Below, piece after piece: positions 1 through 64,000 of a DNA stretch of 64,000 nucleotides. Position 1 is the first letter of the stretch. Every line of letters begins with the position of its first letter. The notes under the pieces are model-generated. The model did no database searches. It saw nothing but the letters and a program-made list of their open reading frames with translations, and was not told the DNA's origin. Location: positions 1-64,000 of the forward strand of contig JAKSPB010000014.1 in assembly GCA_024405215.1 (NCBI GenBank). Direction: 5' to 3'. This DNA comes from Lentisphaeria bacterium. Lineage in GTDB: Bacteria > Verrucomicrobiota > Lentisphaeria > Oligosphaerales > Oligosphaeraceae. The translations under genes and the position numbers were made by a program.

Positions 1-477
1 CAGTGCCCGGACTTCGACGGCGAGGAGGCGTGGGAATACCGCTGGGACGGCTGGAACCGCACACGCACCAACGACGCCGCGCCCTCGCGCCGTCCCAAGC
101 TGGGCTTCCAGTACAACGGCTGCATCGGCTACTGCAACCAGGCCATCGCCCAATACGGCATCCACGGCGTCAAATCCGGTTGGCACCGCTGCACGGAAAT
201 CCGCAACCCCTCCAGCTTCCTCCTGATGATGGACCGGTGCAACTGCGCGGGAAATGCCGGAAGCTGGACCGTCTGGTACAACATCACCCGCTTCATCGGC
301 TGCGACCTGGAGGAAGTGGAGGCGCAATACTGCCGGCATAACGGCTCCTGCAACCTCGCCTTCATCGACGGGCACGTGGGGACCTGCAACTGGGACGACC
401 TCCGCGACCTGGCCAACTCCGGCGACGGCGACACCGCGAAATTCGCCATGCAGCTGGGCGGCGACGGAAAGGACTGA
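1..477 (+). CDS. Pseudopilin, H-X9-DG type (C-terminal part)
   Basis: The gene enters from the left edge; frame 1 is open from base 1 to a TGA at 475-477, so about 158 C-terminal residues are visible and the start is outside. The key feature is HNGSCNLAFIDGHVG near residues 117-131 of the visible part: His, nine residues, then Asp-Gly. This is the H-X9-DG signature at the C-terminus of type II secretion/type IV pilin-like proteins abundant in Lentisphaerota and Planctomycetota. Many Cys, Trp and Asn residues in the middle part fit an exported globular pseudopilin head. Three complete relatives lie in this window (6280-6975, 39174-39998, 49110-49883), and the family assignment rests on them. 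The ligand or partner is unknown. No secretion ATPase or platform gene is nearby. Confidence 0.8.
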   Translation, partial: QCPDFDGEEAWEYRWDGWNRTRTNDAAPSRRPKLGFQYNGCIGYCNQAIAQYGIHGVKSGWHRCTEIRNPSSFLLMMDRCNCAGNAGSWTVWYNITRFIGCDLEEVEAQYCRHNGSCNLAFIDGHVGTCNWDDLRDLANSGDGDTAKFAMQLGGDGKD

Positions 478-503
478 CGCATCCGGCAACCCCATGCCCC
501 TCC

Positions 504-1979
504 ATGTCGTTCTTCTATGACGGCCATCCACGCCTGGCGTTCTTCTTCGCCAACCCGAATCACGAAGGCAGCCTCTATCTCATGGCGGCCTTCGTCTTTC
601 TGGCGGGCGCGGCATGGCTTCTGCGGCGGCGCCACGCCTGGCAGGTCGCCTGCGGGCTTTCCTGCGGGCTATGCGCCGCGGCATCGCTGCTCCTTCTGGC
701 GCTGACCTACTCCCGAGGGGCATACGTGGCCTTCTTCGCCCTCACCCTGGCAGGCGGCGCCTGCAGTCTCTGGCGGGAGCGCCGTCTCGACCCGCACGAA
801 CCCAAGTGGCGTTCGCTCCGGCACTTCTGGCTGCCGGCCGCATTCCTGCTGATGCTCCTTCTCCTCCCCGGCGGCGGGAAACGCATAGGAACCATGGCGT
901 CGCCACGGGAAGACCTCTCCATCGCAAACCGCCTCTACCTCTGGCGCGGCGGAACAGTGTATCTGGCGCACAACTGGCTTCGGGGACTGGAAACGCATTA
1001 CGGCCAGCCCGCCAGGGGATACACCGTCTGGCTGCAGCCCGTGGGAAAAAACGAGGCATACCGGACCTTCGTCTCCGATGTGCTGACCTCCGCGGTCTGC
1101 CATGGGCTGCCGCGCTATGGCCTCACGCTGGCGCTCCAGCTATGGGGATTCCTGGCGCTCTTTTCCCTTTGGCGGAAACGGGGCCGACCGGAGCTCCTCT
1201 GGCTTCTCTGCGCCCCCGCGTCGTTCCTGCTTTGCGGAGTCTTCAACACCTGCACCGACGAAGCCTTCCTGAGAATATGCTTCCTGTCATTGATGGCCGC
1301 CGTGTGGGGCATCGTCCTCTGGAGCACCCTCCGACAGAAGCACCCCAGTCTTCTCCGCCATGGGCTCTGTGCATTTGGCATGTCGGCGCTCTTTTGCGTG
1401 GCGCTCTTTTGCGCAGGCGTCCTTTCGGAACAGCTGATGCCCTACCGGCTCTATCCGCTGCCGAACGACTCACGGGAAATTCCTTCGAAAATCACCATGA
1501 CGCCGCGAAAAGTCACCGCCTGCCGCCGCGTGCTCTTCTTTGCCGACGCCCTGGATGGATATGCACGAACCCTCCTTCTTCCCCTGGCCTCCCAGGGCGT
1601 CCCCGTGGAGGCGATCCAATGCGAAGGCGGCGTGGACAGTCTGGAGGAAGTGCGCGACGAACTGACTGCCGATGGCCCCCTGAAAAATGCCGTGGTGGTA
1701 GCCTGCGGCCTCAATGCCCCAAACACTGTCTGCGCAGCGCTAGGCGCCCTCCCGCAGGCGCCGCAGAACTCCTCCGCCATCTTCTGCGGCCTGGAAATGA
1801 ACCATCCCCTTCCGGAACTGACCCCGCAACTGGACAAGCTGCCAATTCCCGCCTTCACCCTCCCCGCAGAGGCCGCAGACACTTTCCCGCCTTCCGAGGA
1901 AAACCAACTCCTTGACGCCACCACCCGGGAAGCCTTTGCGGCGGAGAAGTGGAAACGGGGTGGACGGAACGGACAATAA
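504..1979 (+). CDS. O-antigen-ligase-like membrane protein, N-terminally short
   Basis: This 491-residue protein has about six hydrophobic segments in its first 300 residues and a soluble C-terminal region of about 170 residues. It opens almost at once with NPNHEGSLYL, then LTYSRGAYVAFF and RLYLWRGGTVYLAHNWLRG. In Wzy_C/O-antigen ligase proteins the equivalent N-[RP]-NH, SRGA and RxxxW..G blocks come after four to six membrane helices, which are missing here because the upstream gene ends only 26 bases before. The usual HNxxLE motif is not seen. The C-terminal part has an alpha/beta look (RRVLFFADALDG, NAVVVACGLN), but I do not recognise it. It may act in glycan transfer, perhaps to the neighbouring pseudopilin, or be a truncated remnant; intact codon structure favours a functional gene. 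No clear ribosome binding site precedes the ATG. Confidence 0.6.
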   Translation: MSFFYDGHPRLAFFFANPNHEGSLYLMAAFVFLAGAAWLLRRRHAWQVACGLSCGLCAAASLLLLALTYSRGAYVAFFALTLAGGACSLWRERRLDPHEPKWRSLRHFWLPAAFLLMLLLLPGGGKRIGTMASPREDLSIANRLYLWRGGTVYLAHNWLRGLETHYGQPARGYTVWLQPVGKNEAYRTFVSDVLTSAVCHGLPRYGLTLALQLWGFLALFSLWRKRGRPELLWLLCAPASFLLCGVFNTCTDEAFLRICFLSLMAAVWGIVLWSTLRQKHPSLLRHGLCAFGMSALFCVALFCAGVLSEQLMPYRLYPLPNDSREIPSKITMTPRKVTACRRVLFFADALDGYARTLLLPLASQGVPVEAIQCEGGVDSLEEVRDELTADGPLKNAVVVACGLNAPNTVCAALGALPQAPQNSSAIFCGLEMNHPLPELTPQLDKLPIPAFTLPAEAADTFPPSEENQLLDATTREAFAAEKWKRGGRNGQ

Positions 1980-2069
1980 AAACTTATTTCTGCATTTCTG
2001 TCATAAATTGTCTTATTTTGGAATATAGTACGTCTGTAGTCAAGTCAACAAGGATTTCAGCAGAGAATT

Positions 2070-3944
2070 ATGAAAACGACAGAAAATCAGGACGAGCTTC
2101 AGGAACAGGCGCAGGAGCAGCAGCTACAGGAAACCGAAAGCACAGCCCCCATCGGCTTTGAGACCTTCGGCCTCTGCAGCGAATTGATGCGGGGCATCGT
2201 GGAGGCGGGATTCACAGAGCCTACCCCCATTCAGGCAAAGGCGATTCCCGAGGCCCTCAAAGGCCGTGATCTTCTGGGACAGGCCTTGACCGGCACAGGC
2301 AAGACGGCGGCCTTCGGCCTGCCCTCCATGGAACGCATCCGGGGTCAGGAAGGGCTGAACATGCTCATCCTGACGCCGACCCGTGAATTGGCGGCGCAGA
2401 TTTCCAACGAGCTTTTCAAACTCGGTCACTATACAGGCCTGAAGACGGCGGCCTTCACGGGCGGCCAAGCCTACCGCCGCCAGGAAGAACTCCTGCATCG
2501 TGGCGTCAACATCCTGGTCGCCACGCCGGGACGACTCATCGACCTGATGGACTCCGGCCACTTCGAAGGCGTGAACCCCTCCGTCATCGTAGTGGACGAG
2601 GCGGACGAAATGCTGGACATGGGCTTCATTGACGACGTCAAGAAAATCTTCGACGCCTTCCCCGACCCGCGCCAAACCATGCTCTTCTCCGCCACCATGC
2701 CCAAGCAGGTAGAGGCGCTGGCAAAGAAAATCCTCAACGACCCCATGAAACTGGAGACCGACCAGCCCGAAATCGCCAACAACGACATCGAGCAGAGTTT
2801 CTTCGTCATTGAGGATTATGAGCGCGCCAACGCCACCATCCGCCTGATCGAGGCGGAGGAAGTGACCAAGGCCATCATCTTCTGCCGCACCCGCGAGGAG
2901 ACCGACTCCCTGAACATCCTGCTGGGAGGCCGCGGATACAATGTCAACTGCCTCCACGGCGACATGGAGCAGGCTGCTCGCTCCCGCGTCATGGCGGCCT
3001 TCCGCCGCGGCGATTTCGACATCATGGTGGCAACGGACGTTGCCGCACGCGGACTGGATGTGGAGGACGTCTCCCACGTTTTCAACTACCACCTGCCCTT
3101 TGACAGCCGTTCGTATGTCCACCGCATCGGACGCACGGGCCGTGCCGGAAAAACGGGCAAGGCCATCACCCTGGTAACTCCCCGCGAACTGCGCCAGCTG
3201 GAATCCATCCGACGCTCCGTGGGCGCAAAACTCTCCCTAGGGCACATCCCCAGCCGCGACGCCGTCAATGCGCAGCGTCTGGAGAAGCTCCTTGCGGGAT
3301 TGTTCGCCGCGACGCTGGACACGGAGCTCTACAACAAAATCTGCGCCATGATCGCCACCCAGGACCAGGATCCTGCCGTCCTCTTCACGAAAATGGTCTC
3401 AAGACAGCTGGCGCTCACTGCCGACCAGGGCCCGGAGAACATCGGCGTCCCTGCTGAAAAGCTGGAGCGACTGATGAATCCCCAGCGTTCCTATCGCAAC
3501 CGCAGCCGCTATGCCCAGCGCGCGCTCTTCCGCGAGGAACGCGGGAACAGGGACGACGCCAGCGAGCCTGGCGACGGCGAACACCACGGTCGCACCCCCT
3601 ACCCCGGCTGGCGGCGTGGCAAAGACGACGACGGTGACACGGAAGCAGGTTCCAAGCCACGGCGTCAGCACGACCAAGGGGAGCGTCCATTCCGCAAGGA
3701 GCGCAGAGAGCGCGGGGACTTCGAGGAGCGTCCGTTCCGCAAGGAGCGCAGAGAGCGCGGGGACCATTTTGGCAAATCCGACCACGAGCGGAAACACGCT
3801 GACCGCAAGCGCAAGGACTTCGACGAGAAGCCGAAGAAGAAAATCGCCAAGGAGCCGCCCGCGCCGCGCCTGAATCCAGATGGAACGCCCATGCTGAACC
3901 GCAAGCAGCGCCGTGCCCTGAAATTCGGCACGCCCCAGGCATGA
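2070..3944 (+). CDS. DEAD-box ATP-dependent RNA helicase
   Basis: All DEAD-box motifs are present in order: the Q motif around residues 29-48 (EPTPIQ), motif I TGTGKT near 74-79, PTRELA, TPGR, DEAD near 176-179, SAT near 208, IFCRT, ATDVAARGLD and HRIGRTGRAG near 350. The helicase core occupies about residues 25-385. It is followed by a helical region and a basic, Arg/Glu/Asp-rich tail of about 130 residues containing a tandem repeat (3681-3764), like the RNA-binding tails of CsdA/RhlE proteins. The protein should unwind RNA duplexes in cold adaptation, ribosome assembly or mRNA decay; which one cannot be told from sequence. The 90-base AT-rich stretch upstream is a likely promoter region, and a separate transcription unit is plausible. 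Length of 624 residues suits CsdA-like helicases. Confidence 0.95.
   Translation: MKTTENQDELQEQAQEQQLQETESTAPIGFETFGLCSELMRGIVEAGFTEPTPIQAKAIPEALKGRDLLGQALTGTGKTAAFGLPSMERIRGQEGLNMLILTPTRELAAQISNELFKLGHYTGLKTAAFTGGQAYRRQEELLHRGVNILVATPGRLIDLMDSGHFEGVNPSVIVVDEADEMLDMGFIDDVKKIFDAFPDPRQTMLFSATMPKQVEALAKKILNDPMKLETDQPEIANNDIEQSFFVIEDYERANATIRLIEAEEVTKAIIFCRTREETDSLNILLGGRGYNVNCLHGDMEQAARSRVMAAFRRGDFDIMVATDVAARGLDVEDVSHVFNYHLPFDSRSYVHRIGRTGRAGKTGKAITLVTPRELRQLESIRRSVGAKLSLGHIPSRDAVNAQRLEKLLAGLFAATLDTELYNKICAMIATQDQDPAVLFTKMVSRQLALTADQGPENIGVPAEKLERLMNPQRSYRNRSRYAQRALFREERGNRDDASEPGDGEHHGRTPYPGWRRGKDDDGDTEAGSKPRRQHDQGERPFRKERRERGDFEERPFRKERRERGDHFGKSDHERKHADRKRKDFDEKPKKKIAKEPPAPRLNPDGTPMLNRKQRRALKFGTPQA
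3681..3764 (+). repeat. Tandem repeat in DEAD-box helicase tail
   Basis: Two 39-base copies (3681-3719 and 3726-3764) start GAGCGTCC and differ by one base. They are separated by TTCGAG and encode a duplicated ERPFRKERRERGD block in the basic tail. In-frame duplication extends the RNA-binding tail without breaking the gene. Confidence 0.85.
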
Positions 3945-3991
3945 TCGATTAACGAATCGACCACGAACGACAGGACAGAAGGAAACGACAG

Positions 3992-5386
3992 ATGAAATTA
4001 TCTGACCTCAAGGAAATTCTTTCCGACTATCTGCTGGATGCGTCGTCGGGAGAACTCCCCCTGTTCGCCTCCGCGGCGGATTCCCGGGAAGTCAGACCTG
4101 GCGCCCTCGTCTGCGCCGTGCACGGCGCAGTCACCGACGGCAACCGTTTCGTGGACAAGGCAATCGCCGCAGGCGCCAGCGCAGTGCTGTCGGATGATCC
4201 CTCGCTGGCCAGTAGCGTCCCCGTCCTGCACGTCCGTCCCAACACAGGCTACCAGGCCGTGGCCCGCGTAGCGGAAGCCTTCGCCGGCTATCCTGCGCGG
4301 GCATTGCGTCTCGTGGGCATCACCGGCACCTGCGGCAAGACCACCACAGCCTTCCTGACAAAAGAAATTCTACGGGACGCAGGCGTAAAAACCGGCATGA
4401 TCGGCACTGTGGTCTATGATGTAGGAGGCGGCAAGGAACTTCCCGCCGACCGCACTACCCCTACGCCTTTTCTCCTGCAGGACCTCTTCCGCCAAATGGT
4501 GAAAAACGGCGTCCACACCGTCGTCATGGAATGTTCCAGCGCGGCGCTGGACCAAGAACGCACCGGCAGCGTCCGCTTCGCCGCCGCGGCCTTCACCAAT
4601 TTCTCCCGTGACCACCTGGACTACCATGGAACCATGGATGCCTATCTGTCAGCCAAGAAGAAGCTCTTCTTCCAATGCCTGACGGCTGATGCCGCGACCG
4701 TGGTGAATCTGGACGACGACGCCGGCGCGGAACTGGCGCGGGAACTCTCCGGCAAACGCCCCATCCTGGGCTTCTCCCTTAAGAATGGCACCCCGCCCTG
4801 GAACACCGCTCTGCCTGGCGCCTTCAACCAATACAATGCCACCTGCGCGGGATTGCTGGCAAGATCCTTAGGCGTTCCAGAAGAAATTATTGCAGGGACC
4901 CTGGCAAAGACAACCGGTGCGCCTGGGCGTCTCCAACGTTTTGTCTGCCCCAACGGCGCCACGGCTTTTGTGGACTACGCCCACACCCCCGAGGAAATCA
5001 CCTGCGCATTGGATGCCCTGCGTCCTGAATGTCCTGGACGACTGGGAATCCTCTTTGGCTGCGGCGGTGACCGCGACCGCGGCAAACGGCCCATGATGGC
5101 TGCGGCCGCCGCGGCGGCGGACTTCGTCTGGCTGACCAGCGACAACCCCCGTACGGAAGACCCGCTGGCCATCATCGCCGACGCCAGGGCCGGCATTCCC
5201 GAAGGCTGCCTTCTGCGTATTGAGCCCGACCGCAGAAAAGCCATTCTAGCTGCCGTGGCGGAATGCAACCCGGGCGACTGGCTTCTCGTGGCAGGCAAAG
5301 GGCATGAAGGCTACCAGGAAATCAACCACGTGAAGATTCCCGGCTCCGACTGGGACGTTCTTCAGACGCTGAAGAACACGCGGTAG
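3992..5386 (+). CDS. murE: UDP-MurNAc-tripeptide synthetase (MurE, meso-DAP type)
   Basis: This ATP-dependent cytoplasmic Mur ligase adds the third stem-peptide residue to UDP-MurNAc-L-Ala-D-Glu. The three Mur domains are visible: an N-terminal UDP-binding domain (residues 1-95, with the SADSREV motif), a central ATPase domain with the P-loop GTCGKTTT near 112-119, and a C-terminal domain. The DNPR motif at residues 384-387 is the known mark of enzymes that use meso-diaminopimelate rather than lysine, so the wall is DAP-type. The length of 464 residues is a little short for the family (about 490). The GKGHEGYQ segment near the C-terminus is also typical. The following methyltransferase starts 3 bases after the stop, so the two are probably cotranscribed. 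Other mur genes are not adjacent, unlike the usual dcw cluster. Confidence 0.95.
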   Translation: MKLSDLKEILSDYLLDASSGELPLFASAADSREVRPGALVCAVHGAVTDGNRFVDKAIAAGASAVLSDDPSLASSVPVLHVRPNTGYQAVARVAEAFAGYPARALRLVGITGTCGKTTTAFLTKEILRDAGVKTGMIGTVVYDVGGGKELPADRTTPTPFLLQDLFRQMVKNGVHTVVMECSSAALDQERTGSVRFAAAAFTNFSRDHLDYHGTMDAYLSAKKKLFFQCLTADAATVVNLDDDAGAELARELSGKRPILGFSLKNGTPPWNTALPGAFNQYNATCAGLLARSLGVPEEIIAGTLAKTTGAPGRLQRFVCPNGATAFVDYAHTPEEITCALDALRPECPGRLGILFGCGGDRDRGKRPMMAAAAAAADFVWLTSDNPRTEDPLAIIADARAGIPEGCLLRIEPDRRKAILAAVAECNPGDWLLVAGKGHEGYQEINHVKIPGSDWDVLQTLKNTR

Positions 5387-5389
5387 CGT

Positions 5390-6274
5390 ATGGCAGACGA
5401 CGAAGTCCTTGCACAACGTCTGGCACGTCACAACCGTCGCTGGGGAGCCGCGCTGGAGAACTGGTATCGCCATGCGGCCGTGGCTTGGACACCGGGGATG
5501 ATCGTGGACCATGAGCTGCGAATACGCTTCGACACCTTCTTTCCCTGGACGGAATTCTCTCATTCCCTGCGCTCACTGGCACAAGCTTTCCTGCCATCGC
5601 CGGCATGGACGCCGCGGCTATTGGAAGAATCTGCCGTGGAAACCGCTCTGGATTTCTGGGAAGAAGTCGGGGATTTCTGCGGTCGCGCCACCTTTCGGCA
5701 AGAAGAGCTCCTTCCCTTTTTCTGTGCCTGCGCGGATCCGCCGCGCTTCGGCACACGGGCAGGACGATATCCGGACCAGCTCTCCTCGCTCCCCCGGGCG
5801 GATGCTCTCCTGGACCTGGGATGCGGAATCGGGCTAGGCACATTGGAAGCCGCACGGCAATGCAAGGCCACGCATGTTGTCGGCGTAACCCTGGAGCCCC
5901 TGGAGGCCTGGATGGCCAACCGGCGCACCCTTCCCCACGACGCCCTACGCCAACAAGAATTCCGGCGTTTCCAGGATATTCCAGCGGAATTTCTGGCAGG
6001 CGAAGCCACATCGTACCGGGGGAAAGAGCGTTTCGCCCTGATTCTCTGCAATGGCCTGGCCGGTGGACGTTTCCTGAAGCGCCGCGAGCAATTCCTTGAA
6101 TTATTGAAGACCTTCGACACGAATCTCCAGGTCGGCGGCATGGTCGCATTGGCCAATTCCTTCCATCCCGGCTACCGGAAATCCACCGAGGAATTCCTGC
6201 AGACCGCAGCCGAACTCGGCTGGACTGTCTCAGGCAACTGGCGAAATTCCCGGTTGCAAAGGCAGCGCCTGTAG
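5390..6274 (+). CDS. Class I SAM-dependent methyltransferase, substrate unknown
   Basis: The C-terminal two thirds carry a Rossmann methyltransferase fold. Motif I is DALLDLGCGIGLGTLEAA near residues 137-154, followed by THVVGVTLEPL, whose acidic residue binds the SAM ribose, and by FALILCNGLAGG, a plausible motif IV strand. The first 130 residues are aromatic-rich (WY, FFPW, FW) and resemble no substrate domain I can name. It begins 3 bases downstream of murE, so translation coupling is likely. A role in cell-wall or lipid modification would be guesswork. The stop lies 5 bases from the end of the convergent pseudopilin gene. Confidence 0.7.
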   Translation: MADDEVLAQRLARHNRRWGAALENWYRHAAVAWTPGMIVDHELRIRFDTFFPWTEFSHSLRSLAQAFLPSPAWTPRLLEESAVETALDFWEEVGDFCGRATFRQEELLPFFCACADPPRFGTRAGRYPDQLSSLPRADALLDLGCGIGLGTLEAARQCKATHVVGVTLEPLEAWMANRRTLPHDALRQQEFRRFQDIPAEFLAGEATSYRGKERFALILCNGLAGGRFLKRREQFLELLKTFDTNLQVGGMVALANSFHPGYRKSTEEFLQTAAELGWTVSGNWRNSRLQRQRL

Positions 6275-6279
6275 GCCCA

Positions 6280-6975
6280 TCACCGTCCAGGAAAAGGAAC
6301 GACCCCTCGTTCCAGCGCTCCTCCCTCCCACTGGATGCACCAGGGTGCATCGTTAGACTTGCAGGGCGCGGCGAGGAATTCCTCCAGGTCCCGGCTCCCG
6401 ACATGGCCGTCCACAAAAGCGATGTTGACCGATCCATTATGCCGATTGGCCCCCTCCGCCTGGGAATCCCAGTCCAAGTCCAGTTCCTCCATGAGATTTT
6501 CCCAGGTATTGGCGCCATAGACGAGACAGGGATCCCCGGAATCACAGAGCAGATAGGAAAGGGAGGGTTTCCGAATGGCCGTGACCAACGGCCCCCGGTT
6601 CCCCTGGGTCCCGTCGTAGTTCCACGCATACGAACCGTCGTATTTATGAAGGCCGTCCTTCGTCGCCTCCGGTTCCTTGCCGTTCGACGCCGGGCAGAGC
6701 AGCAACCGCGTGTCATGATAGTACGGATAGCTCCACCAGCCCCAGTTCGTCCCTGGATGCTCCGAGGCAGGCGCAGCCGTCACATACGGAGGAAGACGCC
6801 CGCGCCATTCGTCCGAGTACTGCAGCATCGCCAATCCCAGCTCTCGCAGCTGGGCAATGCACTGGACCTGGCGTGCCTTCTCCTTGGCTTTAGACGCCGC
6901 AGGCAGGAGCAGCCCCGAAAGCAAGGCGACGATTGCCACGACGACAAGCAACTCAATCAATGTGAAGTTTCGCAT
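6280..6975 (-). CDS. Pseudopilin, H-X9-DG type
   Basis: The chosen start at 6975 gives [19 protein letters not shown], and it is preceded by an excellent Shine-Dalgarno (AAGGAGG on the minus strand, 6 bases from ATG). The in-frame ATG at 7065 lacks such a site and would put residues before the prepilin motif. The N-terminus is the hydrophobic prepilin helix cleaved by a type IV prepilin peptidase, with Glu at the conserved +5 position. The helix runs into [11 protein letters not shown] and then a globular head. [15 protein letters not shown] near residue 185 is the H-X9-DG motif. The predicted 231-residue protein is membrane-anchored and exported. It is monocistronic and convergent with the methyltransferase gene. 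Confidence 0.88.
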
Positions 6976-7378
6976 GTTTACCTCCTTGATTCGATTGTCT
7001 TCGACGCCTTCCCAAGCAGCGTCTCTGGGCAAAGCATAACGCGAAGAAACGGCATTGCAAATCACAACACAAAGAATCGCAAATAGTTATAGATTTCTCA
7101 AAATTCAATGGAAAGACCGCGAAAAACATAACTTTCCCCTTCCTCGCAGAAGATTTTCTCAAGCATCTCGCCGATTGCCCACAAGCCTCGAGACTTTCCT
7201 CCTTTTCTCTCTCTTTTCCTAAAACTTCATCCGCAAAGGCCGAAACTTTCACGACAGAACAAGACAAATCCATAAAAAAATTGGAAATCTTAAAAGGTAT
7301 GCTATATTACTTAGATTACGGTTTTTACTTGAACTTTGGTTTCTACCCTAATACCCACACACAAAAACTAGAAAAAAG
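6976..7378. other. Divergent intergenic region
   Basis: These 403 bases separate the minus-strand pseudopilin from the plus-strand secreted-protein/beta-barrel pair. They hold the pseudopilin Shine-Dalgarno (about 6976-6987), an AT-rich stretch near 7060-7150, and a good plus-strand promoter at 7281-7308. I see no RNA gene or coding ORF in it. Confidence 0.5.
7281..7308 (+). promoter_or_regulatory. Putative sigma-70-type promoter for 7379 gene
   Basis: TTGGAA (7281-7286), 16-base spacer, TATATT (7303-7308). It lies about 70 bases upstream of the small secreted protein gene. The strong codon bias of the two genes that follow suggests high expression from this site. Confidence 0.5.
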
Positions 7379-7837
7379 ATGAAAAGCACTGTCCTCAAAC
7401 TGTTTGCCGTGCTCGCTTTCGTGAGCTTCATGGCCTACGCCCAGGAAACGACTGCTGCAGCAGCCGTTGAAAATGCCGTCGCCGAGACTGTCGCCAGCTT
7501 GGCCGACATGACCGATGCCGAGTTGGTCAACCACCTGACCTCCCTGGCTCCTGCCGATTTCGCCGCCACCGTGAGTGACGCAGCCTACAACGGCAACGGC
7601 CTCCTGGCCCGTCGCGTCATCAACGCCGCCAACCAGGTCCTGGCCGCAGCGTCCGAAGAGACCGCCAACGCCATCGTTGACGCCATCAACAATCTCCATG
7701 GCAACATCGTGGTGCAGAATGGCATCATCAAGGCTCTTCCCAAGAAGTACAATGATGTCCTGAAGGACTTCATGCCCGTCAGCCACATCAGCCTGCCTGC
7801 TGCTAATCCCACCTACAGCAAGCCCGCTCACCGGTAG
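7379..7837 (+). CDS. Small secreted protein of unknown function
   Basis: This 152-residue protein begins with a typical signal peptide (MKSTVLKLFAVLAFVSFMAYAQ, cut after AYA near residue 21). The mature part is Ala-rich and predicted mostly helical (AVENAVAETVASLADMT, EETANAIVDAINNLHGN). It has no Cys and no known domain that I recognise. Codon use is strongly biased towards C-ending codons, like the beta-barrel gene that starts 45 bases downstream, so the pair is probably an abundantly expressed operon. Its place beside a polysaccharide-export barrel and OPX gene suggests an envelope or matrix role, but that is only context. Confidence 0.7.
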   Translation: MKSTVLKLFAVLAFVSFMAYAQETTAAAAVENAVAETVASLADMTDAELVNHLTSLAPADFAATVSDAAYNGNGLLARRVINAANQVLAAASEETANAIVDAINNLHGNIVVQNGIIKALPKKYNDVLKDFMPVSHISLPAANPTYSKPAHR

Positions 7838-7882
7838 TTTTTCCTTTTGCAACATTCACTCTTTATCTTTGAAGATAAAAAA

Positions 7883-9103
7883 ATGAAAAAGTATCTCTTT
7901 TCCAGCATTTTGTCTGCATGCCTGCTCTTCGCCGGCGCCAGCCTGAGCGCAGAAGAAGAAGTCAGCACCCTGCAGCAGTTCATGGAAGTCGCCAATGTGG
8001 TTGTCATTGACGCCCTTCACCTGAGCGCCACCCAGGAAGTCGGTTACGATGACAACGTCGACGAGACCGCTCGTTCCCATCGTTCCGGCTCTTGGTTCAC
8101 CAAGACCCGCGTCGACGGCGACATCACCCGTTCCCGTGACAACACCTCTTATGGCCTGGAAATGGGTCTCGCCTACGAGCACTACTTCCACAAGGGCAAG
8201 AACGACGACACCCGTGACTTCAGCTACTACCTGACCCCTGTCCTGAACGGCTCCTACAAGCTCGGCCGCAACACCCTGATGGTGCACCTGACCAGCAAGT
8301 ACGAGCGCCAGGAGCTCGATCGTAGCCAGCGCACCAACACGATGGTCGCCGTCAATGGCATCCGCCTTGGCTGGTCCACCCAGCTGACCGGCAAGACCGT
8401 CCTGGCCGCCACAGCTGACTACAAGAACACCCACTACTCCAAGAATGCCTACTCCGGCTACAACAAGCAGGTCTACGGCATCCGTTTCAACCCCTACTGG
8501 AACTTCTCTGCTCGCACCCGCTTTGGTGCTGTCGCCGGTGTCGAGCGCACCAGCTACAATCATCCCGGCCGCATTCATGACAACATGAACCGCTTCAACT
8601 TCGGTGCCTACACCAACTACATCCTGAGCAGCCGCACCACTGTCTTTGCGGAGGCCGGCGCAGAAAAGACTGCCTACTCCAAGCACAGCGTCTCCCACAA
8701 GAACTACGACAAGGGCTATGACATGTACTTCAAGGCCGGCACCACTTATGTCGCCACCGAAGACCTGACCCTCAAGTTCCAGCTGGGCAAGAGCAAGGAA
8801 GACTCCTGGTGCTCCGGCGCCCGCGGCGGTCGCGTGGAATACAAGGCCGACGCCAGCGCCATCTGGAAGCTGACCGGCAAGCTGACCATGACCAACAGCC
8901 TTGGCTTTGTCTACGCAGATGAAAAGACCACCAATGGCGATGTCAACGAGTACGTTTACGGTCTCCGCTTCGCCTATCAGCTCCGTGAGAACATGATGCT
9001 CATGGCTGCCTGGAAGCTCCGCATCAATGACTACGAGCATCGCGACTCCGACAACTATGTCGACAACGAGTATCGCCTCGGCCTGACCTGGAACATCAAA
9101 TAA
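7883..9103 (+). CDS. Outer-membrane beta-barrel protein (BBP2_2-like)
   Basis: The start at 7883 gives MKKYLFSSILSACLLFAGASLSAEE, a clean signal peptide; an upstream ATG at 7847 would add 12 residues before it and is rejected. The 382-residue mature protein is built of alternating polar/hydrophobic strands rich in Tyr and Thr. It opens with LHLSATQEVGYDDNVDE and ends YRLGLTWNIK, a terminal strand as expected for outer-membrane barrels. The YDDN segment after the first strand is typical of the BBP2_2 barrels found with Wzx/Wzy polysaccharide systems. The gene lies 0.4 kb before an OPX protein that lacks its own outer-membrane segment, so it may be the export pore. The family call is by eye and needs a profile search. 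Confidence 0.72.
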   Translation: MKKYLFSSILSACLLFAGASLSAEEEVSTLQQFMEVANVVVIDALHLSATQEVGYDDNVDETARSHRSGSWFTKTRVDGDITRSRDNTSYGLEMGLAYEHYFHKGKNDDTRDFSYYLTPVLNGSYKLGRNTLMVHLTSKYERQELDRSQRTNTMVAVNGIRLGWSTQLTGKTVLAATADYKNTHYSKNAYSGYNKQVYGIRFNPYWNFSARTRFGAVAGVERTSYNHPGRIHDNMNRFNFGAYTNYILSSRTTVFAEAGAEKTAYSKHSVSHKNYDKGYDMYFKAGTTYVATEDLTLKFQLGKSKEDSWCSGARGGRVEYKADASAIWKLTGKLTMTNSLGFVYADEKTTNGDVNEYVYGLRFAYQLRENMMLMAAWKLRINDYEHRDSDNYVDNEYRLGLTWNIK

Positions 9104-9126
9104 CCGATTCTCCAGGAAAACCGCGA

Positions 9127-9173
9127 AAACCCGCGTTGTGCTGTCCCAAGGATACCGCAACGTGGGTTTTTCT
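9127..9173 (+). terminator. Intrinsic terminator after beta-barrel gene
   Basis: A 12-base stem (AAACCCGCGTTG at 9127-9138 with CAACGTGGGTTT at 9158-9169, one G-U pair) is followed by a T-rich tail. It ends the 7379-9103 unit, so the export genes downstream need their own promoter. Confidence 0.85.
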
Positions 9174-9508
9174 TTGTTTAAATTCTAGCAAATCAAGAAA
9201 GAGAGGATAAATTTATAAGGATTACGTCTCTATTCAGAACTCTGTCGTCGAAGCGGAATCCCGTTGTCCCTCCTTGCGTGAGTCGCAGCAGGAAAGAGAG
9301 GAGGCGTTCTTCCGGGAGCTCCGCCCCTGATACGCACCGTGTCGTCTCCTTTTCGGGACGATTTCGCCTCTTCTGCGCTTTCCCTGTCCTGGATAGTCAC
9401 ACTATTCCCTTTTCCCCATTCTTTTAAAAGTCAATCAAGGGGATTCTTGTTTTCATTGAGACTCGCATCTCAAGGCAACTCACGTTCAAGCATTGTAAAC
9501 ACAAAACC
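9174..9508. other. Intergenic region before OPX gene, with small hairpin
   Basis: No coding sequence is seen. A perfect 6-base inverted repeat, TTGAGA (9456-9461) and TCTCAA (9468-9473) with a six-base loop, sits 35 bases before the OPX start codon. CTTTTAAAAG at 9421-9430 is a perfect palindrome. Either could be an operator or a translation-control hairpin for the export operon; no convincing -35/-10 pair was found. Confidence 0.4.
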
Positions 9509-10615
9509 ATGAAGCATCTCCTCCATGCAATCATCCTGGGCTTTATTCTGCAAATGACCATGCAAGGACAGGAAGGCTCCATTCAGCAACCGTCGACTTC
9601 CCAGCTACGTCCTGGCGACACGCTCCAGATCAGTGTATTTCGCGCGCCTGAATTCGACCGGAGCGTGCGCGTTGAAGAAGACGGGTTCTTCTCCTTCCCT
9701 TTATGCGGTGAAATTGAAGCAGCGAACCACAGCCCTAGGGAAGTAGCCCGCTTTCTGGAAGAAAAGCTTTCCACGCAGCTAGCCGATCCTCACGTGGATA
9801 TTTTCGTCACCCATTGGGGTCCACGGACGGTGTATCTGCTTGGCGAGTTCCGTTCCGGAAGCATGTCCAAGGAACTTCCGACATACGGACGATTAACAGC
9901 TCTTCAGGCAATCAGCGCCGCAGGTGGCTTCAGTGAAAGTGCCGACCTGGCCAACGTCGCCATCCTGCGCCAGAACAAAACCACGGGAAAGTATGAAAGA
10001 ATCCCTGTGGATGTCTCTGTTCTGCTGGGCAATGCCGGAGTGGTTGACGAATGCTACTTAATGCCGGAAGACACACTTCTGGCTCCTAGAGCCGCTGTCG
10101 TGCTCGTTTCCGGACAAGTGAACAACCCCACCCTGATCAACATTGAGACCAAGCGTCCGCCTCATCTCTCTGAACTTGTGGTTCGTGCAGGTGGTTTGAA
10201 GAATGGCGCAAACATTGACAGCATAGCCATCATTCGCACCCTGGGCAACGGAGAACGCACCACGCTCATCGGTTCCCTGCGTTCGACGGAGCCAGGCATC
10301 TATGAAAATGATCCCATCATCAATCCAGGAGATCACGTCCTGGTACCTGCCGCGGACAGCATTTTCGTCACAGGTTCTGTCGCCAATCCGCGGACTCTGG
10401 ACCTCCCCCCGGAAACCATCGTCACCGTCAGCCAAGCAATTACCTTGGCTGGCGGCTTCAAGAATGTCGCAAGCCAAAGCAATGTAGTCGTCATCAGAGG
10501 CAGCGAAAGAATCCGTGTGGATTTATCCAAGCTCTATGCCAAGGCAGGAAATCTTGAAAATGATCTGCCCTTGCAGTATGGCGACATCGTCTTTGTGCCC
10601 GAATCTTTCTGGTAG
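9509..10615 (+). CDS. Polysaccharide export protein (OPX/Wza-like, SLBB domains)
   Basis: The 368-residue protein has a signal peptide (about residues 1-20), a Poly_export domain from LRPGDTLQISVFRAPEF (residues 32-48) through about 110, and three SLBB-type beta-grasp repeats (around 110-190, 190-280 and 283-368, each with the [ILV]xxAGGF-like turn). It should form the periplasmic part of a capsule/exopolysaccharide export channel. Two features are unusual for a Wza lipoprotein. There is no Cys after the signal sequence, so it cannot be lipidated. It also stops right after the last SLBB domain (VFVPESFW), lacking the C-terminal helix that crosses the outer membrane in E. coli Wza. It fits the short OPX class that needs a separate outer-membrane barrel, such as the one at 7883-9103. 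The kinase gene follows after 99 bases. Confidence 0.9.
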   Translation: MKHLLHAIILGFILQMTMQGQEGSIQQPSTSQLRPGDTLQISVFRAPEFDRSVRVEEDGFFSFPLCGEIEAANHSPREVARFLEEKLSTQLADPHVDIFVTHWGPRTVYLLGEFRSGSMSKELPTYGRLTALQAISAAGGFSESADLANVAILRQNKTTGKYERIPVDVSVLLGNAGVVDECYLMPEDTLLAPRAAVVLVSGQVNNPTLINIETKRPPHLSELVVRAGGLKNGANIDSIAIIRTLGNGERTTLIGSLRSTEPGIYENDPIINPGDHVLVPAADSIFVTGSVANPRTLDLPPETIVTVSQAITLAGGFKNVASQSNVVVIRGSERIRVDLSKLYAKAGNLENDLPLQYGDIVFVPESFW

Positions 10616-10714
10616 AGATTTTCCAGTCAGAAAAGGTGCGGAAAGGATTTAGATGTTCTTCCGTGCCTTATTCGATTTTCCTTCTGAAGTTTCAAATCTT
10701 ATCCTCAGCCAACT

Positions 10715-13078
10715 ATGGTCAGCGAAAAATCAGAATTCAACGAAAATACTCAGGTTAACGGCGGGCAAGAAGAAGGTGAGAACATTCTGAACACCCTCCT
10801 TGAAGGGTATTTCACCTATGTTCAGCCTTTCTTCTGGTTGTATATCGCCTCCGTGACTCTTTTTCTGCTCGGCGCTCTAGTCTATCTCATGACAGCAACG
10901 CCTCTGTACAAAGCCACGACTCAGCTGAACATCAGTTTCAACCAGCTCAATATTGCGCAGATCAAGGGAATCAACGATCCGACGATCGACCGTTCCCTGG
11001 CGTTTCTCAATACGCAGGTTGCGATGATCAAGAATGGCGGTCTCATCCGAAACGCATATAACAAAAACAACTTCAACCCTGACCAGCTAGCTCTGCTGAA
11101 AGGTCCGGAAGTCAGTCAGATCACCAATACCAACCTGGTGAACATCTCCATTATCTCCGCGGATCCCAAGTTGGCGGCCAGAGCAGCCAATGCCATTGCC
11201 CAGGAATATCTTGACCAAATGCATAGCCGCAAAACGGACATCACCTCCAACGGAGTTGATGTCTTGCGCGACCAGCTGTCACAGATAACTTCTGAACATG
11301 ATGAAGCTGTCCAGAGATTGCTGGAGTTCAAAAAGGAAAACAACATTTTTGATTTTACGACAAATTACAATACCCTCACGGCCCAGCTGACCTCTCTTCA
11401 GACCAATATCCTTTCCGACGAAAGCAAGGCGGAAGAAATCAAAGCACTGCTTGCGGAAATTGAAGAAGACCAGGAGTCGACGACGATTATGCTCCCCTAC
11501 CTTCTTCTCAGCCACGGTAGCGCGGAAGGAGGCGTATCTGCCGCCAATGTGATTGCCAGTAAACTCTCTCACCTGCAGGAGCTCAACCTCCAGCACCAGA
11601 TGGGCCTGCCGGAACTGACCGCCAAATTCGGGGCAGGCGCACTTGCCGTGCAAATCCACGAAAATGTCGGCAAACTAATCAAAGACACCGAAAAAAATGA
11701 AATCACCATTGGCATTCGCGGATTGAATCTCACGATCCATCAGCTTCAGAAACATCAAGAACAGTTGAAAAAACGCGCCGAGGAAATCAGCAACAAAATT
11801 TCTGAAATGGATCAGCTTCATGGCGAGTATCAGCGCCGCGAAGCAGCCGTCAGCACCTTGGAACGAACCATGGACTTGCTTGTCTCCCGCATCGCCGAAA
11901 TTCAAATCGCCGACGCTACGACAGACAAGATGAGCGACTACGCGATTTTCATCACAAACGAGGCTGGCGTTCCCAAGCAAGCCTTCTATCCTGTCAAGCG
12001 GAAGGTTCTCGGCATCGGCTTCCTCCTTGGCCTTGCTTTGGCGGGTCTGGCGTCCTTTGTCCTCATCTCCCTGAACACGCAGCTCACCAGCCTGGACATG
12101 GTCGACAGTTTCTTCGGAAAGAATCTGCCGCATTTTGGCGACATTCCTTCAATTATCGTAGATACGAAGGAAGAAAACGCCCTGGATGACAAAGGAAAGA
12201 AAAGTGCAGCAGATGCCCGTCTGGCTATCATTGACGAAGCCTTCCGAGACATCCGCACAGCCTTGAACCTATCCCTTGTCACACGCAATTCCAAGATTCT
12301 GGCTGTTTGCAGTGCCGGTTCCGGCGAAGGCAAGACCTTCACCGCCTCCAACCTGGCCAAATCGTTTGCCCAGGAAAACAAGAAAGTCCTGCTTATGGAC
12401 TGCGACCTCCGCAAACCGGATGCCCACCATAATTTCAAAGGCAATCTCCCCAGCAACGCCCGTCAGCGTGGTATTTCCAATGTCCTGGTCGGTGACTGCA
12501 AGCTGATGGATGTGGTCATCCATATGGACAAACTGAACCTGGACATTGCCACTACCGGCCCGGTCCCGCCCAATCCCAATGAATTGCTCAGCATGGGTCG
12601 TCTATCGGAAATGCTGGAGGAAGCAAAAGCAAATTACGACATCGTCATCATGGACACCTCGCCCCTCATGCTGGTTTCCGATGCCCTTCTGATTGCCCAC
12701 CAGAATGTTCCCTTCTTGCTTGTCACCAGACTTTTCACAGACAATCGCCACGTCATTCGCCAAATGGCACTGCAGCTCAAACAGGCCAATCTTTTCCCTG
12801 CTGGTTTGATTGCCAACTGCGCTGACGTTCCTCGGGCCTCTTCCACTGGTTACGGCTACGGCTACGGAAAGTATGGCTATGGCTATGGGAAATATGGCTA
12901 TGGGAAATATGGCTATGGAAAGTACGGCTATGGGAAATATGGCTATGGGAAGTACGGCTACGGCTATGGGAAATACGGCTATGGCTATGGCTATGGCAGT
13001 CGTTATGGCAAGCAGCCTGAGACAGAAAAGGGGAATCAAGACAATCCCTCAACCGACACAGAGGTAGATAAAAAGTAG
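10715..13078 (+). CDS. Wzc-like polysaccharide co-polymerase / BY-tyrosine kinase with YGK tail
   Basis: This inner-membrane chain-length regulator is fused to a bacterial tyrosine kinase (787 residues). Residues 35-65 form the first membrane helix (FFWLYIASVTLFLLGALVYLM is within it). A Wzz-type periplasmic domain with long coiled coils follows, then a second helix near 425-450. The kinase domain has Walker A SAGSGEGKT at 533-541, Walker A' VLLMDCDLRKP near 563 and Walker B IVIMDTSP near 643-650. The C-terminus (about 712-766) is a tract of YGYGK units with 22 tyrosines, the autophosphorylation cluster, far more tyrosines than the handful in E. coli Wzc. Cycles of phosphorylation and dephosphorylation by the phosphatase at 16692 should control polymer length and export. 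A strong terminator follows. Confidence 0.95.
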   Translation: MVSEKSEFNENTQVNGGQEEGENILNTLLEGYFTYVQPFFWLYIASVTLFLLGALVYLMTATPLYKATTQLNISFNQLNIAQIKGINDPTIDRSLAFLNTQVAMIKNGGLIRNAYNKNNFNPDQLALLKGPEVSQITNTNLVNISIISADPKLAARAANAIAQEYLDQMHSRKTDITSNGVDVLRDQLSQITSEHDEAVQRLLEFKKENNIFDFTTNYNTLTAQLTSLQTNILSDESKAEEIKALLAEIEEDQESTTIMLPYLLLSHGSAEGGVSAANVIASKLSHLQELNLQHQMGLPELTAKFGAGALAVQIHENVGKLIKDTEKNEITIGIRGLNLTIHQLQKHQEQLKKRAEEISNKISEMDQLHGEYQRREAAVSTLERTMDLLVSRIAEIQIADATTDKMSDYAIFITNEAGVPKQAFYPVKRKVLGIGFLLGLALAGLASFVLISLNTQLTSLDMVDSFFGKNLPHFGDIPSIIVDTKEENALDDKGKKSAADARLAIIDEAFRDIRTALNLSLVTRNSKILAVCSAGSGEGKTFTASNLAKSFAQENKKVLLMDCDLRKPDAHHNFKGNLPSNARQRGISNVLVGDCKLMDVVIHMDKLNLDIATTGPVPPNPNELLSMGRLSEMLEEAKANYDIVIMDTSPLMLVSDALLIAHQNVPFLLVTRLFTDNRHVIRQMALQLKQANLFPAGLIANCADVPRASSTGYGYGYGKYGYGYGKYGYGKYGYGKYGYGKYGYGKYGYGYGKYGYGYGYGSRYGKQPETEKGNQDNPSTDTEVDKK
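12851..13012 (+). repeat. Tyr-Gly-Lys coding repeat in BY-kinase tail
   Basis: Degenerate tandem units of about 15 bases (TATGGCTATGGGAAA and variants with TAC/GGA/AAG) encode YGYGK or YGYGYGK. Units vary in length, giving 22 Tyr codons in about 54 residues. Synonymous variation between units shows the repeat is not a very recent expansion and that the protein sequence is kept. Confidence 0.95.
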
Positions 13079-13094
13079 CATAGCCCTTAAGTTC

Positions 13095-13135
13095 AAAACG
13101 TTCTGTGTTTCTAGCAACACAGAACGTTTTTGTAT
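13095..13135 (+). terminator. Intrinsic terminator after BY-kinase gene
   Basis: A perfect 15-base stem (AAAACGTTCTGTGTT at 13095-13109 with its complement at 13116-13130) and a six-base loop run into a T stretch. It separates the kinase from the Wzy-like gene, so the latter is either read through or separately transcribed. Confidence 0.92.
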
Positions 13136-13189
13136 TATTCCTGACATTTCGGCTGTTTTTCTTCACCCCGGGATTTTCTTCTTTCCATT

Positions 13190-16100
13190 GTGAGTAACCA
13201 TCCTGACATAAACTCTTCTGACTCTTCTGCATCCCATACCGCAGAATCAGAGCATCATCACCACCACCATCACCACCACCATCATTCCAGCCCACTGCAG
13301 CATCTTACGCATAAGTGCATCCGATTCATGCGTTGGCTGCCTCTGTTGCTGTGGATGCTTGTGCTGGTGGTGATGCCCACGCTCCATCGCGGAGGTGAAC
13401 TGTGGTGGTTGCCTGCAACAGGCATTCTCATTCTATCCTCCCTCGCCGTCTGGCTTCTCTGCCGATATATCCTCGGGGGAAATTCCCAGCATACTCGCAT
13501 ACCCATGCCTCGGCCCTTCTGGGACAATAGTTACCTATTGTTCCTTCTTCCCATCCTTGTTGGCCTGGTGCAACTCATTCCCTGCCACTGGCTGGTTTCA
13601 ATCTTCTCGAAAAGCTCCGCAACCATCTGGGAAACGGCCAATGGGACCGGCCGTTTCAGTCTATATCCAGAAGCAACCCTAGAGCGCGTTTTTCTCCTTG
13701 TTCTTTGTCTGTCATCCTGCTTCTTCTGCCGCAACTTCTGCCGCCACCGCCGATATGCCTATGGTGTATTAGGCGCCATTTCCCTAGCTTCTCTTCTCAA
13801 CGCCCTCTTTGCCTTCTGGCAACTCCTCTCCCCCGAAGGCGCAGTTGCCTCTCCCCTTTCCGCATTGATGTCCAAACCCAGCGGAATCTGCGGGACTTTC
13901 CTGAACCGAAATCATTTCGGATTCATGATGACGGCTGGCATCTGTTGCGTCTGCGGACTTTTGATGATGATTTCCGAAGAGAAACTGGCCCCGCACAACA
14001 ATGTCACGGGCATTCGCCAGCGCCGCATTCGCGCCAGATGGCGCTACCTCTTCGGCATTGTGCTATTCATCCTATATACTGCCAATGTGATATCCCTTTC
14101 CCGTGGGAGTTTCCTTGCCTCCAATCTAGCCCTCGTCGCCATGGGCCTCTATTGGATGAAGTCGCATCACTTCCATCTTCCCCATCAACGTCGTACCGCC
14201 TATGCCATGGTCTTTATTTTCATCGTGGCACTTATCTTTGCCCTACCCTACGTCCTGGAAAAGCTTTCCAACCGTTTTGACGAGCTCACCAAAGAAAACG
14301 GCATCACCGCCGATACACGCGTGCTGATATGGAAAACCAGTCTTCGTCTTGCGGGAAAATATTGGCTGACAGGCACTGGTCTAGGAGCTTTCGGCGATGC
14401 CGTCCAGGCATCCGCTTCCAACGATCTCGACCAGGCGATGATTGACCATGCCCACAATGACTATTTGGAATTCCTGGCAGAACTCGGCATTCCTTGCTCG
14501 CTTCTCCTCCTTTTCCTGCTATTCGCTTTGTTGAAATCTGTTCCTGGGAAATTAAGGAACTGCCATGACTCCCCCCTGAAACGAGCAGGTTTTACCGCAT
14601 TTGTTGCCCTTTTGGCCGGCGGCTACCACGAATTCTTTGATTATAACCTCCAGGCTTATCCGAATGCCATTCTCTATGCCGTACTACTTGGCGTTGTCAT
14701 GGCCGCCTGCGGTCAAGAAGAAGATCTCGTCATCCATACCAGACGATACAGACAATTTGCCTTGTATTGTTGCATTCTCATGATCGTCCTGTTGTTCCCC
14801 GCAACGCGTCTACTCAAAAAAGCTTGGTATGCCCATCGGGTTTGGCTGGCGCAAAATCCCGCCTATCATCCCCAAGGACAGAGCAGTGTCCAGCCCAGCA
14901 AGCGCCTTGCCTGGGCTGAACAATCCTGGTTGTTGCAAAAAAACAGTCCACGAGCCATTACCGCCTATGCGCGGGAATTGATTGACAACGCCAATCTCAG
15001 CAATTCAGCAGAACAGCAATGGGATAATCTGGAAAAGGCCTATCATCTCCAGCTTGAAGCCCTCCGCAATCGTCCCTCCAGCCTGGAAGACTGGAAGCTC
15101 TTTGGTGTGCTTGCCTTCTATTACGGCAATCTGGATCAATCCTTCAAGGCTTTTGAGCAGAGTATCGCTCTTGCGCCATCCCTGATATCTCCCAAGCTGT
15201 TGGCGTCTCGATACTACCAGCTAGGCTTCAATTCCCGTGCCTATCCCCTCGCAATGCGGCAGCGCTGGCATTCCCGCGCTCAAGAACTTCGCAAAAATGT
15301 CTTACACGACCGCCAGGAACTGGCCTTGAATCTCCTTCCTGAACTTCTGCTTCCCACCACGCCGATTTCCGACTTCATTGAGTGGTGTACTCCCAACCAG
15401 AAGCTTTCTCTTGCCATCATGGACCTCCTGCTGGCCCAACAGCGCCATGCCGATGCAGAGGTCATTCTGAATCAATTCCCCATGGATTCGGAAATTACGC
15501 CAGAGGTATCCCTGCGTCTTGCGACTTGGCGTCATGTGCTTGCTAGTCTTCTGCATCCAGAAAACCTACAAAACACCTATCTTCAATGGCAAGCCGCAGC
15601 AGCCATTGCCAAGAACGCCTCCTATCCTCGGCATCCTTTAGACAAGTTCAACGACTGGCAAGCGCTTGATTCCATCATTGGCCAACTTTCCGAAGAAGTC
15701 GCCGGCCCCCTGCCAAGTCGGCGTTTGGAAGGCGCACAAATCATGCTGACAATTGCCCATCCTGCAGCTGCCATTCAAATTCTGACTCCCCTGCTCTATC
15801 CAGGGCACTTCTCTCCCAGCACAGAGGAAATCCAGAAAGCCCGCGAACTTCTCTCCACTCTTTCCCTTGACGCAGACTCCGCAGACGGCTATCGCCTGGA
15901 AATAGTCCGCCAACTTCTTTTTGCCAAGGAAGCCCTGCAAAAACGGGATCTCCTCACCATAGATGCCATTCAAAAGGCCCTCTTGAATTTGCAGCAACGC
16001 TATTCCGCCGAAGCAGCCTCCACTGGCTTCTATAAGAACAACCTCATAAATAAGTTTGCCTGGATGCAAATTCACCTTCTGGATTATTACCTAGGCATGC

Positions 16101-16654
16101 TCCACGAAGCCAAGAACGAGTTTTCCGAGGCCATTCCATGTTATCAAGCCATTCTGGAAAAACATCCCAATAATGCGCTTGCCCTGGAACGCCTGGCGGT
16201 CATCGCTCCTGAGATGCTTTCTCCCGACCAGCTCACTCTTGCCCAAGAAGCCAGCAAACCGCCATTGGGACATTTTGGTTCCTACATCGATGTAATTTCC
16301 ATCACTCCCTCCACCACGGATCTACGTGAACTTCACGAATCTCTTGATGTAGATGTCTTGCTTCGGGTTCACGGCACAGCTTCCAGGAATCTCACCTTCA
16401 AGCTAGCCCTTTCCACAGCTTTCGGAAATTTCCAAACGGTGAATCTAGTTCCTGTTGATATGCATCGAAACTCCAGCCTGCAATGGGAAACCGGAGCACT
16501 TCTCCGATTCCATGCAGAAATTCCAACTGCCCAGACATATTTGGTCAGCGCAGGACATCCCGCACACGAAGGCCTGCTTGCGCTGGAAGTCATTCAAACA
16601 CCCAGTCAAAAAGCTACTCCACGCGCCATCAATGCTTCCGTCAGACTTCACTGA
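13190..16654 (+). CDS. Wzy/O-antigen-ligase-family protein with poly-His N-terminus and TPR-like C-terminal region
   Basis: This 1154-residue protein has three parts. Residues 1-40 are a polar cytoplasmic stretch with 11 consecutive His. Residues 45-560 are an integral membrane region of about 12 helices with family motifs FLNRNHFGFMM, SLSRGSFLAS, RVLIWKTSLRL..TGLGAFGD and HAHNDYLEFLAELG (HNDYLE at 422-427), the Wzy_C signature of polymerases/ligases. Residues 570-1154 are extracytoplasmic, with TPR-like helices (DWKLFGVLAFYYGNLDQSFKAF) and a final beta-rich piece. It most likely polymerises repeat units or ligates the glycan in the periplasm. The GTG start at 13190 is the reading used; no strong ribosome binding site is seen and a later start is possible, but no good ATG precedes the His tract. 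Confidence 0.85.
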   Translation: MSNHPDINSSDSSASHTAESEHHHHHHHHHHHSSPLQHLTHKCIRFMRWLPLLLWMLVLVVMPTLHRGGELWWLPATGILILSSLAVWLLCRYILGGNSQHTRIPMPRPFWDNSYLLFLLPILVGLVQLIPCHWLVSIFSKSSATIWETANGTGRFSLYPEATLERVFLLVLCLSSCFFCRNFCRHRRYAYGVLGAISLASLLNALFAFWQLLSPEGAVASPLSALMSKPSGICGTFLNRNHFGFMMTAGICCVCGLLMMISEEKLAPHNNVTGIRQRRIRARWRYLFGIVLFILYTANVISLSRGSFLASNLALVAMGLYWMKSHHFHLPHQRRTAYAMVFIFIVALIFALPYVLEKLSNRFDELTKENGITADTRVLIWKTSLRLAGKYWLTGTGLGAFGDAVQASASNDLDQAMIDHAHNDYLEFLAELGIPCSLLLLFLLFALLKSVPGKLRNCHDSPLKRAGFTAFVALLAGGYHEFFDYNLQAYPNAILYAVLLGVVMAACGQEEDLVIHTRRYRQFALYCCILMIVLLFPATRLLKKAWYAHRVWLAQNPAYHPQGQSSVQPSKRLAWAEQSWLLQKNSPRAITAYARELIDNANLSNSAEQQWDNLEKAYHLQLEALRNRPSSLEDWKLFGVLAFYYGNLDQSFKAFEQSIALAPSLISPKLLASRYYQLGFNSRAYPLAMRQRWHSRAQELRKNVLHDRQELALNLLPELLLPTTPISDFIEWCTPNQKLSLAIMDLLLAQQRHADAEVILNQFPMDSEITPEVSLRLATWRHVLASLLHPENLQNTYLQWQAAAAIAKNASYPRHPLDKFNDWQALDSIIGQLSEEVAGPLPSRRLEGAQIMLTIAHPAAAIQILTPLLYPGHFSPSTEEIQKARELLSTLSLDADSADGYRLEIVRQLLFAKEALQKRDLLTIDAIQKALLNLQQRYSAEAASTGFYKNNLINKFAWMQIHLLDYYLGMLHEAKNEFSEAIPCYQAILEKHPNNALALERLAVIAPEMLSPDQLTLAQEASKPPLGHFGSYIDVISITPSTTDLRELHESLDVDVLLRVHGTASRNLTFKLALSTAFGNFQTVNLVPVDMHRNSSLQWETGALLRFHAEIPTAQTYLVSAGHPAHEGLLALEVIQTPSQKATPRAINASVRLH

Positions 16655-16691
16655 AGGATTTGACGGCGATACAAGTCTCACATTACCCCTC

Positions 16692-17426
16692 ATGATTGAT
16701 ATTCACTGCCATATCTTGCCGGGCATCGACGACGGCTCACCAAACCTGGCCACCTCCCTGGAAATGGCCAGACAAGCCGTCGCCGATGGCGTAACGACAA
16801 TCGTCGCCACGCCCCATTTTCGCCCACCGGTAGATTATCCCGCCCAGATTGAGGCCCGTAAGGACGCATTCGCCGCCTTATCCGCCGCCCTGGCAGACCA
16901 GAATATTCCGTTGAAGCTCCTATGCGGCGCAGAATGCATGGTCAATGGACATCTTTTCTACGATATCTTCCCCAAATATCCCAACCTTCTCTATCCCATC
17001 AACGATCCAGAAGCCCCGAAGACAGCCTTGGTGGAACTTCCCATGGACATGGAAATTTCCCACGCAGGCGATGTGCTCTTCAACGCCCAGCTCCAAGGCT
17101 ACCGCATCGTCCTGGCCCATCCGGAACGCCAGCCCGGCTTCCTCAAGGACCTGGATGAGTTGAAAGGAATGCTGAATCGGGGTATTTTCCTGCAATTCAA
17201 CGAAGACGACATCCTGACCGGCTTCTTCCATCGGAAGATGACACGCGCCATCCTTGGCCTCATGCAATATAGTCCGGATCAGGTATTCCTCGGGAGCGAT
17301 TCCCATGAAACAGAACACCGCCCATGCAAACTCACTCCGGCGCGGAAGGCGATTGTTTCCGCTCTTGGCGATACGTTCTGGGACAAACTGACAAAGGAAA
17401 ATCCCGCCGAATTTCTGGGAATCTAA
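16692..17426 (+). CDS. PHP-type tyrosine phosphatase (CpsB/Wzb-like)
   Basis: The manganese-dependent protein-tyrosine phosphatases of the CpsB/YwqE group carry a PHP fold, and all metal-binding blocks are visible: MIDIHCHILPGIDDG at residues 1-15, ATPHFRP near 40, GAECM near 80, LAHPERQP near 141 and GSDSHETEHRP near 203. It should dephosphorylate the Tyr-rich tail of the BY-kinase encoded upstream. The ATG at 16692 is chosen because the family begins with this M-I-D-x-H-x-H motif; the open frame extends further upstream into the end of the Wzy gene. The length of 244 residues is normal. A bidirectional terminator follows. Confidence 0.9.
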   Translation: MIDIHCHILPGIDDGSPNLATSLEMARQAVADGVTTIVATPHFRPPVDYPAQIEARKDAFAALSAALADQNIPLKLLCGAECMVNGHLFYDIFPKYPNLLYPINDPEAPKTALVELPMDMEISHAGDVLFNAQLQGYRIVLAHPERQPGFLKDLDELKGMLNRGIFLQFNEDDILTGFFHRKMTRAILGLMQYSPDQVFLGSDSHETEHRPCKLTPARKAIVSALGDTFWDKLTKENPAEFLGI

Positions 17427-17458
17427 TCCACCCGCCTTTTACATTTTATACATTGTAC

Positions 17459-17507
17459 GCAAAAGGGGCTGTTGCATGGCACGTAGTTCTGCAACAGCCC
17501 TTTTTGC
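17459..17507. terminator. Bidirectional intrinsic terminator
   Basis: An 18-base near-perfect stem (GCAAAAGGGGCTGTTGCA at 17459-17476, partner at 17490-17507) has A and T runs on its two sides, so it can stop both the phosphatase gene (+) and nadC (-). Its GGGCTGTTGCA core recurs in other terminators of the window. Confidence 0.92.
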
Positions 17508-17529
17508 GTTCGGCAAGTACGCCTCAATT

Positions 17530-18402
17530 CTACAGGATATCCAGACCGATGTCTATCGCAGGCGCGGAGTGCGTCAGAGCGCCGGAAGAGATGTAGTCCA
17601 GCCCCAGATGAGCCAGTGAAGGCAGACGCTCAAGCGTGATGTTTCCAGACGCCTCGGTCTTGGCACGGCCGGCAATGAGCTTGATGGCCTCCACCATCTG
17701 CTCGTTGGACATGTTGTCCAGAAGAATGTACTCCACGCCGGCCTCGGCCGCGGCAAGCACATCCGCCATGGAATCCGCCTCGACCTCGATTTCCAGTTTA
17801 GGATACTTCTCGCGGCAGGCCTTGACCGCATCCTCGATGGAATGGGAACCACCCGCCCGGCGAGCCAATTCCCGATGGTTGTCCTTGATCATGATACGGT
17901 CATAGAGACCAATGCGGTGATTCTGTGCGCCGCCCATCAGCACGGCGTATTTCTCCACCAACCGCAGTCCCGGAGTGGTCTTACGGGTTTCCAAGAGTTT
18001 CGTATTGGTATCCGTGCCCAGCGCTTCTACATATTTCCGCGTCATAGTGGCAATGCCGGAGAGTCGCTGGAGGATGTTCAGCGCTGTCCGTTCACCGGTG
18101 AGGATCGCGCGGGCATTGCCTTCGACCGTAGCCACACGGTCGCCCGGATTGGCCATCTCGCCATCCTGGAAATGCTGTGTGAACTCCACATCGGCGCTCA
18201 ACTCCCGGAAGAGGATCTCCAGAATGGGCAGCCCCGCCAGGACACAGGGTTTCCGGGGAATGAAATGGGCCACTGTAGTCTGCATCGCAGGAACGACCGC
18301 CAGAGTGGTGGCGTCACCGCTGCCCACGTCCTCCATGATGGCACGCTGACAGAGTTCTCGGAGAATGGCTTCGTTCAAGTAGTAGGGAAGATGTGCTGAC
18401 AT
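17530..18402 (-). CDS. nadC: Nicotinate-nucleotide pyrophosphorylase (quinolinate PRTase)
   Basis: NadC converts quinolinate and PRPP to nicotinate mononucleotide, CO2 and PPi in de novo NAD synthesis. Family blocks are clear: EDVGSGDATT near residue 24, LETRKTTPGLR near 138, KYAVLMGGAQNHR and IMIKDNH in the active site, then EVEADS and LLDNM. The start at 18402 gives MSAHLPYYLNE; upstream in-frame residues (to 18453) would add a hydrophobic stretch not seen in the family. The length of 290 residues is typical. NadB is encoded 19 kb away (37107-38789); nadA is not in the window. Confidence 0.95.
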   Translation of the reverse strand: MSAHLPYYLNEAILRELCQRAIMEDVGSGDATTLAVVPAMQTTVAHFIPRKPCVLAGLPILEILFRELSADVEFTQHFQDGEMANPGDRVATVEGNARAILTGERTALNILQRLSGIATMTRKYVEALGTDTNTKLLETRKTTPGLRLVEKYAVLMGGAQNHRIGLYDRIMIKDNHRELARRAGGSHSIEDAVKACREKYPKLEIEVEADSMADVLAAAEAGVEYILLDNMSNEQMVEAIKLIAGRAKTEASGNITLERLPSLAHLGLDYISSGALTHSAPAIDIGLDIL

Positions 18403-18459
18403 AAGAAAAAGAATGGGGTGAATACTCAGGACTAGGAGGCTTTGCAGTGTCAATCTCTC

Positions 18460-19548
18460 CTATCCTGCCGGCGGGTGTGCTCCCAGCTGAATCAGAAGCA
18501 CCAGCGCCAGCATGGCCAGCATCTGCGCCAGAATCAGCAATGCGCCCAACGGCGGCAACCAAAGCAACGACAGCGCGCCAGCGCCCGCCAGGAACGAAAG
18601 CAGCCAGATGGCTGCGACTGCCAGCGGCCTACCCAAGCCAATCTGCACAAAACGATGGGAAAGATGACGATTATCCCCCACGTAGATGGGCTTGTGCAAC
18701 CGCAGACGAATGATGACCACCACCATGGCGTCCAGCAACGGCACGGCCAGCACCATCAGGGGAATGGCGACCGCCAGAAGATTGGGCGTGTTCTCATGAT
18801 GATAGAAAGTGGTCAGAATGCAGCATACTCCAAGGAGATACCCCAGGAAATGGCTCCCGCAGTCCCCCATGAAGACCGTCGCCTTGGGATAGTTGTAGAA
18901 GAGGAATCCCAGAACGGCGCCACTGGAAAGCGCGGTCAGCAAGGCTACGAAATACTGTCCTCGAATCGTGGCGATGGCAAAGAGGAAGACGAACGCGATG
19001 AAGGAAACGCCGCCCGTCAGGCCGTCCATGTTGTCGAAGAAATTCATGGCATTGATGATAGTCGCCAGCCACAGCGTCGTCAGAATCCACGATGTCCAGG
19101 CCGGAACATAGCCCACGAGAATGCGCGGTCCCAGAATCGCCGTAAGCGCGGCCACGAGGAACTGCACCAGGAACTTTCGACTGGCCGGCATGGCCTTCTT
19201 GTCATCCTTGAGCCCCATCAGTGCCAGAATGGTGCCGCCACCGGCAATCACCGCCAGCGTGCGACCGACCGTGGCAATGCCGTTGATTTCCTCCCGGAGC
19301 TGCTCCGGCAGGATGCCGCGCAGCAGCCAGGCGCCGGCAAGCCCGCCGGCCATGGCCAGTATCCACGCCGACCACATCGCCAGCCCGCCGACCACCGCCG
19401 TGGGACGTGTATGGTTCTTGTGATGCTCGGACTGCGGCTTGTCCCATAGCTCCCAACGAGGCGCCATGGCACGGAAAAACCGCGTCAGCGCCACAGCAAG
19501 AAGCAAGGTGACCAGCCAGGCAATCAGATGGATGACGAACCAGCTCAT
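18460..19548 (-). CDS. Undecaprenyl-phosphate sugar-1-phosphate transferase (WecA/TagO family)
   Basis: This 362-residue polytopic membrane enzyme has about ten helices. It carries the MraY/WecA family sites: GGLAMW near residue 54, NFFDNMDGLTGG near 168 (Asp-Asp Mg site), VFMGDCGSHFLGYLLG near 224 and DNRHLSHR near 296. It transfers a sugar-1-phosphate (in WecA, GlcNAc-1-P) from a UDP-sugar to undecaprenyl phosphate, starting a surface glycan. This may be the initiating enzyme for the export block on the other side of the terminator at 17459. It overlaps the end of cmk by four bases (ATGA), so the two are translationally coupled. Confidence 0.9.
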   Translation of the reverse strand: MSWFVIHLIAWLVTLLLAVALTRFFRAMAPRWELWDKPQSEHHKNHTRPTAVVGGLAMWSAWILAMAGGLAGAWLLRGILPEQLREEINGIATVGRTLAVIAGGGTILALMGLKDDKKAMPASRKFLVQFLVAALTAILGPRILVGYVPAWTSWILTTLWLATIINAMNFFDNMDGLTGGVSFIAFVFLFAIATIRGQYFVALLTALSSGAVLGFLFYNYPKATVFMGDCGSHFLGYLLGVCCILTTFYHHENTPNLLAVAIPLMVLAVPLLDAMVVVIIRLRLHKPIYVGDNRHLSHRFVQIGLGRPLAVAAIWLLSFLAGAGALSLLWLPPLGALLILAQMLAMLALVLLIQLGAHPPAG

Positions 19549-20228
19549 ACCCTCTCAGAAAGGATTTTTTTGGCCAGGAGTTCCGTGACCTCTTCCGCCG
19601 TGTAGCCGTCCGTCTGGATGATCTCCGCATCTGCAGCGGGCTTCAACGGCGCAACAGGACGGTTGGAATCAATTTCGTCACGGCGGGCGATATCCGCAGC
19701 CACGGATTCCACGGTGGCGCCTTCGGGGACTTCGCCCTTCTGGGCGAAGCGGCGGCGGGCGCGCTCCATGGGCGAGGCCGTCACAAAGAACTTGAATTTC
19801 GCATCGGGGAAGATGACGGTGCCGATATCCCGGCCTTCCATGATGATGATGCCCAGAGAACGGCACTCACGCTGCTTCTCCAGCATCCAGTCGCGCAGCG
19901 CGGGAATGCGGGCCACCTGGCTGACAACACCGGAGACCTCGGGAGCGCGGATGGCAGCCTGCGGAACAGGCTCGCCGTTCCGATGCAGCAGCGGCTTTCC
20001 GTCCACAATGCGGTAATGCACATCGCAGGAAGAGAGCATCGCCACCACGCCGTCGGGATCCCTCTCGGGATTGATGCCACGGGAAAGCGCCGTCCAGGCC
20101 AATGTGCGATACATATCGCCGGTATTGATGTAATATCCGCCAATCCGGCCTGCCAACAGACGGGCCACGGTGCTTTTGCCGGAAGCGGCAGGACCATCAA
20201 TGGCGACTTGGAAGAACTTGTCAGACAT
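19545..20228 (-). CDS. cmk: Cytidylate kinase
   Basis: CMP/dCMP kinase, ATP-dependent, in pyrimidine nucleotide salvage. The P-loop IDGPAASGKSTVAR lies at residues 10-23, and other family sites are YINTGDMYR near 34, MEGRDIGTVIFPDA near 131 and the basic lid ASPMERARRRF near 151. The length of 227 residues is typical. rseP lies 15 bases upstream and wecA overlaps by four bases, so the three are read as one unit. In many bacteria cmk precedes rpsA or plsC; neither is here. Confidence 0.95.
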   Translation of the reverse strand: MSDKFFQVAIDGPAASGKSTVARLLAGRIGGYYINTGDMYRTLAWTALSRGINPERDPDGVVAMLSSCDVHYRIVDGKPLLHRNGEPVPQAAIRAPEVSGVVSQVARIPALRDWMLEKQRECRSLGIIIMEGRDIGTVIFPDAKFKFFVTASPMERARRRFAQKGEVPEGATVESVAADIARRDEIDSNRPVAPLKPAADAEIIQTDGYTAEEVTELLAKKILSERV

Positions 20229-20243
20229 CTTTTTTCACAAAAA

Positions 20244-22166
20244 CTACGGTTCAGCGCTCTTTTCCGGCACGGCAACGGCCTTGTCCGTCTTCTTGTCAGC
20301 CAGTCCAGAGTATTTCAGAATGCGCCGTCCATCGAAGAGCGTGATGTAGAGCATCAGCGCGATGAGCAGAATGGCGAAGGTGTTGTAGATGTATTTGAAG
20401 AAGACAGCAGGAATGCGCTTCCTTGTGATTGCCTCGATTCCGGCAAAGACGATGTGCCCGCCATCCAGCACCGGCAACGGCAGCAGATTCATAAAAGCCA
20501 GGGAGAAGGTAATGAGAATGATGAAGGAGAAGCCTCCCCGGTATCCTTCCGCCTTGATGCGATACCACAGCGCCTGGACGATTCCCAGCGGTCCGCTCAT
20601 GTGGCGCACGCCAATCTGTGTGCGGGAGACCTCCCGCGGTTTTCCGGTGACCAGGCTCTTGGCACGGCTGGTCAGCGGATTGAAGAGCAGCCCCAGCGTC
20701 CGGCAGGTCGTGCCCATGACCTCCGAGAACTGTGTCCAGGGATTCACGTGCTGAATCGTTTTCGGCAAACCGCCCGTGATAACGACGCCCAGAGCGTATG
20801 CACCGGGTTCCAGGGAAATAGGCCGGGCAACCGCCGTCAGTTCCCTGCCATTGCGCAAGTAGTCCACACGCACGGGATTTCCCCCACTCTTGCGAATGAA
20901 CTCCCGGAAAGACTGCACATCCCGCACCTCCATGGAAGAAAGTTCCGTCGTTGCCGTCTCGTCCAGCAGTGTCAATTTCAGGAAACGGTCGCCGAACTGC
21001 AAGCCGACATCTGCCGCAGGGCTGCCTGCCATGACACTACTGACAAAGACATAGAAGGAAAGGCCCAGTTCCTTCTCCGTGACATTTTCACCCGCCGGGA
21101 CCAGCAACCGCATGGCCGGCTGCTCGTTGCCTTCCCGGGCAACGACCACGGCGACACTCTGCCCCGCACTTCCAGACAACTTCTCCAAAAAATCCCTGGG
21201 GCCAATGACGTTCTTTCCGGCAAACTCCAGCAGCTGGTCGCCGCTGCGCATCCCCGCCTCTGCAGCCGGAGAGCCCGGTAGAACATCCGCGATGCAGACA
21301 GGATTCTCCGCCTCGAAGAAGGGGAATCCAAGTCCCTCCATCAGGGGATTCTTCTGCGGGCTGTAGGTAAACTCCAGGGGCTGACCGTCCCGAACACCCA
21401 CCAGAGTCACATGGCCGGTATTGCCATAGACATATTCCTTCTGGAACTGGTCAGCCCCCGCCGTGAACGCCTTGCCGTTCACCTTCGTGAAACGATCGCC
21501 CACACGGATGCCGGCTTTGTATTCTTCATTCATCTCCGGATGGACAGTCACTTCGGCAATCTCGCCGCCTTCCTCGGCGGGCGCCAAGCGAAGCACGAGT
21601 TCTTCCGACACTACCTGCCCCTGGTCTGCCGCCCAGTAGCAGTACTCCGCCCACGTCATGCCGTCCTCAAAAGGAACCGCTTCGCCATTGACGGAAAGAA
21701 TCCGAACACTTTCCGGAACCTCCTTGCATTCGGAAAGATAAGCAGGAATCGCGGCCACCGTTACGGAACTGGCCGGCGCGGGACGCCACAGCCCCACGCC
21801 CCACATGATCGCCGCCAGGAAGAAACCGAAGAGCACATTGAAGAACGGCCCGGCAAATGCCGTCAAGGCACGTGCCTTGGGGCCGGCATGGGGCAGCGGC
21901 TTTTCATCGGAAGTCACCGGATTATCCGTAGGATCCAGCTGCGGCAGAGAGACGTACCCTCCAAAAGGCAACCAACTGACCACATATTCCACGCCGCGAT
22001 ACGTGAATCCCCACAGCTTCGGTCCCATGCCAATGGAGAACTTCTCCACGTGCAGCCCCTGCCAGAGCGCAACCAGCAAATGCCCGAATTCATGGATGAA
22101 GACACAGAATCCGAAGAAGAATACGATGAAGATGACCTTCAGGATGATACTAAAAAATTCCAACAT
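20244..22166 (-). CDS. rseP: Site-2 intramembrane metalloprotease (RseP family), multi-PDZ
   Basis: The zinc motif HEFGH is at residues 25-29 within the first membrane helix, and the second active-site block NLLPLPVLDGGH is near 555-566 in a late helix, as in RseP/S2P family M50. GPFFNVLFG near 86 is another family mark. Between them lie about 430 residues with PDZ-like domains (PGSPAAEAGMRSGDQLL near 275; GSPAADVGLQFGDRFL near 385; a further VHPEMNEEYKAGIRVGDRF copy near 210), one more than the two of E. coli RseP, so the protein is long (640 versus 450 residues). It should cut membrane anti-sigma factors and signal peptides. There is no dxr or bamA next to it, the usual neighbours. Confidence 0.9.
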   Translation of the reverse strand: MLEFFSIILKVIFIVFFFGFCVFIHEFGHLLVALWQGLHVEKFSIGMGPKLWGFTYRGVEYVVSWLPFGGYVSLPQLDPTDNPVTSDEKPLPHAGPKARALTAFAGPFFNVLFGFFLAAIMWGVGLWRPAPASSVTVAAIPAYLSECKEVPESVRILSVNGEAVPFEDGMTWAEYCYWAADQGQVVSEELVLRLAPAEEGGEIAEVTVHPEMNEEYKAGIRVGDRFTKVNGKAFTAGADQFQKEYVYGNTGHVTLVGVRDGQPLEFTYSPQKNPLMEGLGFPFFEAENPVCIADVLPGSPAAEAGMRSGDQLLEFAGKNVIGPRDFLEKLSGSAGQSVAVVVAREGNEQPAMRLLVPAGENVTEKELGLSFYVFVSSVMAGSPAADVGLQFGDRFLKLTLLDETATTELSSMEVRDVQSFREFIRKSGGNPVRVDYLRNGRELTAVARPISLEPGAYALGVVITGGLPKTIQHVNPWTQFSEVMGTTCRTLGLLFNPLTSRAKSLVTGKPREVSRTQIGVRHMSGPLGIVQALWYRIKAEGYRGGFSFIILITFSLAFMNLLPLPVLDGGHIVFAGIEAITRKRIPAVFFKYIYNTFAILLIALMLYITLFDGRRILKYSGLADKKTDKAVAVPEKSAEP

Positions 22167-22240
22167 AAGAATTTAAGGAATGGTAGTTGCCTTAATATAC
22201 CCTGCCCCGCGCCCCCTGCTGTCTCCTTGCGAACAAACTT

Positions 22241-22264
22241 GAGAGGATTATTTCCTCTCTTTTT
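22241..22264. terminator. Hairpin between dus and rseP
   Basis: GAGAGGA (22241-22247) pairs with TCCTCTC (22253-22259) around a five-base loop. The T run follows on the plus strand; on the minus strand, where the genes run, the tail is only weakly T-rich. It may be a weak terminator or processing hairpin after dus. Confidence 0.45.
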
Positions 22265-22271
22265 GCCTCTT

Positions 22272-23204
22272 TCAACACAGCCTCAAATCGTGGAGAAGGT
22301 CCTGGAAGTCCTGCCAGGTGGCGACCTGCACCACCCGTGCGCGCAGTTCCCGGGGGAAACCGTAGCCGCAGATGTATCCGCAAATCACCTTTCGCCCCAG
22401 AATCATGGCAGCCCGCTCGCCGTATTCTTTGACCATTTCCGACAAATGAAGTTCCATGACTTCCAGGCGCTCTTCCCGGGAAATCTCAGCCGCTTCGCCA
22501 GTCGTCAACTCCCGGAAGAGCCATGGATTGCCGATGGCGCCCCGCGCCACCATGACCCTCTCGCAGCCCGTGGACTCCGAAAGCGCCTGCGCATCCGCCA
22601 GATGGAAGATGCCGCCATTGGCAGTCACGGGAATCCGCAGCGCCTCGCGCACCGCCCGAATGATGTTCCCATGCACGGGACCGGAATAGACCATCCGCGC
22701 CAGACGGCCATGGATGGCCAGGCCTTCCACGCCGATCTCCTGAAGCATCTTCGCCAGCTCCACCGTAGGCGCCGGATCCGCTTCGTCCAGAATCCGCATC
22801 TTCACCGTGAACCTTCCGGGCCACTGCTCCCGCAGCACGCGGACGCACTCCGCGGCGTGCTCCGCCTCGCGCATGAGCGCGGCGCCTGCATGACGCTTCA
22901 GGACCTTGTGGACAGGACAGCCCATGTTGAAATCCAAGACATCAAAATGCCAGGGACCGTCCCGCAGAATCTTCGCGGAGAGCTTCAGGTCCTCCGGGAT
23001 GCTGCCCAGGAGCTGCACTTGCAAGAACTCCTCCTCCTCGCCCCGGCGCAGAATGGATTCGTTGTCCGGATTCCCATGCACCAGCGCCCCGGCGTCAATC
23101 AGCGCCGTGGTACCGTAGTATAGACCATACCGACGGCAGACACGGCGGAACGGCAGGTCGGTATAGCCGGCCATGGGAGCAAGAACGGGAGTCAGTGCGG
23201 GCAT
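22272..23204 (-). CDS. tRNA-dihydrouridine synthase (Dus family)
   Basis: FMN-dependent enzyme that reduces uridines in the tRNA D-loop with NADPH. Family blocks are APMAGYTDLPFRR at residues 8-20, DFNMGCPVHKVLK near 92 (catalytic Cys), the IHGR sequence near 165, TANGGIFHLADA near 194 and MVARGAIGNPWLF near 219. The length of 310 residues suits DusB/DusC-like members; the exact position modified cannot be assigned. It is followed by rseP after 105 bases and preceded by two hairpins that end tkt. Confidence 0.93.
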   Translation of the reverse strand: MPALTPVLAPMAGYTDLPFRRVCRRYGLYYGTTALIDAGALVHGNPDNESILRRGEEEEFLQVQLLGSIPEDLKLSAKILRDGPWHFDVLDFNMGCPVHKVLKRHAGAALMREAEHAAECVRVLREQWPGRFTVKMRILDEADPAPTVELAKMLQEIGVEGLAIHGRLARMVYSGPVHGNIIRAVREALRIPVTANGGIFHLADAQALSESTGCERVMVARGAIGNPWLFRELTTGEAAEISREERLEVMELHLSEMVKEYGERAAMILGRKVICGYICGYGFPRELRARVVQVATWQDFQDLLHDLRLC

Positions 23205-23290
23205 AAAAAACTGCTACAAAGGATACTTATTCTTTCTACGAAAGCAAAAGAAAGACGGAGAGCAAAACAGGCAAAAAGAGCAAAACAAGC

Positions 23291-23324
23291 AAAAGCCTTC
23301 GGCGAATCCGCCGAAGGCCTTTTT
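23291..23324. terminator. Bidirectional intrinsic terminator downstream of tkt
   Basis: A perfect 10-base stem GCCTTCGGCG (23295-23304) / CGCCGAAGGC (23309-23318) with an AATC loop is flanked by AAAA and TTTTT. On the minus strand it ends transcription from tkt. Confidence 0.88.
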
Positions 23325-23397
23325 GCTTCGTTTGCGAAAGTTTTGGTTGTTTTGCGTTCCCGCCGAAGGCGGCTCCAAGACGCTTCGCAGAATGCCT

Positions 23398-23438
23398 CGG
23401 CCGAAAAAGATACTGTTTTTGCAGATCCTTTTCGGCCG
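23398..23438 (-). terminator. Second hairpin directly after tkt stop
   Basis: CGGCCGAAAA (23398-23407) pairs perfectly with TTTTCGGCCG (23429-23438), starting 9 bases beyond the tkt stop codon. It probably protects the mRNA 3' end or helps termination at 23291. Confidence 0.55.
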
Positions 23439-23446
23439 CTTATGGA

Positions 23447-25441
23447 CTATGCCAGGTAGGCGGCGATGGCGGCGGTCACCTTCTCGGCGGTGAAGCCGTA
23501 CTTGTCAGCCAGGACCTTGTAGGGAGCGGACTCGCCGAAATGATCCAGGCCGATCACCAGGCCGTTGTCACCCACGTACTTGCTCCAGCCGATGGTGCAG
23601 GCGGCCTCGACGGCGACACGCTTGGCGCAGGCCTTGGGCAGGACGCTCTCCTTGTATTCCGCGCTCTGGGCCTCGAAGAGGTCCCAGGAAGGCATGGAGA
23701 CCACGCGGATCTTCTTGCCCTGGGCGCGCAGAGCATCGGCGGCCTTCACGCAGGCATCCAGTTCGGAGCCGGAGCCGATCAGGATGGCCTCGAAGTTGTC
23801 ATCGGAGGAGACCACGTAGGCGCCCTTGGAGACGTCCATCTTGGCGACCACGTCGGCAGGCAGGTTGGGCAGAGCCTGGCGGGTCAGGGAGAGGACCACG
23901 GGATGGTCGGCGCGGATGGCATATGCCCAGGAGAGCGCGACTTCGTGGGCCTCGGCGGGACGCAGCAGGGTCACGCCGGGGATGCTGCGGAACATGGCCA
24001 GCTGCTCGATGGGCTCGTGGGTGGCGCCGTCTTCGCCGACTGCATAAGAGTCGTGGGTGAAGACATAGACCTCGTGCAGCTTCTGGATGGCGGCCAGACG
24101 GATGGCGGGCTTCATGTAGTCGGAGAAGACCATGAAGGTGGCGCTGAAAGGCAACGCATAGGTCAGAGCCAGACCGTTGCAGATCAGGCCCATGCCCAGT
24201 TCACGGACACCGAAGTGGAAGTTGCGGCCGGCGCGGTTCTCGGCGGAGAAATCGCCAGCTTCCTTCATATAGGTGTTGTTGCTGGGAGCCAGGTCGGCAG
24301 AGCCGCCCACGACGGCGGGAACCAGCTTGGAGATGACCTGCAGCATGGCGCCGGAGGAGGCGCGGCTGGCGACATCCTTGGCGGGCACGGCGGCCAGCAA
24401 CTGGGCTTCCAGATCGGCGGGGACGCTCTTGTTCAGGATGGCATCCAGCAGGGCCTTGGACTCGGGGCTGTTGCCCAGGAAGGCATTGAACTTGGCATCC
24501 CATTCGGCGGCGTCGGCCTGCTTCTTGGCGATGCACTCGTCGCAGTAGGCCTTCACATCCTCGGGAACCACGAAGGACTGTTCGGGATCGAAGCCGAAGG
24601 CGGCCTTGGTGGCCTTCAGTTCCTCTTCGCCCAGAGGTGCGCCGTGGCTCTTGGCGGTGCCGGCCAGGGTGGGAGCGCCGTAGCCGATGGTGGTGGTGCC
24701 GATGATGATGGTCGGCTTGTCCTTGCTGCCCTGGGCCAAAGTGATAGCGGCCTCGATCTGCTTGGGGCACTGGCCGTTGATTTTCAGGACATTCCAGCCG
24801 TAGGCGGCGAAACGGGCGCCCACATCCTCGGTGTGGGCCAGGGAGGTGCTGCCCTCGATGGTAATCTTGTTGTCGTCGTAGAAGAAGATCAAGTTGTTCA
24901 GCTTCAGGTGGCCGGCCAGGGCGCAGGCCTCGTGGCTGGTGCCTTCCATGATGCATCCGTCGCCGGAAATCACATAGACCTTCTGCTGCTTGAAGAGCTC
25001 CTCGGGGGCATTGATGCGGGCAGCCAGCTGCTTCAGGCCGATGCACATGCCAACTGCGCTGGCCAAACCGGACCCCAGAGGTCCAGTGGTGACTTCAACG
25101 CCGGCGGTGTGGCCGTGCTCGGGATGGCCGGGGGTCTTGCTGCCAAGCTGACGGAAGTTCTTCAGGTCTTCCAGGCTCAGGTCATAGCCGAAGAGATGCA
25201 ACAGGGAGTAGATCAGCATGGACCCGTGCCCAGCGGAAAGAACAAAACGGTCGCGGCCCAGCCAATCGGGGCGCTTGGGGTCAAAACGCAGGAACTTGCT
25301 CCACAGGGTGAAGGCGTAGTCGGCACTGCCCATGGGCATGCCGGGATGGCCGGAGTTGGCCTTCTGAACGCCATCGGCGGCCAGAAGACGGACGGTATTG
25401 ATCGCTTTCTTGACGAGTTCTTTGTTCTTGCAGCAACCCAT
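23447..25441 (-). CDS. tkt: Transketolase
   Basis: Thiamine-diphosphate enzyme of the non-oxidative pentose phosphate pathway. Sites visible are [10 protein letters not shown] near residue 30, [12 protein letters not shown] near 117 (GPLGQG-like), the ThDP/Mg motif [13 protein letters not shown] near 155 continuing to DDNKITIEG, and the pyrimidine-domain [13 protein letters not shown] near 410. The ATG at 25441 is chosen over an upstream TTG. The 664-residue length is canonical and codon bias is strong, as for a highly expressed metabolic gene. prfB ends 68 bases upstream on the same strand. Confidence 0.96.
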
Positions 25442-25509
25442 TTTCAATGATTCCTGTTTTTTGGAGTTAGAGGTGCACGTTTGAGAAACGTTTAGGAAAA
25501 AGGGAAAAG

Positions 25510-26644
25510 CTATTCCGCCGAGTCCTTGAAGGCGTTCTTGGTAGGCGCCCCCATGCGGAGATAGGCGTTGATGAAAGGATCCAGATCGCCGTCCAGCACC
25601 GCCGAGACATTGGAGGTCTCGTGTCCAGTGCGCAGGTCCTTCACCAGCTGGTAGGGCTGGAGGACGTAGGAACGAATCTGGTTGCCCCAGGCGTTGTCGC
25701 CCTTCTCCGCATCCGCCTGCTGGACGGCCGCCGTGCGCTTGTCCTCCTCGATCTGGTAGAGGCGCGCGCGCAGAAGGGACATGGCGATCTCCCGGTTCTG
25801 ATGCTGCGAACGCTCGGACTGGGAGGCGACCACGATGCCTGTCGGCAGGTGTGTGATGCGAATGGCCGAGGAGGTCTTGTTAATGTGCTGCCCGCCTGCG
25901 CCGGAAGAGTGGTAGGTGTCGATCCGAAGATCCTTCTCGTTGATGACGATAGAGATGTCGTCGTCAATCTGCGGCAGCACGTCCACGCTGCAGAAGGAAG
26001 TATGGCGGCGCTTGTTGGCGTCAAAGGGGGAAATGCGGACCAGGCGATGGACGCCCTTTTCGCATTTCAGGTAACCGTAGGCGAAGTCGCCGGTAACCGT
26101 CATGGTCATGACCTTGATGCCGGCCTCTTCGCCAAGCTGCATGTCGTTGACCAGGAAACCGAAGCCACGACGGTCAAACCAGTGCAGATACATCCGCTCC
26201 AACATTCCGCACCAGTCGCAGGATTCGGTGCCGCCGGCGCCGGCGCGAATGGTGATGATGGCGTTCTTGCCGTCCATCTTCCCGGAAAGGAAGCTGACCA
26301 GCTCCAGGCGGTCCAGCGCCTCGCTCAGCGCCGCAGCCGCCTCGTCGGCTTCCAAATAGAGAGGCGACTGATCGCCTTCCTCCGCGGCAAGCTCCGCCAG
26401 AGTCGCCAGATCCTCGCTCTGGGCGACCACCTTCTGAAAGGGCTCGAGAGTATTCTTCAAGCGGCTCACCTCGTCCACCACCGGCTGGGATTTCTCGCGG
26501 GAATCCCAGAAGTCGGGACGGCCCATGGTCGCCTGCAGAAGGTCTAGCTTTTCACGCTTGGTAGCGATGTCAAAGATACCCCCTCAAGTGCTCTACGCGC
26601 AAGGCGGCAGCCGACACTTTGTTCTGCAATTCTTCTCTGGTCAT
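25510..26644 (-). CDS. prfB: Peptide chain release factor 2 with programmed +1 frameshift
   Basis: RF2 reads UGA and UAA stop codons. The main frame contains the SPF codon-recognition motif (ISPFDANKRRHTSF) and the GGQ hydrolysis motif (SGAGGQHINKT). The gene really starts at ATG 26644, preceded by AGGA. Twenty-four codons later comes an in-frame TGA (26572-26570) in the context AGGGGG-TAT-CTT-TGA-C, the classic RF2 shift site with its internal Shine-Dalgarno. A +1 shift at CTT enters the main frame at GAC 26571, giving a protein of about 377 residues. Low RF2 therefore raises RF2 synthesis. It starts 8 bases after the acyl-CoA synthetase stop. Confidence 0.96.
26569..26584 (-). promoter_or_regulatory. 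prfB programmed +1 frameshift site
   Basis: On the minus strand AGGGGG (26584-26579) lies three bases before CTT-TGA-C (26575-26569). The spacing and slippery CTT match the conserved RF2 autoregulatory site, and all upstream and downstream codons fit one protein only if this shift occurs. Confidence 0.97.
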
Positions 26645-26652
26645 GGGAAATC

Positions 26653-28503
26653 CTATTTGAGGGTGTTGTTCACGCCGACGATCACGTCTCCCTTGTCCAA
26701 GGATTCCACGATGCGGCTGGAAGGCACCACAAGGTCCTTCTTGGTGGCGATCTCTTCGCCATTGCGCTGCAGGAACGCCTCGATCTCCTCGCGGTACATC
26801 TCCTTGATTTTGTACCGACGGACCTTCAAGGTGGCGGTCAGGGTGCCGTCCGCCACGCTGAAGTTGGGCAGAATCAGAACGTCCTTGGGCTTCATGTAGG
26901 AGGTCAGATCCGCAGTCTTCTTCTGTACTTCCGCCTTCAAGAGTTTGTACAGTTCGTCCAGGTCATGCTTCTTGCGCTCGTCGTCCGGCACATTCACGCA
27001 GACATAAACGCTCTTGCACTTCTCGCCGATGACGATGGCCTCGGAAATCAGCGGGGAGGTCTTCACCGCATCCTCTATCGCCTCGGGATGGAGTTTTTCG
27101 CCGCCGTAGGTCACAATCATATTGTTGTTGCGTCCGTGGATGAAGAGGAAGCCGTCCTTGTCCACATGGCCGACGTCGCCCGTGTTCAAATAGCCGTTCT
27201 CCATGGTCTTGGCGGAGGCGTCGGTATGGTTCCAATAGCCCTGCATGACACAGACGCCTTTCAGCAGGAGCTGTCCGCGCAGGTTCTTGCCCAGGTTGCC
27301 TTCCTCGTCCTTGAAGGTCCAGTCGCCGCCCATCTCCGGGGTGAGCCAGCGCCAGAGGCGTCCGCAGGAACCGAGGCGATAGTCGTTTATGCTATTGGAG
27401 GCCACCACTGGCGCGGCCTCGGTCAGGCCGTAGCCCTGCAGGACCGGCACGCCCAGGAAGCTGTAGAAGCTCTGGACATCCAGGTCCAGGGGAGCGCCGC
27501 CCGCGACAAAGAATTTCAGTTTCCCGCCCATGCCCTTGCGGAACTTGCGGAAGACAAAGGGATCGTAGAAGCAATAGTGGTAGATCATCCGCATGATGCC
27601 GCCGTTCCAGCGCGTTCCCGCAGTGAAAATTCGGCTGGCGTTGTAGATTGCGTTGTCCACCAGTTTCTTCTGGCGCGGAGGAAGGGCATCCATCTGCTTC
27701 CGCATGGAGCTCATCATCATGTCCAGGATACGCGGCACCACCAGCATGATGGTAGCCTTGAACTTGGCCAGGTTGCGGGAGAAGTCCGCGATGCCGTGGG
27801 CGATGACACGGCTGGCGCCCCGGCGGGTCGCCGCCAGAACCTCGCAGGTCAGCGCGTATGCGTGCCAATAGGGCAGCAGGGAAACCATCACATCCTTTTC
27901 CGTGACCTTGAAGTACTCCAGGGCGCCCTCGAGATTGTACCAGAGGTTCGCCTGGCTCAGCATGACGCCCTTCGGCAGTCCCGTGGAGCCGGAAGTGTAG
28001 ATCAGCACCGCCGTGCTGTCCATGGCCTCCTGGTGCGTCGCAAAAGGAACCGACGTAGGCTCAAAAGCCTTGGCAGCCTCCTCTGCGTTGCCACACGGAA
28101 GCGTCGCCCAGTCCACCACCGGCAGTTCGCCGGCAGTCTCCTGCGCCTTCTTCAAATAGGTATCGGAAACCAGCACCACCTTGGGTGCGCAGTCCAGAAG
28201 GACAAAAGCCATCTCCTCGTTGCCCAGGGTCTCGCAGACGGGCACAGCAATGGCTCCCAGACGCCAGCAGGCATAGAAGAAACGGAAGTGATTGTCGCTC
28301 TTGGCGGAGATGGCGACAACGCGGTCGCCGGCACCCACGCCGCGCTCCTGGAGATATTTCGCCCAGGCCATCACATCCGCATGAAGCTGTCCATACGAGA
28401 CGTCATGGAGTTCCTTGCCGTCAGACACCGTCAAAGCCGTCCTGCTCCCCCAGCGGGTGCAGGACTCTTCGAACATTTCCCAAAGATGTTTGCTTGCTTC
28501 CAT
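26653..28503 (-). CDS. Long-chain acyl-CoA synthetase (AMP-forming)
   Basis: This ANL-superfamily enzyme activates a carboxylic acid with ATP and couples it to CoA. Core motifs are the P-loop-like A3 YTSGSTGLPKG near residue 180, GYGLTEAAP near 360, the adenine/ribose site YLNTGDVGHVDKDGF near 432 and RNNNMIVTYGGEKLHPE near 452. FadD/ACSL-type length (617 residues) and a histidine-containing PYWHAYA favour fatty acids as substrate, though identity is not proven. The start at 28503 (MEASKHLWE) is preferred over 28533, whose extra residues are hydrophobic and atypical. prfB follows after 8 bases, so the two share a message. Confidence 0.88.
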   Translation of the reverse strand: MEASKHLWEMFEESCTRWGSRTALTVSDGKELHDVSYGQLHADVMAWAKYLQERGVGAGDRVVAISAKSDNHFRFFYACWRLGAIAVPVCETLGNEEMAFVLLDCAPKVVLVSDTYLKKAQETAGELPVVDWATLPCGNAEEAAKAFEPTSVPFATHQEAMDSTAVLIYTSGSTGLPKGVMLSQANLWYNLEGALEYFKVTEKDVMVSLLPYWHAYALTCEVLAATRRGASRVIAHGIADFSRNLAKFKATIMLVVPRILDMMMSSMRKQMDALPPRQKKLVDNAIYNASRIFTAGTRWNGGIMRMIYHYCFYDPFVFRKFRKGMGGKLKFFVAGGAPLDLDVQSFYSFLGVPVLQGYGLTEAAPVVASNSINDYRLGSCGRLWRWLTPEMGGDWTFKDEEGNLGKNLRGQLLLKGVCVMQGYWNHTDASAKTMENGYLNTGDVGHVDKDGFLFIHGRNNNMIVTYGGEKLHPEAIEDAVKTSPLISEAIVIGEKCKSVYVCVNVPDDERKKHDLDELYKLLKAEVQKKTADLTSYMKPKDVLILPNFSVADGTLTATLKVRRYKIKEMYREEIEAFLQRNGEEIATKKDLVVPSSRIVESLDKGDVIVGVNNTLK

Positions 28504-28581
28504 GCTCAAAATATAACAAGGGAAAAACAACATGCCCGATTCATTTTGCAGAAAGAGCGGACAAAATCCCCCCTAAAACGG

Positions 28582-28623
28582 AAAAAAGGCGCCAGATGCG
28601 GAATTACTCCGGCATTTGACGCC
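28582..28623 (-). terminator. Intrinsic terminator of rpsT
   Basis: GGCGCCAGATGCGG (28588-28601) pairs with CCGGCATTTGACGCC (28609-28623), with one mismatch, one bulge and a wobble pair. The A run 28582-28587 gives the U tail on the minus-strand transcript. Confidence 0.8.
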
Positions 28624-28651
28624 CTTTCCAGATGCCAAGAACCAATGGCGC

Positions 28652-28930
28652 CTAGGCCATCTTGGCGATGCGGGCGGCCAGACGGGCCTTCTTGCGATCA
28701 GCCTTGTTCTTGTGGATCACACCAGTCTTCGCAGCCTTGTCCAGCTGGCTGTAGCACTTGCTCAGCAGGCCGACCACAGCCTCTTTGTTGCCAGCGGCGA
28801 TCGCGGCATTCAGTTCTTTCTCTGCATCATGGACCTTGGTCTTGCGGGCACGGTTGAAGGCACGCTTTCTCGCGTCGGCACGCATGTGCTTCGCGGCGGA
28901 GGGCAGACGGCTAGGTTTGGAATTCGCCAT
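28652..28930 (-). CDS. rpsT: 30S ribosomal protein S20
   Basis: The 92-residue, highly basic helical protein begins MANSKPSRLPSAAKHMRAD and ends with KKARLAARIAKMA, a good match to bacterial S20, which binds 16S rRNA helices 9 and 44 early in 30S assembly. The gene is alone, with its own promoter (28997-29026) and terminator (28582-28623). Confidence 0.95.
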   Translation of the reverse strand: MANSKPSRLPSAAKHMRADARKRAFNRARKTKVHDAEKELNAAIAAGNKEAVVGLLSKCYSQLDKAAKTGVIHKNKADRKKARLAARIAKMA

Positions 28931-28996
28931 GGAAATACTTCCTATGTTGTCAGTTAGTTATGAAAAGAAATGGAATTGAAGTCTTCGTAAGAACGC

Positions 28997-29026
28997 ATAA
29001 TATGCCACGTGAATCGGGATTTTCAA
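28997..29026 (-). promoter_or_regulatory. Putative sigma-70-type promoter of rpsT
   Basis: On the minus strand TTGAAA (29026-29021), 18-base spacer, TATTAT (29002-28997), about 65 bases before the rpsT ATG. It fits a monocistronic ribosomal protein gene. Confidence 0.6.
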
Positions 29027-29060
29027 GTCAGGACAGGACACCAGACGACTCACAGCGTGC

Positions 29061-30242
29061 TCATGAATACGCCAACTTGAAGATGTCCAGGATTTCATCA
29101 TAGCCCAGAGGCTTGTAGCCGATGAGCGTCCTGGTTCTGTTGCGTGTGCAGCGCAGCGTCATCTCCGGCAGGTCCTCCTCGCGGACTCCCAGTGAGCGAA
29201 GATTTCCAGGCATTCCGATGGAGGCATAGAACTTCTCCTGCAGATCGATGGCCCGGCGGATGGTCTTTTCCGGATGCTCGAAATCAATATCCAGATTCCA
29301 GACCTTCGAGGCGTATTGCAGCCAACGGGGGATGTTTGCTTGGAATACATAGCGCGCCCAGCTGGGCCACAATGCCGCCAGTCCGGCCCCATGGGCGACC
29401 TGCGGATAGAAGCCCGAGACCTCGTGCTCCAGCTGATGGACCGTCAGCTGCGATTCACGTCCGCACTGCGTCAGGCCATTGTGCGCCAGGGAAGAGGCCC
29501 ACATCATGTTGGCGCGGGCGGCGTAGTCGCAGGGATTGGCCAGGCAGGCCTTTCCGGCCTCGAAGGTGCTCTTGATGACCGCTTCCGCCAGGGCATCCGT
29601 CAGACAGGTGTCCTCGCCGGGACAGAAATAGCGCTCGATGGTGTGCATGGAGATATCCACGGTTCCGCATGCGGTCTGGAAGGCGTTGACCGTGTAGGTC
29701 AGTTCGGGATTCTCAATGGCGAAATCCATGCGGTTGCAGCGGCAGCCGTAGCCACGCTTCTCTTTCGTCTCCGGATTGGTGATCACGCAGGAATTGGACA
29801 TCTCCGAACCCGCTGCGGCCAGCGTCAGGATCACGCCTTTCCGCAACGTCCTGGTCGGCACTGCCTTTCCCAAGGAAAAATCCCATACGTCGACCTCGGG
29901 ATTGGCGACGCCGTTGGCGATGTCCTTGGCGGAATCCAGCACAGAGCCTCCGCCGACAGCCAGCACGAAATCAACGCCTTCCCGACGGCACAGTTCAATG
30001 CCCTGGCGCACCAGCGGCAGTTCGGGATTCGCCGTCACGCCGCCCAGTTCGACGTATGCGAGACCTTCGGCCTCAAGGCACGCCTTCACACGGTCCAGAA
30101 GGCCGCTCGCCTTCGCGGATTTTCCACCGTAATGAAGAAGGACCTTCTTCGGCTGGAACTCCCGGATGATCTTGCCGACCTTCAGCTCCTCGCCTTTGCC
30201 GAAATACACCGTCGTGGGAGTGTCGTAAACAAAATTCCTCAT
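29061..30242 (-). CDS. Iron-containing (group III) alcohol dehydrogenase, YqhD/Bdh-like
   Basis: The N-terminal nucleotide domain has VLLHYGGKSAKASG near residue 35 and the dinucleotide motif GGGSVLDSAKDIA near 97. The C-terminal metal domain has the ligands in GTVDISMHTIERYF (Asp, near 195-200), HQLEHEVSG and VAHGAGLAALWPSW. The arrangement is that of NADPH-preferring butanol/aldehyde dehydrogenases (YqhD, BdhA). It would reduce aldehydes to alcohols during fermentation. The length of 393 residues is normal. A good GGAGA site precedes the ATG. It is the last gene of the run from the debranching enzyme through the HAD phosphatase and trmO, with an 89-base gap after trmO. Confidence 0.92.
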   Translation of the reverse strand: MRNFVYDTPTTVYFGKGEELKVGKIIREFQPKKVLLHYGGKSAKASGLLDRVKACLEAEGLAYVELGGVTANPELPLVRQGIELCRREGVDFVLAVGGGSVLDSAKDIANGVANPEVDVWDFSLGKAVPTRTLRKGVILTLAAAGSEMSNSCVITNPETKEKRGYGCRCNRMDFAIENPELTYTVNAFQTACGTVDISMHTIERYFCPGEDTCLTDALAEAVIKSTFEAGKACLANPCDYAARANMMWASSLAHNGLTQCGRESQLTVHQLEHEVSGFYPQVAHGAGLAALWPSWARYVFQANIPRWLQYASKVWNLDIDFEHPEKTIRRAIDLQEKFYASIGMPGNLRSLGVREEDLPEMTLRCTRNRTRTLIGYKPLGYDEILDIFKLAYS

Positions 30243-30331
30243 GAAAGTTTCTCCAAGTTAAGAAGAGGCAACTATTTAGAAACAAATGACATTTCCCTTG
30301 TTTCAGACGCCCGAAAGGCGGCGGGCGGTGC

Positions 30332-31105
30332 TCACGGCCACCGTTCTCGGAAGCGCCGGTGGAGTTCCTTGTCGGCGTATTTGTCTTCGTCAGAGGCGAG
30401 TTCTTCCGGCGAATATCCCGAAAAGACCCACAGGACCTGCACGGCCTCGCCCTCAACGCGGAACTCCACGCGCCACGTGCGATAGGCCAGCAGCGGCAAG
30501 GCATCTTCCCGAAGAATCAGCCGGTGGCGACGGGCATTCAGCGGCTCGGAGCCAAGCTGTTCGCGGATGAAATCCACCAGGCATTCCACGCCGCGTTCCG
30601 CCAGCCACGCCAGCTGCCCCTGCGCCTCTGGCGAAAAGCGCACTTCGTTGACCTGATGGTTCTCTGCCGTCCAGCCGGCTTTCGCCTCCGGAAAGGCGTC
30701 CGCATAGGGAAGATAAGGCTTGATGTCCAGAATCGGCGTCCCATCCAGCAGGTCGTGCCCCTGGATCTTGATGCACCTTCCCCGCACTTCCAGCACTTCC
30801 ACACACGAAAGTCCGATGGGGTTGGGGCGATAGGGCGAACGCGTGGCAAAAACGCCGATCCGGTGCTGCGCATAGCGCGGCGGCTGGACTTTCGGACGCC
30901 ACTGGCCGTCATTGCGGTCAAAGAGGAAGAGCACCCAGATTCGGGAGAAACCATCCAAATCCACGAGGGCGGTCTCGAAGTTCCGTCCTTCGTGCAGCTC
31001 GATCCAGCCCGTGTTCTCCGCAGCCAGCACCCCTTGGCGCGGCACGTCGTAAGGATAGCGCGCCTGGCAGCGGAAGACGCCGATGGGAGAAAAGGTCACG
31101 TCCAT
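30332..31105 (-). CDS. trmO: tRNA (t6A37) N6-methyltransferase TrmO (TsaA family)
   Basis: The N-terminal TrmO domain (residues 1-140) shows the family core: SPIGVFRC, GRNFETALVDLDGFSRIWVLFLFDRN, FATRSPYRPNPIGLSCVEV (RSPxRPNPIG motif) and DLLDGTPILDIKPYLPYAD. This SAM-dependent beta-barrel enzyme methylates N6 of t6A37 in tRNA. A C-terminal region of about 90 residues also matches the two-domain bacterial TrmO. The start at 31105 is favoured by GAGG six bases upstream and by its position 4 bases after the HAD gene; a longer open frame to 31276 overlaps that gene and has no family match. Confidence 0.92.
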   Translation of the reverse strand: MDVTFSPIGVFRCQARYPYDVPRQGVLAAENTGWIELHEGRNFETALVDLDGFSRIWVLFLFDRNDGQWRPKVQPPRYAQHRIGVFATRSPYRPNPIGLSCVEVLEVRGRCIKIQGHDLLDGTPILDIKPYLPYADAFPEAKAGWTAENHQVNEVRFSPEAQGQLAWLAERGVECLVDFIREQLGSEPLNARRHRLILREDALPLLAYRTWRVEFRVEGEAVQVLWVFSGYSPEELASDEDKYADKELHRRFRERWP

Positions 31106-31109
31106 ATCC

Positions 31110-31751
31110 TCAATGCCTCTCCAGCCATTCCGGCCAGCCGCCCACGGCCTCTGTGGCGACGGCCCGGCACTCCGGCCATTTGTCCCGTCCGGATTCGTCA
31201 AATACCGCCAGGGTCGGAATGCCGGCGGCATGGGCGGAGCGGATGGCGTGCAGGGAATCCTCCACCACCACGGCATTCTCCGGAGTCACCTTCTCTTTTT
31301 CCAGCAATTTCAAGAAAATTTCCGGCATATCCTTGGAGGAATGGAGCTCGGTGCAAGTGTAAATCTTGGAAAAATACCCCAAGATCCCCGTGCGCCGCAA
31401 GGCGGCTTCCGCCAGCGGACGGTCCGTCGCCGTGAGAACCACGCAACGGACATTCTCGCCACGAAGTTTCTCCAGCACGGCCTGAACGCCTTCCTTCAAC
31501 GGGGCACGGCGAGTATAGAACTCCTCCGCCAGGGCATCCTCCTGGGCGACAATTTCCTCTATGCTCCCGGATATGCCATACTCCCGCCGGAAAAACTCCG
31601 CCGACTGCGGCATGGAAAGCGTCACCATGGCTTCGCGGAGTCCCGGCCTGGCCTTCACCCCATGTGTGGCGAGGAAATCCTCGCCAAGGTGTTCCCATAA
31701 CGACATGGAATCCAACAGCACGCCATCCATGTCAAAGATGTAGAAGGCCAT
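31110..31751 (-). CDS. HAD-superfamily phosphatase (phosphoglycolate/beta-PGM-like)
   Basis: HAD motif I is FDMDGVLLDS at residues 6-15 (nucleophile Asp7, acid Asp9), motif II is VVLTATDRP near 103, and motifs III/IV are K (near 140) and VVVEDSLHAIRSAHAAGIPTLAV near 158. A helical cap sits between motifs I and II, as in subfamily I (beta-phosphoglucomutase, Gph, YqaB types). Small phosphorylated sugars or nucleotides are the likely substrates. The stop-to-start gap to the debranching-enzyme gene upstream is 3 bases, so a role in sugar-phosphate turnover beside glycogen breakdown is reasonable but unproven. Confidence 0.85.
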   Translation of the reverse strand: MAFYIFDMDGVLLDSMSLWEHLGEDFLATHGVKARPGLREAMVTLSMPQSAEFFRREYGISGSIEEIVAQEDALAEEFYTRRAPLKEGVQAVLEKLRGENVRCVVLTATDRPLAEAALRRTGILGYFSKIYTCTELHSSKDMPEIFLKLLEKEKVTPENAVVVEDSLHAIRSAHAAGIPTLAVFDESGRDKWPECRAVATEAVGGWPEWLERH

Positions 31752-31754
31752 AGA

Positions 31755-34700
31755 CTACTCCTCCAGCAACCGGAGCAACCGGTATGCCTCCGTGACGCTC
31801 CAAGCCTGGGCGCAGCATCCTTTGGGCGTATGCGGGACGTTGCCGTCCATGATCTCCGGAAGCTGTCCCAGGCACCCCCGGCGCATGGTGCTCGCCACCG
31901 TGCCGAAAATCGCCCGGGCGGCGCTTCTGGCAGACTCGCCATAGGTCTGCAGGAGCGCCTCGCAGTAGGAGGGCATCGCCCATGGCCAGGCCGTGCCGTT
32001 GTGATAGGCGGGCTTGCGGCGCGTATCCTCGTCGCCTGCATATTCGCCCCAGTAGGGATAGGCTGGATTGTTCAGCAGATGGCCATCGTGATAGACCGGC
32101 AACGGATAATCGACACGCTGTTCGGCCAGAGTGCGGATGCCGCCAGGCACCAGCAGGTGGCTGCAGGCATTCAGGACCATCTCCCGCAAACCGCGGTCGG
32201 TGATCAGCCCCGGCATGGTAAGCGCAAAGAGCTGGTTCGGACGGCAGGCATCGTCCGCCACAGCCTTGGCGGCAGGAACACCCCGTTCTGCGTGCAGACA
32301 ATCGGAAAGGCCCACCGTTGACTTGGAGACGAAGTACTTCGCCACGGACTGGCGGACAATCTCCGCAGACTCTCCGTACGTCTTGTCCGAAGTGTTTCGC
32401 GCCAGGAGATCCAGCGCACGATACCACAGCGCCTGGATCTCGACGGGATAGCCCTCGCGCGGCGTTCCCGCCGGATAGTTGGTGTCCATCCAGGTGAAAT
32501 GGGCAGGGCTGTAGACGAGCTGGCTCTCCTTGTCCACGCAGATGCCATTGGGGGTTCCAGACTGGTAATGGCTTACAATGGACTTCAGGACATCCAGCAG
32601 CGTGCGTTTGCCGCAGCGCGTCTTCAGCACCTCCTCCGGCTTTGCGCGACTGGCCTGGAGATACTCGTCCACCACGGTGAAAAGCCAAAGCGGCGCATCT
32701 ACGGTATCCCGATTGGAGACATTGACGCCGGCGATCATATTGGGCAGCGTGCCTTTTTCCTCAAAGGATGCGAACTGGACAATGGTAGCCAAGGCATCCT
32801 CCAGACGGCCGGCGGCGATAAGTCCACGCAGGCAAATGAGGGTATCCCGCCCCCAATCCAGGAACCAGGGGTATCCGGCGACGATGGTCTTCCAGGGCTT
32901 TCGCTGCACCACAAAGGCATCCAGCGCCTCTTCCAGCGCGTTTTTCAAAGAGATGTCCGCGCAATTCTGGAAGGCCTCGATTCGCGCGGGCGCACTTGGC
33001 GTCTCCAGAGGGTCCTCGCCGGGCGCCAGCACCGCGGCTTCCAACACCACGGCGGAATTCTCCGCCAACTGGGAACGGAAATGTCCGGGGCAGTACAAAT
33101 CCCGATTGGCACGAAGACCTCGCTCGCCCTCCAGACGATGTTGATAACTGTAAGTCCATTCGCCGCCGGGCAGGAACGCGCCCTCGCTGATGCGGGTTTC
33201 CAGGCGATTCCCGGAACTCAAGGCAAAATCAAACCCGTCCTTGCGGGAAACTATGCGCCTGGGGAAATCGCGCTCCGCGCCCTGGTAGGCCAGAGTAGGA
33301 TTATGGTTGCAGCAATCATCCACGTCCGGACGCAAAATCAGCGTCACAGGCGCAGCCACGTCAACGGGCATCCGCTCTATGACTTCTTCCGGAACGGGGC
33401 AGCGGGAGAAGATCAGCCTGCAGCGGTTCTGGTCACGATCCAGTTCATAGCGAACGCCGAGATAGACATTGCCGCCTACGCCGGTAGGAACAATGAAGCG
33501 CCAGGAAGCACTGTTCTTTTCCGTGACCGCGAAGTTCACCTGGCAATTCAGCGTGATTTCCTGGGCAAAGTCATTATGGACCAGCCAGGCGCGGACGCGC
33601 GGCAGGACCACCGTGCGGTCCACGGGATAGTCCGGATTCTGGTTGGCGGCCAGCAGTGCGTCATACTGGCTGTCCAGCGTTCCCCAGGCTCCGCGCACCA
33701 GACCATAGCCGCCAAGAGAAGTGGTTGCCAAGGCACAGTGGTTGCGAGTGAGTTCCCGGCGGGAAATCCGGCGGAGAAGCGTGGTCCGGGGACGATAGGG
33801 CAGCAACAGCAGCTCGGCGCGCTGGCGATGAGACTGTTTCTCCTCGTCATAGCCACAAAAATACAGCTGCGCGGCGCTTTCGCGAATGACGCGGCTCAGA
33901 GGACGGAAGAAGACAAAGTAGTGCCCGTCAGCGCAAGGCACGGAATGGAAACGCTGTTGGAAGACGCCGTTGACGGCAATTCCGGCCTTGAAGGGACGGG
34001 ACTGCACGATCAGCAGGTAGTGTCCCTCGGGAATCATCGTCTGCCGGTGGCAATCCGTATCGGGATTCCATTCCACAACAGGGAAGTAGGTTTCCGCACC
34101 CAGCAATTTCCGCAGATATTCGCGCGGGGACTGGAAAAGCTCCTTCGCCGCATTCCCCACGTCAAGTTCTCCCAAATCGCCATTGCCCTTGACCGAGACA
34201 TAGAGTTTCAGTGCGATGGCGCGCAGCTGCTGATGCTCCACGGCATCGTAGGGCGTCCGAGGAAGCCTCTGCTTGCCAGGCTTCACTAGGCAGACCACCT
34301 GCCCGGGATTCAGTTGGACGCGATAGAGACATTGCTCCAGGCCGACGACCAGGGGCCTTCCCGTCAAAAGATCCACGGGACGGCTTCCTGCGTCAAACTC
34401 CTGGAAGTGCCAATGGAAATGCGCCGGCGCGTCGCAGGACGGGTTGGCCACGACCAGAATGGCGTAGTCGGCCATGTCGGCAGGCACCCGCAGGATGCCC
34501 ACGGCATCACCACCGGCGCCGTAGGGCACGCGGACCTGCGCGCCTGCCCGGAAGGCGGGATGAGCCTTCAGAAGCTTGTTCAGCTGCGCCAAAAGGCCGA
34601 TCATGTTTTCCGCGGCGCCCCAATTGAGGGAGCGCGCCTCGTGGACGTCAATCTTTTCCTTCGCCAGCCATTCCACGCCGTTGGCAATGCCAAAGCATCC

Positions 34701-36038
34701 CTCCGGAGCAAAAAGCGCGGCCAGCGCCACTCGCAGGCGAGCCCAGGCGGGAGACTTCGCCGCCAGACGGTCGTTGTCATGGGTTTCGGCGAAATTGACC
34801 AGCGCGCCGTATGCGGCGGAATAGCCCGTGGCGAACTCCAGATAACGGGAAATGTCATGGCTGGAGTAGTTCTGGAAAAGTTCCGAATAGGCCCAGTCCA
34901 AGTCGGCATCGCCGAGAAGCCGTGTCGTGGCCTCCTGGCCGCCGCCCAGGCCCTCCAGGAAGAAGATGGTATCGGGGAACTGCTGGCGGACCTTGGCGAT
35001 GATGTACTTCCAGACCGAGGCGGGAATCATGTATCCCGCGTCGCAACGGAAGCCGTCCACGCCATTCCGGCACCAGTGCAGGAAGACCTCGGCGAAGAAG
35101 CGCCACAGCCCCATGTTGCTGAAATCCAGCTTGCAGAGATCCGCCCAGACCACGCCCCAGGCGCCGGGGCTTTCAAAGGCGCCATCCGCCGTGCGGGCGA
35201 ACCACTCGGGGTTATGCGCCTGCATCACGCTTGCCCACCCCGTGTGGTCAATGGGCAGATCCAGAAAGACCAGCGCCCCCCGTCCGTGAATCTGGTCCAC
35301 CAGCTCCAGGAACTGCTCCAGCGGCGTCGTGCGCTGGTCGAACTCCGCCATGGAAGCGTCCACATTGAAGAAATCCAGCGGAGCAAAGGGGCTGCCGTAG
35401 CGCCCCATTCGGGCAAAGACCGTCGGCGTGGGATGGACAGGCAGGAACTGCAGAATGCGGAACCCCATCTCGCCGATGATGAAATCCAGTTTGGATTTCA
35501 CCGCCCGGAAGGTCCCGGAGGGCGGAATCACCGTGTAGTTTTCCTGATCCAGCAAGTCGGCAGCCTTCCTGACCTCCTCGGACACCTCGCCGCCCGACAA
35601 ATTCCTCCCGAATTGTCGCACGAACGCGTTATAGATGGTATTTCCCGCCACTCCCAGCGCCGTAATGACCTTGATCTCCGCGTCCTCGCCCCGCGGCCAT
35701 CCCGGCTTGCCCTCCAGGGCACCCACGAAGAAGCACTTGTATTCGAAGATGCCGACTTCGGTCAGCGGCAACCGGATCTCAAAGGCAGTGCCCGACAGGC
35801 GGCGCATGGGAATGTCCCGCCAGTCGCGTCCAAGAGGCTCCACGCCATTTTCCACCTTGTAGATGATCTCCTGGCGCTGGATCTCCGCATTGCCCAGATT
35901 GGTGCGGATATACGCCTTCCCCTGACGAGGGCTGCTCAAGGTGAGCGTGATGCGCAAGGAGTCGCCGACGTGGCGGACCGTATGGACGGCAGACGCGGGA
36001 CGCTGCTCAAGAATCAGGGGAAAGGACAGGGAAGACAT
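31755..36038 (-). CDS. Bifunctional glycogen debranching enzyme (GH13 + GH133)
   Basis: At 1427 residues it joins an N-terminal beta-rich module (1-125), an alpha-amylase-type barrel and a C-terminal (alpha/alpha)6 amylo-1,6-glucosidase. In the GH13 part, GFRCDAGYM carries the nucleophile Asp333, FFLEGLGGG the acid/base Glu362, and FAETHDNDRLA the third Asp. The C-terminal GDE_C part has YPWFLDWGRDTLICLRGL near 1050 and NRDTVDAPLWLF further on. This domain order is that of the eukaryotic-type debranching enzyme: 4-alpha-glucanotransferase, then alpha-1,6-glucosidase. It should strip branches from phosphorylase-limit glycogen in the cytoplasm (no signal peptide). The HAD phosphatase gene follows after 3 bases. 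Confidence 0.88.
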   Translation of the reverse strand: MSSLSFPLILEQRPASAVHTVRHVGDSLRITLTLSSPRQGKAYIRTNLGNAEIQRQEIIYKVENGVEPLGRDWRDIPMRRLSGTAFEIRLPLTEVGIFEYKCFFVGALEGKPGWPRGEDAEIKVITALGVAGNTIYNAFVRQFGRNLSGGEVSEEVRKAADLLDQENYTVIPPSGTFRAVKSKLDFIIGEMGFRILQFLPVHPTPTVFARMGRYGSPFAPLDFFNVDASMAEFDQRTTPLEQFLELVDQIHGRGALVFLDLPIDHTGWASVMQAHNPEWFARTADGAFESPGAWGVVWADLCKLDFSNMGLWRFFAEVFLHWCRNGVDGFRCDAGYMIPASVWKYIIAKVRQQFPDTIFFLEGLGGGQEATTRLLGDADLDWAYSELFQNYSSHDISRYLEFATGYSAAYGALVNFAETHDNDRLAAKSPAWARLRVALAALFAPEGCFGIANGVEWLAKEKIDVHEARSLNWGAAENMIGLLAQLNKLLKAHPAFRAGAQVRVPYGAGGDAVGILRVPADMADYAILVVANPSCDAPAHFHWHFQEFDAGSRPVDLLTGRPLVVGLEQCLYRVQLNPGQVVCLVKPGKQRLPRTPYDAVEHQQLRAIALKLYVSVKGNGDLGELDVGNAAKELFQSPREYLRKLLGAETYFPVVEWNPDTDCHRQTMIPEGHYLLIVQSRPFKAGIAVNGVFQQRFHSVPCADGHYFVFFRPLSRVIRESAAQLYFCGYDEEKQSHRQRAELLLLPYRPRTTLLRRISRRELTRNHCALATTSLGGYGLVRGAWGTLDSQYDALLAANQNPDYPVDRTVVLPRVRAWLVHNDFAQEITLNCQVNFAVTEKNSASWRFIVPTGVGGNVYLGVRYELDRDQNRCRLIFSRCPVPEEVIERMPVDVAAPVTLILRPDVDDCCNHNPTLAYQGAERDFPRRIVSRKDGFDFALSSGNRLETRISEGAFLPGGEWTYSYQHRLEGERGLRANRDLYCPGHFRSQLAENSAVVLEAAVLAPGEDPLETPSAPARIEAFQNCADISLKNALEEALDAFVVQRKPWKTIVAGYPWFLDWGRDTLICLRGLIAAGRLEDALATIVQFASFEEKGTLPNMIAGVNVSNRDTVDAPLWLFTVVDEYLQASRAKPEEVLKTRCGKRTLLDVLKSIVSHYQSGTPNGICVDKESQLVYSPAHFTWMDTNYPAGTPREGYPVEIQALWYRALDLLARNTSDKTYGESAEIVRQSVAKYFVSKSTVGLSDCLHAERGVPAAKAVADDACRPNQLFALTMPGLITDRGLREMVLNACSHLLVPGGIRTLAEQRVDYPLPVYHDGHLLNNPAYPYWGEYAGDEDTRRKPAYHNGTAWPWAMPSYCEALLQTYGESARSAARAIFGTVASTMRRGCLGQLPEIMDGNVPHTPKGCCAQAWSVTEAYRLLRLLEE

Positions 36039-36370
36039 AGGAAAGGCAATAAATCAAAAAAAACGGGGCGATTGCAAAACCTCAACTTCAGGCGGCGCCA
36101 CCCCTTGCTCGCATTTCCGGATTCACATTTTCGATTGCATGAAACCGCCTACGGAGGAGAGCAAAACATCCCCACACAATTCCGCCTGCGGCGGGATGCC
36201 AAAACGAGCAAAAACACTCCCAGAGACTCAAGAAATCGCCTGCGCGATTTCACCGGAAGCTTTTGCCTTGTTTGTTATTTTGCCGGTTTTGCCATCCGCA
36301 TTTTCATCTTGGAGAAGACAGGAAATGTGCTGTTGCAGTACGCCGCGTTTTTGCAACAGCCCCCCGGAAA
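36039..36370. other. Intergenic region with palindromes
   Basis: No coding sequence is convincing in these 332 bases. A perfect 8-base hairpin GAAATCGC/GCGATTTC (36232-36251, loop CTGC), GC-rich near-palindromes (CCGCCTACGG around 36148, CCGCCTGCGGCGG around 36183) and GCAAAAC-rich spacers are present. They resemble material beside the tkt terminator (23250-23330). They may be a REP-like extragenic element; the 3' end of the zinc-ribbon gene's transcript is at 36329-36360. Confidence 0.4.
36329..36360 (-). terminator. Terminator-like hairpin after zinc-ribbon gene
   Basis: GCTGTTGCA (36329-36337) pairs perfectly with TGCAACAGC (36352-36360), 11 bases past the stop codon at 36371. It shares the GCTGTTGC core of other terminators here, but the downstream U run is weak. 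Confidence 0.6.
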
Positions 36371-37045
36371 CTAATTCAGCTTGACGCGGCCGTGGCGGAT
36401 CGTCGCCTGTCCTTCGCTGATCTCCAGCTTCTTGATCTTCTGATTGGCGTCGTTCATCATGTTCCGCCCGTAATTGCGCAGGGGAATGAAGAACTGTTCC
36501 TCCATCCCGGCAGGCAACGGCAACAGGCCGACTTTCACCTGTTCACCCATCAGGGAAATGTTATCTCCCTGGTTGGCAGTGCATTTCACGGAAACCGTGA
36601 CAGGCAGGAAACCGAAGTAGGTGGCCTTGATCAGGACCTTGACCTGGTTGTCCCCAAGGCAGCGAACGGTGACGCTCTTGAAAAGCGGATCCGTGTCTTC
36701 GCCAGTGAAGCGGGCCTTCATGGCGTTGGCGAAATCGGTAATCTCCTGGTCGGTGGCGGTAAACTCCGGCCCGCCAGTGAACTTTTCCACAGCGGCGGTC
36801 TGGCCGGCCTCGGTAGTGGAAAGGGATCCAGGCATGGGGAAGAGCAGACCAATCAAAAAGGCCACCACCAGCACGCCGATGATGATGCCGCCGATGATGT
36901 TCTGAATCGTATTGGCATCCTTCTTGTTGTCCAGCTGGTTGAAATCATCCGGCTTGATTTCATCCAGGTTCATTCTTGCACCACAACCGCGGCAGAAGAC
37001 GGCGCTCAGCAGGTTGTCAGTTCCGCATTTCGGGCATCTCAGCAT
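36371..37045 (-). CDS. Zinc-ribbon membrane-anchored protein of unknown function
   Basis: The 224-residue protein starts with a zinc ribbon (MLRCPKCGTDNLLSAVFCRGCGARM: two CxxC knuckles at residues 4-7 and 18-21). An acidic linker and one membrane helix (about 48-70, IIGGIIIGVLVVAFLIGLLF) follow, and then an extracytoplasmic domain of about 150 residues. The topology puts the zinc ribbon in the cytoplasm. The outer domain (ATDQEITDFANAMKARF, VKVLIKATYFGFLPVTVSV) is not one I recognise. nadB ends 61 bases upstream on the same strand, so they may be cotranscribed. Confidence 0.7.
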   Translation of the reverse strand: MLRCPKCGTDNLLSAVFCRGCGARMNLDEIKPDDFNQLDNKKDANTIQNIIGGIIIGVLVVAFLIGLLFPMPGSLSTTEAGQTAAVEKFTGGPEFTATDQEITDFANAMKARFTGEDTDPLFKSVTVRCLGDNQVKVLIKATYFGFLPVTVSVKCTANQGDNISLMGEQVKVGLLPLPAGMEEQFFIPLRNYGRNMMNDANQKIKKLEISEGQATIRHGRVKLN

Positions 37046-37106
37046 TTTGTTAACTCCTTAAAGGGGGTTCAGTGACAGACAAATTTCTCTCCCGCGCCTG
37101 CGCAAA

Positions 37107-38789
37107 CTATTCGAAGCGAAGCTCGAATTTCTGGGGAATGCGCAGGATGGAGTCCTTGCCCTGGGATTCGGGCGAGGAAGCAGGCAGGTGATCCAGATTG
37201 TAGTGAAGCCCGCGGGACTCCTGACGGGCGGCGGCTGCGTCGATGATCATCTCGGCCACGCTGGCCAGATTCCGCAATTCCACCAGATCCGGCGTCAGCA
37301 GGAAATTCCAGTAGTACTTCTCGATCTCCTTGCGGATCATACGGATACGGGACTTGGCGCGCTCCAGGCGCTTGTTGCTGCGCACAATGCCCACGTAGTC
37401 CCACATCAGACGGCGGATTTCATCCCAGTTGTGGGTAATGACGATCTGCTCGTCGGAATCCACAGCATTGCCGCTCTCCCAGTCGGGAATCATCTCGGGC
37501 GTGATACCGCAGTGCGGTTCCTCCGTCTGGGCCACGGCGTGCTGGACTGCGAAATTCGCCACCACCATGGCCTCCAACAGGGAGTTGGAGGCCAGGCGAT
37601 TCGCGCCATGCAGGCCCGTGCAGCCGCATTCGCCGATAGCATAGAGATTCTTCACGCTGGTGACGCCGTTCACGTCCGTCCGCACGCCGCCGCAACAGTA
37701 ATGCGCGGCCGGCACCACGGGAATCAGGTCCGTGGCCATGTTGATCCCGAACTTCATGCATTCCGCGAAGATGTTGGGGAAACGGGCCTTCAGGAACTCT
37801 TCGGACTTGTGGCGGATGTCCAGCCACGCGCAGTCCTGTCCCGTGCGCTTCAGCTCGTTGTCGATGGCGCGGGCAACGATGTCGCGGGGCGCCAGGCTGG
37901 CCAGCTTGTGGTAATTCTCCATGAAGGTGACATATTCGTCGCCCTTCTTGATTTTCAGGATGGCGCCCTCGCCACGGACCGCCTCGGAAATCAGGAAGGA
38001 CTTGGCGTGGGGATGGAAGAGGATGGTGGGATGGAACTGGTAGAACTCCATGTTGGAGATCTCCGCGCTGGCCCGGTAGGCCATGGCCACGCCGTCGCCG
38101 CAGGCCACATCGGGGTTGCAGGTGCACAGATAGACCTTGCCCGCGCCGCCGGTGGCCAGAAAGGTGAATTTCGCCACTACGGTGGCGATCTTATGGGTCT
38201 GGGTGTTCATCACGTATGCCCCCAGGCAGACGTTGTCCCCCTGCCAGGCGATATGCCGCGTGGAAATCAGGTCCACCGCCAAGTGGTTTTCCAGGATGGT
38301 GATGTTCTCGTTCTCCCGGCACCGCGCCAGCAGCACATCGGCGACCTCACGACCCGTGATGTCCCCGGCATGGAGAATGCGGCGGGCCGAGTGACCGCCC
38401 TCGCGCCCCAGATGGTATTCGTTGCCCTTGTCCCCAGGGACATCGGGAGTGACCTCGCGCTGCAAAGTGAAATGGCATCCCAGTTCCTGGAGATTCCTGA
38501 TGCGTTCAGGCCCGGCCTTCACAATGGCGCGAACCACGTCCGCCTTGCAAAGACCGGCGCCGGCCACCAGCGTGTCCTGGACGTGCGCCTCGAAGGAGTC
38601 GTCGTCCTCGGACATGACACAGGCGATGCCGCCTTGCGCATAGCGGGTGTTGCAATCCTCGGCCTTCGCCTTCGTGACCACAAGCACCTTGCCGTGCTTC
38701 GCTGCCTCCAGGGCCGCTGTCAGGCCGGCCAGACCAGAACCAATCACCAGGTAATCGACAAAAATTCGTTTCTGCTTCATATTCGGCAT
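37107..38789 (-). CDS. nadB: L-aspartate oxidase
   Basis: FAD enzyme that oxidises L-aspartate to iminoaspartate, the first step of de novo NAD synthesis. It has the N-terminal dinucleotide motif VIGSGLAGLTAALEAAKHG near residue 17, the succinate-dehydrogenase/NadB family blocks RYAQGGIA near 49, EGGHSARRILHAGD, GDGVAMAYRASAE, EFYQFHPT and GGVRTDVNG, and the FAD-site GLHGANRLASNSLLEA. Of two close ATG codons, 38789 has GGTGGA at proper distance and is chosen; 38780 is the alternative. The 560-residue length is somewhat above E. coli NadB (540). nadC is at 17530-18402; nadA is not seen. Confidence 0.94.
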   Translation of the reverse strand: MPNMKQKRIFVDYLVIGSGLAGLTAALEAAKHGKVLVVTKAKAEDCNTRYAQGGIACVMSEDDDSFEAHVQDTLVAGAGLCKADVVRAIVKAGPERIRNLQELGCHFTLQREVTPDVPGDKGNEYHLGREGGHSARRILHAGDITGREVADVLLARCRENENITILENHLAVDLISTRHIAWQGDNVCLGAYVMNTQTHKIATVVAKFTFLATGGAGKVYLCTCNPDVACGDGVAMAYRASAEISNMEFYQFHPTILFHPHAKSFLISEAVRGEGAILKIKKGDEYVTFMENYHKLASLAPRDIVARAIDNELKRTGQDCAWLDIRHKSEEFLKARFPNIFAECMKFGINMATDLIPVVPAAHYCCGGVRTDVNGVTSVKNLYAIGECGCTGLHGANRLASNSLLEAMVVANFAVQHAVAQTEEPHCGITPEMIPDWESGNAVDSDEQIVITHNWDEIRRLMWDYVGIVRSNKRLERAKSRIRMIRKEIEKYYWNFLLTPDLVELRNLASVAEMIIDAAAARQESRGLHYNLDHLPASSPESQGKDSILRIPQKFELRFE

Positions 38790-39173
38790 GTTCAATCCAC
38801 CACGGAACGCCTTTCCCCGGCGGCGAAAAGTTTCACGTGACAATGCAATGGGGACGTCCATCCCCGTGATACAGAAAAACGCCTTAATGTAAACCGCTTT
38901 CTCTTTGCTGTAGGATAATTAGTCAGGTCTTCTACGCGAAAACGCGGCAAAGCCTTCCGAAAGAGTGAAAAGTGGCCCGGACGACTTCCGCTTTGCCTCG
39001 ATTCACTTTTTTGGGGCCATGGAGAGAAACTTTTTTCCCGATTTTACTTGAAAAATGCGAAAAAGAATAGATAATACTGTCGGTGACGTTTTTCCTGTCG
39101 CCAAAGGAGATTGTTTTTCCCTCCCGAAGGACTTGTTTCCTTTTCAACCTCACCCATAAACAACACAAAAAAC
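38790..39173. other. Divergent intergenic region nadB / pseudopilin
   Basis: These 384 bases hold control signals only. A small hairpin GGGGA/TCCCC (38851-38866) lies in the nadB leader, and a good plus-strand promoter is at 39048-39077. On the minus strand TTTACA-16-TATCAC around 38870-38900 is a weak nadB promoter candidate. No ORF is supported. Confidence 0.45.
39048..39077 (+). promoter_or_regulatory. Putative sigma-70-type promoter of pseudopilin gene
   Basis: TTGAAA (39048-39053), 18-base spacer, TAATAC (39072-39077), about 97 bases before the ATG at 39174. Confidence 0.6.
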
Positions 39174-39998
39174 ATGAAGAAATCCTTCACTCTGATCGAG
39201 TTGCTGGTGGTGATCGCCATCATCGCAATCCTGGCCTCCATGCTTCTGCCCGCCCTCTCCAAGGCCCGCGAAAAGGCCCGCGCCATTTCCTGCGTCAACA
39301 ACATGAAGCAGATCGCATTGGGCTGGCATCTCTACGCCAACGACTACGATGATTACGCCATGCCCGCCAAGTGGGGCAAGGGTGTGACCATCACCGGCGT
39401 TGACACCACCGACAACTTGTACTACTACTGCTTCAACCCCATCGTCAACAACGGCCAGCTCATCGGCACCAAGGATGCTTTCAAGAAGGGCGACGGCTGG
39501 AGCAAGATCATCCAGTGCCCCTCCCTGGGCGATGCCTCTGAAAAGAGCAACGCCACCACCGTCTTGGATCGTCCCAAGTGCGGCATCGCCTACAACTCCG
39601 GCATCGGCTACAGCAACCAGGCCAACTGCAGCTACGGCTGGCACCGCATCACCGACCCCAAGGCCCCCGGCAAGTTCGTGATTTATCAGGATCGTATGAC
39701 CACCTGCCGCGTCAACGGCTCCCACACCGCCATGCCCTACACCGCCAAGGCTGGCGTCGGCAGCGACTACTCCGCCCTTGTCAACCCCAACCTGAGCCAG
39801 GCTGACCTCCGTTCAGAAATGCAGCGCCACGGCGGCTTCATGAACGTGGCCTGCGCCGATGGTCACGTCAGCACTGACATGACCTGGAAAGTCATGGAAG
39901 ACATCTGCTCCCACGGCGGCAACGCCGACACCATCGACGACGACAAGTACGAATATCTGCTGATGCCCTACAACAGCAGCGTCGGCAGCGACTACTAA
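39174..39998 (+). CDS. Pseudopilin, H-X9-DG type
   Basis: Start 39174 gives [20 protein letters not shown], the canonical prepilin N-terminus; an earlier ATG (39111) adds 21 residues ahead of it and is rejected. The helix continues to [22 protein letters not shown], followed by a globular head with several Cys and the motif [15 protein letters not shown] near residue 223 (His, nine residues, Asp-Gly). At 274 residues it is the best-expressed-looking member by codon bias, with its own promoter and a strong terminator. It would be cleaved by a prepilin peptidase and inserted into a pseudopilus or held in the inner membrane. Confidence 0.92.
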
Positions 39999-40035
39999 TC
40001 GCCATCCAGCGAACAGATAGTCCCTGTTTAGAATC

Positions 40036-40085
40036 AACGGGCTGTTGCCAAACCTCGCATGAGACGGCAGCAGCCCGTTTTTTGT
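40036..40085 (+). terminator. Intrinsic terminator of pseudopilin gene
   Basis: AACGGGCTGTTGCC (40036-40049) pairs with GGCAGCAGCCCGTT (40066-40079), 14 bases with one G-U, followed by a T-rich tail. The core belongs to the GGGCTGTTGC terminator set of this window. Confidence 0.93.
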
Positions 40086-40122
40086 TTTTTGGGAGCAATA
40101 ATTTTCTAGAACTTCTAAGGAT

Positions 40123-41490
40123 TCATACCCTGGGCAGCTTCGACAGAGATTTCGCGATATCCTCGTCGGCAGGCGTGAAGTCCTGCATGACGCCGTCGTT
40201 GAAGCGCTGGTAGGAGACCATGTCGAAGTATCCCGTGCCGCTGAGACCGAAGACGATGTTCTCCTGGCGGCCTTCGGCTTTGCAGCGCAAGGCCTCCTGG
40301 ATCGCGCCGTAGATGGCGTGTCCGCTTTCCGGCGCGGGGAGGATGCCCTCGGTGCGGGCGAAAGTCCGCGCAGCCTCGAAGACCTTCGTCTGAGGCGCCG
40401 CGATGGCCTCCAGGATGCCGTCCTCATGCAACTGGGAGAGCATGGAATTCATGCCGTGGTAGCGCAGACCGCCGGCATGAATGGGAGCAGGCATGTATCC
40501 CGCGCCCAGGGTATACATCTTCGCCAGCGGACAGACTTTCCCCGTGTCGCAGTAGTCGTAGGCGTATTTGCCGCGAGTCAGCGAAGGGCATCCCACGGGT
40601 TCCACTGCCAGGAAGCGGCACTTCAACTTGCCGCGCAGCACGTCCCCCACGAAAGGTCCGCTGAGGCCGCCCAGATTGGAACCACCGCCGGCGCAGCCGA
40701 TGATCACGTCGGGACTCTCGCCTAATTTCTCCAAGGCGGCCTTCGTTTCCAGACCGATCACGCTCTGATGGAGCATCACCAGCGACAGCACCGACCCCAG
40801 CACATAGCGGTAGCCCGGCGTATTCACCGCCGCCTCCACCGCCTCGGAAATCGCACAGCCCAGGCTGCCGGCCGTTCCGGGATTCTCCTCCAGAATGCGA
40901 CGACCGACGGCAGTCTCCGTGGAAGGCGATGGCGTCACGGACGCGCCGTAGGTCCGCATGACATCCCGGCGGTGAGGTTTCTGCTCGTATGAGCACTTCA
41001 CCATGAAGACCTTGCAGTCCAGTTTGAAGAACGCGCACGCCATGGCCATCGCGGTACCCCACTGTCCGGCACCGGTCTCCGTAGTCACGCCGGTCAGCCC
41101 TTGCTGCTTGGCGTAGAACGCTTGCGGCACGGCGGAGTTCAGCTTGTGGCTGCCAGAAGTGTTGTTTCCCTCGAACTTGTAGTAGATATGGGCGGGCGTC
41201 CCAAGCGCCTGCTCCAGGAAGTACGCCCGGACAAGCGGCGAAGGACGGAACATCTTGTAGACATCGTAGACAGGCTGGGGAATGGGAATGTACTCGTTTG
41301 TCTCGTCAAATTCCTGCCGCGCCAGCTCCTCGCAGAAAATCCTGGAGAGTTCCTGCATGGTGACGGGCTGACGGGTTTCGGGATTCAGCAACGGCGCGGG
41401 CTTGACCGGCATCAGCGGTTTCAGATTGAACCACGCTTTCGGCAGTTCGTTCTCGGAAAGATAGGTCTTGTAGGGAATGTCAGTATTCAT
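40123..41490 (-). CDS. Tryptophan synthase beta chain, TrpB2 type
   Basis: PLP enzyme joining indole and serine to make tryptophan. The 455-residue length, the N-terminal extension before RPSPLVRAYFLEQAL, and KFEGNNTSGSHKLNSAVPQAFY (PLP lysine in SHK, near residue 115) mark the TrpB2/TrpB-like group, which is longer than TrpB1 and often not paired with TrpA. Other sites are ETGAGQWG near 141, the phosphate-binding GCAGGGSNLGG near 248 and GLSGTGYFD near the end. Start 41490 is supported by AGGAG eight bases upstream. No trpA or other trp gene is in the window. Expression should be controlled by the leader-peptide attenuator at 41532-41744. A longer open frame exists upstream but runs across the terminators and is rejected. 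Confidence 0.92.
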   Translation of the reverse strand: MNTDIPYKTYLSENELPKAWFNLKPLMPVKPAPLLNPETRQPVTMQELSRIFCEELARQEFDETNEYIPIPQPVYDVYKMFRPSPLVRAYFLEQALGTPAHIYYKFEGNNTSGSHKLNSAVPQAFYAKQQGLTGVTTETGAGQWGTAMAMACAFFKLDCKVFMVKCSYEQKPHRRDVMRTYGASVTPSPSTETAVGRRILEENPGTAGSLGCAISEAVEAAVNTPGYRYVLGSVLSLVMLHQSVIGLETKAALEKLGESPDVIIGCAGGGSNLGGLSGPFVGDVLRGKLKCRFLAVEPVGCPSLTRGKYAYDYCDTGKVCPLAKMYTLGAGYMPAPIHAGGLRYHGMNSMLSQLHEDGILEAIAAPQTKVFEAARTFARTEGILPAPESGHAIYGAIQEALRCKAEGRQENIVFGLSGTGYFDMVSYQRFNDGVMQDFTPADEDIAKSLSKLPRV

Positions 41491-41531
41491 AATGGTTGCT
41501 CCTGAGTGAAATTCTTTGGAAAATAGGAAAT

Positions 41532-41580
41532 AAAAAAGGCCGTCGCGGCGGCTCATCTTGCTTTCTCCGTCCCGACGGCT
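41532..41580 (-). terminator. Second (promoter-distal) terminator in trpB2 leader
   Basis: On the minus strand GCCGTCG (5' arm, inside 41580-41567) pairs with CGACGGC (3' arm, near 41545-41539), extended inward by a further three pairs after mismatches, with a U6 run (41537-41532). It ends 41 bases before the trpB2 start codon. The loop-side GACGGAG of its 5' arm is complementary to CTCCGTC of the leader-peptide message, so it might be linked to the same switch. Confidence 0.75.
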
Positions 41581-41597
41581 TTGTATGTCTGCGCAAT

Positions 41598-41635
41598 AAA
41601 AAAAGCGGTTTGAGCTGCCAACCAGTTCAAACCGC
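41598..41635 (-). terminator. trp attenuator terminator (3:4 hairpin)
   Basis: On the minus strand GCGGTTTGA (41635-41627) and TCAAACCGC (41613-41605) form a perfect 9-base stem with a 13-base loop, followed by U7 (41604-41598). It lies downstream of the Trp-rich leader peptide and overlaps the alternative pairing partner at 41632-41641, so terminator and antiterminator exclude each other. Confidence 0.9.
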
Positions 41636-41712
41636 CACGACTTGATCCCTGTTCCTGTTCCCGTGATCAATGCGCGCAAACGCCGGTCGTGACGGAGCAT
41701 CGCCACCACCAA
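41632..41712 (-). promoter_or_regulatory. Alternative RNA pairings of the trp attenuator
   Basis: Three segments can pair in exclusive ways on the minus-strand RNA. Segment 1 is TTGGTGGTG (41712-41704, the Trp codons). Segment 2 is CCGTCACGACCGG (41695-41683). Segment 3 is GTCGTGGCGG (41641-41632). Segment 1 pairs with CACGACCGG of segment 2 over 9 positions with one mismatch and two wobbles. CCGTCACGAC of segment 2 pairs with segment 3 over 10 positions with one wobble, and this takes four bases of the terminator 5' arm. A ribosome stalled at Trp codons blocks segment 1 and favours the 2:3 antiterminator. Confidence 0.75.
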
Positions 41713-41744
41713 TAGTCAACGGGATTGTGAGAAAGGATATACAT
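41667..41744 (-). CDS. trpL: trp leader peptide (25 residues, three consecutive Trp)
   Basis: The ORF starts at ATG 41744 and stops at TGA 41669-41667. It begins MYILSHNPVDYWWWRC; residues 12-14 are three Trp codons in a row (41711-41703), highly improbable by chance in a 25-codon ORF directly before a trpB-type gene. A promoter lies just upstream (41773-41800) and an intrinsic terminator just downstream (41598-41635). The role is cis-acting: translation speed through the Trp codons senses charged tRNA-Trp and decides whether trpB2 is transcribed. The ribosome binding site is only moderate (GGAAAAACAGCAG before ATG). The symbol is used by analogy with classical trp leaders. Confidence 0.85.
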   Translation of the reverse strand: MYILSHNPVDYWWWRCSVTTGVCAH

Positions 41745-41772
41745 CTGCTGTTTTTCCAAGAGATTTGCTGAA

Positions 41773-41800
41773 AATATAAGCGGTGATTTTCTTTTTGCAA
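41773..41800 (-). promoter_or_regulatory. Putative promoter of trpL-trpB2
   Basis: On the minus strand TTGCAA (41800-41795), 16-base spacer, TATATT (41778-41773). Transcription would start near 41765, about 20 bases before the leader peptide ATG. Confidence 0.65.
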
Positions 41801-41846
41801 GATAGACGCCCGGGGAATTTCCAAACCTGGCAAATGCCATTATCTT

Positions 41847-43040
41847 ATGTCCACGTTTTTTTCATACGTCTTTTTTCCCGCCATGTCCCCCATCGTCCCT
41901 ACATCCCTGGCCACGCCACGGCACCTGAACGCCGATGCCCCCGACACCCTGAAGTCGCAGATTCGCGCCATCTTTTCCAGCTATAACTTCTTCCGCCTGG
42001 ACCTGGAGGCGCCCTGGCTGGAGAGGGTCTTCGACGCCTACCAGCAGCCGCACCGCTACTTCCATACGCTGAGCCACCTCCTGAGCATCTGCCAACTCCT
42101 GCAAAAGTTGTCCCTTTCCCAGAAAGAAACCGCGGAGTTGCTGCTAGTCGCCCTCTTCCACGATGTCTTCTGGTATCCCCAGGGGAAGGAAAACGAAAAG
42201 CGCTCCGCCGAAGTCTTTGATGTCCTGTTGCCTTCCCTAGGCGCCCCCCTGCCGGAGGAGTCCAGAAAGGCCATCCACGACATCATCCTCTCCTCCAAGA
42301 GCCAGACCCCCATCAGCGACATCGCCAGAAAATTCCATGAATGCGACTGCGATGTGCTGCTTCATGGTTCCCCCGTGGATCTCCTGGCATACGAGTTCCA
42401 GATTTTCCGCGAATTCCAGAACCTGAACATGGTGGATTACCGCAAAGGACGCGGAGGCTTCTTCGACCGATTCAGCCGGCGTTTCCCTGAATGCCGCGAA
42501 AACATGCGTTTCCTCATTGAATACCTGGAACGGCGGCGTCCCCGGGTCGGCATCTACGCAGGCTCCTTCAATCCCTTCCATATCGGACATCTCTCCATCC
42601 TCCAGAAGGCCGAACTGATGTTCGACAAGGTGGTCGTCGCCGTGGGCATCAACCCGGAAAAGCATCCGGGACGGAAAGGCGCCATCACCGACGAAGACAG
42701 CCTCCGCGTCCAGAAGCTCCTCCCCTTCCACGAGGTGGTCTTCTTCGACAACCTCATGGTGGACCTCCTGGACAAGGAATCCGAGTTCTGCGACGTCACC
42801 CTCGTCCGCGGCTTGCGGAACGGCTACGACCTGGACTATGAAATGAGCCAGCAGTGCTTCATGCAGGAGATGCGCCCGGAGACTCATTCCGTTTACATTC
42901 CCTGCGACAAGTCCCTGGAGCACATCTCCTCCTCCGCACTGCGAGGACTGCGGCTCTTCTCCTGCAACGGGCGCGACGCAATCTACTACCCGCATCTCTA
43001 CGACTACTTCTACAAGTCCATCGAAGAGCTCTTCCTCTAG
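41847..43040 (+). CDS. Fusion of HD-type phosphohydrolase and phosphopantetheine adenylyltransferase-like domain
   Basis: Residues 20-225 match the metal-dependent HD-superfamily group with the pattern PHRYFHTLSH near 67 and LFHDVFWYPQGKENEKRSAE near 103. Residues 232-397 form a nucleotidyltransferase: GIYAGSFNPFHIGHLSIL (HxGH motif), VAVGINPEKHPG, VTLVRGLRNGYDLDYE and ISSSALR, the pattern of CoaD, which makes dephospho-CoA from 4'-phosphopantetheine and ATP. CoaD is normally a stand-alone protein of about 160 residues. The HD part may hydrolyse a phosphate ester on the same pathway or act separately; this is inference. A later start at 41883 is possible. The OppF-type gene begins one base after the stop. 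Confidence 0.82.
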   Translation: MSTFFSYVFFPAMSPIVPTSLATPRHLNADAPDTLKSQIRAIFSSYNFFRLDLEAPWLERVFDAYQQPHRYFHTLSHLLSICQLLQKLSLSQKETAELLLVALFHDVFWYPQGKENEKRSAEVFDVLLPSLGAPLPEESRKAIHDIILSSKSQTPISDIARKFHECDCDVLLHGSPVDLLAYEFQIFREFQNLNMVDYRKGRGGFFDRFSRRFPECRENMRFLIEYLERRRPRVGIYAGSFNPFHIGHLSILQKAELMFDKVVVAVGINPEKHPGRKGAITDEDSLRVQKLLPFHEVVFFDNLMVDLLDKESEFCDVTLVRGLRNGYDLDYEMSQQCFMQEMRPETHSVYIPCDKSLEHISSSALRGLRLFSCNGRDAIYYPHLYDYFYKSIEELFL

Positions 43041-43041
43041 T

Positions 43042-44013
43042 ATGCTCGCCTGCAAAGACCTGAAAATCTGGTTCCCCATCCGACGCGGAATCTTCAACCG
43101 CGTCTGCGGGAATGTCCGCGCCGTGGATGGCGTCACCTTGGAAATCCCCAAAGGGGAGACCCTGGGACTCGTGGGGGAATCCGGTTGCGGAAAGACAACC
43201 CTGGGACGAGGCCTGATCGGCCTGGAACACATCACCTCCGGAAGTATTGAACTGGAAGGAAAGCCCCTGGAAAGCCTGCGCGGCGCGGAACGGAAAACCG
43301 CACGCAGGAACCTCCAGATGATCTTCCAGGATCCCTTCACCTCCCTGGATCCCCGTATGAGCGCCATGGAACTGGTCACGGAAGGCCTGGAGGCATACTC
43401 CCTCTACCAGCCCGGCGAAAAGCGCGAAGAAGCTGCGGCCAGGCTGATGCGCGAGGTGGGGCTGGAACCCGAAAGCATGTACCGCTATCCCCATGAGTTC
43501 TCCGGCGGACAGCGCCAGCGCCTCTCCATCGCCCGCGCCATCTCCCTGGAGCCAGACTACATCGTCTGCGACGAACCCGTCTCCGCGCTGGATGTCTCCG
43601 TCCAGGCACAGGTCATCCGGCTGCTGGCAGAATTGCGGAAAAAACACCGCCTCTCCTATCTGTTCATATCCCACGACCTGAGCATCGTCCGTCTCATCGC
43701 CCAAAAGGTCGCCGTGATGTACCTGGGGCGGATTGTAGAGCAGGGAGACGCCAAAGAGGTACTGACGCACCCCATGCACCCCTACACCCAGGCGCTGGTC
43801 TCCGCCATCCCCGTGCCCGGCAAATCTGATCGCACAAAGCGGATTATTCTGCAAGGTGAACTGCCCAGCCCCGCCAATCCCCCCGCCGGATGCCCCTTCC
43901 ATACCCGCTGTCCCAGGGCAACGGCACAATGCGCCACACAGGCACCCCGGTTGCGGGACTGCACGCAGACAGGCGATTCCACACGAAAGATTGCTTGTGA
44001 TAGAATAGGATAA
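43042..44013 (+). CDS. Oligopeptide/dipeptide ABC transporter ATPase (OppF/DppF type)
   Basis: The 323-residue ABC ATPase has Walker A GESGCGKTT near residue 45, Q-loop IFQDPFTSLDPR near 96, signature EFSGGQRQR near 153, Walker B YIVCDEP near 173 and an H-loop ISHDLS. After this comes the OppDF C-terminal extension with four Cys around PAGCPFHTRCPRA and CATQAPRLRDC, a known feature of this subfamily. It would power peptide or nickel uptake with a partner ATPase and permeases, none of which lies here. It is one base from the HD-CoaD gene, an unusual pairing. Confidence 0.9.
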   Translation: MLACKDLKIWFPIRRGIFNRVCGNVRAVDGVTLEIPKGETLGLVGESGCGKTTLGRGLIGLEHITSGSIELEGKPLESLRGAERKTARRNLQMIFQDPFTSLDPRMSAMELVTEGLEAYSLYQPGEKREEAAARLMREVGLEPESMYRYPHEFSGGQRQRLSIARAISLEPDYIVCDEPVSALDVSVQAQVIRLLAELRKKHRLSYLFISHDLSIVRLIAQKVAVMYLGRIVEQGDAKEVLTHPMHPYTQALVSAIPVPGKSDRTKRIILQGELPSPANPPAGCPFHTRCPRATAQCATQAPRLRDCTQTGDSTRKIACDRIG

Positions 44014-44062
44014 TTTCCCAATTCCCCAACAGAAACTATACAGAAACCATCTATCCCTATAC

Positions 44063-45598
44063 CTACCTTCTCCAAAAGGCAGGAAGGAAGAGCACCAGCA
44101 TGGTATAGAGTTCCAGTCTTCCGGTAATCATCGTCACTGCCAGAAGGATTTTCGCGGACGCCCCCATCCAGTCGAAAGCGCAGGATGGTCCCACGGCGTC
44201 GATTCCCGGCCCGACGTTGCTCAAACAAGTCAGGGCCGCGCTACCGCAGGTCCCCAGGGAAGCCCCCGTCAGGCAAAGCAGCACGAAAGCCACCAGGGCA
44301 ATCAAAGTAAGATAGAGCAACGCGAAGACAAATGTCTTCCGGACCAGCGTCGGCGCCAAACGGGCACCATTGAGGCGGATATCCGTCAGAGTATGGGGGA
44401 AGAGGCACTGTCTCACCTCGGCCAGCATGGCCTTTCCCAGCACCAGGATACGGGAGCACTTCATGCCGCCGGCAGTGGAACCGCCACAGCCGCAAGGGAA
44501 CATGATCAGCAGCAAAATCGCCGAAATCACCGGCACTCCCCAGGCATCGAAATCGGCTGTGGTGAAGCCCGTAGTGGAAGCCAGCGATGCCACTTGAAAA
44601 GCCGCCAGTCGAAGACAGGACCCCACTGTGCGTGGCACGCCGTTCAGCCCCTCCGGGTGTCCTTCATAGAGCAACGCTGCAACCGCAACTGTCGCGATCA
44701 CCACCATCCCCAGAAAGAATCGGAACTCCTCGTCCTCCCAGAAACAGAACCGTCGTTGCAGGATACTCCGCAGGAAAAGCGTGAAATTGCAGGCGGAAAG
44801 CAGCATGAAGACAATGGCGGTCCATTGCAGCGCCGCATCAGGGAATGCCGCAAAGCTGGCGTTCCGCGTAGAGAATCCGCCGGTGGAGATGGTGGACATG
44901 GCATGGCAGGCGGCATCGAAGAGATTCATTCCACAGAGCCTGTAGCCTATCGCCGCGGCAACTGTCAGCATGGCATAGAATCCCAGCACCCAGAGCACCG
45001 ACTGGAAGAGCCGGGGAGTCAGCTGGTCGCTGTCCGTCTTCAATCCCGGCACTTCCGCATTGTACAAGAGGCTTCCTTTGCCGACATGCAACAACGGCAG
45101 AATCAGCAGTACAAAGAAGACGATTCCCACGCCGCCGAACCAGTTGAGCAGACTCCGCCAGAAGAGCAGTCCCTGGGGCAGTCCCTCGATACCGGCTGCC
45201 AGCACCGTGCCATCCCGCAGAATCAGTTCCGTGGAAAGGACACTCGCCCCTGTCGTGGTCAATCCCGACGCTGCCTCGAAAAGCGCATCCGGAATGGTCA
45301 TCCGGGCAATCCAGCAGAAAGGCACCGCCCCTAGGATTGTCCCCACCAGCCAGGACATTGCGACGGTAGCGAATCCCTCGCGCACTCCTGTGCCGAACTC
45401 CACCTTCCGATGCCGGCAGCGCGCGATGCAAAAGAGTAGACTCCCCAGAAGAAAGGTCGCCAATGCACAGAAGGCCAGGTCTTTCCACACCCAGGCAGGA
45501 TCCGGTCCGACGCCCGACACTACGGTGGAAATCCCCATGCCCACGCTGAGAAACAGCATCAACAGCGCAATCAAATGGACGATGACTTGTAAATTCAT
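44063..45598 (-). CDS. trkH: Potassium uptake channel subunit TrkH
   Basis: This 511-residue membrane protein has about ten helices and the four pore-loop repeats of Trk/Ktr channels: SGLTTTGASV near residue 110, MSTISTGGFSTR near 237, ASLASTTGFTTADF near 340 and LSNVGPG near 457, with the selectivity-filter glycines. GCGGSTAGGMKCSRI near 374 is the TrkH intramembrane loop. TrkH takes up K+ and is gated by TrkA, whose gene lies 190 bases upstream on the same strand. Confidence 0.94.
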   Translation of the reverse strand: MNLQVIVHLIALLMLFLSVGMGISTVVSGVGPDPAWVWKDLAFCALATFLLGSLLFCIARCRHRKVEFGTGVREGFATVAMSWLVGTILGAVPFCWIARMTIPDALFEAASGLTTTGASVLSTELILRDGTVLAAGIEGLPQGLLFWRSLLNWFGGVGIVFFVLLILPLLHVGKGSLLYNAEVPGLKTDSDQLTPRLFQSVLWVLGFYAMLTVAAAIGYRLCGMNLFDAACHAMSTISTGGFSTRNASFAAFPDAALQWTAIVFMLLSACNFTLFLRSILQRRFCFWEDEEFRFFLGMVVIATVAVAALLYEGHPEGLNGVPRTVGSCLRLAAFQVASLASTTGFTTADFDAWGVPVISAILLLIMFPCGCGGSTAGGMKCSRILVLGKAMLAEVRQCLFPHTLTDIRLNGARLAPTLVRKTFVFALLYLTLIALVAFVLLCLTGASLGTCGSAALTCLSNVGPGIDAVGPSCAFDWMGASAKILLAVTMITGRLELYTMLVLFLPAFWRR

Positions 45599-45788
45599 TT
45601 ATGCAATTCTAAAAATCTGTGCGCCTCCCAGCGTGGGGCACAACGCACATAACACCTCACAGAGCCAATTCCTTTCTTTCCCTTTCATCCCGTTGATCTG
45701 CAAAAAAGCCGAAAGGCGTCTTGTGGGATTTGCGTGTTGTGTTCCCTCCGCCGGAAGGCGGTTCCCAAAAGGCGAGCACCGCCAGCCA

Positions 45789-47141
45789 CTATCCGAAGAG
45801 CGCCTGGACTTTCGCCTCCAGGGAAGGTGTCACCACTGCCGCCAGGACATCACCGACCTGTAGCACCGTGCGTCCCGCAGGCGTCAAGATGTCCGTCCCC
45901 CGGAAGAGCATCGCCAGAATCAATTCCGGCGGAAGCTGACAATCCATAATCCGCTTGCCATTCAAGCGCGACGATGGTTTCAACGTGAACTCCGTCAGAT
46001 AGGCCTGGCTGGCCAGCAGGCGAGAATCCATGCGGAAATTTCCGGCGTTCATCAGATGGAAGACGGTATTGGCGGAGACCAGCGTAGTATTGAAACCGCA
46101 GTCTATGACCTCCATGGCGGGAACGATGCTGATATACTCCGGTTTGTGCGTGACAGCGACCACCTTCCCCGCCCCCAGACGCTTGGCCAGAATGCACCCC
46201 AGGATATTGCCCTCGTCGTTTTCCTCCGCGCCAACGAAGGTATCGCATTTCTCAATGCCCGCCTCGCGCAGGATATCCTCGTCTGTCGCAGAGCCGACAA
46301 TCACTTTGCAGGAAGCCGGAAGCTGTGCCAGAATGGCCTCGCCCTTCTCCTCGGAAGGCTCAATTAGACGCACTTCCCACCCCTGCTCCAACGCGCCATC
46401 CACAATCAACTTGCCCAGCCTGGTCGCCCCGGAAATGACGACCAGGGAATGTTTCGTCAGCGTCCTGGGGGAAATGCACTCCAGGAAGGCCTGGATGTCC
46501 CGGCGACGTCCCGCCACATAGAGCTTGTCCCCCGCCTGCAATCTTGTCTGCCCATGGGGATTCATCAGACGCTGTCCCCGGACCAGCGCGGCGAAACGGA
46601 TATTCTCCATGACCTCGCGCCAGGGAAGCTCCATGATCTTCTGTCCCGCCAACGGCGATTCCCCTTCAATGCTGATGGTGATGATGCCAGCTTCAGGATG
46701 CGAGAGCCGCGCGTTGTCCAATATCATCCTGCGCGGAAGCACGTCCAGCACTTTCGTTGCACATTCCGCCGGCGAGGAAAAGGTCCGTCCCAGCCCGTAG
46801 CTCTCCTGCGTCAATCCTGCGGATTCATCGAAAAGTTCCGTAGAATAAAGTCGGCAAATGACTTGCTTCACCCCGAAATGCCGGGCGATCTGGCAGGCCA
46901 ATACATTGGAGGGCTCGTCGCCGCTGACCGCCAGAAAGACGTCCGTCCGGGCGATGCCGGCCTCCTGCATCAGCCGGACATCCGTGGCGCTGCCATGCAG
47001 CGTCATGACATCCAGCTTGTCGTGCAGATCATCCACGCCATGGGGCGAAGAATCAATCAGCGTAACATCATGCCTGGCCGCGCTGAAATGCGCAGCCAGA
47101 AGCCGTCCCAATTCTCCTGCCCCGATGACGATGATCTTCAT
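45789..47141 (-). CDS. trkA: Trk system potassium uptake regulator TrkA
   Basis: Peripheral cytoplasmic protein with two RCK_N-RCK_C units in 450 residues. The first Rossmann motif is IIVIGAGELGRLLAAHF at residues 3-19 with an acidic TLID after strand 2. The second is LVVISGATRLGKLIVDGAL near 232, whose glycine pattern is degenerate, as often in second halves of TrkA. RCK_C parts appear near 150-220 and 375-450. It binds NAD(H)/ATP and gates TrkH. The ATG at 47141 is used rather than the upstream TTG. It starts 6 bases after the acyl-CoA ligase stop. Confidence 0.94.
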   Translation of the reverse strand: MKIIVIGAGELGRLLAAHFSAARHDVTLIDSSPHGVDDLHDKLDVMTLHGSATDVRLMQEAGIARTDVFLAVSGDEPSNVLACQIARHFGVKQVICRLYSTELFDESAGLTQESYGLGRTFSSPAECATKVLDVLPRRMILDNARLSHPEAGIITISIEGESPLAGQKIMELPWREVMENIRFAALVRGQRLMNPHGQTRLQAGDKLYVAGRRRDIQAFLECISPRTLTKHSLVVISGATRLGKLIVDGALEQGWEVRLIEPSEEKGEAILAQLPASCKVIVGSATDEDILREAGIEKCDTFVGAEENDEGNILGCILAKRLGAGKVVAVTHKPEYISIVPAMEVIDCGFNTTLVSANTVFHLMNAGNFRMDSRLLASQAYLTEFTLKPSSRLNGKRIMDCQLPPELILAMLFRGTDILTPAGRTVLQVGDVLAAVVTPSLEAKVQALFG

Positions 47142-47147
47142 AGGCAA

Positions 47148-48785
47148 TTACTGCAATTCGTTCTGCTTGGCAACCAGAAGGTCCGCGCCGTACATCTTGC
47201 GAAGCTTCGGCTTCTCGATCTTGCCCGTGGGATTCCGGGGGACTTCCGCAAAAATCACCTTGCGGGGACGCTGATAGCGCGGCAGCGCAAGGCAGAAATC
47301 GTTGACCTGCGCTTCCGTCAGTTCAAAGCCGGGCTTGACCTCAATGATGGCAGTGGCAATTTCGCCCAGACGCGCATCCGGAAGGCCGATGACCGCCACG
47401 TCCTTGATGGCATTGTTCTTGCGCAGGAAATCCTCAATCTGGACGGGATAGAGGTTCTCGCCGCCCGTGATGATCACGTCCTTCTTGCGATCCACCAGAT
47501 AAATGAAGCCGTCCTCGGATTCCTTCGCCATGTCGCCGGTGAAGAGCCACCCGTCCTTCAGGACTTCCTTGGTGGCCTTCTCGTCCTTGTAGTAGCAAGT
47601 CATGACGCCATCGCCTTTCAGCGCCAATTCGCCGACTTCGCCGCGTTTCACGGGGTTGCGCTTTTCGTCCACGATCATCGTCTGCCAGCCATAACCGGCC
47701 ACGCCAATGGCGCCCACATGGTCGATGTTCTCAATGCCCAGATGCACTGCCCCAGGGCCGATGGACTCGCTGAGGCCGTAGTTGGTGTCGTAATCGTGGT
47801 TGGGGAAGTAGCTCTTCCAGCGCTTGATGAGGCTGGGGGGAACCGGCTGTGCGCCGATGTGCATGAGACGCCACTGGCTCAGATGGTAGTTGCTCAACTC
47901 GATTTCGCCGCGCTCGATGGCATCCAGGATATCCTGCGCCCAGGGAACCAGCAGCCACACGATGGTGCACCGTTCCTGCGAAACCGTGCGAATGATCCAT
48001 TCGGGCTTGACGCCCTTCAGAAGAACCGCCTTGCCGCCGACCAGGAAGCTGCCGAACCAATGCATCTTCGCGCCCGTATGATAGAGCGGCGGAATGCACA
48101 GGAAGACATCGTCGCGTGTCTGGTGATGGTGATTCTGCTCGACCTTGCAGGAGTGCATCAGGCTACGATGCTGATGGACAATGGCCTTGGGGAAGCCCGT
48201 GGTTCCGCTGGAGAAATAGATGGCGGCGTTGTCGTTGTCCGTCAGTTTGACTCCTGGCGCCTTGTCGGAGCAATAGCTCACGAGGCTGTAGTAGGGTTCG
48301 GCAAAAGTGGGGCAGTCGCCCCCCACATAGAGAAGCGTGCAGGGGCGCGGCAGGTGGTCGCAGATGGCCTCCACGCGCCCCACGAACTCCGGTCCGAAAA
48401 TCAGCATATCCACGTCCGCCAGATCCAGGCAGTAGCGAATGTCATCGGGAGTATAGCGGAAATTCAGGGGAACCGCCATGCAACCGCTCTTGAGGATGCC
48501 GAAATAGATGGGAAGCCATTCCAGGCAGTTCATCAGAAGAATGCCCACCTTCGCGCCACGGGGCATACGACGGGTCAGGAGGAAATTCGCCAGACGATTC
48601 GCCTTGGCGTCAAATTCCGACCAGGTCATCTCCGAACGGAAGGAATCCACGGGACTGGACTCGATCAGCGAGTATTCACGCCAGGATGTGTGGCGCTTCT
48701 CCAATTCCTGCGGGTTGATTTCCACCAATGCCACGTCAGAACCAAATTCACGGGCATTTCTCTCTAGGATCTCTGTAATGGGCAT
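47148..48785 (-). CDS. Acyl-CoA ligase (AMP-forming), FadD-like
   Basis: ANL-superfamily enzyme of 545 residues. Motifs are YFSSGTTGFPKAIVH near 175, IPPLYHTGAKMHW, NYGLSESIGPG near 310, DGWLFTGDMAKESEDGFIYLVDRKKD near 410, GGENLYPVQIED and the catalytic-lysine motif NPTGKIEKPKLRK near the C-terminus. Substrate is probably a fatty or other carboxylic acid. Start 48785 has AGGAG nine bases upstream; an extension to 48866 is not supported. It is the first gene of a three-gene run with trkA and trkH. It is distinct from the other acyl-CoA synthetase at 26653-28503 (different length and motif context). Confidence 0.86.
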   Translation of the reverse strand: MPITEILERNAREFGSDVALVEINPQELEKRHTSWREYSLIESSPVDSFRSEMTWSEFDAKANRLANFLLTRRMPRGAKVGILLMNCLEWLPIYFGILKSGCMAVPLNFRYTPDDIRYCLDLADVDMLIFGPEFVGRVEAICDHLPRPCTLLYVGGDCPTFAEPYYSLVSYCSDKAPGVKLTDNDNAAIYFSSGTTGFPKAIVHQHRSLMHSCKVEQNHHHQTRDDVFLCIPPLYHTGAKMHWFGSFLVGGKAVLLKGVKPEWIIRTVSQERCTIVWLLVPWAQDILDAIERGEIELSNYHLSQWRLMHIGAQPVPPSLIKRWKSYFPNHDYDTNYGLSESIGPGAVHLGIENIDHVGAIGVAGYGWQTMIVDEKRNPVKRGEVGELALKGDGVMTCYYKDEKATKEVLKDGWLFTGDMAKESEDGFIYLVDRKKDVIITGGENLYPVQIEDFLRKNNAIKDVAVIGLPDARLGEIATAIIEVKPGFELTEAQVNDFCLALPRYQRPRKVIFAEVPRNPTGKIEKPKLRKMYGADLLVAKQNELQ

Positions 48786-49109
48786 TTGTTTGTCTCCTGG
48801 TCTGGGTAAATTGCGTATTTTCCATAGTATATAGGGCTTTGCGGAGTTTTTCCGCCGTATCGGCAAAAATCAATCCCCAGTCCCCATCAAGCCAATGCGG
48901 AGCGCAACGTCCAAGTACACAGAGACTCTCCTGTTCGAATTCCCGTCAATGCCATCCGCCCTCAATTGAGGCGCAAGCCCCGGAAAAACATCAACTCTGG
49001 ACACGCAGGAAACATAAGCATATCATTCCCAAACAAAAAAGGCTGCCGCCAACCTTGACTGGAGGTTCGCGACAGCCCTTCTCGACTTCAGACTATCCTC
49101 GGGAACAGA
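48786..49109. other. Intergenic region upstream of acyl-CoA ligase
   Basis: The 324 bases hold TATACT on the minus strand near 48825-48830 (possible -10 of the ligase operon), then unremarkable sequence, and the terminator of the pseudopilin gene at 49035-49077. No gene is seen. Confidence 0.4.
49035..49077 (-). terminator. Intrinsic terminator of pseudopilin gene
   Basis: On the minus strand GGCTGTCGC (49077-49069) pairs with GCGGCAGCC (49049-49041), helped by an inner GAACCT/AGGTTG pairing, and is followed by U6 (49040-49035). Confidence 0.88.
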
Positions 49110-49883
49110 TTATTTCTTTTCCTTGTAGGGACTGTCGCAGTTGAACCAGATGTTGGTCGTGCCGTTCTGCTTCGTGACATAGATGCTGTCCTCGCAAGCG
49201 GCATGGCCGTCCATGTAGAGCTGGTTGGCGCCACCGCCGTGGGCCTTGCGTCCCGCGAGGGAAACATGGTCCGTCTGGTAGAATTTACGGCTCTGGGTGC
49301 CGCGGGAAGGATCCGCCACATTCATCCAGGTCATGTACCAAGTATCGGCCAGGACGGTGGTCATGCTGGGGAACTTGGAGATGACGGAAAACTTGGATGC
49401 CCATTTGCCGCCGTTGTTGGCGGCCCCGTAGGGATCGATATAGAAGTTGTAGCCGTAGCTCTGATGGCAGACGCAGTAGTCATAAACGAAGTGACTGCCG
49501 ATGGTCTCCGTGCCGGCAGAGGGCTTGAAGGATTCGCCGTCATTGGGGCACTTCAGCATCTTGGTGAACTGCTGCGCCTGGGTATCGCGGGCAGCGCCGG
49601 TCGCCAGCGTGGTATATCCTGTGTAGTAGGCATAGAACTCCGCAAAGGCCCGCGGATACTGATTAAGGCGGCCGTTGCTCTGTTCGCCCTCGGGCATGGC
49701 GTAGTCATCGTAATCATCGATGTACATGAGCCACTGCAAACCGACCTGCTTCATGTTGTTGGTGCAGCTGATGGAACGGGCCTTCTCACGAGCCTTGGAG
49801 AGCGCGGGCAAAAGCATGGAGGCGAGAATCGCGATGATGGCGATCACGACCAGCAGCTCAATCAGGGTGAAGTTTCTTTTCAT
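49110..49883 (-). CDS. Pseudopilin, H-X9-DG type
   Basis: Start 49883 gives [20 protein letters not shown]; an ATG at 49955 would add 24 residues before the prepilin motif and is rejected. The helix runs into [22 protein letters not shown] as in the 39174 gene. The head domain holds [15 protein letters not shown] and the motif [18 protein letters not shown] near residue 220 (His, nine residues, Asp-Gly). At 257 residues it is shorter than its paralogue. It is followed by a strong terminator; the AraC regulator lies upstream on the same strand. Confidence 0.92.
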
Positions 49884-50035
49884 GGTAATGAGTGATTTTG
49901 GGAAGGAAATGAAAAGGTCGCCGAAACGACCGGGAACAACAGGAAAAAATCTCAAATTCGGGACTTTTCCATATTATAGGAAAAAAAACAGAAAACTCAA
50001 CACCATTCCTTCTCAAACAGCAACATTAAATTGTC

Positions 50036-50920
50036 TCAATAGGTCTTTGCATCCAATGCCCGTTCCGTGCCGTCGCCCTCCTGCCGTTCCCTGGCGTTTC
50101 GCCGCACCGCGCCTGGGGTGACGCCATATTTTTCCATGAATTTACGATGAAAAGCAGTAGTGCCGGAGAAATTCACCTCGTTTACAATCTGTTCAATGGA
50201 AAACATCGTCCGTTGCAACAGACGATAGGCGCTCTCCAGTTTCAGGCTGTTCTGATACTGCAAGGGCGGCAAAGGAAAATACTTCTTCCACTCTCGGAAG
50301 AAGGTGGCCCGCGAAAATCCGCGTTCCTGCGCGATGGCCTCGAAATCAATATTTTCATTATAGTGGATTTGTATCCATCCCGCAATATCCACGATCTTTT
50401 CCTGCAGCCTTTGCGGTTGCACCGGCTTCCAGCGTTCGTAGTAGAGTTCCCGATATAGCTGGAAGCAGATCCAGTCCATCCGATCCACCATGCCCGGCAG
50501 CGCCAGACGGGAGAAGCATTTTCGGAACTCCTGAACCAGCCTTTCGATTTCCGGCGTCATGCGAATGCCAATGCAGGGTTCCTCGGAATAGAGCCCCATG
50601 GCCTTCAGCAGCGGCATCACCTCGTCCGCCCAGGCAAAGGAAATCACGTCCCGGCGCCCTTTTCCCAGCGTCTGCGTTTTCGCCCCCGAATACTTGAACG
50701 CCACATTGGGGAAAGGCACGGAAATCTTCCGGTCGTTGACGATATCCGGGCAGAGGGAATCCTCCGATGCCAAGCGCAGGCAAACCTCCAGCATGTTCGG
50801 CGGCACCCTGGAGCAATTCCCGTCCAGCAAAGCGCGATGACAGATGTAGATATACTTCACCTGGAAGGGAAAACTCCCCTGTCGGGGAAGCGTGGCGATT
50901 TCATTGTTGAACCATTGCAT
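50036..50920 (-). CDS. AraC/XylS-family transcriptional regulator
   Basis: The C-terminal 100 residues are an AraC-type double helix-turn-helix: IDFEAIAQERGFSRATFFREWKKYF near 195-220 and FSIEQIVNEVNFSGTTAFHRKFMEKYGVTPGAVRR near 245-280. The N-terminal 180 residues would sense a ligand; they are rich in Cys and aromatic residues, and a cupin-like fold is likely, though I see no firm match. Start 50920 has GAGGT eight bases upstream. The start lies only 16 bases beyond the terminator of tRNA-Val, so its mRNA must come from read-through or from a promoter overlapping the tRNA end. The target may be the adjacent pseudopilin or the GH-like genes, which is inference. Confidence 0.85.
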   Translation of the reverse strand: MQWFNNEIATLPRQGSFPFQVKYIYICHRALLDGNCSRVPPNMLEVCLRLASEDSLCPDIVNDRKISVPFPNVAFKYSGAKTQTLGKGRRDVISFAWADEVMPLLKAMGLYSEEPCIGIRMTPEIERLVQEFRKCFSRLALPGMVDRMDWICFQLYRELYYERWKPVQPQRLQEKIVDIAGWIQIHYNENIDFEAIAQERGFSRATFFREWKKYFPLPPLQYQNSLKLESAYRLLQRTMFSIEQIVNEVNFSGTTAFHRKFMEKYGVTPGAVRRNARERQEGDGTERALDAKTY

Positions 50921-50935
50921 GGGATGAACCTCAAA

Positions 50936-50970
50936 CAAAAAGCCCCGAAGCGAAAACACCTCGGGGCTTT
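50936..50970 (-). terminator. Intrinsic terminator of tRNA-Val
   Basis: A perfect 10-base stem AAAGCCCCGA (50939-50948) / TCGGGGCTTT (50961-50970) has a U run on the minus strand. It begins 8 bases after the tRNA CCA end. Confidence 0.93.
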
Positions 50971-50978
50971 AAAATGAC

Positions 50979-51055
50979 TGGTGCGCGCAACAGGACTCGG
51001 ACCTGTGACCTCCACCGTGTGAAAGTGGCGCTCTAACCAACTGAGCTATGCGCGC
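50979..51055 (-). tRNA. tRNA-Val (CAC anticodon)
   Basis: A full 77-base cloverleaf folds on the minus strand. The acceptor is GCGCGCA/TGCGCGC, the D-stem GCTC/GAGC, and the anticodon stem CCACT/GGTGG with loop TTCACAC (anticodon CAC). A five-base variable loop and T-stem ACAGG/CCTGT follow. Discriminator A and an encoded CCA are present. The T-loop reads TCCGAGT instead of the usual TTCGAGT, so position 55 is C rather than U; this is unusual and could be a sequencing error or a real variant. Confidence 0.95.
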
Positions 51056-51143
51056 ATTTGCGTAATGCGAGGTACTATAGCCGGATTCCGGGAAATTTCA
51101 AACGGCGTCCGCGCAAAAAACGGACGCCGAAGGATGAAACAGC

Positions 51144-52382
51144 CTATTTCGCGGTCGCGTCGTCGAAATAGACGTGCACCAACACGCCCCATCCGGGCTG
51201 GATGATGTTGCTGTCGCTGGGATGGCGATTGAAGTCAATCTCGTAGTTCGCGCCTTGGGCATGGACGGTCACGCGGGAAGGTTGCTTGCGCCACACGGGC
51301 TTGCATTCCACCGGGGCAGTCAGGTTCTTGTTGACGATGATCATCCAGCGGCTGCCGTCCTGCTCATGAGTGAATTCGCCCACCAGCCAGTTGCCCGGAA
51401 TGTCGGAGACTAGGCTCTGCTCGTCGGCCTCGGGAACCTGCTCGTCCGTTTCCGGAACCGTGCTGCCAAAATGATAGACGCGATCGCTATTCAAGTGGTT
51501 CAGGACGTGCGCATAGTTCTGGACCGTGAGGTTGACCAGTCGCAGGTCATACCAGACCTGTGTGCGATTCATGAAGGGATCCAGCGGGGCATTGTACCAT
51601 CCGGGACGGTCGCTAGGCATATAGGTGAACCAGGAGAGTCCGCGCGCACCGTAGGCCAGGGCGGCGAAGGCCTGGTGGGCCAGGTTCACGGGATCGGGCT
51701 TGGCGTAGTAGCGGTGCTGGATGGAAAGTCCGCAGAACCACCACTGCTTGTTGTATTTCTGCGCATATTTGCGGTGAATGCCGAAGCAACTGTAGAGAGT
51801 GGAGCGAATATAGCCGTCATGGTAGAAGTTATACTGGTCGAAACCGGAGATGGGGTAGTCGCTGGCATATGCGCGCTCCACATGGCGCTCGTAGGAATCC
51901 GGGATGTAACGCCAAGGCTCGGTGCTGTTGGAAAGCAGATTCATGTAGGCCAGTTTTTCCGGCGCCAGCTCCTTCATCAGAGTCCCCATGGCGAAAAGCC
52001 CCGGAAGTTCGTTGTAGAAGGGCTCGTCCTTGACGTAGTATCCGAGGACGGCGTCGTTGTCCTTGTACTTCTGCACGATGGGCAGGATGTCCTTGCGCCA
52101 CTGCTCCACGTCAGGATTCTTCCAGTCCCGGTTGCTCATGGCGTTTCCGTCCATGTACAAGGCCTTCATGCCGGCCTTGCCAATGGCCTCCAGCTGCTGG
52201 TCGTTGACAGCGAATCCGGCGATGGAGAATCCACAATCCTTCATCTCCTGATAGAACTCCACGGTGTTGGCCTTTTCGCGGGCGGAGCCCACCCATCCCC
52301 ACGCCATGATGGGGAAAGTCTCCTCTGCGGTAAGAACACCGGCAATGGCCAAACTAAAGACGACGGCAAGAATCTTTTTCAT
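51144..52382 (-). CDS. Secreted glycoside-hydrolase-like TIM-barrel protein
   Basis: Start 52382 (MKKILAVVFSLAIAGVLTAEE) gives a signal peptide cut near residue 19-20, with a strong GGAGG site; the ATG at 52421 is rejected. The mature protein of about 390 residues starts ETFPIMAWGWVGS. It carries GFSIAGFAVND, a run GYYVKDEPFYNELPG near 128 where the Glu after Asp is placed like the acid/base Glu of clan GH-A barrels (GH42/GH5-like), SGFDQYNFY and YGARGLSWFTYMP, and a C-terminal beta-sandwich-like part. It probably acts on polysaccharides in the periplasm or outside. The specific family is not recognised. A 65-70% similar paralogue (by eye) lies at 53321-54754. Confidence 0.7.
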   Translation of the reverse strand: MKKILAVVFSLAIAGVLTAEETFPIMAWGWVGSAREKANTVEFYQEMKDCGFSIAGFAVNDQQLEAIGKAGMKALYMDGNAMSNRDWKNPDVEQWRKDILPIVQKYKDNDAVLGYYVKDEPFYNELPGLFAMGTLMKELAPEKLAYMNLLSNSTEPWRYIPDSYERHVERAYASDYPISGFDQYNFYHDGYIRSTLYSCFGIHRKYAQKYNKQWWFCGLSIQHRYYAKPDPVNLAHQAFAALAYGARGLSWFTYMPSDRPGWYNAPLDPFMNRTQVWYDLRLVNLTVQNYAHVLNHLNSDRVYHFGSTVPETDEQVPEADEQSLVSDIPGNWLVGEFTHEQDGSRWMIIVNKNLTAPVECKPVWRKQPSRVTVHAQGANYEIDFNRHPSDSNIIQPGWGVLVHVYFDDATAK

Positions 52383-52421
52383 GGTCAGTTTCCTCCAAAA
52401 GGCAATTGCAAAAACATGCAA

Positions 52422-52994
52422 CTACCTCGCTGTTTTGCTTTTTTCAAGAACCTGCTGATGCAGGTCGTTACCGAAAGAATCCATTGTCACGATGGCGGGG
52501 AAGTCCTTCACGTCCAACGACCAGATGGCCTCAGGAGAACCGAACTCCTCCAAAAAGTGGACGCCCGCCACACGCACCACGGCGGCGGCCAGGACCTGCG
52601 CCGCGCCTCCCACGGCCGAAAGATAGACTCCGCCCTGCTCCATCAGCGCCTGGCGTGTCCGAGGTCCCATCCCGCCTTTGCCGATGACCGCGCGAACGCC
52701 GAAGCGCCGCATGACCTCGCCCTGGTAGGCTTCTTCCCTCGCGGAAGTCGTAGGTCCGGCGGCAGTCACGCGCCACTGGCCATTCTCCCGGATGATGACC
52801 GGCCCGCAATGGTAGAGCACACCGCCCGCCAGCGCCAGCTCCTTCGGCAGCGTGGGCGCGGAATCCCCGCCCGCCAGGAATTTGTGCGCGGCATCGCGCG
52901 CGGTGTAGATCCGTCCGAAAATCCGGACTTCATCCCCAAGGCGGAGTTTCCGGACATCCTCGTCGGAAAGCGGTGTATGCAAATGGTAGAGCAT
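52422..52994 (-). CDS. Fumarase/tartrate dehydratase beta-subunit-like protein
   Basis: Matches the C-terminal (beta) domain of Fe-S class I hydro-lyases: LGDEVRIFGRIYTARDAAHKF, VLYHCGPVI, TAAGPTTSAREEAYQG (GPTTSxRM-like) and GKGGMGPRT. In two-subunit enzymes this part completes the active site, while the alpha part carries the 4Fe-4S cluster. No alpha-subunit gene is next to it, so it is an orphan here. Start 52994 has GGGAG upstream; the open frame to 53105 overlaps the FtsB-like gene. It sits between the two GH-like genes on the same strand. Confidence 0.82.
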   Translation of the reverse strand: MLYHLHTPLSDEDVRKLRLGDEVRIFGRIYTARDAAHKFLAGGDSAPTLPKELALAGGVLYHCGPVIIRENGQWRVTAAGPTTSAREEAYQGEVMRRFGVRAVIGKGGMGPRTRQALMEQGGVYLSAVGGAAQVLAAAVVRVAGVHFLEEFGSPEAIWSLDVKDFPAIVTMDSFGNDLHQQVLEKSKTAR

Positions 52995-53019
52995 CGTCTC
53001 TTCTCCCGTTCCAGCGCGA

Positions 53020-53310
53020 CTATTTTTCTTCAGTCGGACGCGGGATCTGGTAGATGACCTCGCCTTCCTTGGCCAGCCCAAACTTGTCTCGCGCCACGCT
53101 TTCAATGGTCTCCCGGTCCCCGCGCTTCAGCTTGTCGATCTGCTGGTCCATGTCCGCCAGTTGTGCCTTGAGCAGCTCCACCTGTTCCTGTGCCTGGCGA
53201 AGCTGCTCCTGGAGACTGCCCTTCTCCGCCACAGGCGGCGCCAAAAGGAAGACGCAAGCCAGAATCACCAGACAGGCGAGAAAAATCAGAACGACATCCG
53301 CAGTTTTCAT
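53020..53310 (-). CDS. FtsB/DivIC-like septum formation initiator
   Basis: This small bitopic protein (96 residues) starts at 53310 as MKTADVVLIFLACLVILACVF: a short cytoplasmic end, one membrane helix (about 5-25), then a coiled coil (SLQEQLRQAQEQVELLKAQLADMDQQID, about 35-65). The typical FtsB/DivIC ending ARDKFGLAKEGEVIYQIP follows. It should bind FtsL/FtsQ in the divisome. It lies 10 bases after the GH-like gene upstream and 25 bases before the fumarase-beta-like gene. In many bacteria ftsB follows eno; that is not the case here. Confidence 0.85.
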   Translation of the reverse strand: MKTADVVLIFLACLVILACVFLLAPPVAEKGSLQEQLRQAQEQVELLKAQLADMDQQIDKLKRGDRETIESVARDKFGLAKEGEVIYQIPRPTEEK

Positions 53311-53320
53311 GGTCGGGAAA

Positions 53321-54754
53321 CTATTGTTCGTCAAAATAGACGTGAATGAGTGCGCCCATGCCGGGACGGAAGATATTGGTATCCGCAGCGCGACTGAAAT
53401 CGTCTTCGCCTTTCCGGTTGACAAAATGTATTTTGATCCTGGAAGGCTGCTTGCGCCAGATGGGCTTGCACTCCACAGGGGCGTTCAGGTTCTTGTTGAC
53501 AATGATCAGCCATCGGCCGCCATCCTGCTCATGAGTGAATTCGCCGATCAGCCAGTTGCTGGAGCCTTCCATGCCGGAAATCAGACTATCCGCATCGGGC
53601 GCAGGCACACGCTCGTCCGTTTCGGGAACCGTGCTGCCGAAATGATAGACGCGATCGCTCTTCAGGTGATTCAGGACATACGCGTAGTTCTGGATGGCGC
53701 TGTTGATGTATTTCAGGTCATACCAGGTATGGGTGCGCTGCATGAAATCGTCCAGGGGAGAATTGTACCACCCGTTCTTCTGCACGGGAAGATAGGTGAA
53801 CCAGGAAAGTCCGCGCGCACCATAGGCCAAGGCGCTGAACGCCTGATGCGCCAGCTGGGTGAAAGTGGGATCCGCATAATAGCGATGGGCGATGGAAAGC
53901 GCGCAATACCACCACTGCTTGCCATGTTTCAGGGAAAGCTCGCGGTGGATCTCCATGCACTTGTAGAAGGTAGGACGCATAAAGCCGTCAAAATAAAAGA
54001 CGTATTGGTCAAAACCGGAGGAACTGTAGTCGCTTCCATAGATGTGGTCCGTGTAGTCATAGTAGTTCCGGGGAGCAAAATGGGAAGGGCTCGCGCTGTT
54101 GGGCATCGGGAACAGGTTCATGTAGGCCATTTTTTCCGGTGCCAGCTCCTTCATCAGTTTGCCCATCGCAAGAACACCATCCACTTCAGGTTCGTTGGGT
54201 TCGTCCTTGACATAGTATCCGAAAACAGTGTCGTTGTCCTTGTATTTCTCCACAATGGGCTGAATGTCCTTGCGCCACTGTTCCACATCGGGGTTCATCC
54301 AGTCCCGGTTGCTCATGGCCTTGTCATTCGTATAGAGGACCTTCATGCCTGCCTTGCCAGCTGCCTCGATCTGCGCATCGGCGCCCGCAAAGCCCGCGAT
54401 GGAAAAGCCGCACTCCTTCATCTCCTTGTAGAGCGCGGGAGAATTCGCCTTTTCGCCGGCCCATCCGACCCATCCCCAGGCCATGATGGGGAAAGTCTCC
54501 TCCGCGGCAGAAAGAGTGCAAGACATCAGAGCGCAGACGAGGCAAGCGAGGAAGGCAAGCGCAGAAGTCGCCTGGGTCACGTTTCGCCCTTTCCAGACAT
54601 TTTGCTCCAAGCGCCCCCCACCCAGCAAGGCTACGGCGCCCTCCATCGCATCGCAGCAGGCGACGTCTTGACGCATCCGCGGAAAGACGTCGCCGAAATT
54701 CCTGAAAAACGTCTTCCCATGGACCTTTGCAATTATCGAAAGAACTTTTTTCAT
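53321..54754 (-). CDS. Secreted glycoside-hydrolase-like protein, paralogue with odd N-terminus
   Basis: From residue 84 (AEETFPIMAWGWVGW) to the end it aligns throughout with the 51144-52382 protein, including GYYVKDEPNEPEVDG, SGFDQYVFY and YGARGLSWFTYLP. The N-terminus differs: after MKKVLSIIA, similar to the paralogue's first residues, come about 50 residues with no counterpart, then a hydrophobic stretch (SALAFLACLVCALMSCTLSAAEE) that looks like a signal-peptide core with a possible lipobox. The unmatched piece coincides with a dispersed DNA element (54583-54734). Either the element inserted in frame, or the true start is GTG 54580. The longer frame is given here. Function as for the paralogue. 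Confidence 0.68.
   Translation of the reverse strand: MKKVLSIIAKVHGKTFFRNFGDVFPRMRQDVACCDAMEGAVALLGGGRLEQNVWKGRNVTQATSALAFLACLVCALMSCTLSAAEETFPIMAWGWVGWAGEKANSPALYKEMKECGFSIAGFAGADAQIEAAGKAGMKVLYTNDKAMSNRDWMNPDVEQWRKDIQPIVEKYKDNDTVFGYYVKDEPNEPEVDGVLAMGKLMKELAPEKMAYMNLFPMPNSASPSHFAPRNYYDYTDHIYGSDYSSSGFDQYVFYFDGFMRPTFYKCMEIHRELSLKHGKQWWYCALSIAHRYYADPTFTQLAHQAFSALAYGARGLSWFTYLPVQKNGWYNSPLDDFMQRTHTWYDLKYINSAIQNYAYVLNHLKSDRVYHFGSTVPETDERVPAPDADSLISGMEGSSNWLIGEFTHEQDGGRWLIIVNKNLNAPVECKPIWRKQPSRIKIHFVNRKGEDDFSRAADTNIFRPGMGALIHVYFDEQ
54583..54734. repeat. Dispersed ~150-bp element, copy A
   Basis: Bases 54691-54734 match 59126-59169 without gaps at 35 of 44 positions, both ending TTTGCAATT on the plus strand. 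Weaker similarity (GACATTT..CTC.AAGC......CCCAGC) continues across the rest of the roughly 150-base interval. The copy lies in the 5' part of the GH-like ORF at 53321-54754; the left boundary is approximate. Confidence 0.5.
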
Positions 54755-54777
54755 AGTGCGTTGTCAAGTGGGATGGC

Positions 54778-55458
54778 CTAAAGATTGTATTTCAGAATAT
54801 ACCACAGCGCGGCAACACCGTCCTTCCAGCCGATCTTCTTCCCGGCGTCGTATGGTCTGGGGGTGTAGTCGATGGGGACCTCGTAGATGCGGGCCTTGGC
54901 CTTGGCCAGCTTCGCTGTAACCTCTGGCTCAAAGCCAAAGCGGTTGCATTCCAACGTGAAGCTCTTGAAGATGTCCGCGCGAATCATCTTGTAGCAGGTC
55001 TCCATGTCGGTCATGTGGAGATTGGCGCAGAAATTGGAGAAACGCGTCAACCATTGGTTCCCCTTGTAGTGCCAGAAGGAATCCACCAGATAGCAGTTTC
55101 CGGAATAACGGGAACCGAAAACCGCCTCCGCCTTCCCCTCCTCGATGTATTTCAGCATCTTCGGGAATTCCTTGGGGGAATACTCCAGGTCGGCATCCTG
55201 GATGATCATCACATCGCCTGTGATTTTCGCCTGGGCGGTGCGAATACCGGCGCCCTTCCCCTTGTTGGTCTCGTGATGGCAGATCACCAGGTCTTTCGAG
55301 GCCGGCATGGCATCCAGAATCTCCCGGGTACCGTCCGTGGAACAGTCGTCCACCACCACCATTTCCAGATTCGGCACGCCGCATTTGCGCACGGATTCAA
55401 TGACACTGGCAATGGTATTGACTTCGTTGTATACGGGAATAATGACAGAGAGTTTCAT
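54778..55458 (-). CDS. Family 2 glycosyltransferase (dolichyl-phosphate-sugar synthase-like)
   Basis: GT-A fold of 226 residues: MKLSVIIPVYNEVNTI at the N-terminus, VVVDDCSTDGT near 33, HHETNKGKGAGIRTA near 58, the metal site IIQDADLEYSPKEF near 82-95, and GFEPEVTAKLAKAKARIYEVPIDY near 188. It resembles polyprenyl-phosphate glucose/mannose synthases (DPM1/GtrB-like) but has no C-terminal membrane helices, so it would act as a soluble or peripheral enzyme. Start 55458 lies 4 bases after the dacA stop. It is the last gene in the rpsP run before the GH-like genes, and the sugar may serve envelope glycan assembly. Confidence 0.88.
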   Translation of the reverse strand: MKLSVIIPVYNEVNTIASVIESVRKCGVPNLEMVVVDDCSTDGTREILDAMPASKDLVICHHETNKGKGAGIRTAQAKITGDVMIIQDADLEYSPKEFPKMLKYIEEGKAEAVFGSRYSGNCYLVDSFWHYKGNQWLTRFSNFCANLHMTDMETCYKMIRADIFKSFTLECNRFGFEPEVTAKLAKAKARIYEVPIDYTPRPYDAGKKIGWKDGVAALWYILKYNL

Positions 55459-55462
55459 GATT

Positions 55463-56641
55463 TTACAGCGTATAGGACCATTCCAGCAATTGGCGGGCAA
55501 TCTCGTCACGGCGTTTTCCGCGATCGCTGCCGCTCACGCCCATGAGCAACACCATGCGTTTCTTGCCTTCGCGCTCGCAAGTGAGCGCGATGCAATATCC
55601 GGCGCCATCCGTGAAGCCCGTCTTCAAGCCCGTGACGCCGGGCACTTTGCCACGAAGAAGCTTGTTGGTGGAATTGACATCAAAGGGATTCTTCTTGTCT
55701 GCACGCAGGCGGGCCATTGGCGTCCCCGCCCATTTCATGATGGCGGGATACTGCATAGCCCGCACCGCCAGATAGGCGATCTCCAGTGCCGTGCCCGTGT
55801 TCTCCTGACGACCGCTGGCCGCATTGACGGGCAGGCCGTTGGCGTTGTTGAAATGCATATTGTTCAGTCCAAGCTCCTTAGCCCGGGCGTTCATCTTCTC
55901 CGGGAAGCCCTTGGCATCGCCGCCATTCAGATAGCGTCCCACCATATAGGCGCAGTCGTTGGCGCTGCAGATCATCATGCACATCAAGAAATCATCCAAC
56001 GTATAGACCTCGTTAGTGTCCAGAAAGACACCCTTGATGCCATTACGCTTGAAGTAGGCGCGATCGTCGTTCGTGATCGTCATCGTCGTCTGCAGACTCT
56101 GCTCGGGATGGGCGGCAAGGTGCTCCATCAGCATCGTGGCAGTCAGCAACTTGGTCAAGGAGGCGATGGGATGTACGCCGGAGGCATCCTTTTGCCAAAG
56201 AACGGCATTGGTGTTCAGGTCTATGACCAGTCCGGAACGAACCTCCGCCACCGCTTTCTTGACTGCGGGAGTCAACTCCTTCTCCGTCACTTGAAAAAAA
56301 CCCTTGTGATAGGGCCCCAAGGCACCGCGGGCTGCCTGCGCAGGAGGCGTCGCTGCCTGCGCAGGAGGCGTCGCTGCCTGCGAAACAGGAGGCTTTGCCA
56401 CGGGAGCGACAGGGGGCTTTCCGGCGGACGGGGCTACGAGCGGCGCAGGAGGCTGCGCAGCCTGGGCCGGCTGCACGGCTGGTTGCGCAGGCGCATTTTC
56501 CTCAGGCTGGACCGGAGTCTGCTCCTGTTCCGGAGGAAGATTCCCTTCCTTGGGAGAATCCTCCTGACGAAGCATGAACCAGATCAATCCATGCAACAGG
56601 ATGACAATCGCGACAATGATGTAGACGCCTAGCTTTTTCAT
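55463..56641 (-). CDS. D-alanyl-D-alanine carboxypeptidase (PBP5/6 family, S11)
   Basis: The N-terminus is a membrane anchor or uncleaved signal (residues 5-25), followed by a long Pro/Ala/Gln-rich linker (30-105) that includes a tandem repeat. The penicillin-binding domain has SLTK at 161-164 (catalytic Ser161), SAN in MMICSANDCAYM near 220, and KTG in GLKTGFTDGAGYC near 340. It trims the terminal D-Ala of wall pentapeptides. Unlike PBP5 it lacks a C-terminal amphipathic helix domain; anchoring is through the N-terminus. The start at 56641 lies 4 bases after the pcnB stop. Confidence 0.9.
   Translation of the reverse strand: MKKLGVYIIVAIVILLHGLIWFMLRQEDSPKEGNLPPEQEQTPVQPEENAPAQPAVQPAQAAQPPAPLVAPSAGKPPVAPVAKPPVSQAATPPAQAATPPAQAARGALGPYHKGFFQVTEKELTPAVKKAVAEVRSGLVIDLNTNAVLWQKDASGVHPIASLTKLLTATMLMEHLAAHPEQSLQTTMTITNDDRAYFKRNGIKGVFLDTNEVYTLDDFLMCMMICSANDCAYMVGRYLNGGDAKGFPEKMNARAKELGLNNMHFNNANGLPVNAASGRQENTGTALEIAYLAVRAMQYPAIMKWAGTPMARLRADKKNPFDVNSTNKLLRGKVPGVTGLKTGFTDGAGYCIALTCEREGKKRMVLLMGVSGSDRGKRRDEIARQLLEWSYTL
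56331..56372 (-). repeat. 21-bp tandem repeat in carboxypeptidase linker
   Basis: Two perfect 21-base copies (56331-56351 and 56352-56372) plus a degenerate third encode repeated AATPPAQ units in the Pro/Ala linker. Copy number may vary between strains. Confidence 0.85.
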
Positions 56642-56645
56642 GAAA

Positions 56646-58340
56646 TCATCCAAAGGTAATGGAATCCGCACTCGCCGCAGGCTTCCGTGGCTTCCGCGGA
56701 TTCTTCGCGGGCTCCACAGGCAGGAACACGGCATTCGATTCATAGAAAGTCGCGCCCGGCTCCGCAGGAGGCGCCATGACCACCGGCGTCTCCGCCTGGA
56801 CGGGGCCAGTTGCGCCCTCGTTCAGCGCAGGAGAATTCTCCGGCGCATTGGGAGAGGCGACGCTCTTCTTGCGTGGGCGACGCCGTTTGGACGAGACCGG
56901 AACTTCCGTTGCCTCCTCAAAAACCGGAGCTTTCCTTTTTTCGTCGGCAACAGGCGCGGACGCCTTTCCCGCAGCGGTGTTCTTGCGTTGCCGGCCCGGA
57001 TGTTCCGCCTTCGGAGCCTCACCCTTGGTCAGCGGAATCAGTCCGGAATACAAGGGCTTTTCCCCTTCCGCCTCCTCTCCATGGGAGATGGCGGGGCGTT
57101 GCAGCGTCTCTTCCCACTCCTCCGGTTCGTCGTCTTCGTCAAAGGCATTGAAACGCGGCGAAAACTCCGGCAAGTCCGCCAGAAGCTGGCTGTCCCATCC
57201 GAAGAGCTGGACCACCAGCGCGAAGAGAGCCCGTCCATAACGGTATTCCGGATGATTCAGGAAACGGGTTGCCACGGGTTTCCGCAGAAGACGCGGCACA
57301 AGCCCAACAATCTGCAATGTGCGCTCCGAAAGCATCCGCGGAACGGTGATGCCTTCAAAAACAATGCCCAGCGCCTGGTGCGCCAGCGGATCGCTGGCCG
57401 CATTGCCCTCCCAGAACTCCGCAGGCTTCTCCGGATTGAGCGCACTCATGAGGAACGGCAGGGCAATGGTGGAAAGAGCAAGTCCACGAGAATTGGAATA
57501 ACGTCCGCGGCGAATGGCCTCGCCCCGCAATTTCAGCAGATGGCGCATCATCTGGCCCTCCTGTTCCTCCCAGGAGTCGTCAACGGTCGGCCAGAACTCC
57601 TTCAGGAATCCGTGGTCGTGCATCACCTGCAAGGTGTGGTCGCAGAAAGGATTGGCCAGAAGTTTCAGCAACTCCTCAAAAAGACGGGCAGGACTGGCCA
57701 GGCGAATCGCGGAGGCATTCGCCCGGATCACTGCCTCCAGCGTGGGTTCCAGGCGGAATCCGCACTGTCCCACCAATTTCAGCGCCCGAAGCATCCGCAC
57801 AGGATCCTCCGCCATGCGCTCGGCGGGTTTGCCAATGCACCGGACCACGCCTTTCTTGATGTCTTCGTAGCCCCCTGAGAAATCAATGACGCCACGGTGC
57901 CCCGTGACATCGAAATAGAGCGCATTCACCGTGAAATCCCTGCGTTTCGCATCGTCCTCCAGAGTGCCAAAGCAGTTGTCATTCCAAATCATCGGGCCGT
58001 CGTCATGCTTGCGTCCCTGGCGCTCCTGCTCGTTGGGCTGACGCCGGAAGGTAGAGACTTCGTAGAGTTCCCCGCCGCCATATACATGCGCCAGCCGGAA
58101 GCGGCGACCGATTACGTGGCAACGACGGCGACCGAATACGGCACGAACCTGTTCTGGCGTGGCGCTGGTGGAGATATCATAGTCCTTGGGAGTCTTGCCC
58201 AGGAGGAGATCACGGATTGCTCCGCCCACGATATACGCCTCGTAGCCGGCACGGACCAATTCCCGCACAATCCCCACGGGAGTGGGATCCAATGCCTTGC
58301 GCAAACCCTCCAGAACTGAATTGGGAACCTTCTCTGACAT
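56646..58340 (-). CDS. pcnB: Poly(A) polymerase / tRNA nucleotidyltransferase family (PcnB-like)
   Basis: Class II nucleotidyltransferase. The head domain has GYEAYIVGGAIRDLLLGKTPKDYDISTSA near residues 32-60 (GG...DxD motif), the basic RRFRLAHVYGGGELYEVSTFRR and RRDFTVNALYFD near 131. RMAEDPVRMLRALK near 174 and an arginine-rich C-terminal tail of about 150 residues (KRRRPRKKS) are typical of PcnB poly(A) polymerases. It would add poly(A) to RNA 3' ends and promote decay. A CCA-adding role is less likely since the tRNA here encodes CCA. Start ATG 58340 is used; a TTG at 58349 is the alternative. The spacing to rnhB is 36 bases. Confidence 0.88.
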   Translation of the reverse strand: MSEKVPNSVLEGLRKALDPTPVGIVRELVRAGYEAYIVGGAIRDLLLGKTPKDYDISTSATPEQVRAVFGRRRCHVIGRRFRLAHVYGGGELYEVSTFRRQPNEQERQGRKHDDGPMIWNDNCFGTLEDDAKRRDFTVNALYFDVTGHRGVIDFSGGYEDIKKGVVRCIGKPAERMAEDPVRMLRALKLVGQCGFRLEPTLEAVIRANASAIRLASPARLFEELLKLLANPFCDHTLQVMHDHGFLKEFWPTVDDSWEEQEGQMMRHLLKLRGEAIRRGRYSNSRGLALSTIALPFLMSALNPEKPAEFWEGNAASDPLAHQALGIVFEGITVPRMLSERTLQIVGLVPRLLRKPVATRFLNHPEYRYGRALFALVVQLFGWDSQLLADLPEFSPRFNAFDEDDEPEEWEETLQRPAISHGEEAEGEKPLYSGLIPLTKGEAPKAEHPGRQRKNTAAGKASAPVADEKRKAPVFEEATEVPVSSKRRRPRKKSVASPNAPENSPALNEGATGPVQAETPVVMAPPAEPGATFYESNAVFLPVEPAKNPRKPRKPAASADSITFG

Positions 58341-58376
58341 GACAATCAACTCGACGCCGCAAAAATTCGCGGCCTT

Positions 58377-59000
58377 TCAAAAAAGTACTGGCTGGGCCAC
58401 TGGCCCGAAGGAACGCCGATGGATGGGACAGGGCCCCAGTTTCGCCAACGCAGCCAAATGCTCGGCCGTGCCGTAGCCCATGTTCCTAGCAAAACCATAC
58501 CCGGGATAACGACGGTCCATCTCTTCCATCAGATGGTCCCGATAGGTCTTCGCCAAAATGCTGGCAGCGGCAATGGAAGCGGACTGGGCGTCGCCTTTGA
58601 CTACGAATTGCACCGGCAACGGAAACGGCTTGAAGCCCAGGCCGTCCACCAGAACCATCTGCGGCGCAGGATCTCCCAGGGAAATCGCCGCCTCTCGCAT
58701 GGCATCCTGCGTTGCACGCAGGATGTTCACCCGATCAATCTCCTCCGGGGAACGCTCTACAATCACATAGCGGACCCGCGAATCCGCCTTCAAGGCTGCA
58801 GCCAGCTCGTCGCGACGCTTAGCAGTCAGCTTCTTGGAATCGTTCACCGGAAGGGAAAACTCCTCCGGCGGCAACGGAAGCATCACCGCCGCCACCACAA
58901 CCGGCCCGGCCAACGGCCCGCGACCGACCTCGTCTACTCCGGCCACACGCTCCACCCCAAACGATGTCTCTAAACGAAATGGCTCCGCAATGCCCGACAT
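58377..59000 (-). CDS. rnhB: Ribonuclease HII
   Basis: Removes RNA from RNA-DNA hybrids and misincorporated ribonucleotides. The active-site motif GVDEVGRGPLAGPVVVAAV has Asp23 and Glu24. Further blocks are NDSKKLTAKRRDEL near 54, VDGLGFKP with the third Asp near 119, and KGDAQSASIAAASILAKTYRD near 134-154. The 207-residue length is canonical. It lies downstream of rplS in the usual trmD-rplS-rnhB order, though separated by a terminator and a dispersed element. Confidence 0.95.
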   Translation of the reverse strand: MSGIAEPFRLETSFGVERVAGVDEVGRGPLAGPVVVAAVMLPLPPEEFSLPVNDSKKLTAKRRDELAAALKADSRVRYVIVERSPEEIDRVNILRATQDAMREAAISLGDPAPQMVLVDGLGFKPFPLPVQFVVKGDAQSASIAAASILAKTYRDHLMEEMDRRYPGYGFARNMGYGTAEHLAALAKLGPCPIHRRSFGPVAQPVLF

Positions 59001-59017
59001 GGCTGAACACTAGAAGT

Positions 59018-59169
59018 AATTGCAAAGGTCGCTTTGCCCGCTTTTCGCTCTTCGGGACATTTCCTCAAAGCCTGTCCTCCCCAGCCTTTGCGAAGGAGGA
59101 TCCAGGCGCGCTTGAAACAGAATGTCTCCGAAATCCCGGAAAAGTGCCTTCAAATGGACTTTTGCAATT
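59018..59169. repeat. Dispersed ~150-bp element, copy B, with terminal inverted repeats
   Basis: The 152-base segment is bounded by AATTGCAAAGGTC (59018-59030) and GACTTTTGCAATT (59157-59169), inverted repeats matching at 12 of 13 positions. Its right 44 bases match copy A (54691-54734) at 35 of 44 positions. It encodes nothing obvious and lies between rnhB and the rplS terminator. It looks like a small non-autonomous mobile element or a structured RNA element. Confidence 0.5.
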
Positions 59170-59230
59170 TCCTCACTCGAAAAGGCCGGAAAACTAGACT
59201 CTATGCGGCCGCCAAGGCCGCAAAAAACGC

Positions 59231-59273
59231 AAAAAGAGGCACAAAATCCTTTATTTAAGGACCTTATGCCTCT
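59231..59273 (-). terminator. Intrinsic terminator after rplS
   Basis: AGAGGCA (59235-59241) pairs with TGCCTCT (59267-59273), with an inner TCCTT/AAGGA pairing, and a U run on the minus strand (59235-59231 and beyond). It ends the rpsP-khpA-trmD-rplS message. Confidence 0.88.
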
Positions 59274-59304
59274 CTTTGAGCAGAATGACGAATCACTCTA
59301 GAAT

Positions 59305-59655
59305 TTATGCATTCACGTCCCGGGACTTGACCTTGGCAGCCTTGCCCACCTGGTCACGCAGGTAGTACAGCTTGGCGCGACGGACTTCGCCCAGACGGGT
59401 CACGCGGAAGGAAGCCACGAGGGGGGAGTGGACGGGGACGACACGCTCGACGCCCTGGCCGGCGCGAACGCGGCGCAGAGTGATGCTGGAAGTGATGCCA
59501 GTGCCATTCTTCGCGATGATCACACCAGCGAAGTTCTGGGTACGCTCCTTGCCGCCTTCCTTGATGCGGAAACCAACCTCGACGGTGTCACCGATGTGCA
59601 TTTCCGGCAGGTCGCTCTTCTGATTCTCCTGGCGGATCTTTTCAATCGTGTTCAT
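59305..59655 (-). CDS. rplS: 50S ribosomal protein L19
   Basis: The 116-residue basic protein matches L19: [53 protein letters not shown] and [10 protein letters not shown]. It sits at the 30S-50S interface. Start 59655 ([12 protein letters not shown]) has AAGGAG 11 bases upstream; the ATG-type extension to 59697 is rejected. The gene follows trmD by 45 bases. Confidence 0.96.
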
Positions 59656-59700
59656 AAGTAAGTAACTCCTTACGGTAACGTTATGAGTATTCAACAAAAA

Positions 59701-60369
59701 TCACAACAAATCCGGACGACGGCTGACCGTGCGCAAGACACGCTGCTCAAGCCGCCAAGTCGCAATCTCCTGGTGGTTGCCAGAAAGAAGAATCTCCGGA
59801 ACCCGCATCCCCTTGTAGTCCACCGGACGGGTGAACTGAGGATACTCCAGCAACGGCTCGTTGCCGAAGGACTCCTCGTCGGAGGAGACGTCGTTGCCCA
59901 GGGCGCCGGGAAGCAGACGAACCACGGCATCCGTCACCACGCTGGCGGCAATGGCGCCGTTGGTCAGCACGTAGTCGCCAATGGACAGCTCCTCGTCCAT
60001 CAGGCACTGTCGGGCGCGCTCGTCAATGCCCTCGTAATGTCCGCAGACCAGAATGAGGTGCGACAGCGTTGCGAAACGGCGGGCGGTCTGCTGGCAGAAA
60101 GGCTTCCCCTGGGGCGTCATCAGGACGACACGGGCATCCGGAGTCCGCAGGTCCTGAAGGCACTCAAAAAGAGGTTCGGGACGGAGGACCATTCCTGCAC
60201 CGCCGCCGTAGGGAGTGTCATCGACGGTCTTTCTGGCGTCGTGGGTGTAGTCCCGCAGGTCCACCAGGTTGATCTTCACGATCCCTTCCTTCCACGCCCG
60301 ACCGATGACAGACTCGGAAAGAACTCCCTTGCAAATGGAAGGGAATAAGCTGACAATGTCAATCTGCAT
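59701..60369 (-). CDS. trmD: tRNA (guanine-37-N1)-methyltransferase
   Basis: SPOUT knotted methyltransferase that makes m1G37 and prevents frameshifting. Motifs are IDIVSLFPSICKGVL at the N-terminus, TPYGGGAGMVLRPEPLF near 52, and the SAM knot LVCGHYEGIDERA with ELSIGDYVLTNGA near 105-140; the C-terminal domain follows. At 222 residues it is slightly shorter than E. coli TrmD (255). It is coupled with khpA (15 bases) and rplS. rimM, normally just upstream, is absent. Confidence 0.96.
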   Translation of the reverse strand: MQIDIVSLFPSICKGVLSESVIGRAWKEGIVKINLVDLRDYTHDARKTVDDTPYGGGAGMVLRPEPLFECLQDLRTPDARVVLMTPQGKPFCQQTARRFATLSHLILVCGHYEGIDERARQCLMDEELSIGDYVLTNGAIAASVVTDAVVRLLPGALGNDVSSDEESFGNEPLLEYPQFTRPVDYKGMRVPEILLSGNHQEIATWRLEQRVLRTVSRRPDLL

Positions 60370-60384
60370 GATGGGGAGGGGAAA

Positions 60385-60771
60385 TCAGTCGTCCATGACA
60401 TCCACGGTCACGTGGAGCCGGTTCCGCGCGGCGGCGCTGGAGACCAGCGTGCGCAGCGCAGTGATGGTCTTGCCGCTCTTTCCGATGATCTTGCCGATGT
60501 CCTTCTTGAAGCAATGGACCTGGATGATCGTCAGGTCGCGCTTCTCTGCCAGCCCCAGGGTGACCTGCTCCGGCTTGTCAACCAGGGAAGACACCACATA
60601 GCTCACAAAATCCTGGAGGCTTTTCAGAGCTTCAGGAGAAGGCGCCGCAGTCTCCGGAGTGGCGGAGACGGACGCATCGGCTTCGACGGCGGGCGCATCC
60701 ACCATCGGCGGAAGCGTACCCGCCTCCTTGGCTTCATTGCCAAAGAGACGTTTCAGGAAAGAGAGGCCCAT
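60385..60771 (-). CDS. khpA: KH-domain RNA-binding protein (KhpA-like) with N-terminal extension
   Basis: The C-terminal 80 residues are the single KH domain of KhpA, with the GxxG loop in KKDIGKIIGKSGKTITALRTLV near 88-108. It binds RNA with KhpB in many bacteria. Usual KhpA is about 75-80 residues; here about 48 residues of acidic Ala/Pro-rich sequence precede it, beginning MGLSFLKRLFGNEAKE. The place between rpsP and trmD is the standard one, which confirms the assignment. Confidence 0.88.
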   Translation of the reverse strand: MGLSFLKRLFGNEAKEAGTLPPMVDAPAVEADASVSATPETAAPSPEALKSLQDFVSYVVSSLVDKPEQVTLGLAEKRDLTIIQVHCFKKDIGKIIGKSGKTITALRTLVSSAAARNRLHVTVDVMDD

Positions 60772-60795
60772 TATGATACGGTAGCGGGAAAAAGC

Positions 60796-61143
60796 TTATT
60801 CAGCGGCGGGAGCCTCGACCTCGGCGGCGGGGGCTTCCTCGACGGCCTTCACGGCCTTGGGAGCGGGAGCGGCATTCTTGACGGGCTCGCGACGGGCCGG
60901 GAAGGGCTTGCCGTTCTTCACGCGGTTGTAGATGGCCTGGACGGTCGGAGAAGGCTGGGCACCCTGGGAGACCCAGTACTCCATGCGCTCCACGTTCAGC
61001 TTCTCGCTGTCGTGGCGGGGATCATAGACACCGATGTTCTCAATGAAACGACCATCACGGGGAGAACGGGCATCAGCCACCACAACGCGCCAGCAGGCGG
61101 CGCTCAAGGCGCCAGTACGACGAAGACGAATCTTGACAGACAT
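60796..61143 (-). CDS. rpsP: 30S ribosomal protein S16
   Basis: The N-terminal 80 residues are S16: MSVKIRLRRTGALSAACWRVVVADARSPRDGRFIE, NIGVYDPRHD and WVSQGAQPSPTVQAIYNR. S16 stabilises the 30S body during assembly. A Lys/Ala/Pro/Glu-rich tail of about 35 residues is an addition. It is the first gene of the operon, with TTAGGAAATTAG before the ATG. Confidence 0.95.
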   Translation of the reverse strand: MSVKIRLRRTGALSAACWRVVVADARSPRDGRFIENIGVYDPRHDSEKLNVERMEYWVSQGAQPSPTVQAIYNRVKNGKPFPARREPVKNAAPAPKAVKAVEEAPAAEVEAPAAE

Positions 61144-61145
61144 TC

Positions 61146-61498
61146 TAATTTCCTAAACTAGGGATTCTATGGGTATGGTAACAAAAAATCGCTTTTACGA
61201 CGTGGTAAACGCGGTAATATATCCCCTTTTTCCAGTACCGCAACCCCGTCCCGAAAATCCAAGACACTTCCGGACAGAAAAGAGCCTAGGAGCCCAGGAG
61301 CCTAATTGTGCCTTCAGCCGGGTGATTTCCGCGGCCAAGGCATTGATTTTCTTTTTTTTGCTCCAGGACGACTCCATTCCGATTCCATCGTAGCAGCAAG
61401 CGTGCAGCGGTCGTTCTTTCGCGGATCCCGCCGTTTTGCACAAATCCTCGTCCCGTCTTCGCCAAGTGCACCATCATCCGGTCGCCCAGCACATCGTA
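61146..61498. other. Region upstream of rpsP; possible gene remnant
   Basis: These 353 bases should hold the rpsP promoter (AT-rich 61150-61220, minus strand). The rest, 61195-61492, carries two overlapping minus-strand frames that could be one decayed gene joined by a frameshift at an A8 run near 61355. The downstream half reads like a short leucine-zipper piece (INALAAEITRLKAQLG). No family was recognised, and it is not called as a gene. Confidence 0.25.
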
Positions 61499-61540
61499 AA
61501 AAAAAGCTGCCTTGGAACCATGATCGATTCCGCAGCAGCC
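61499..61540 (-). terminator. Intrinsic terminator of ferredoxin gene
   Basis: On the minus strand GCTGC...GGAA pairs with TTCC...GCAGC (arms near 61532-61536 and 61506-61510), followed by U7 (61505-61499), about 32 bases after the ferredoxin stop. Confidence 0.7.
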
Positions 61541-61571
61541 GCTTCTTGCTTAATATGACCGTCAGCCGATC

Positions 61572-61745
61572 TTAGTCAACGGTGATGGCCTCGACGGGGC
61601 ATCCACCGGCGCAAGCGCCGCAGGAGACGCACGCAGCCTCGTCCACAGCAGCCTTGTCGCCATTCAGCTTGATGGCACCGACGGGGCAGGTGCCCTCGCA
61701 GGCACCGCAACCCATGCACTTCTCGACATCAACTTTAGCAGCCAT
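61572..61745 (-). CDS. Small 2[4Fe-4S] ferredoxin
   Basis: A 57-residue ORF starts at ATG 61745 with a strong GGAGG site. Two cluster motifs are clear: [11 protein letters not shown] followed by P (Cys at 10, 13, 16, 20) and [11 protein letters not shown] followed by P (Cys at 39, 42, 45, 49). This is the clostridial-type bacterial ferredoxin, a cytoplasmic low-potential electron carrier for hydrogenases or pyruvate:ferredoxin oxidoreductase. Its presence suggests anaerobic metabolism. It has its own terminator, and the aminotransferase gene ends 110 bases upstream. Confidence 0.95.
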
Positions 61746-61854
61746 TGTTATGATCCTCCAAAAAAGGGGTTGTGATTTGCCCGGCGCCGAAACGCCAAGC
61801 GGGGATTGCCGGGGCTTTTACAAAAGCCACAGCCATTAAGATAAAGCCGAAAGT

Positions 61855-63165
61855 CTATTTTGCCAAGTCCTGGCAAGCTTTGAAGATTGTTTCGAAGAGC
61901 GGTTCAACCTGCTCGACGCTCAGACTGGAGAAAGCCACGCGGAGATTTTCGCATCCGATGGCGATGCATCCGGCACCGTATTTCTGCAGCAGGTGGCGTC
62001 GGACCGCATCGGCCTTCAACTTGGCGAAGTGGACGCACATGAAGTATCCGCTGTTGTACGGATACGGCTCGAAGAACTCGGCGTATTCGGGATGCCTTCC
62101 GAAGACCTCGACCACCTTCTCGTAGCGTTCGTGCATGGCGTCCACGCACTTCTGGCGCTGGGCGTAGAAGTCCGGGTTGGTCAGCGCGGTGGCGACCAGC
62201 TTCTGGGAAAGCGCGGAACCGTTGCTGATGACGGCGCGGACAACGCCGGCCGCCTTTGCCTCCATGGCCGTGAAGAGAGGGCTGCCCTCCCCGGCGCCGC
62301 CGATGGCGAAGGAGATGAATCCCACGCGGAGTCCCCAGACATAGCATTCCTTGGTGGCGGCATCCGCCTTGATGGCCATCAGGTTCCGGGATTTGCCGGC
62401 GATTTTGCAGAAGAGGGACTGGTGCATGGCGTCCGGCGCGTAGAAGAGACCGTAGTAGGCGTCATCCACCACGGCGACCACCTTGACCCCGCGTTCGGCG
62501 GTCTTCAGCAGAATGTCCGCCAACGCCTGTCCTTCCGCCTCGTTGGGCGTATAGCCGGTGGGGTTGTTGGGGAAATTCAGGATGACCACGATCTTCTGTC
62601 CGGCGGGGACCTTGTCCAGATGGGCGGTGAAATCCTTCAGGTTGATGTGGTCGCCCTCGAAGAAGGTGAAAAACTCCAGATTGGCCTGGAGACGGTCCTC
62701 GAAGTTCAGCAGATAGTTGTCCCAGTTCAGATTGGGCATGAGGACGGTGTCTCCGGGATTCACGAAGAGGTCGCCCACCAGGGAGAGCGCATGGGTCAGG
62801 CCGTTGGTGACCACTGGCAGGGAGAAAGCCGTCCCATTCAAAGAGGGGTTGTCATGGAGGATCTTCGCCTTCCAGGCTTCGCGCAGGGGCTTCTGGCCGT
62901 AGGAAGGCGCATAGAGCAGCGCGTCGTTGGGAGAAATGCCGGGAAGGGAGTCCATGACGCAAGGCAGATTCATGGCGACCTTGCCATCCAGCGCAGTGCC
63001 GATGGTCGCATTGAAATTGGTGGCCAGCTTCTTCGCCTCGGCGGACTGGCTCAAAATGCCCTTGCTCGGGAAATAGATGCGCTTGCCCAGTTCCGACAGC
63101 ACCTCGAAAGCAACCGGATTCACTGAGCGGATCTGCTCGTTCAATTGTTCTGCGAGTTCATTCAT
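61855..63165 (-). CDS. PLP-dependent aminotransferase, class I/II
   Basis: A fold-type I enzyme of 436 residues. It has NGLTHALSLVGDLFVNPGD near 120, NLNWDNY, ILNFPNNPTGYTPNEAE near 197 (the NxPNNPTG motif), VVDDAYYGLFY near 233 (Asp and Tyr of the cofactor site) and a lysine followed eight residues later by Arg in TKECYVWGLRVGF near 280, the expected Schiff-base lysine/phosphate arginine spacing. Substrate is unknown; the sequence resembles aromatic/aspartate-type enzymes only generally. It is preceded by a clear leader and followed by the ferredoxin gene on the same strand. Confidence 0.82.
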   Translation of the reverse strand: MNELAEQLNEQIRSVNPVAFEVLSELGKRIYFPSKGILSQSAEAKKLATNFNATIGTALDGKVAMNLPCVMDSLPGISPNDALLYAPSYGQKPLREAWKAKILHDNPSLNGTAFSLPVVTNGLTHALSLVGDLFVNPGDTVLMPNLNWDNYLLNFEDRLQANLEFFTFFEGDHINLKDFTAHLDKVPAGQKIVVILNFPNNPTGYTPNEAEGQALADILLKTAERGVKVVAVVDDAYYGLFYAPDAMHQSLFCKIAGKSRNLMAIKADAATKECYVWGLRVGFISFAIGGAGEGSPLFTAMEAKAAGVVRAVISNGSALSQKLVATALTNPDFYAQRQKCVDAMHERYEKVVEVFGRHPEYAEFFEPYPYNSGYFMCVHFAKLKADAVRRHLLQKYGAGCIAIGCENLRVAFSSLSVEQVEPLFETIFKACQDLAK

Positions 63166-63383
63166 GGGAATTCACTCCTTTGTCTAGGCCTCTCCGGATT
63201 TCTCTCCGCATGACATACACGGAGACAACACGCGCTGCCCCGAATCCCCGGGGAAAAAACATTCAAAGCCGCAATTCTCAAGGAAAACAACATAATTTAA
63301 CGCGCTTTTCCCTCCCCGTAAAAAGGAATGGATTACATTACAACAGTTTCTCTTTCTTTTCCCACGTCCTTTATCGAATATCT

Positions 63384-64000
63384 ATGAAATCCATCTTGCC
63401 TGCCCTGTTCTTTGCGACCGCCTCCCTCTTTGCCGCCGAAACCGTCGGCTTCATCAACATGGAGAAGGTCTTCAACGACTATTACAAGACCGTCACCGAA
63501 AACATCAAGTTCGAGGAAACGCGGCAAAAATTCGTCACCGCCCTCACCGTCCTCCAGGGCGAGTTCGAAAACACCCGTCAGGAATACGAGAAAGCGATAT
63601 CCGATGCCGAGAATGACCTTCTGAGCGACTCCGCCCGCGCAGAAGCGGCGCAGAAAGCCCGGGTCCTGGAAGCCCGCCTGGAGCAGAAGCACGACGAGAC
63701 CCTGGAGTTCCGCCAGAACGGCATGGCGGAGATTGAAGGGAACCAGCAGCAAGCCACGCAGCTGTTAATCGACGACCTCCAGGCGCAGCTCACCAAATAT
63801 GCGGCGGAGCGCGGCCTGGAGATGGTCTACGAGACTTCCGGCCGCACTATGAACCGCGTGCCCGTCCTGCTGGTCTATCCCAAGGAGAAGGAAATCACCG
63901 AGGCCTTCATCAAGCAGGTAAACGCCGGCCATGAGAAGGAGAAGGCGGAGAGCCAGGCGAAGCTGGAGGCCATGCACAAGGCCGCCCAGGAGAAGCAGCA
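63384..64000 (+). CDS. OmpH/Skp-family periplasmic chaperone (5' part)
   Basis: The frame is open from ATG 63384 to the window edge (205 codons seen). A short signal peptide (MKSILPALFFATASLFAAE) precedes VGFINMEKVFNDYYKT, the typical OmpH/Skp opening (..ig.vd.qkvf..), and then long charged helices (about residues 45-150, KARVLEARLEQKHDETLEF) that form the tentacles of Skp trimers. A short beta region (GLEMVYETSGRTMNRVPVLLVYP) follows near 155-180, and then more coiled coil to the edge. It should hold unfolded outer-membrane proteins in the periplasm. The visible part already exceeds E. coli Skp (161 residues), so the C-terminal helix is an extension. Confidence 0.82.
   Translation, partial: MKSILPALFFATASLFAAETVGFINMEKVFNDYYKTVTENIKFEETRQKFVTALTVLQGEFENTRQEYEKAISDAENDLLSDSARAEAAQKARVLEARLEQKHDETLEFRQNGMAEIEGNQQQATQLLIDDLQAQLTKYAAERGLEMVYETSGRTMNRVPVLLVYPKEKEITEAFIKQVNAGHEKEKAESQAKLEAMHKAAQEKQ

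Follow-up and report, generated by a model that had tools for sequence, protein, structure and literature searches.

Organization of the trpB2 locus

The window, the whole 64,000-nucleotide stretch of the Lentisphaeria bacterium contig analyzed here, carries on its minus strand trpB2, the product of which scores above the cut-offs of both NF009057 (654 bits; cut-off 366) and TIGR01415 (572; cut-off 519) and finds its best solved-structure matches in 6hul, 4qys and 6hte, all three deposited under the name of tryptophan synthase beta chain. The gene is monocistronic, being followed by a plus-strand pilin-like gene and then by nadB, with no further minus-strand gene between trpB2 and nadB; the first-pass annotation of this DNA had called it an isolated gene of the TrpB2 type, and both parts of that description hold. 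TrpB2 proteins approximately 70% identical to this one are common in gut Clostridia (L075-L154), an identity level that suggests gene exchange between gut bacteria.

The region upstream of trpB2 contains a leader whose features are collected in Table 1. Codons 12-14 of its short open reading frame are all UGG, giving three Trp codons in succession; the frame encloses segment 2 and is preceded by a weak GGA located about 13 bases from the ATG. The promoter-like pair is, taken alone, a weak match. The stem of the first terminator, T1 (GCGGUUUGA..UCAAACCGC), spans 41635-41605 and is followed by the U7 tract at 41604-41598; its calculated energy is -18.8 kcal/mol (z -5.1), and none of 200 shuffles was equally good. 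Segment 2 (41695-41686) can pair with segment 3 (41641-41632) at 10 of 10 positions, one of them a G-U pair. Segment 1 resembles segment 3 and can therefore also pair with segment 2, forming a 1:2 hairpin (-15.6 kcal/mol, z -3.1) that holds Trp codons 2 and 3 in its 5' arm. Both terminator hairpins precede the trpB2 ribosome binding site. An ATG in the loop of the second terminator, T2 (41556-41554, minus strand), shares the reading frame of trpB2 and would lengthen the protein by 22 residues, but it is probably not the start codon, since the proteins of relatives begin near 41490.

Table 1. Features of the trpB2 leader and gene in the window.
Feature	Position	Strand	Basis
Promoter-like pair TTGCAA-16-TATATT	41773..41800	-	sole consensus-scan match in region, 9/12; shuffled expectation 0.5
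Leader peptide ORF, 25 codons, MYILSHNPVDYWWWRCSVTTGVCAH and stop	41667..41744	-	read from sequence
Segment 1 (Trp codons 2 and 3 and next Arg codon)	41700..41714	-	1:2 hairpin energy, 1:2 covariation
Segment 2 (CUCCGUCACGAC)	41686..41697	-	pairs with segment 3 and with T2 5' arm
Segment 3 (GUCGUGGCGG)	41632..41641	-	overlaps T1 5' arm; 2:3 covariation, own-versus-swapped test
Terminator T1 (3:4 hairpin and U7)	41598..41635	-	folding energy, covariation
T2 5' arm and loop (GUCGGGACGGAG), second site complementary to segment 2	41565..41576	-	11/12 positions pair
Terminator T2 (GCCGUCG..CGACGGC hairpin and U6)	41532..41579	-	-19.6 kcal/mol, z -2.0
trpB2, TrpB-like PLP enzyme, 455 aa, regulated gene	40123..41490	-	profile scores, structure matches

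The promoter-like pair, the leader ORF, T1 and the 1:2 and 2:3 pairings all lie on the minus strand where the first-pass annotation had placed them. Its terminator at 41635-41598 stands as well, but its picture of a single-terminator leader does not, T2 at 41579-41532 having been overlooked. An Rfam scan of the whole window (cmscan, gathering thresholds) returned tRNA only, with no T-box and no known amino acid leader. Plain folding of the whole leader gave an unremarkable stability (z -1.6), so this energy was discarded as evidence for the element, for which we rely on conservation instead.

Conservation and covariation of the leader

Trp-rich leaders occur at the corresponding place in relatives. 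Among related TrpB2 genes of Lentisphaeria and Kiritimatiellae, 37 of 65 upstream regions contain a Trp leader with a terminator behind it, as against 2 of 75 control TrpB2 upstream regions, mostly from clostridial genomes, and 0 of 31 from TrpB2 genes of the phylum that are less closely related. Dinucleotide-type shuffling of the 430 upstream bases produced the combination of a Trp-pair leader and a subsequent terminator in 0 of 300 cases. L178, a locus from a genome of the window's class, shares its leader with L147 of Lentisphaeria bacterium UBA1776, which identifies the class as Lentisphaeria. Several TrpB2 genes of the class lack a Trp leader (e.g., L008, L037). Outside the class, Trp leaders with hairpins of quite different sequence precede TrpB2 genes in L031 and in L078, the latter from Kiritimatiellae. 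Joint horizontal transfer of switch and gene was considered and rejected, because the clostridial TrpB2 genes of ~70% identity are devoid of the leader.

The three mutually exclusive helices were assessed against shuffles in an alignment of 26 diverse leaders. For the 2:3 helix, 77.2% of cells are paired versus 71.2 in shuffled alignments, with a covariation score of 0.310 versus 0.225 (0/500); the 3:4 helix is paired in 95.3% of cells and shows changes on both sides in 30 cells versus 9.3, and the 1:2 helix is paired in 84.6% of cells, with a covariation score of 0.314 versus 0.231. When segment 2 of each genome was matched against its own or a swapped T1 arm, the own arm fitted better (0/5000). 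The U-tract of T1 is present in nearly all leaders, and the part of T1 that covaries with segment 2 is its 5' arm. Leaders that otherwise differ have in common a U-rich stretch behind segment 2 (alignment A2, columns 36-50; for example UUGUUUGCG or UUGUGCUG), which may be a polymerase pause site.

A covariance model (R2) trained on 13 sequences, all of them from two other families of the class, f6 and f7, and none from the family of the window, finds the window element with an E-value of 3.3e-10, the next best match in the window standing at 0.0018. Two further model matches, at 58838-58897 and 61497-61617 (minus), fall in apparent coding sequence and at an unrelated terminator; neither has a Trp leader, and both were rejected. 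The first-pass annotation had read the locus as a leader-peptide trp attenuator and put forward a covariation search in related genomes as a check; these genomes keep the Trp codons and the exclusive pairings, and all three helices covary, in support of that reading.

Folding of partial transcripts and the proposed switch

Equilibrium folding of the complete leader was discarded as a test of switching, as T1 wins in nearly every state, reaching 0.90 even when the ribosome is stalled; the mechanism would thus require kinetic capture of segment 3. Switching was therefore assessed on partial transcripts, before segment 4 is made, with E. coli trpL as control. The T1 arm was paired to segment 2 at 0.58 in the stalled state and at 0 both in free RNA and with a ribosome at the stop codon, while the same procedure gave 0.66 stalled, 0.03 free and 0.29 at the stop codon for E. 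coli trpL. For the T2 arm, the corresponding values were 0.52 stalled, 0.52 free and 0 with the ribosome at the stop codon.

The element thus brings together the sequence-level features of a trp attenuator: a Trp-codon ORF, an intrinsic terminator, an exclusive and covarying 2:3 pairing, a 1:2 hairpin and a Trp-synthesis gene downstream. Judged from these features, it is very probably a ribosome-mediated, trpL-type Trp attenuator acting at T1. We infer a course of events in which the polymerase would transcribe the leader with a ribosome following. With ample charged tRNA-Trp, the ribosome would clear the three Trp codons and cover segment 2, so that the 3:4 hairpin forms and transcription stops at T1. 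With Trp-tRNA scarce, it would stall on the Trp codons and mask segment 1, leaving segment 2 to capture segment 3; T1 could then not form, and trpB2 would be transcribed. Where no ribosome is present, the 1:2 hairpin would form and T1 would terminate.

A second terminator matching segment 2

A second terminator lies at most 45 bases from the first in 45 of the 111 leaders detected. T2 arms fit the segment 2 of their own genome better than swapped ones (21.3 vs. 17.0; 17 clusters; 0/5000), and T2 3' arms, used as a control, show no such advantage. A mild own-versus-swapped excess (40/5000) also appears in a control region taken from further upstream than the leader, so part of the signal stems from relatedness. 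Many trpE leaders divide segment 2 between the two terminators, its first half matching T1 and its second half T2.

These matches suggest a second gate at T2: with the polymerase beyond T1, segment 2 would let go of segment 3, pair with the T2 arm instead and thereby open T2. That one ribosome-controlled segment opens two successive gates in this way is, in our assessment, an evenly balanced proposition. The pairing of the T2 arm in the stalled state and its absence with the ribosome at the stop codon speak for it, and the equal pairing in free RNA speaks against it. Attenuation might instead take place at T1 only, with T2 as a plain backup or decayed duplicate whose complementarity to segment 2 simply follows from terminator arms being repeated, a possible reading that we nonetheless find rather doubtful. 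It agrees with the leaders of L003 and L175, which keep a second segment-2 complement with no clear terminator, with the trpE leader of the window's own genome, where T2 and T3 share a stem and look like a duplication, and with the own-versus-swapped test for trpE T2, which is not significant under very strict clustering (406/5000, 4 clusters). On the other hand, the fit between T2 arms and the segment 2 belonging to them holds for two different genes and across many clusters and is not seen for T2 3' arms, and the letters involved differ by group (CCAGGGCUGGAU with AUCCGGACCUGG, GGCCGGGU with ACCCGGCC, GCACUCCGG with UCGGAGUGU); moreover, a strong unregulated T2 would block expression even under starvation.

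Control of translation or of Rho-dependent termination by the Trp leader, instead of or besides intrinsic termination, is improbable. The complement retained in L003 and L175 without a U-tract would suit it, but nearly all leaders have the T1 U-tract, the 5' arm of T1 covaries with segment 2, and the trpB2 ribosome binding site is situated beyond both hairpins. The chance juxtaposition of a small Trp-codon ORF and an unrelated terminator can be dismissed. The abundance of short ORFs, the weak promoter match and the ordinary whole-leader folding (z -1.6) would suit it, but the 0/300 shuffles, the control genes, the covariation and the independent model contradict it, and the fact that different genera and families conserve the element refutes it.

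Trp attenuators elsewhere in the genome and the class

The same genome encodes a full trpEGDCFBA operon on another contig (C35), in which trpC, trpB1 and trpA were identified by searches and trpE, trpG, trpD and trpF by size, order and reading. This operon is preceded by its own Trp leader (MQKLANISLNRWWLWR) and by a terminator like the one before trpB2, so Trp attenuation is not peculiar to trpB2 and can be seen as a general habit of the organism. The trpEGDCFBA leader (L074:11940-12190, minus) has three terminators, the second and third sharing the stem GCCGCATCC/GGATGCGGC.

A model search in the class located the element across Lentisphaeria before trpE, trpB2, stand-alone trpB1 and trpBA. 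L311, L312, L313, L316, L324 and L328 have this Trp attenuator in front of a TrpB1-type gene that stands alone. In L274, L266 and L241, apparently two complete Trp attenuators, each leader with its terminator, stand in series before trpE. Terminators of the same type also accompany leaders of other composition: a Phe-rich leader (MKTKRHIFTANSFFGFFLFWRSFRCDRRLCV) in L325, before an apparent DAHP synthase-prephenate dehydratase fusion gene, is a candidate Phe attenuator, and a Leu-rich leader (MTMMLDNFLLLLLLR) in L317 precedes an apparent helix-turn-helix/cupin regulator gene. In L319 and L320, a terminator and segment 2 like those of trpE leaders, with an ORF lacking Trp codons, precede genes of unknown function and are probably decayed or re-used copies.

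The leader in genomes lacking a detectable Trp pathway

This TrpB2 is present in 54 genomes of the class, and trpE was not detected at the threshold used in 24 of them. In 21 of the 54, which are draft genomes, trpE, trpC (IGPS) and trpA were all undetectable; completeness is 94 to 97% in several of these (G014, G022, G034, G141, G076). A Trp leader and terminator precede trpB2 in 18 of these 21 genomes, and two of the three exceptions (G370 and G321) are cut off by the contig end. The retention of both elements ahead of trpB2 in such genomes makes indole salvage the probable process under the control of the switch. The genomes without detectable trpA likewise support the view that TrpB2 may make Trp from indole independently of TrpA, and we infer that the stand-alone enzyme would combine indole with a serine donor to form Trp when Trp is short. 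The salvage role offered by the first-pass annotation gains support from these 21 genomes.

Discussion

The trpB2 leader resembles E. coli trpL in its Trp-codon peptide, its 1:2, 2:3 and 3:4 pairings, its U-tract terminator and a similar calculated pairing pattern; the cmscan of the window at gathering thresholds, which reported tRNA only, revealed no sequence kinship to it. Unlike E. coli trpL, the Lentisphaeria element has a monocistronic trpB2 downstream, a segment 2 located inside the ORF and a second terminator matching segment 2. Trp attenuators have been predicted in Actinobacteria, one of them before trpB2A of Corynebacterium diphtheriae (PMC1262725); in the parts of that report available to us, this operon shares with the Lentisphaeria locus a Trp leader with terminator and a first gene called trpB2, but carries trpA too, belongs to another phylum and comes with no mention of a second terminator.

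More than one attenuating element per leader is also known from the tandem attenuators of Salmonella mgtCBR, where two ORFs respond to two signals, ATP and proline (PMC3641672). Unlike in mgtCBR (PMC3641672), the two terminators of the trpB2 leader appear to be served by a single Trp ORF and a single segment 2; full tandem Trp attenuators seem to occur before trpE of some relatives. As for the enzyme, the stand-alone TrpB2 of Thermococcus kodakarensis, for which indole salvage has been reported (cited in PMC11085991), is likewise a TrpB-type enzyme beside a normal TrpB1-TrpA pair. Unlike it, the TrpB2 of the window sits under a Trp attenuator, and its salvage role is a predicted one.

A literature search with most subscription journals outside its reach returned no earlier report of Trp attenuation in Lentisphaeria, and a search of the same reach returned nothing on one segment serving two terminators or on leader-peptide tandem terminators; since few subscription journals were covered, novelty is not proven. 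The regulator is of a known kind, occurring in a class for which that search gave no earlier report, and its two-terminator form is unusual. There is perhaps an even chance that the two-gate attenuator is widespread in Lentisphaeria and used even where only an indole-salvaging TrpB2 remains for Trp formation.

These results extend classical Trp attenuation to Lentisphaeria, before a full trp operon and isolated TrpB genes alike. The two-terminator form poses the question of how one antiterminator can serve consecutive terminators, an arrangement that might, for instance, serve to reduce leakage. In relatives without the Trp pathway, the presence of the attenuator before trpB2 predicts a response to Trp hunger that would consist in scavenging indole from other gut bacteria.
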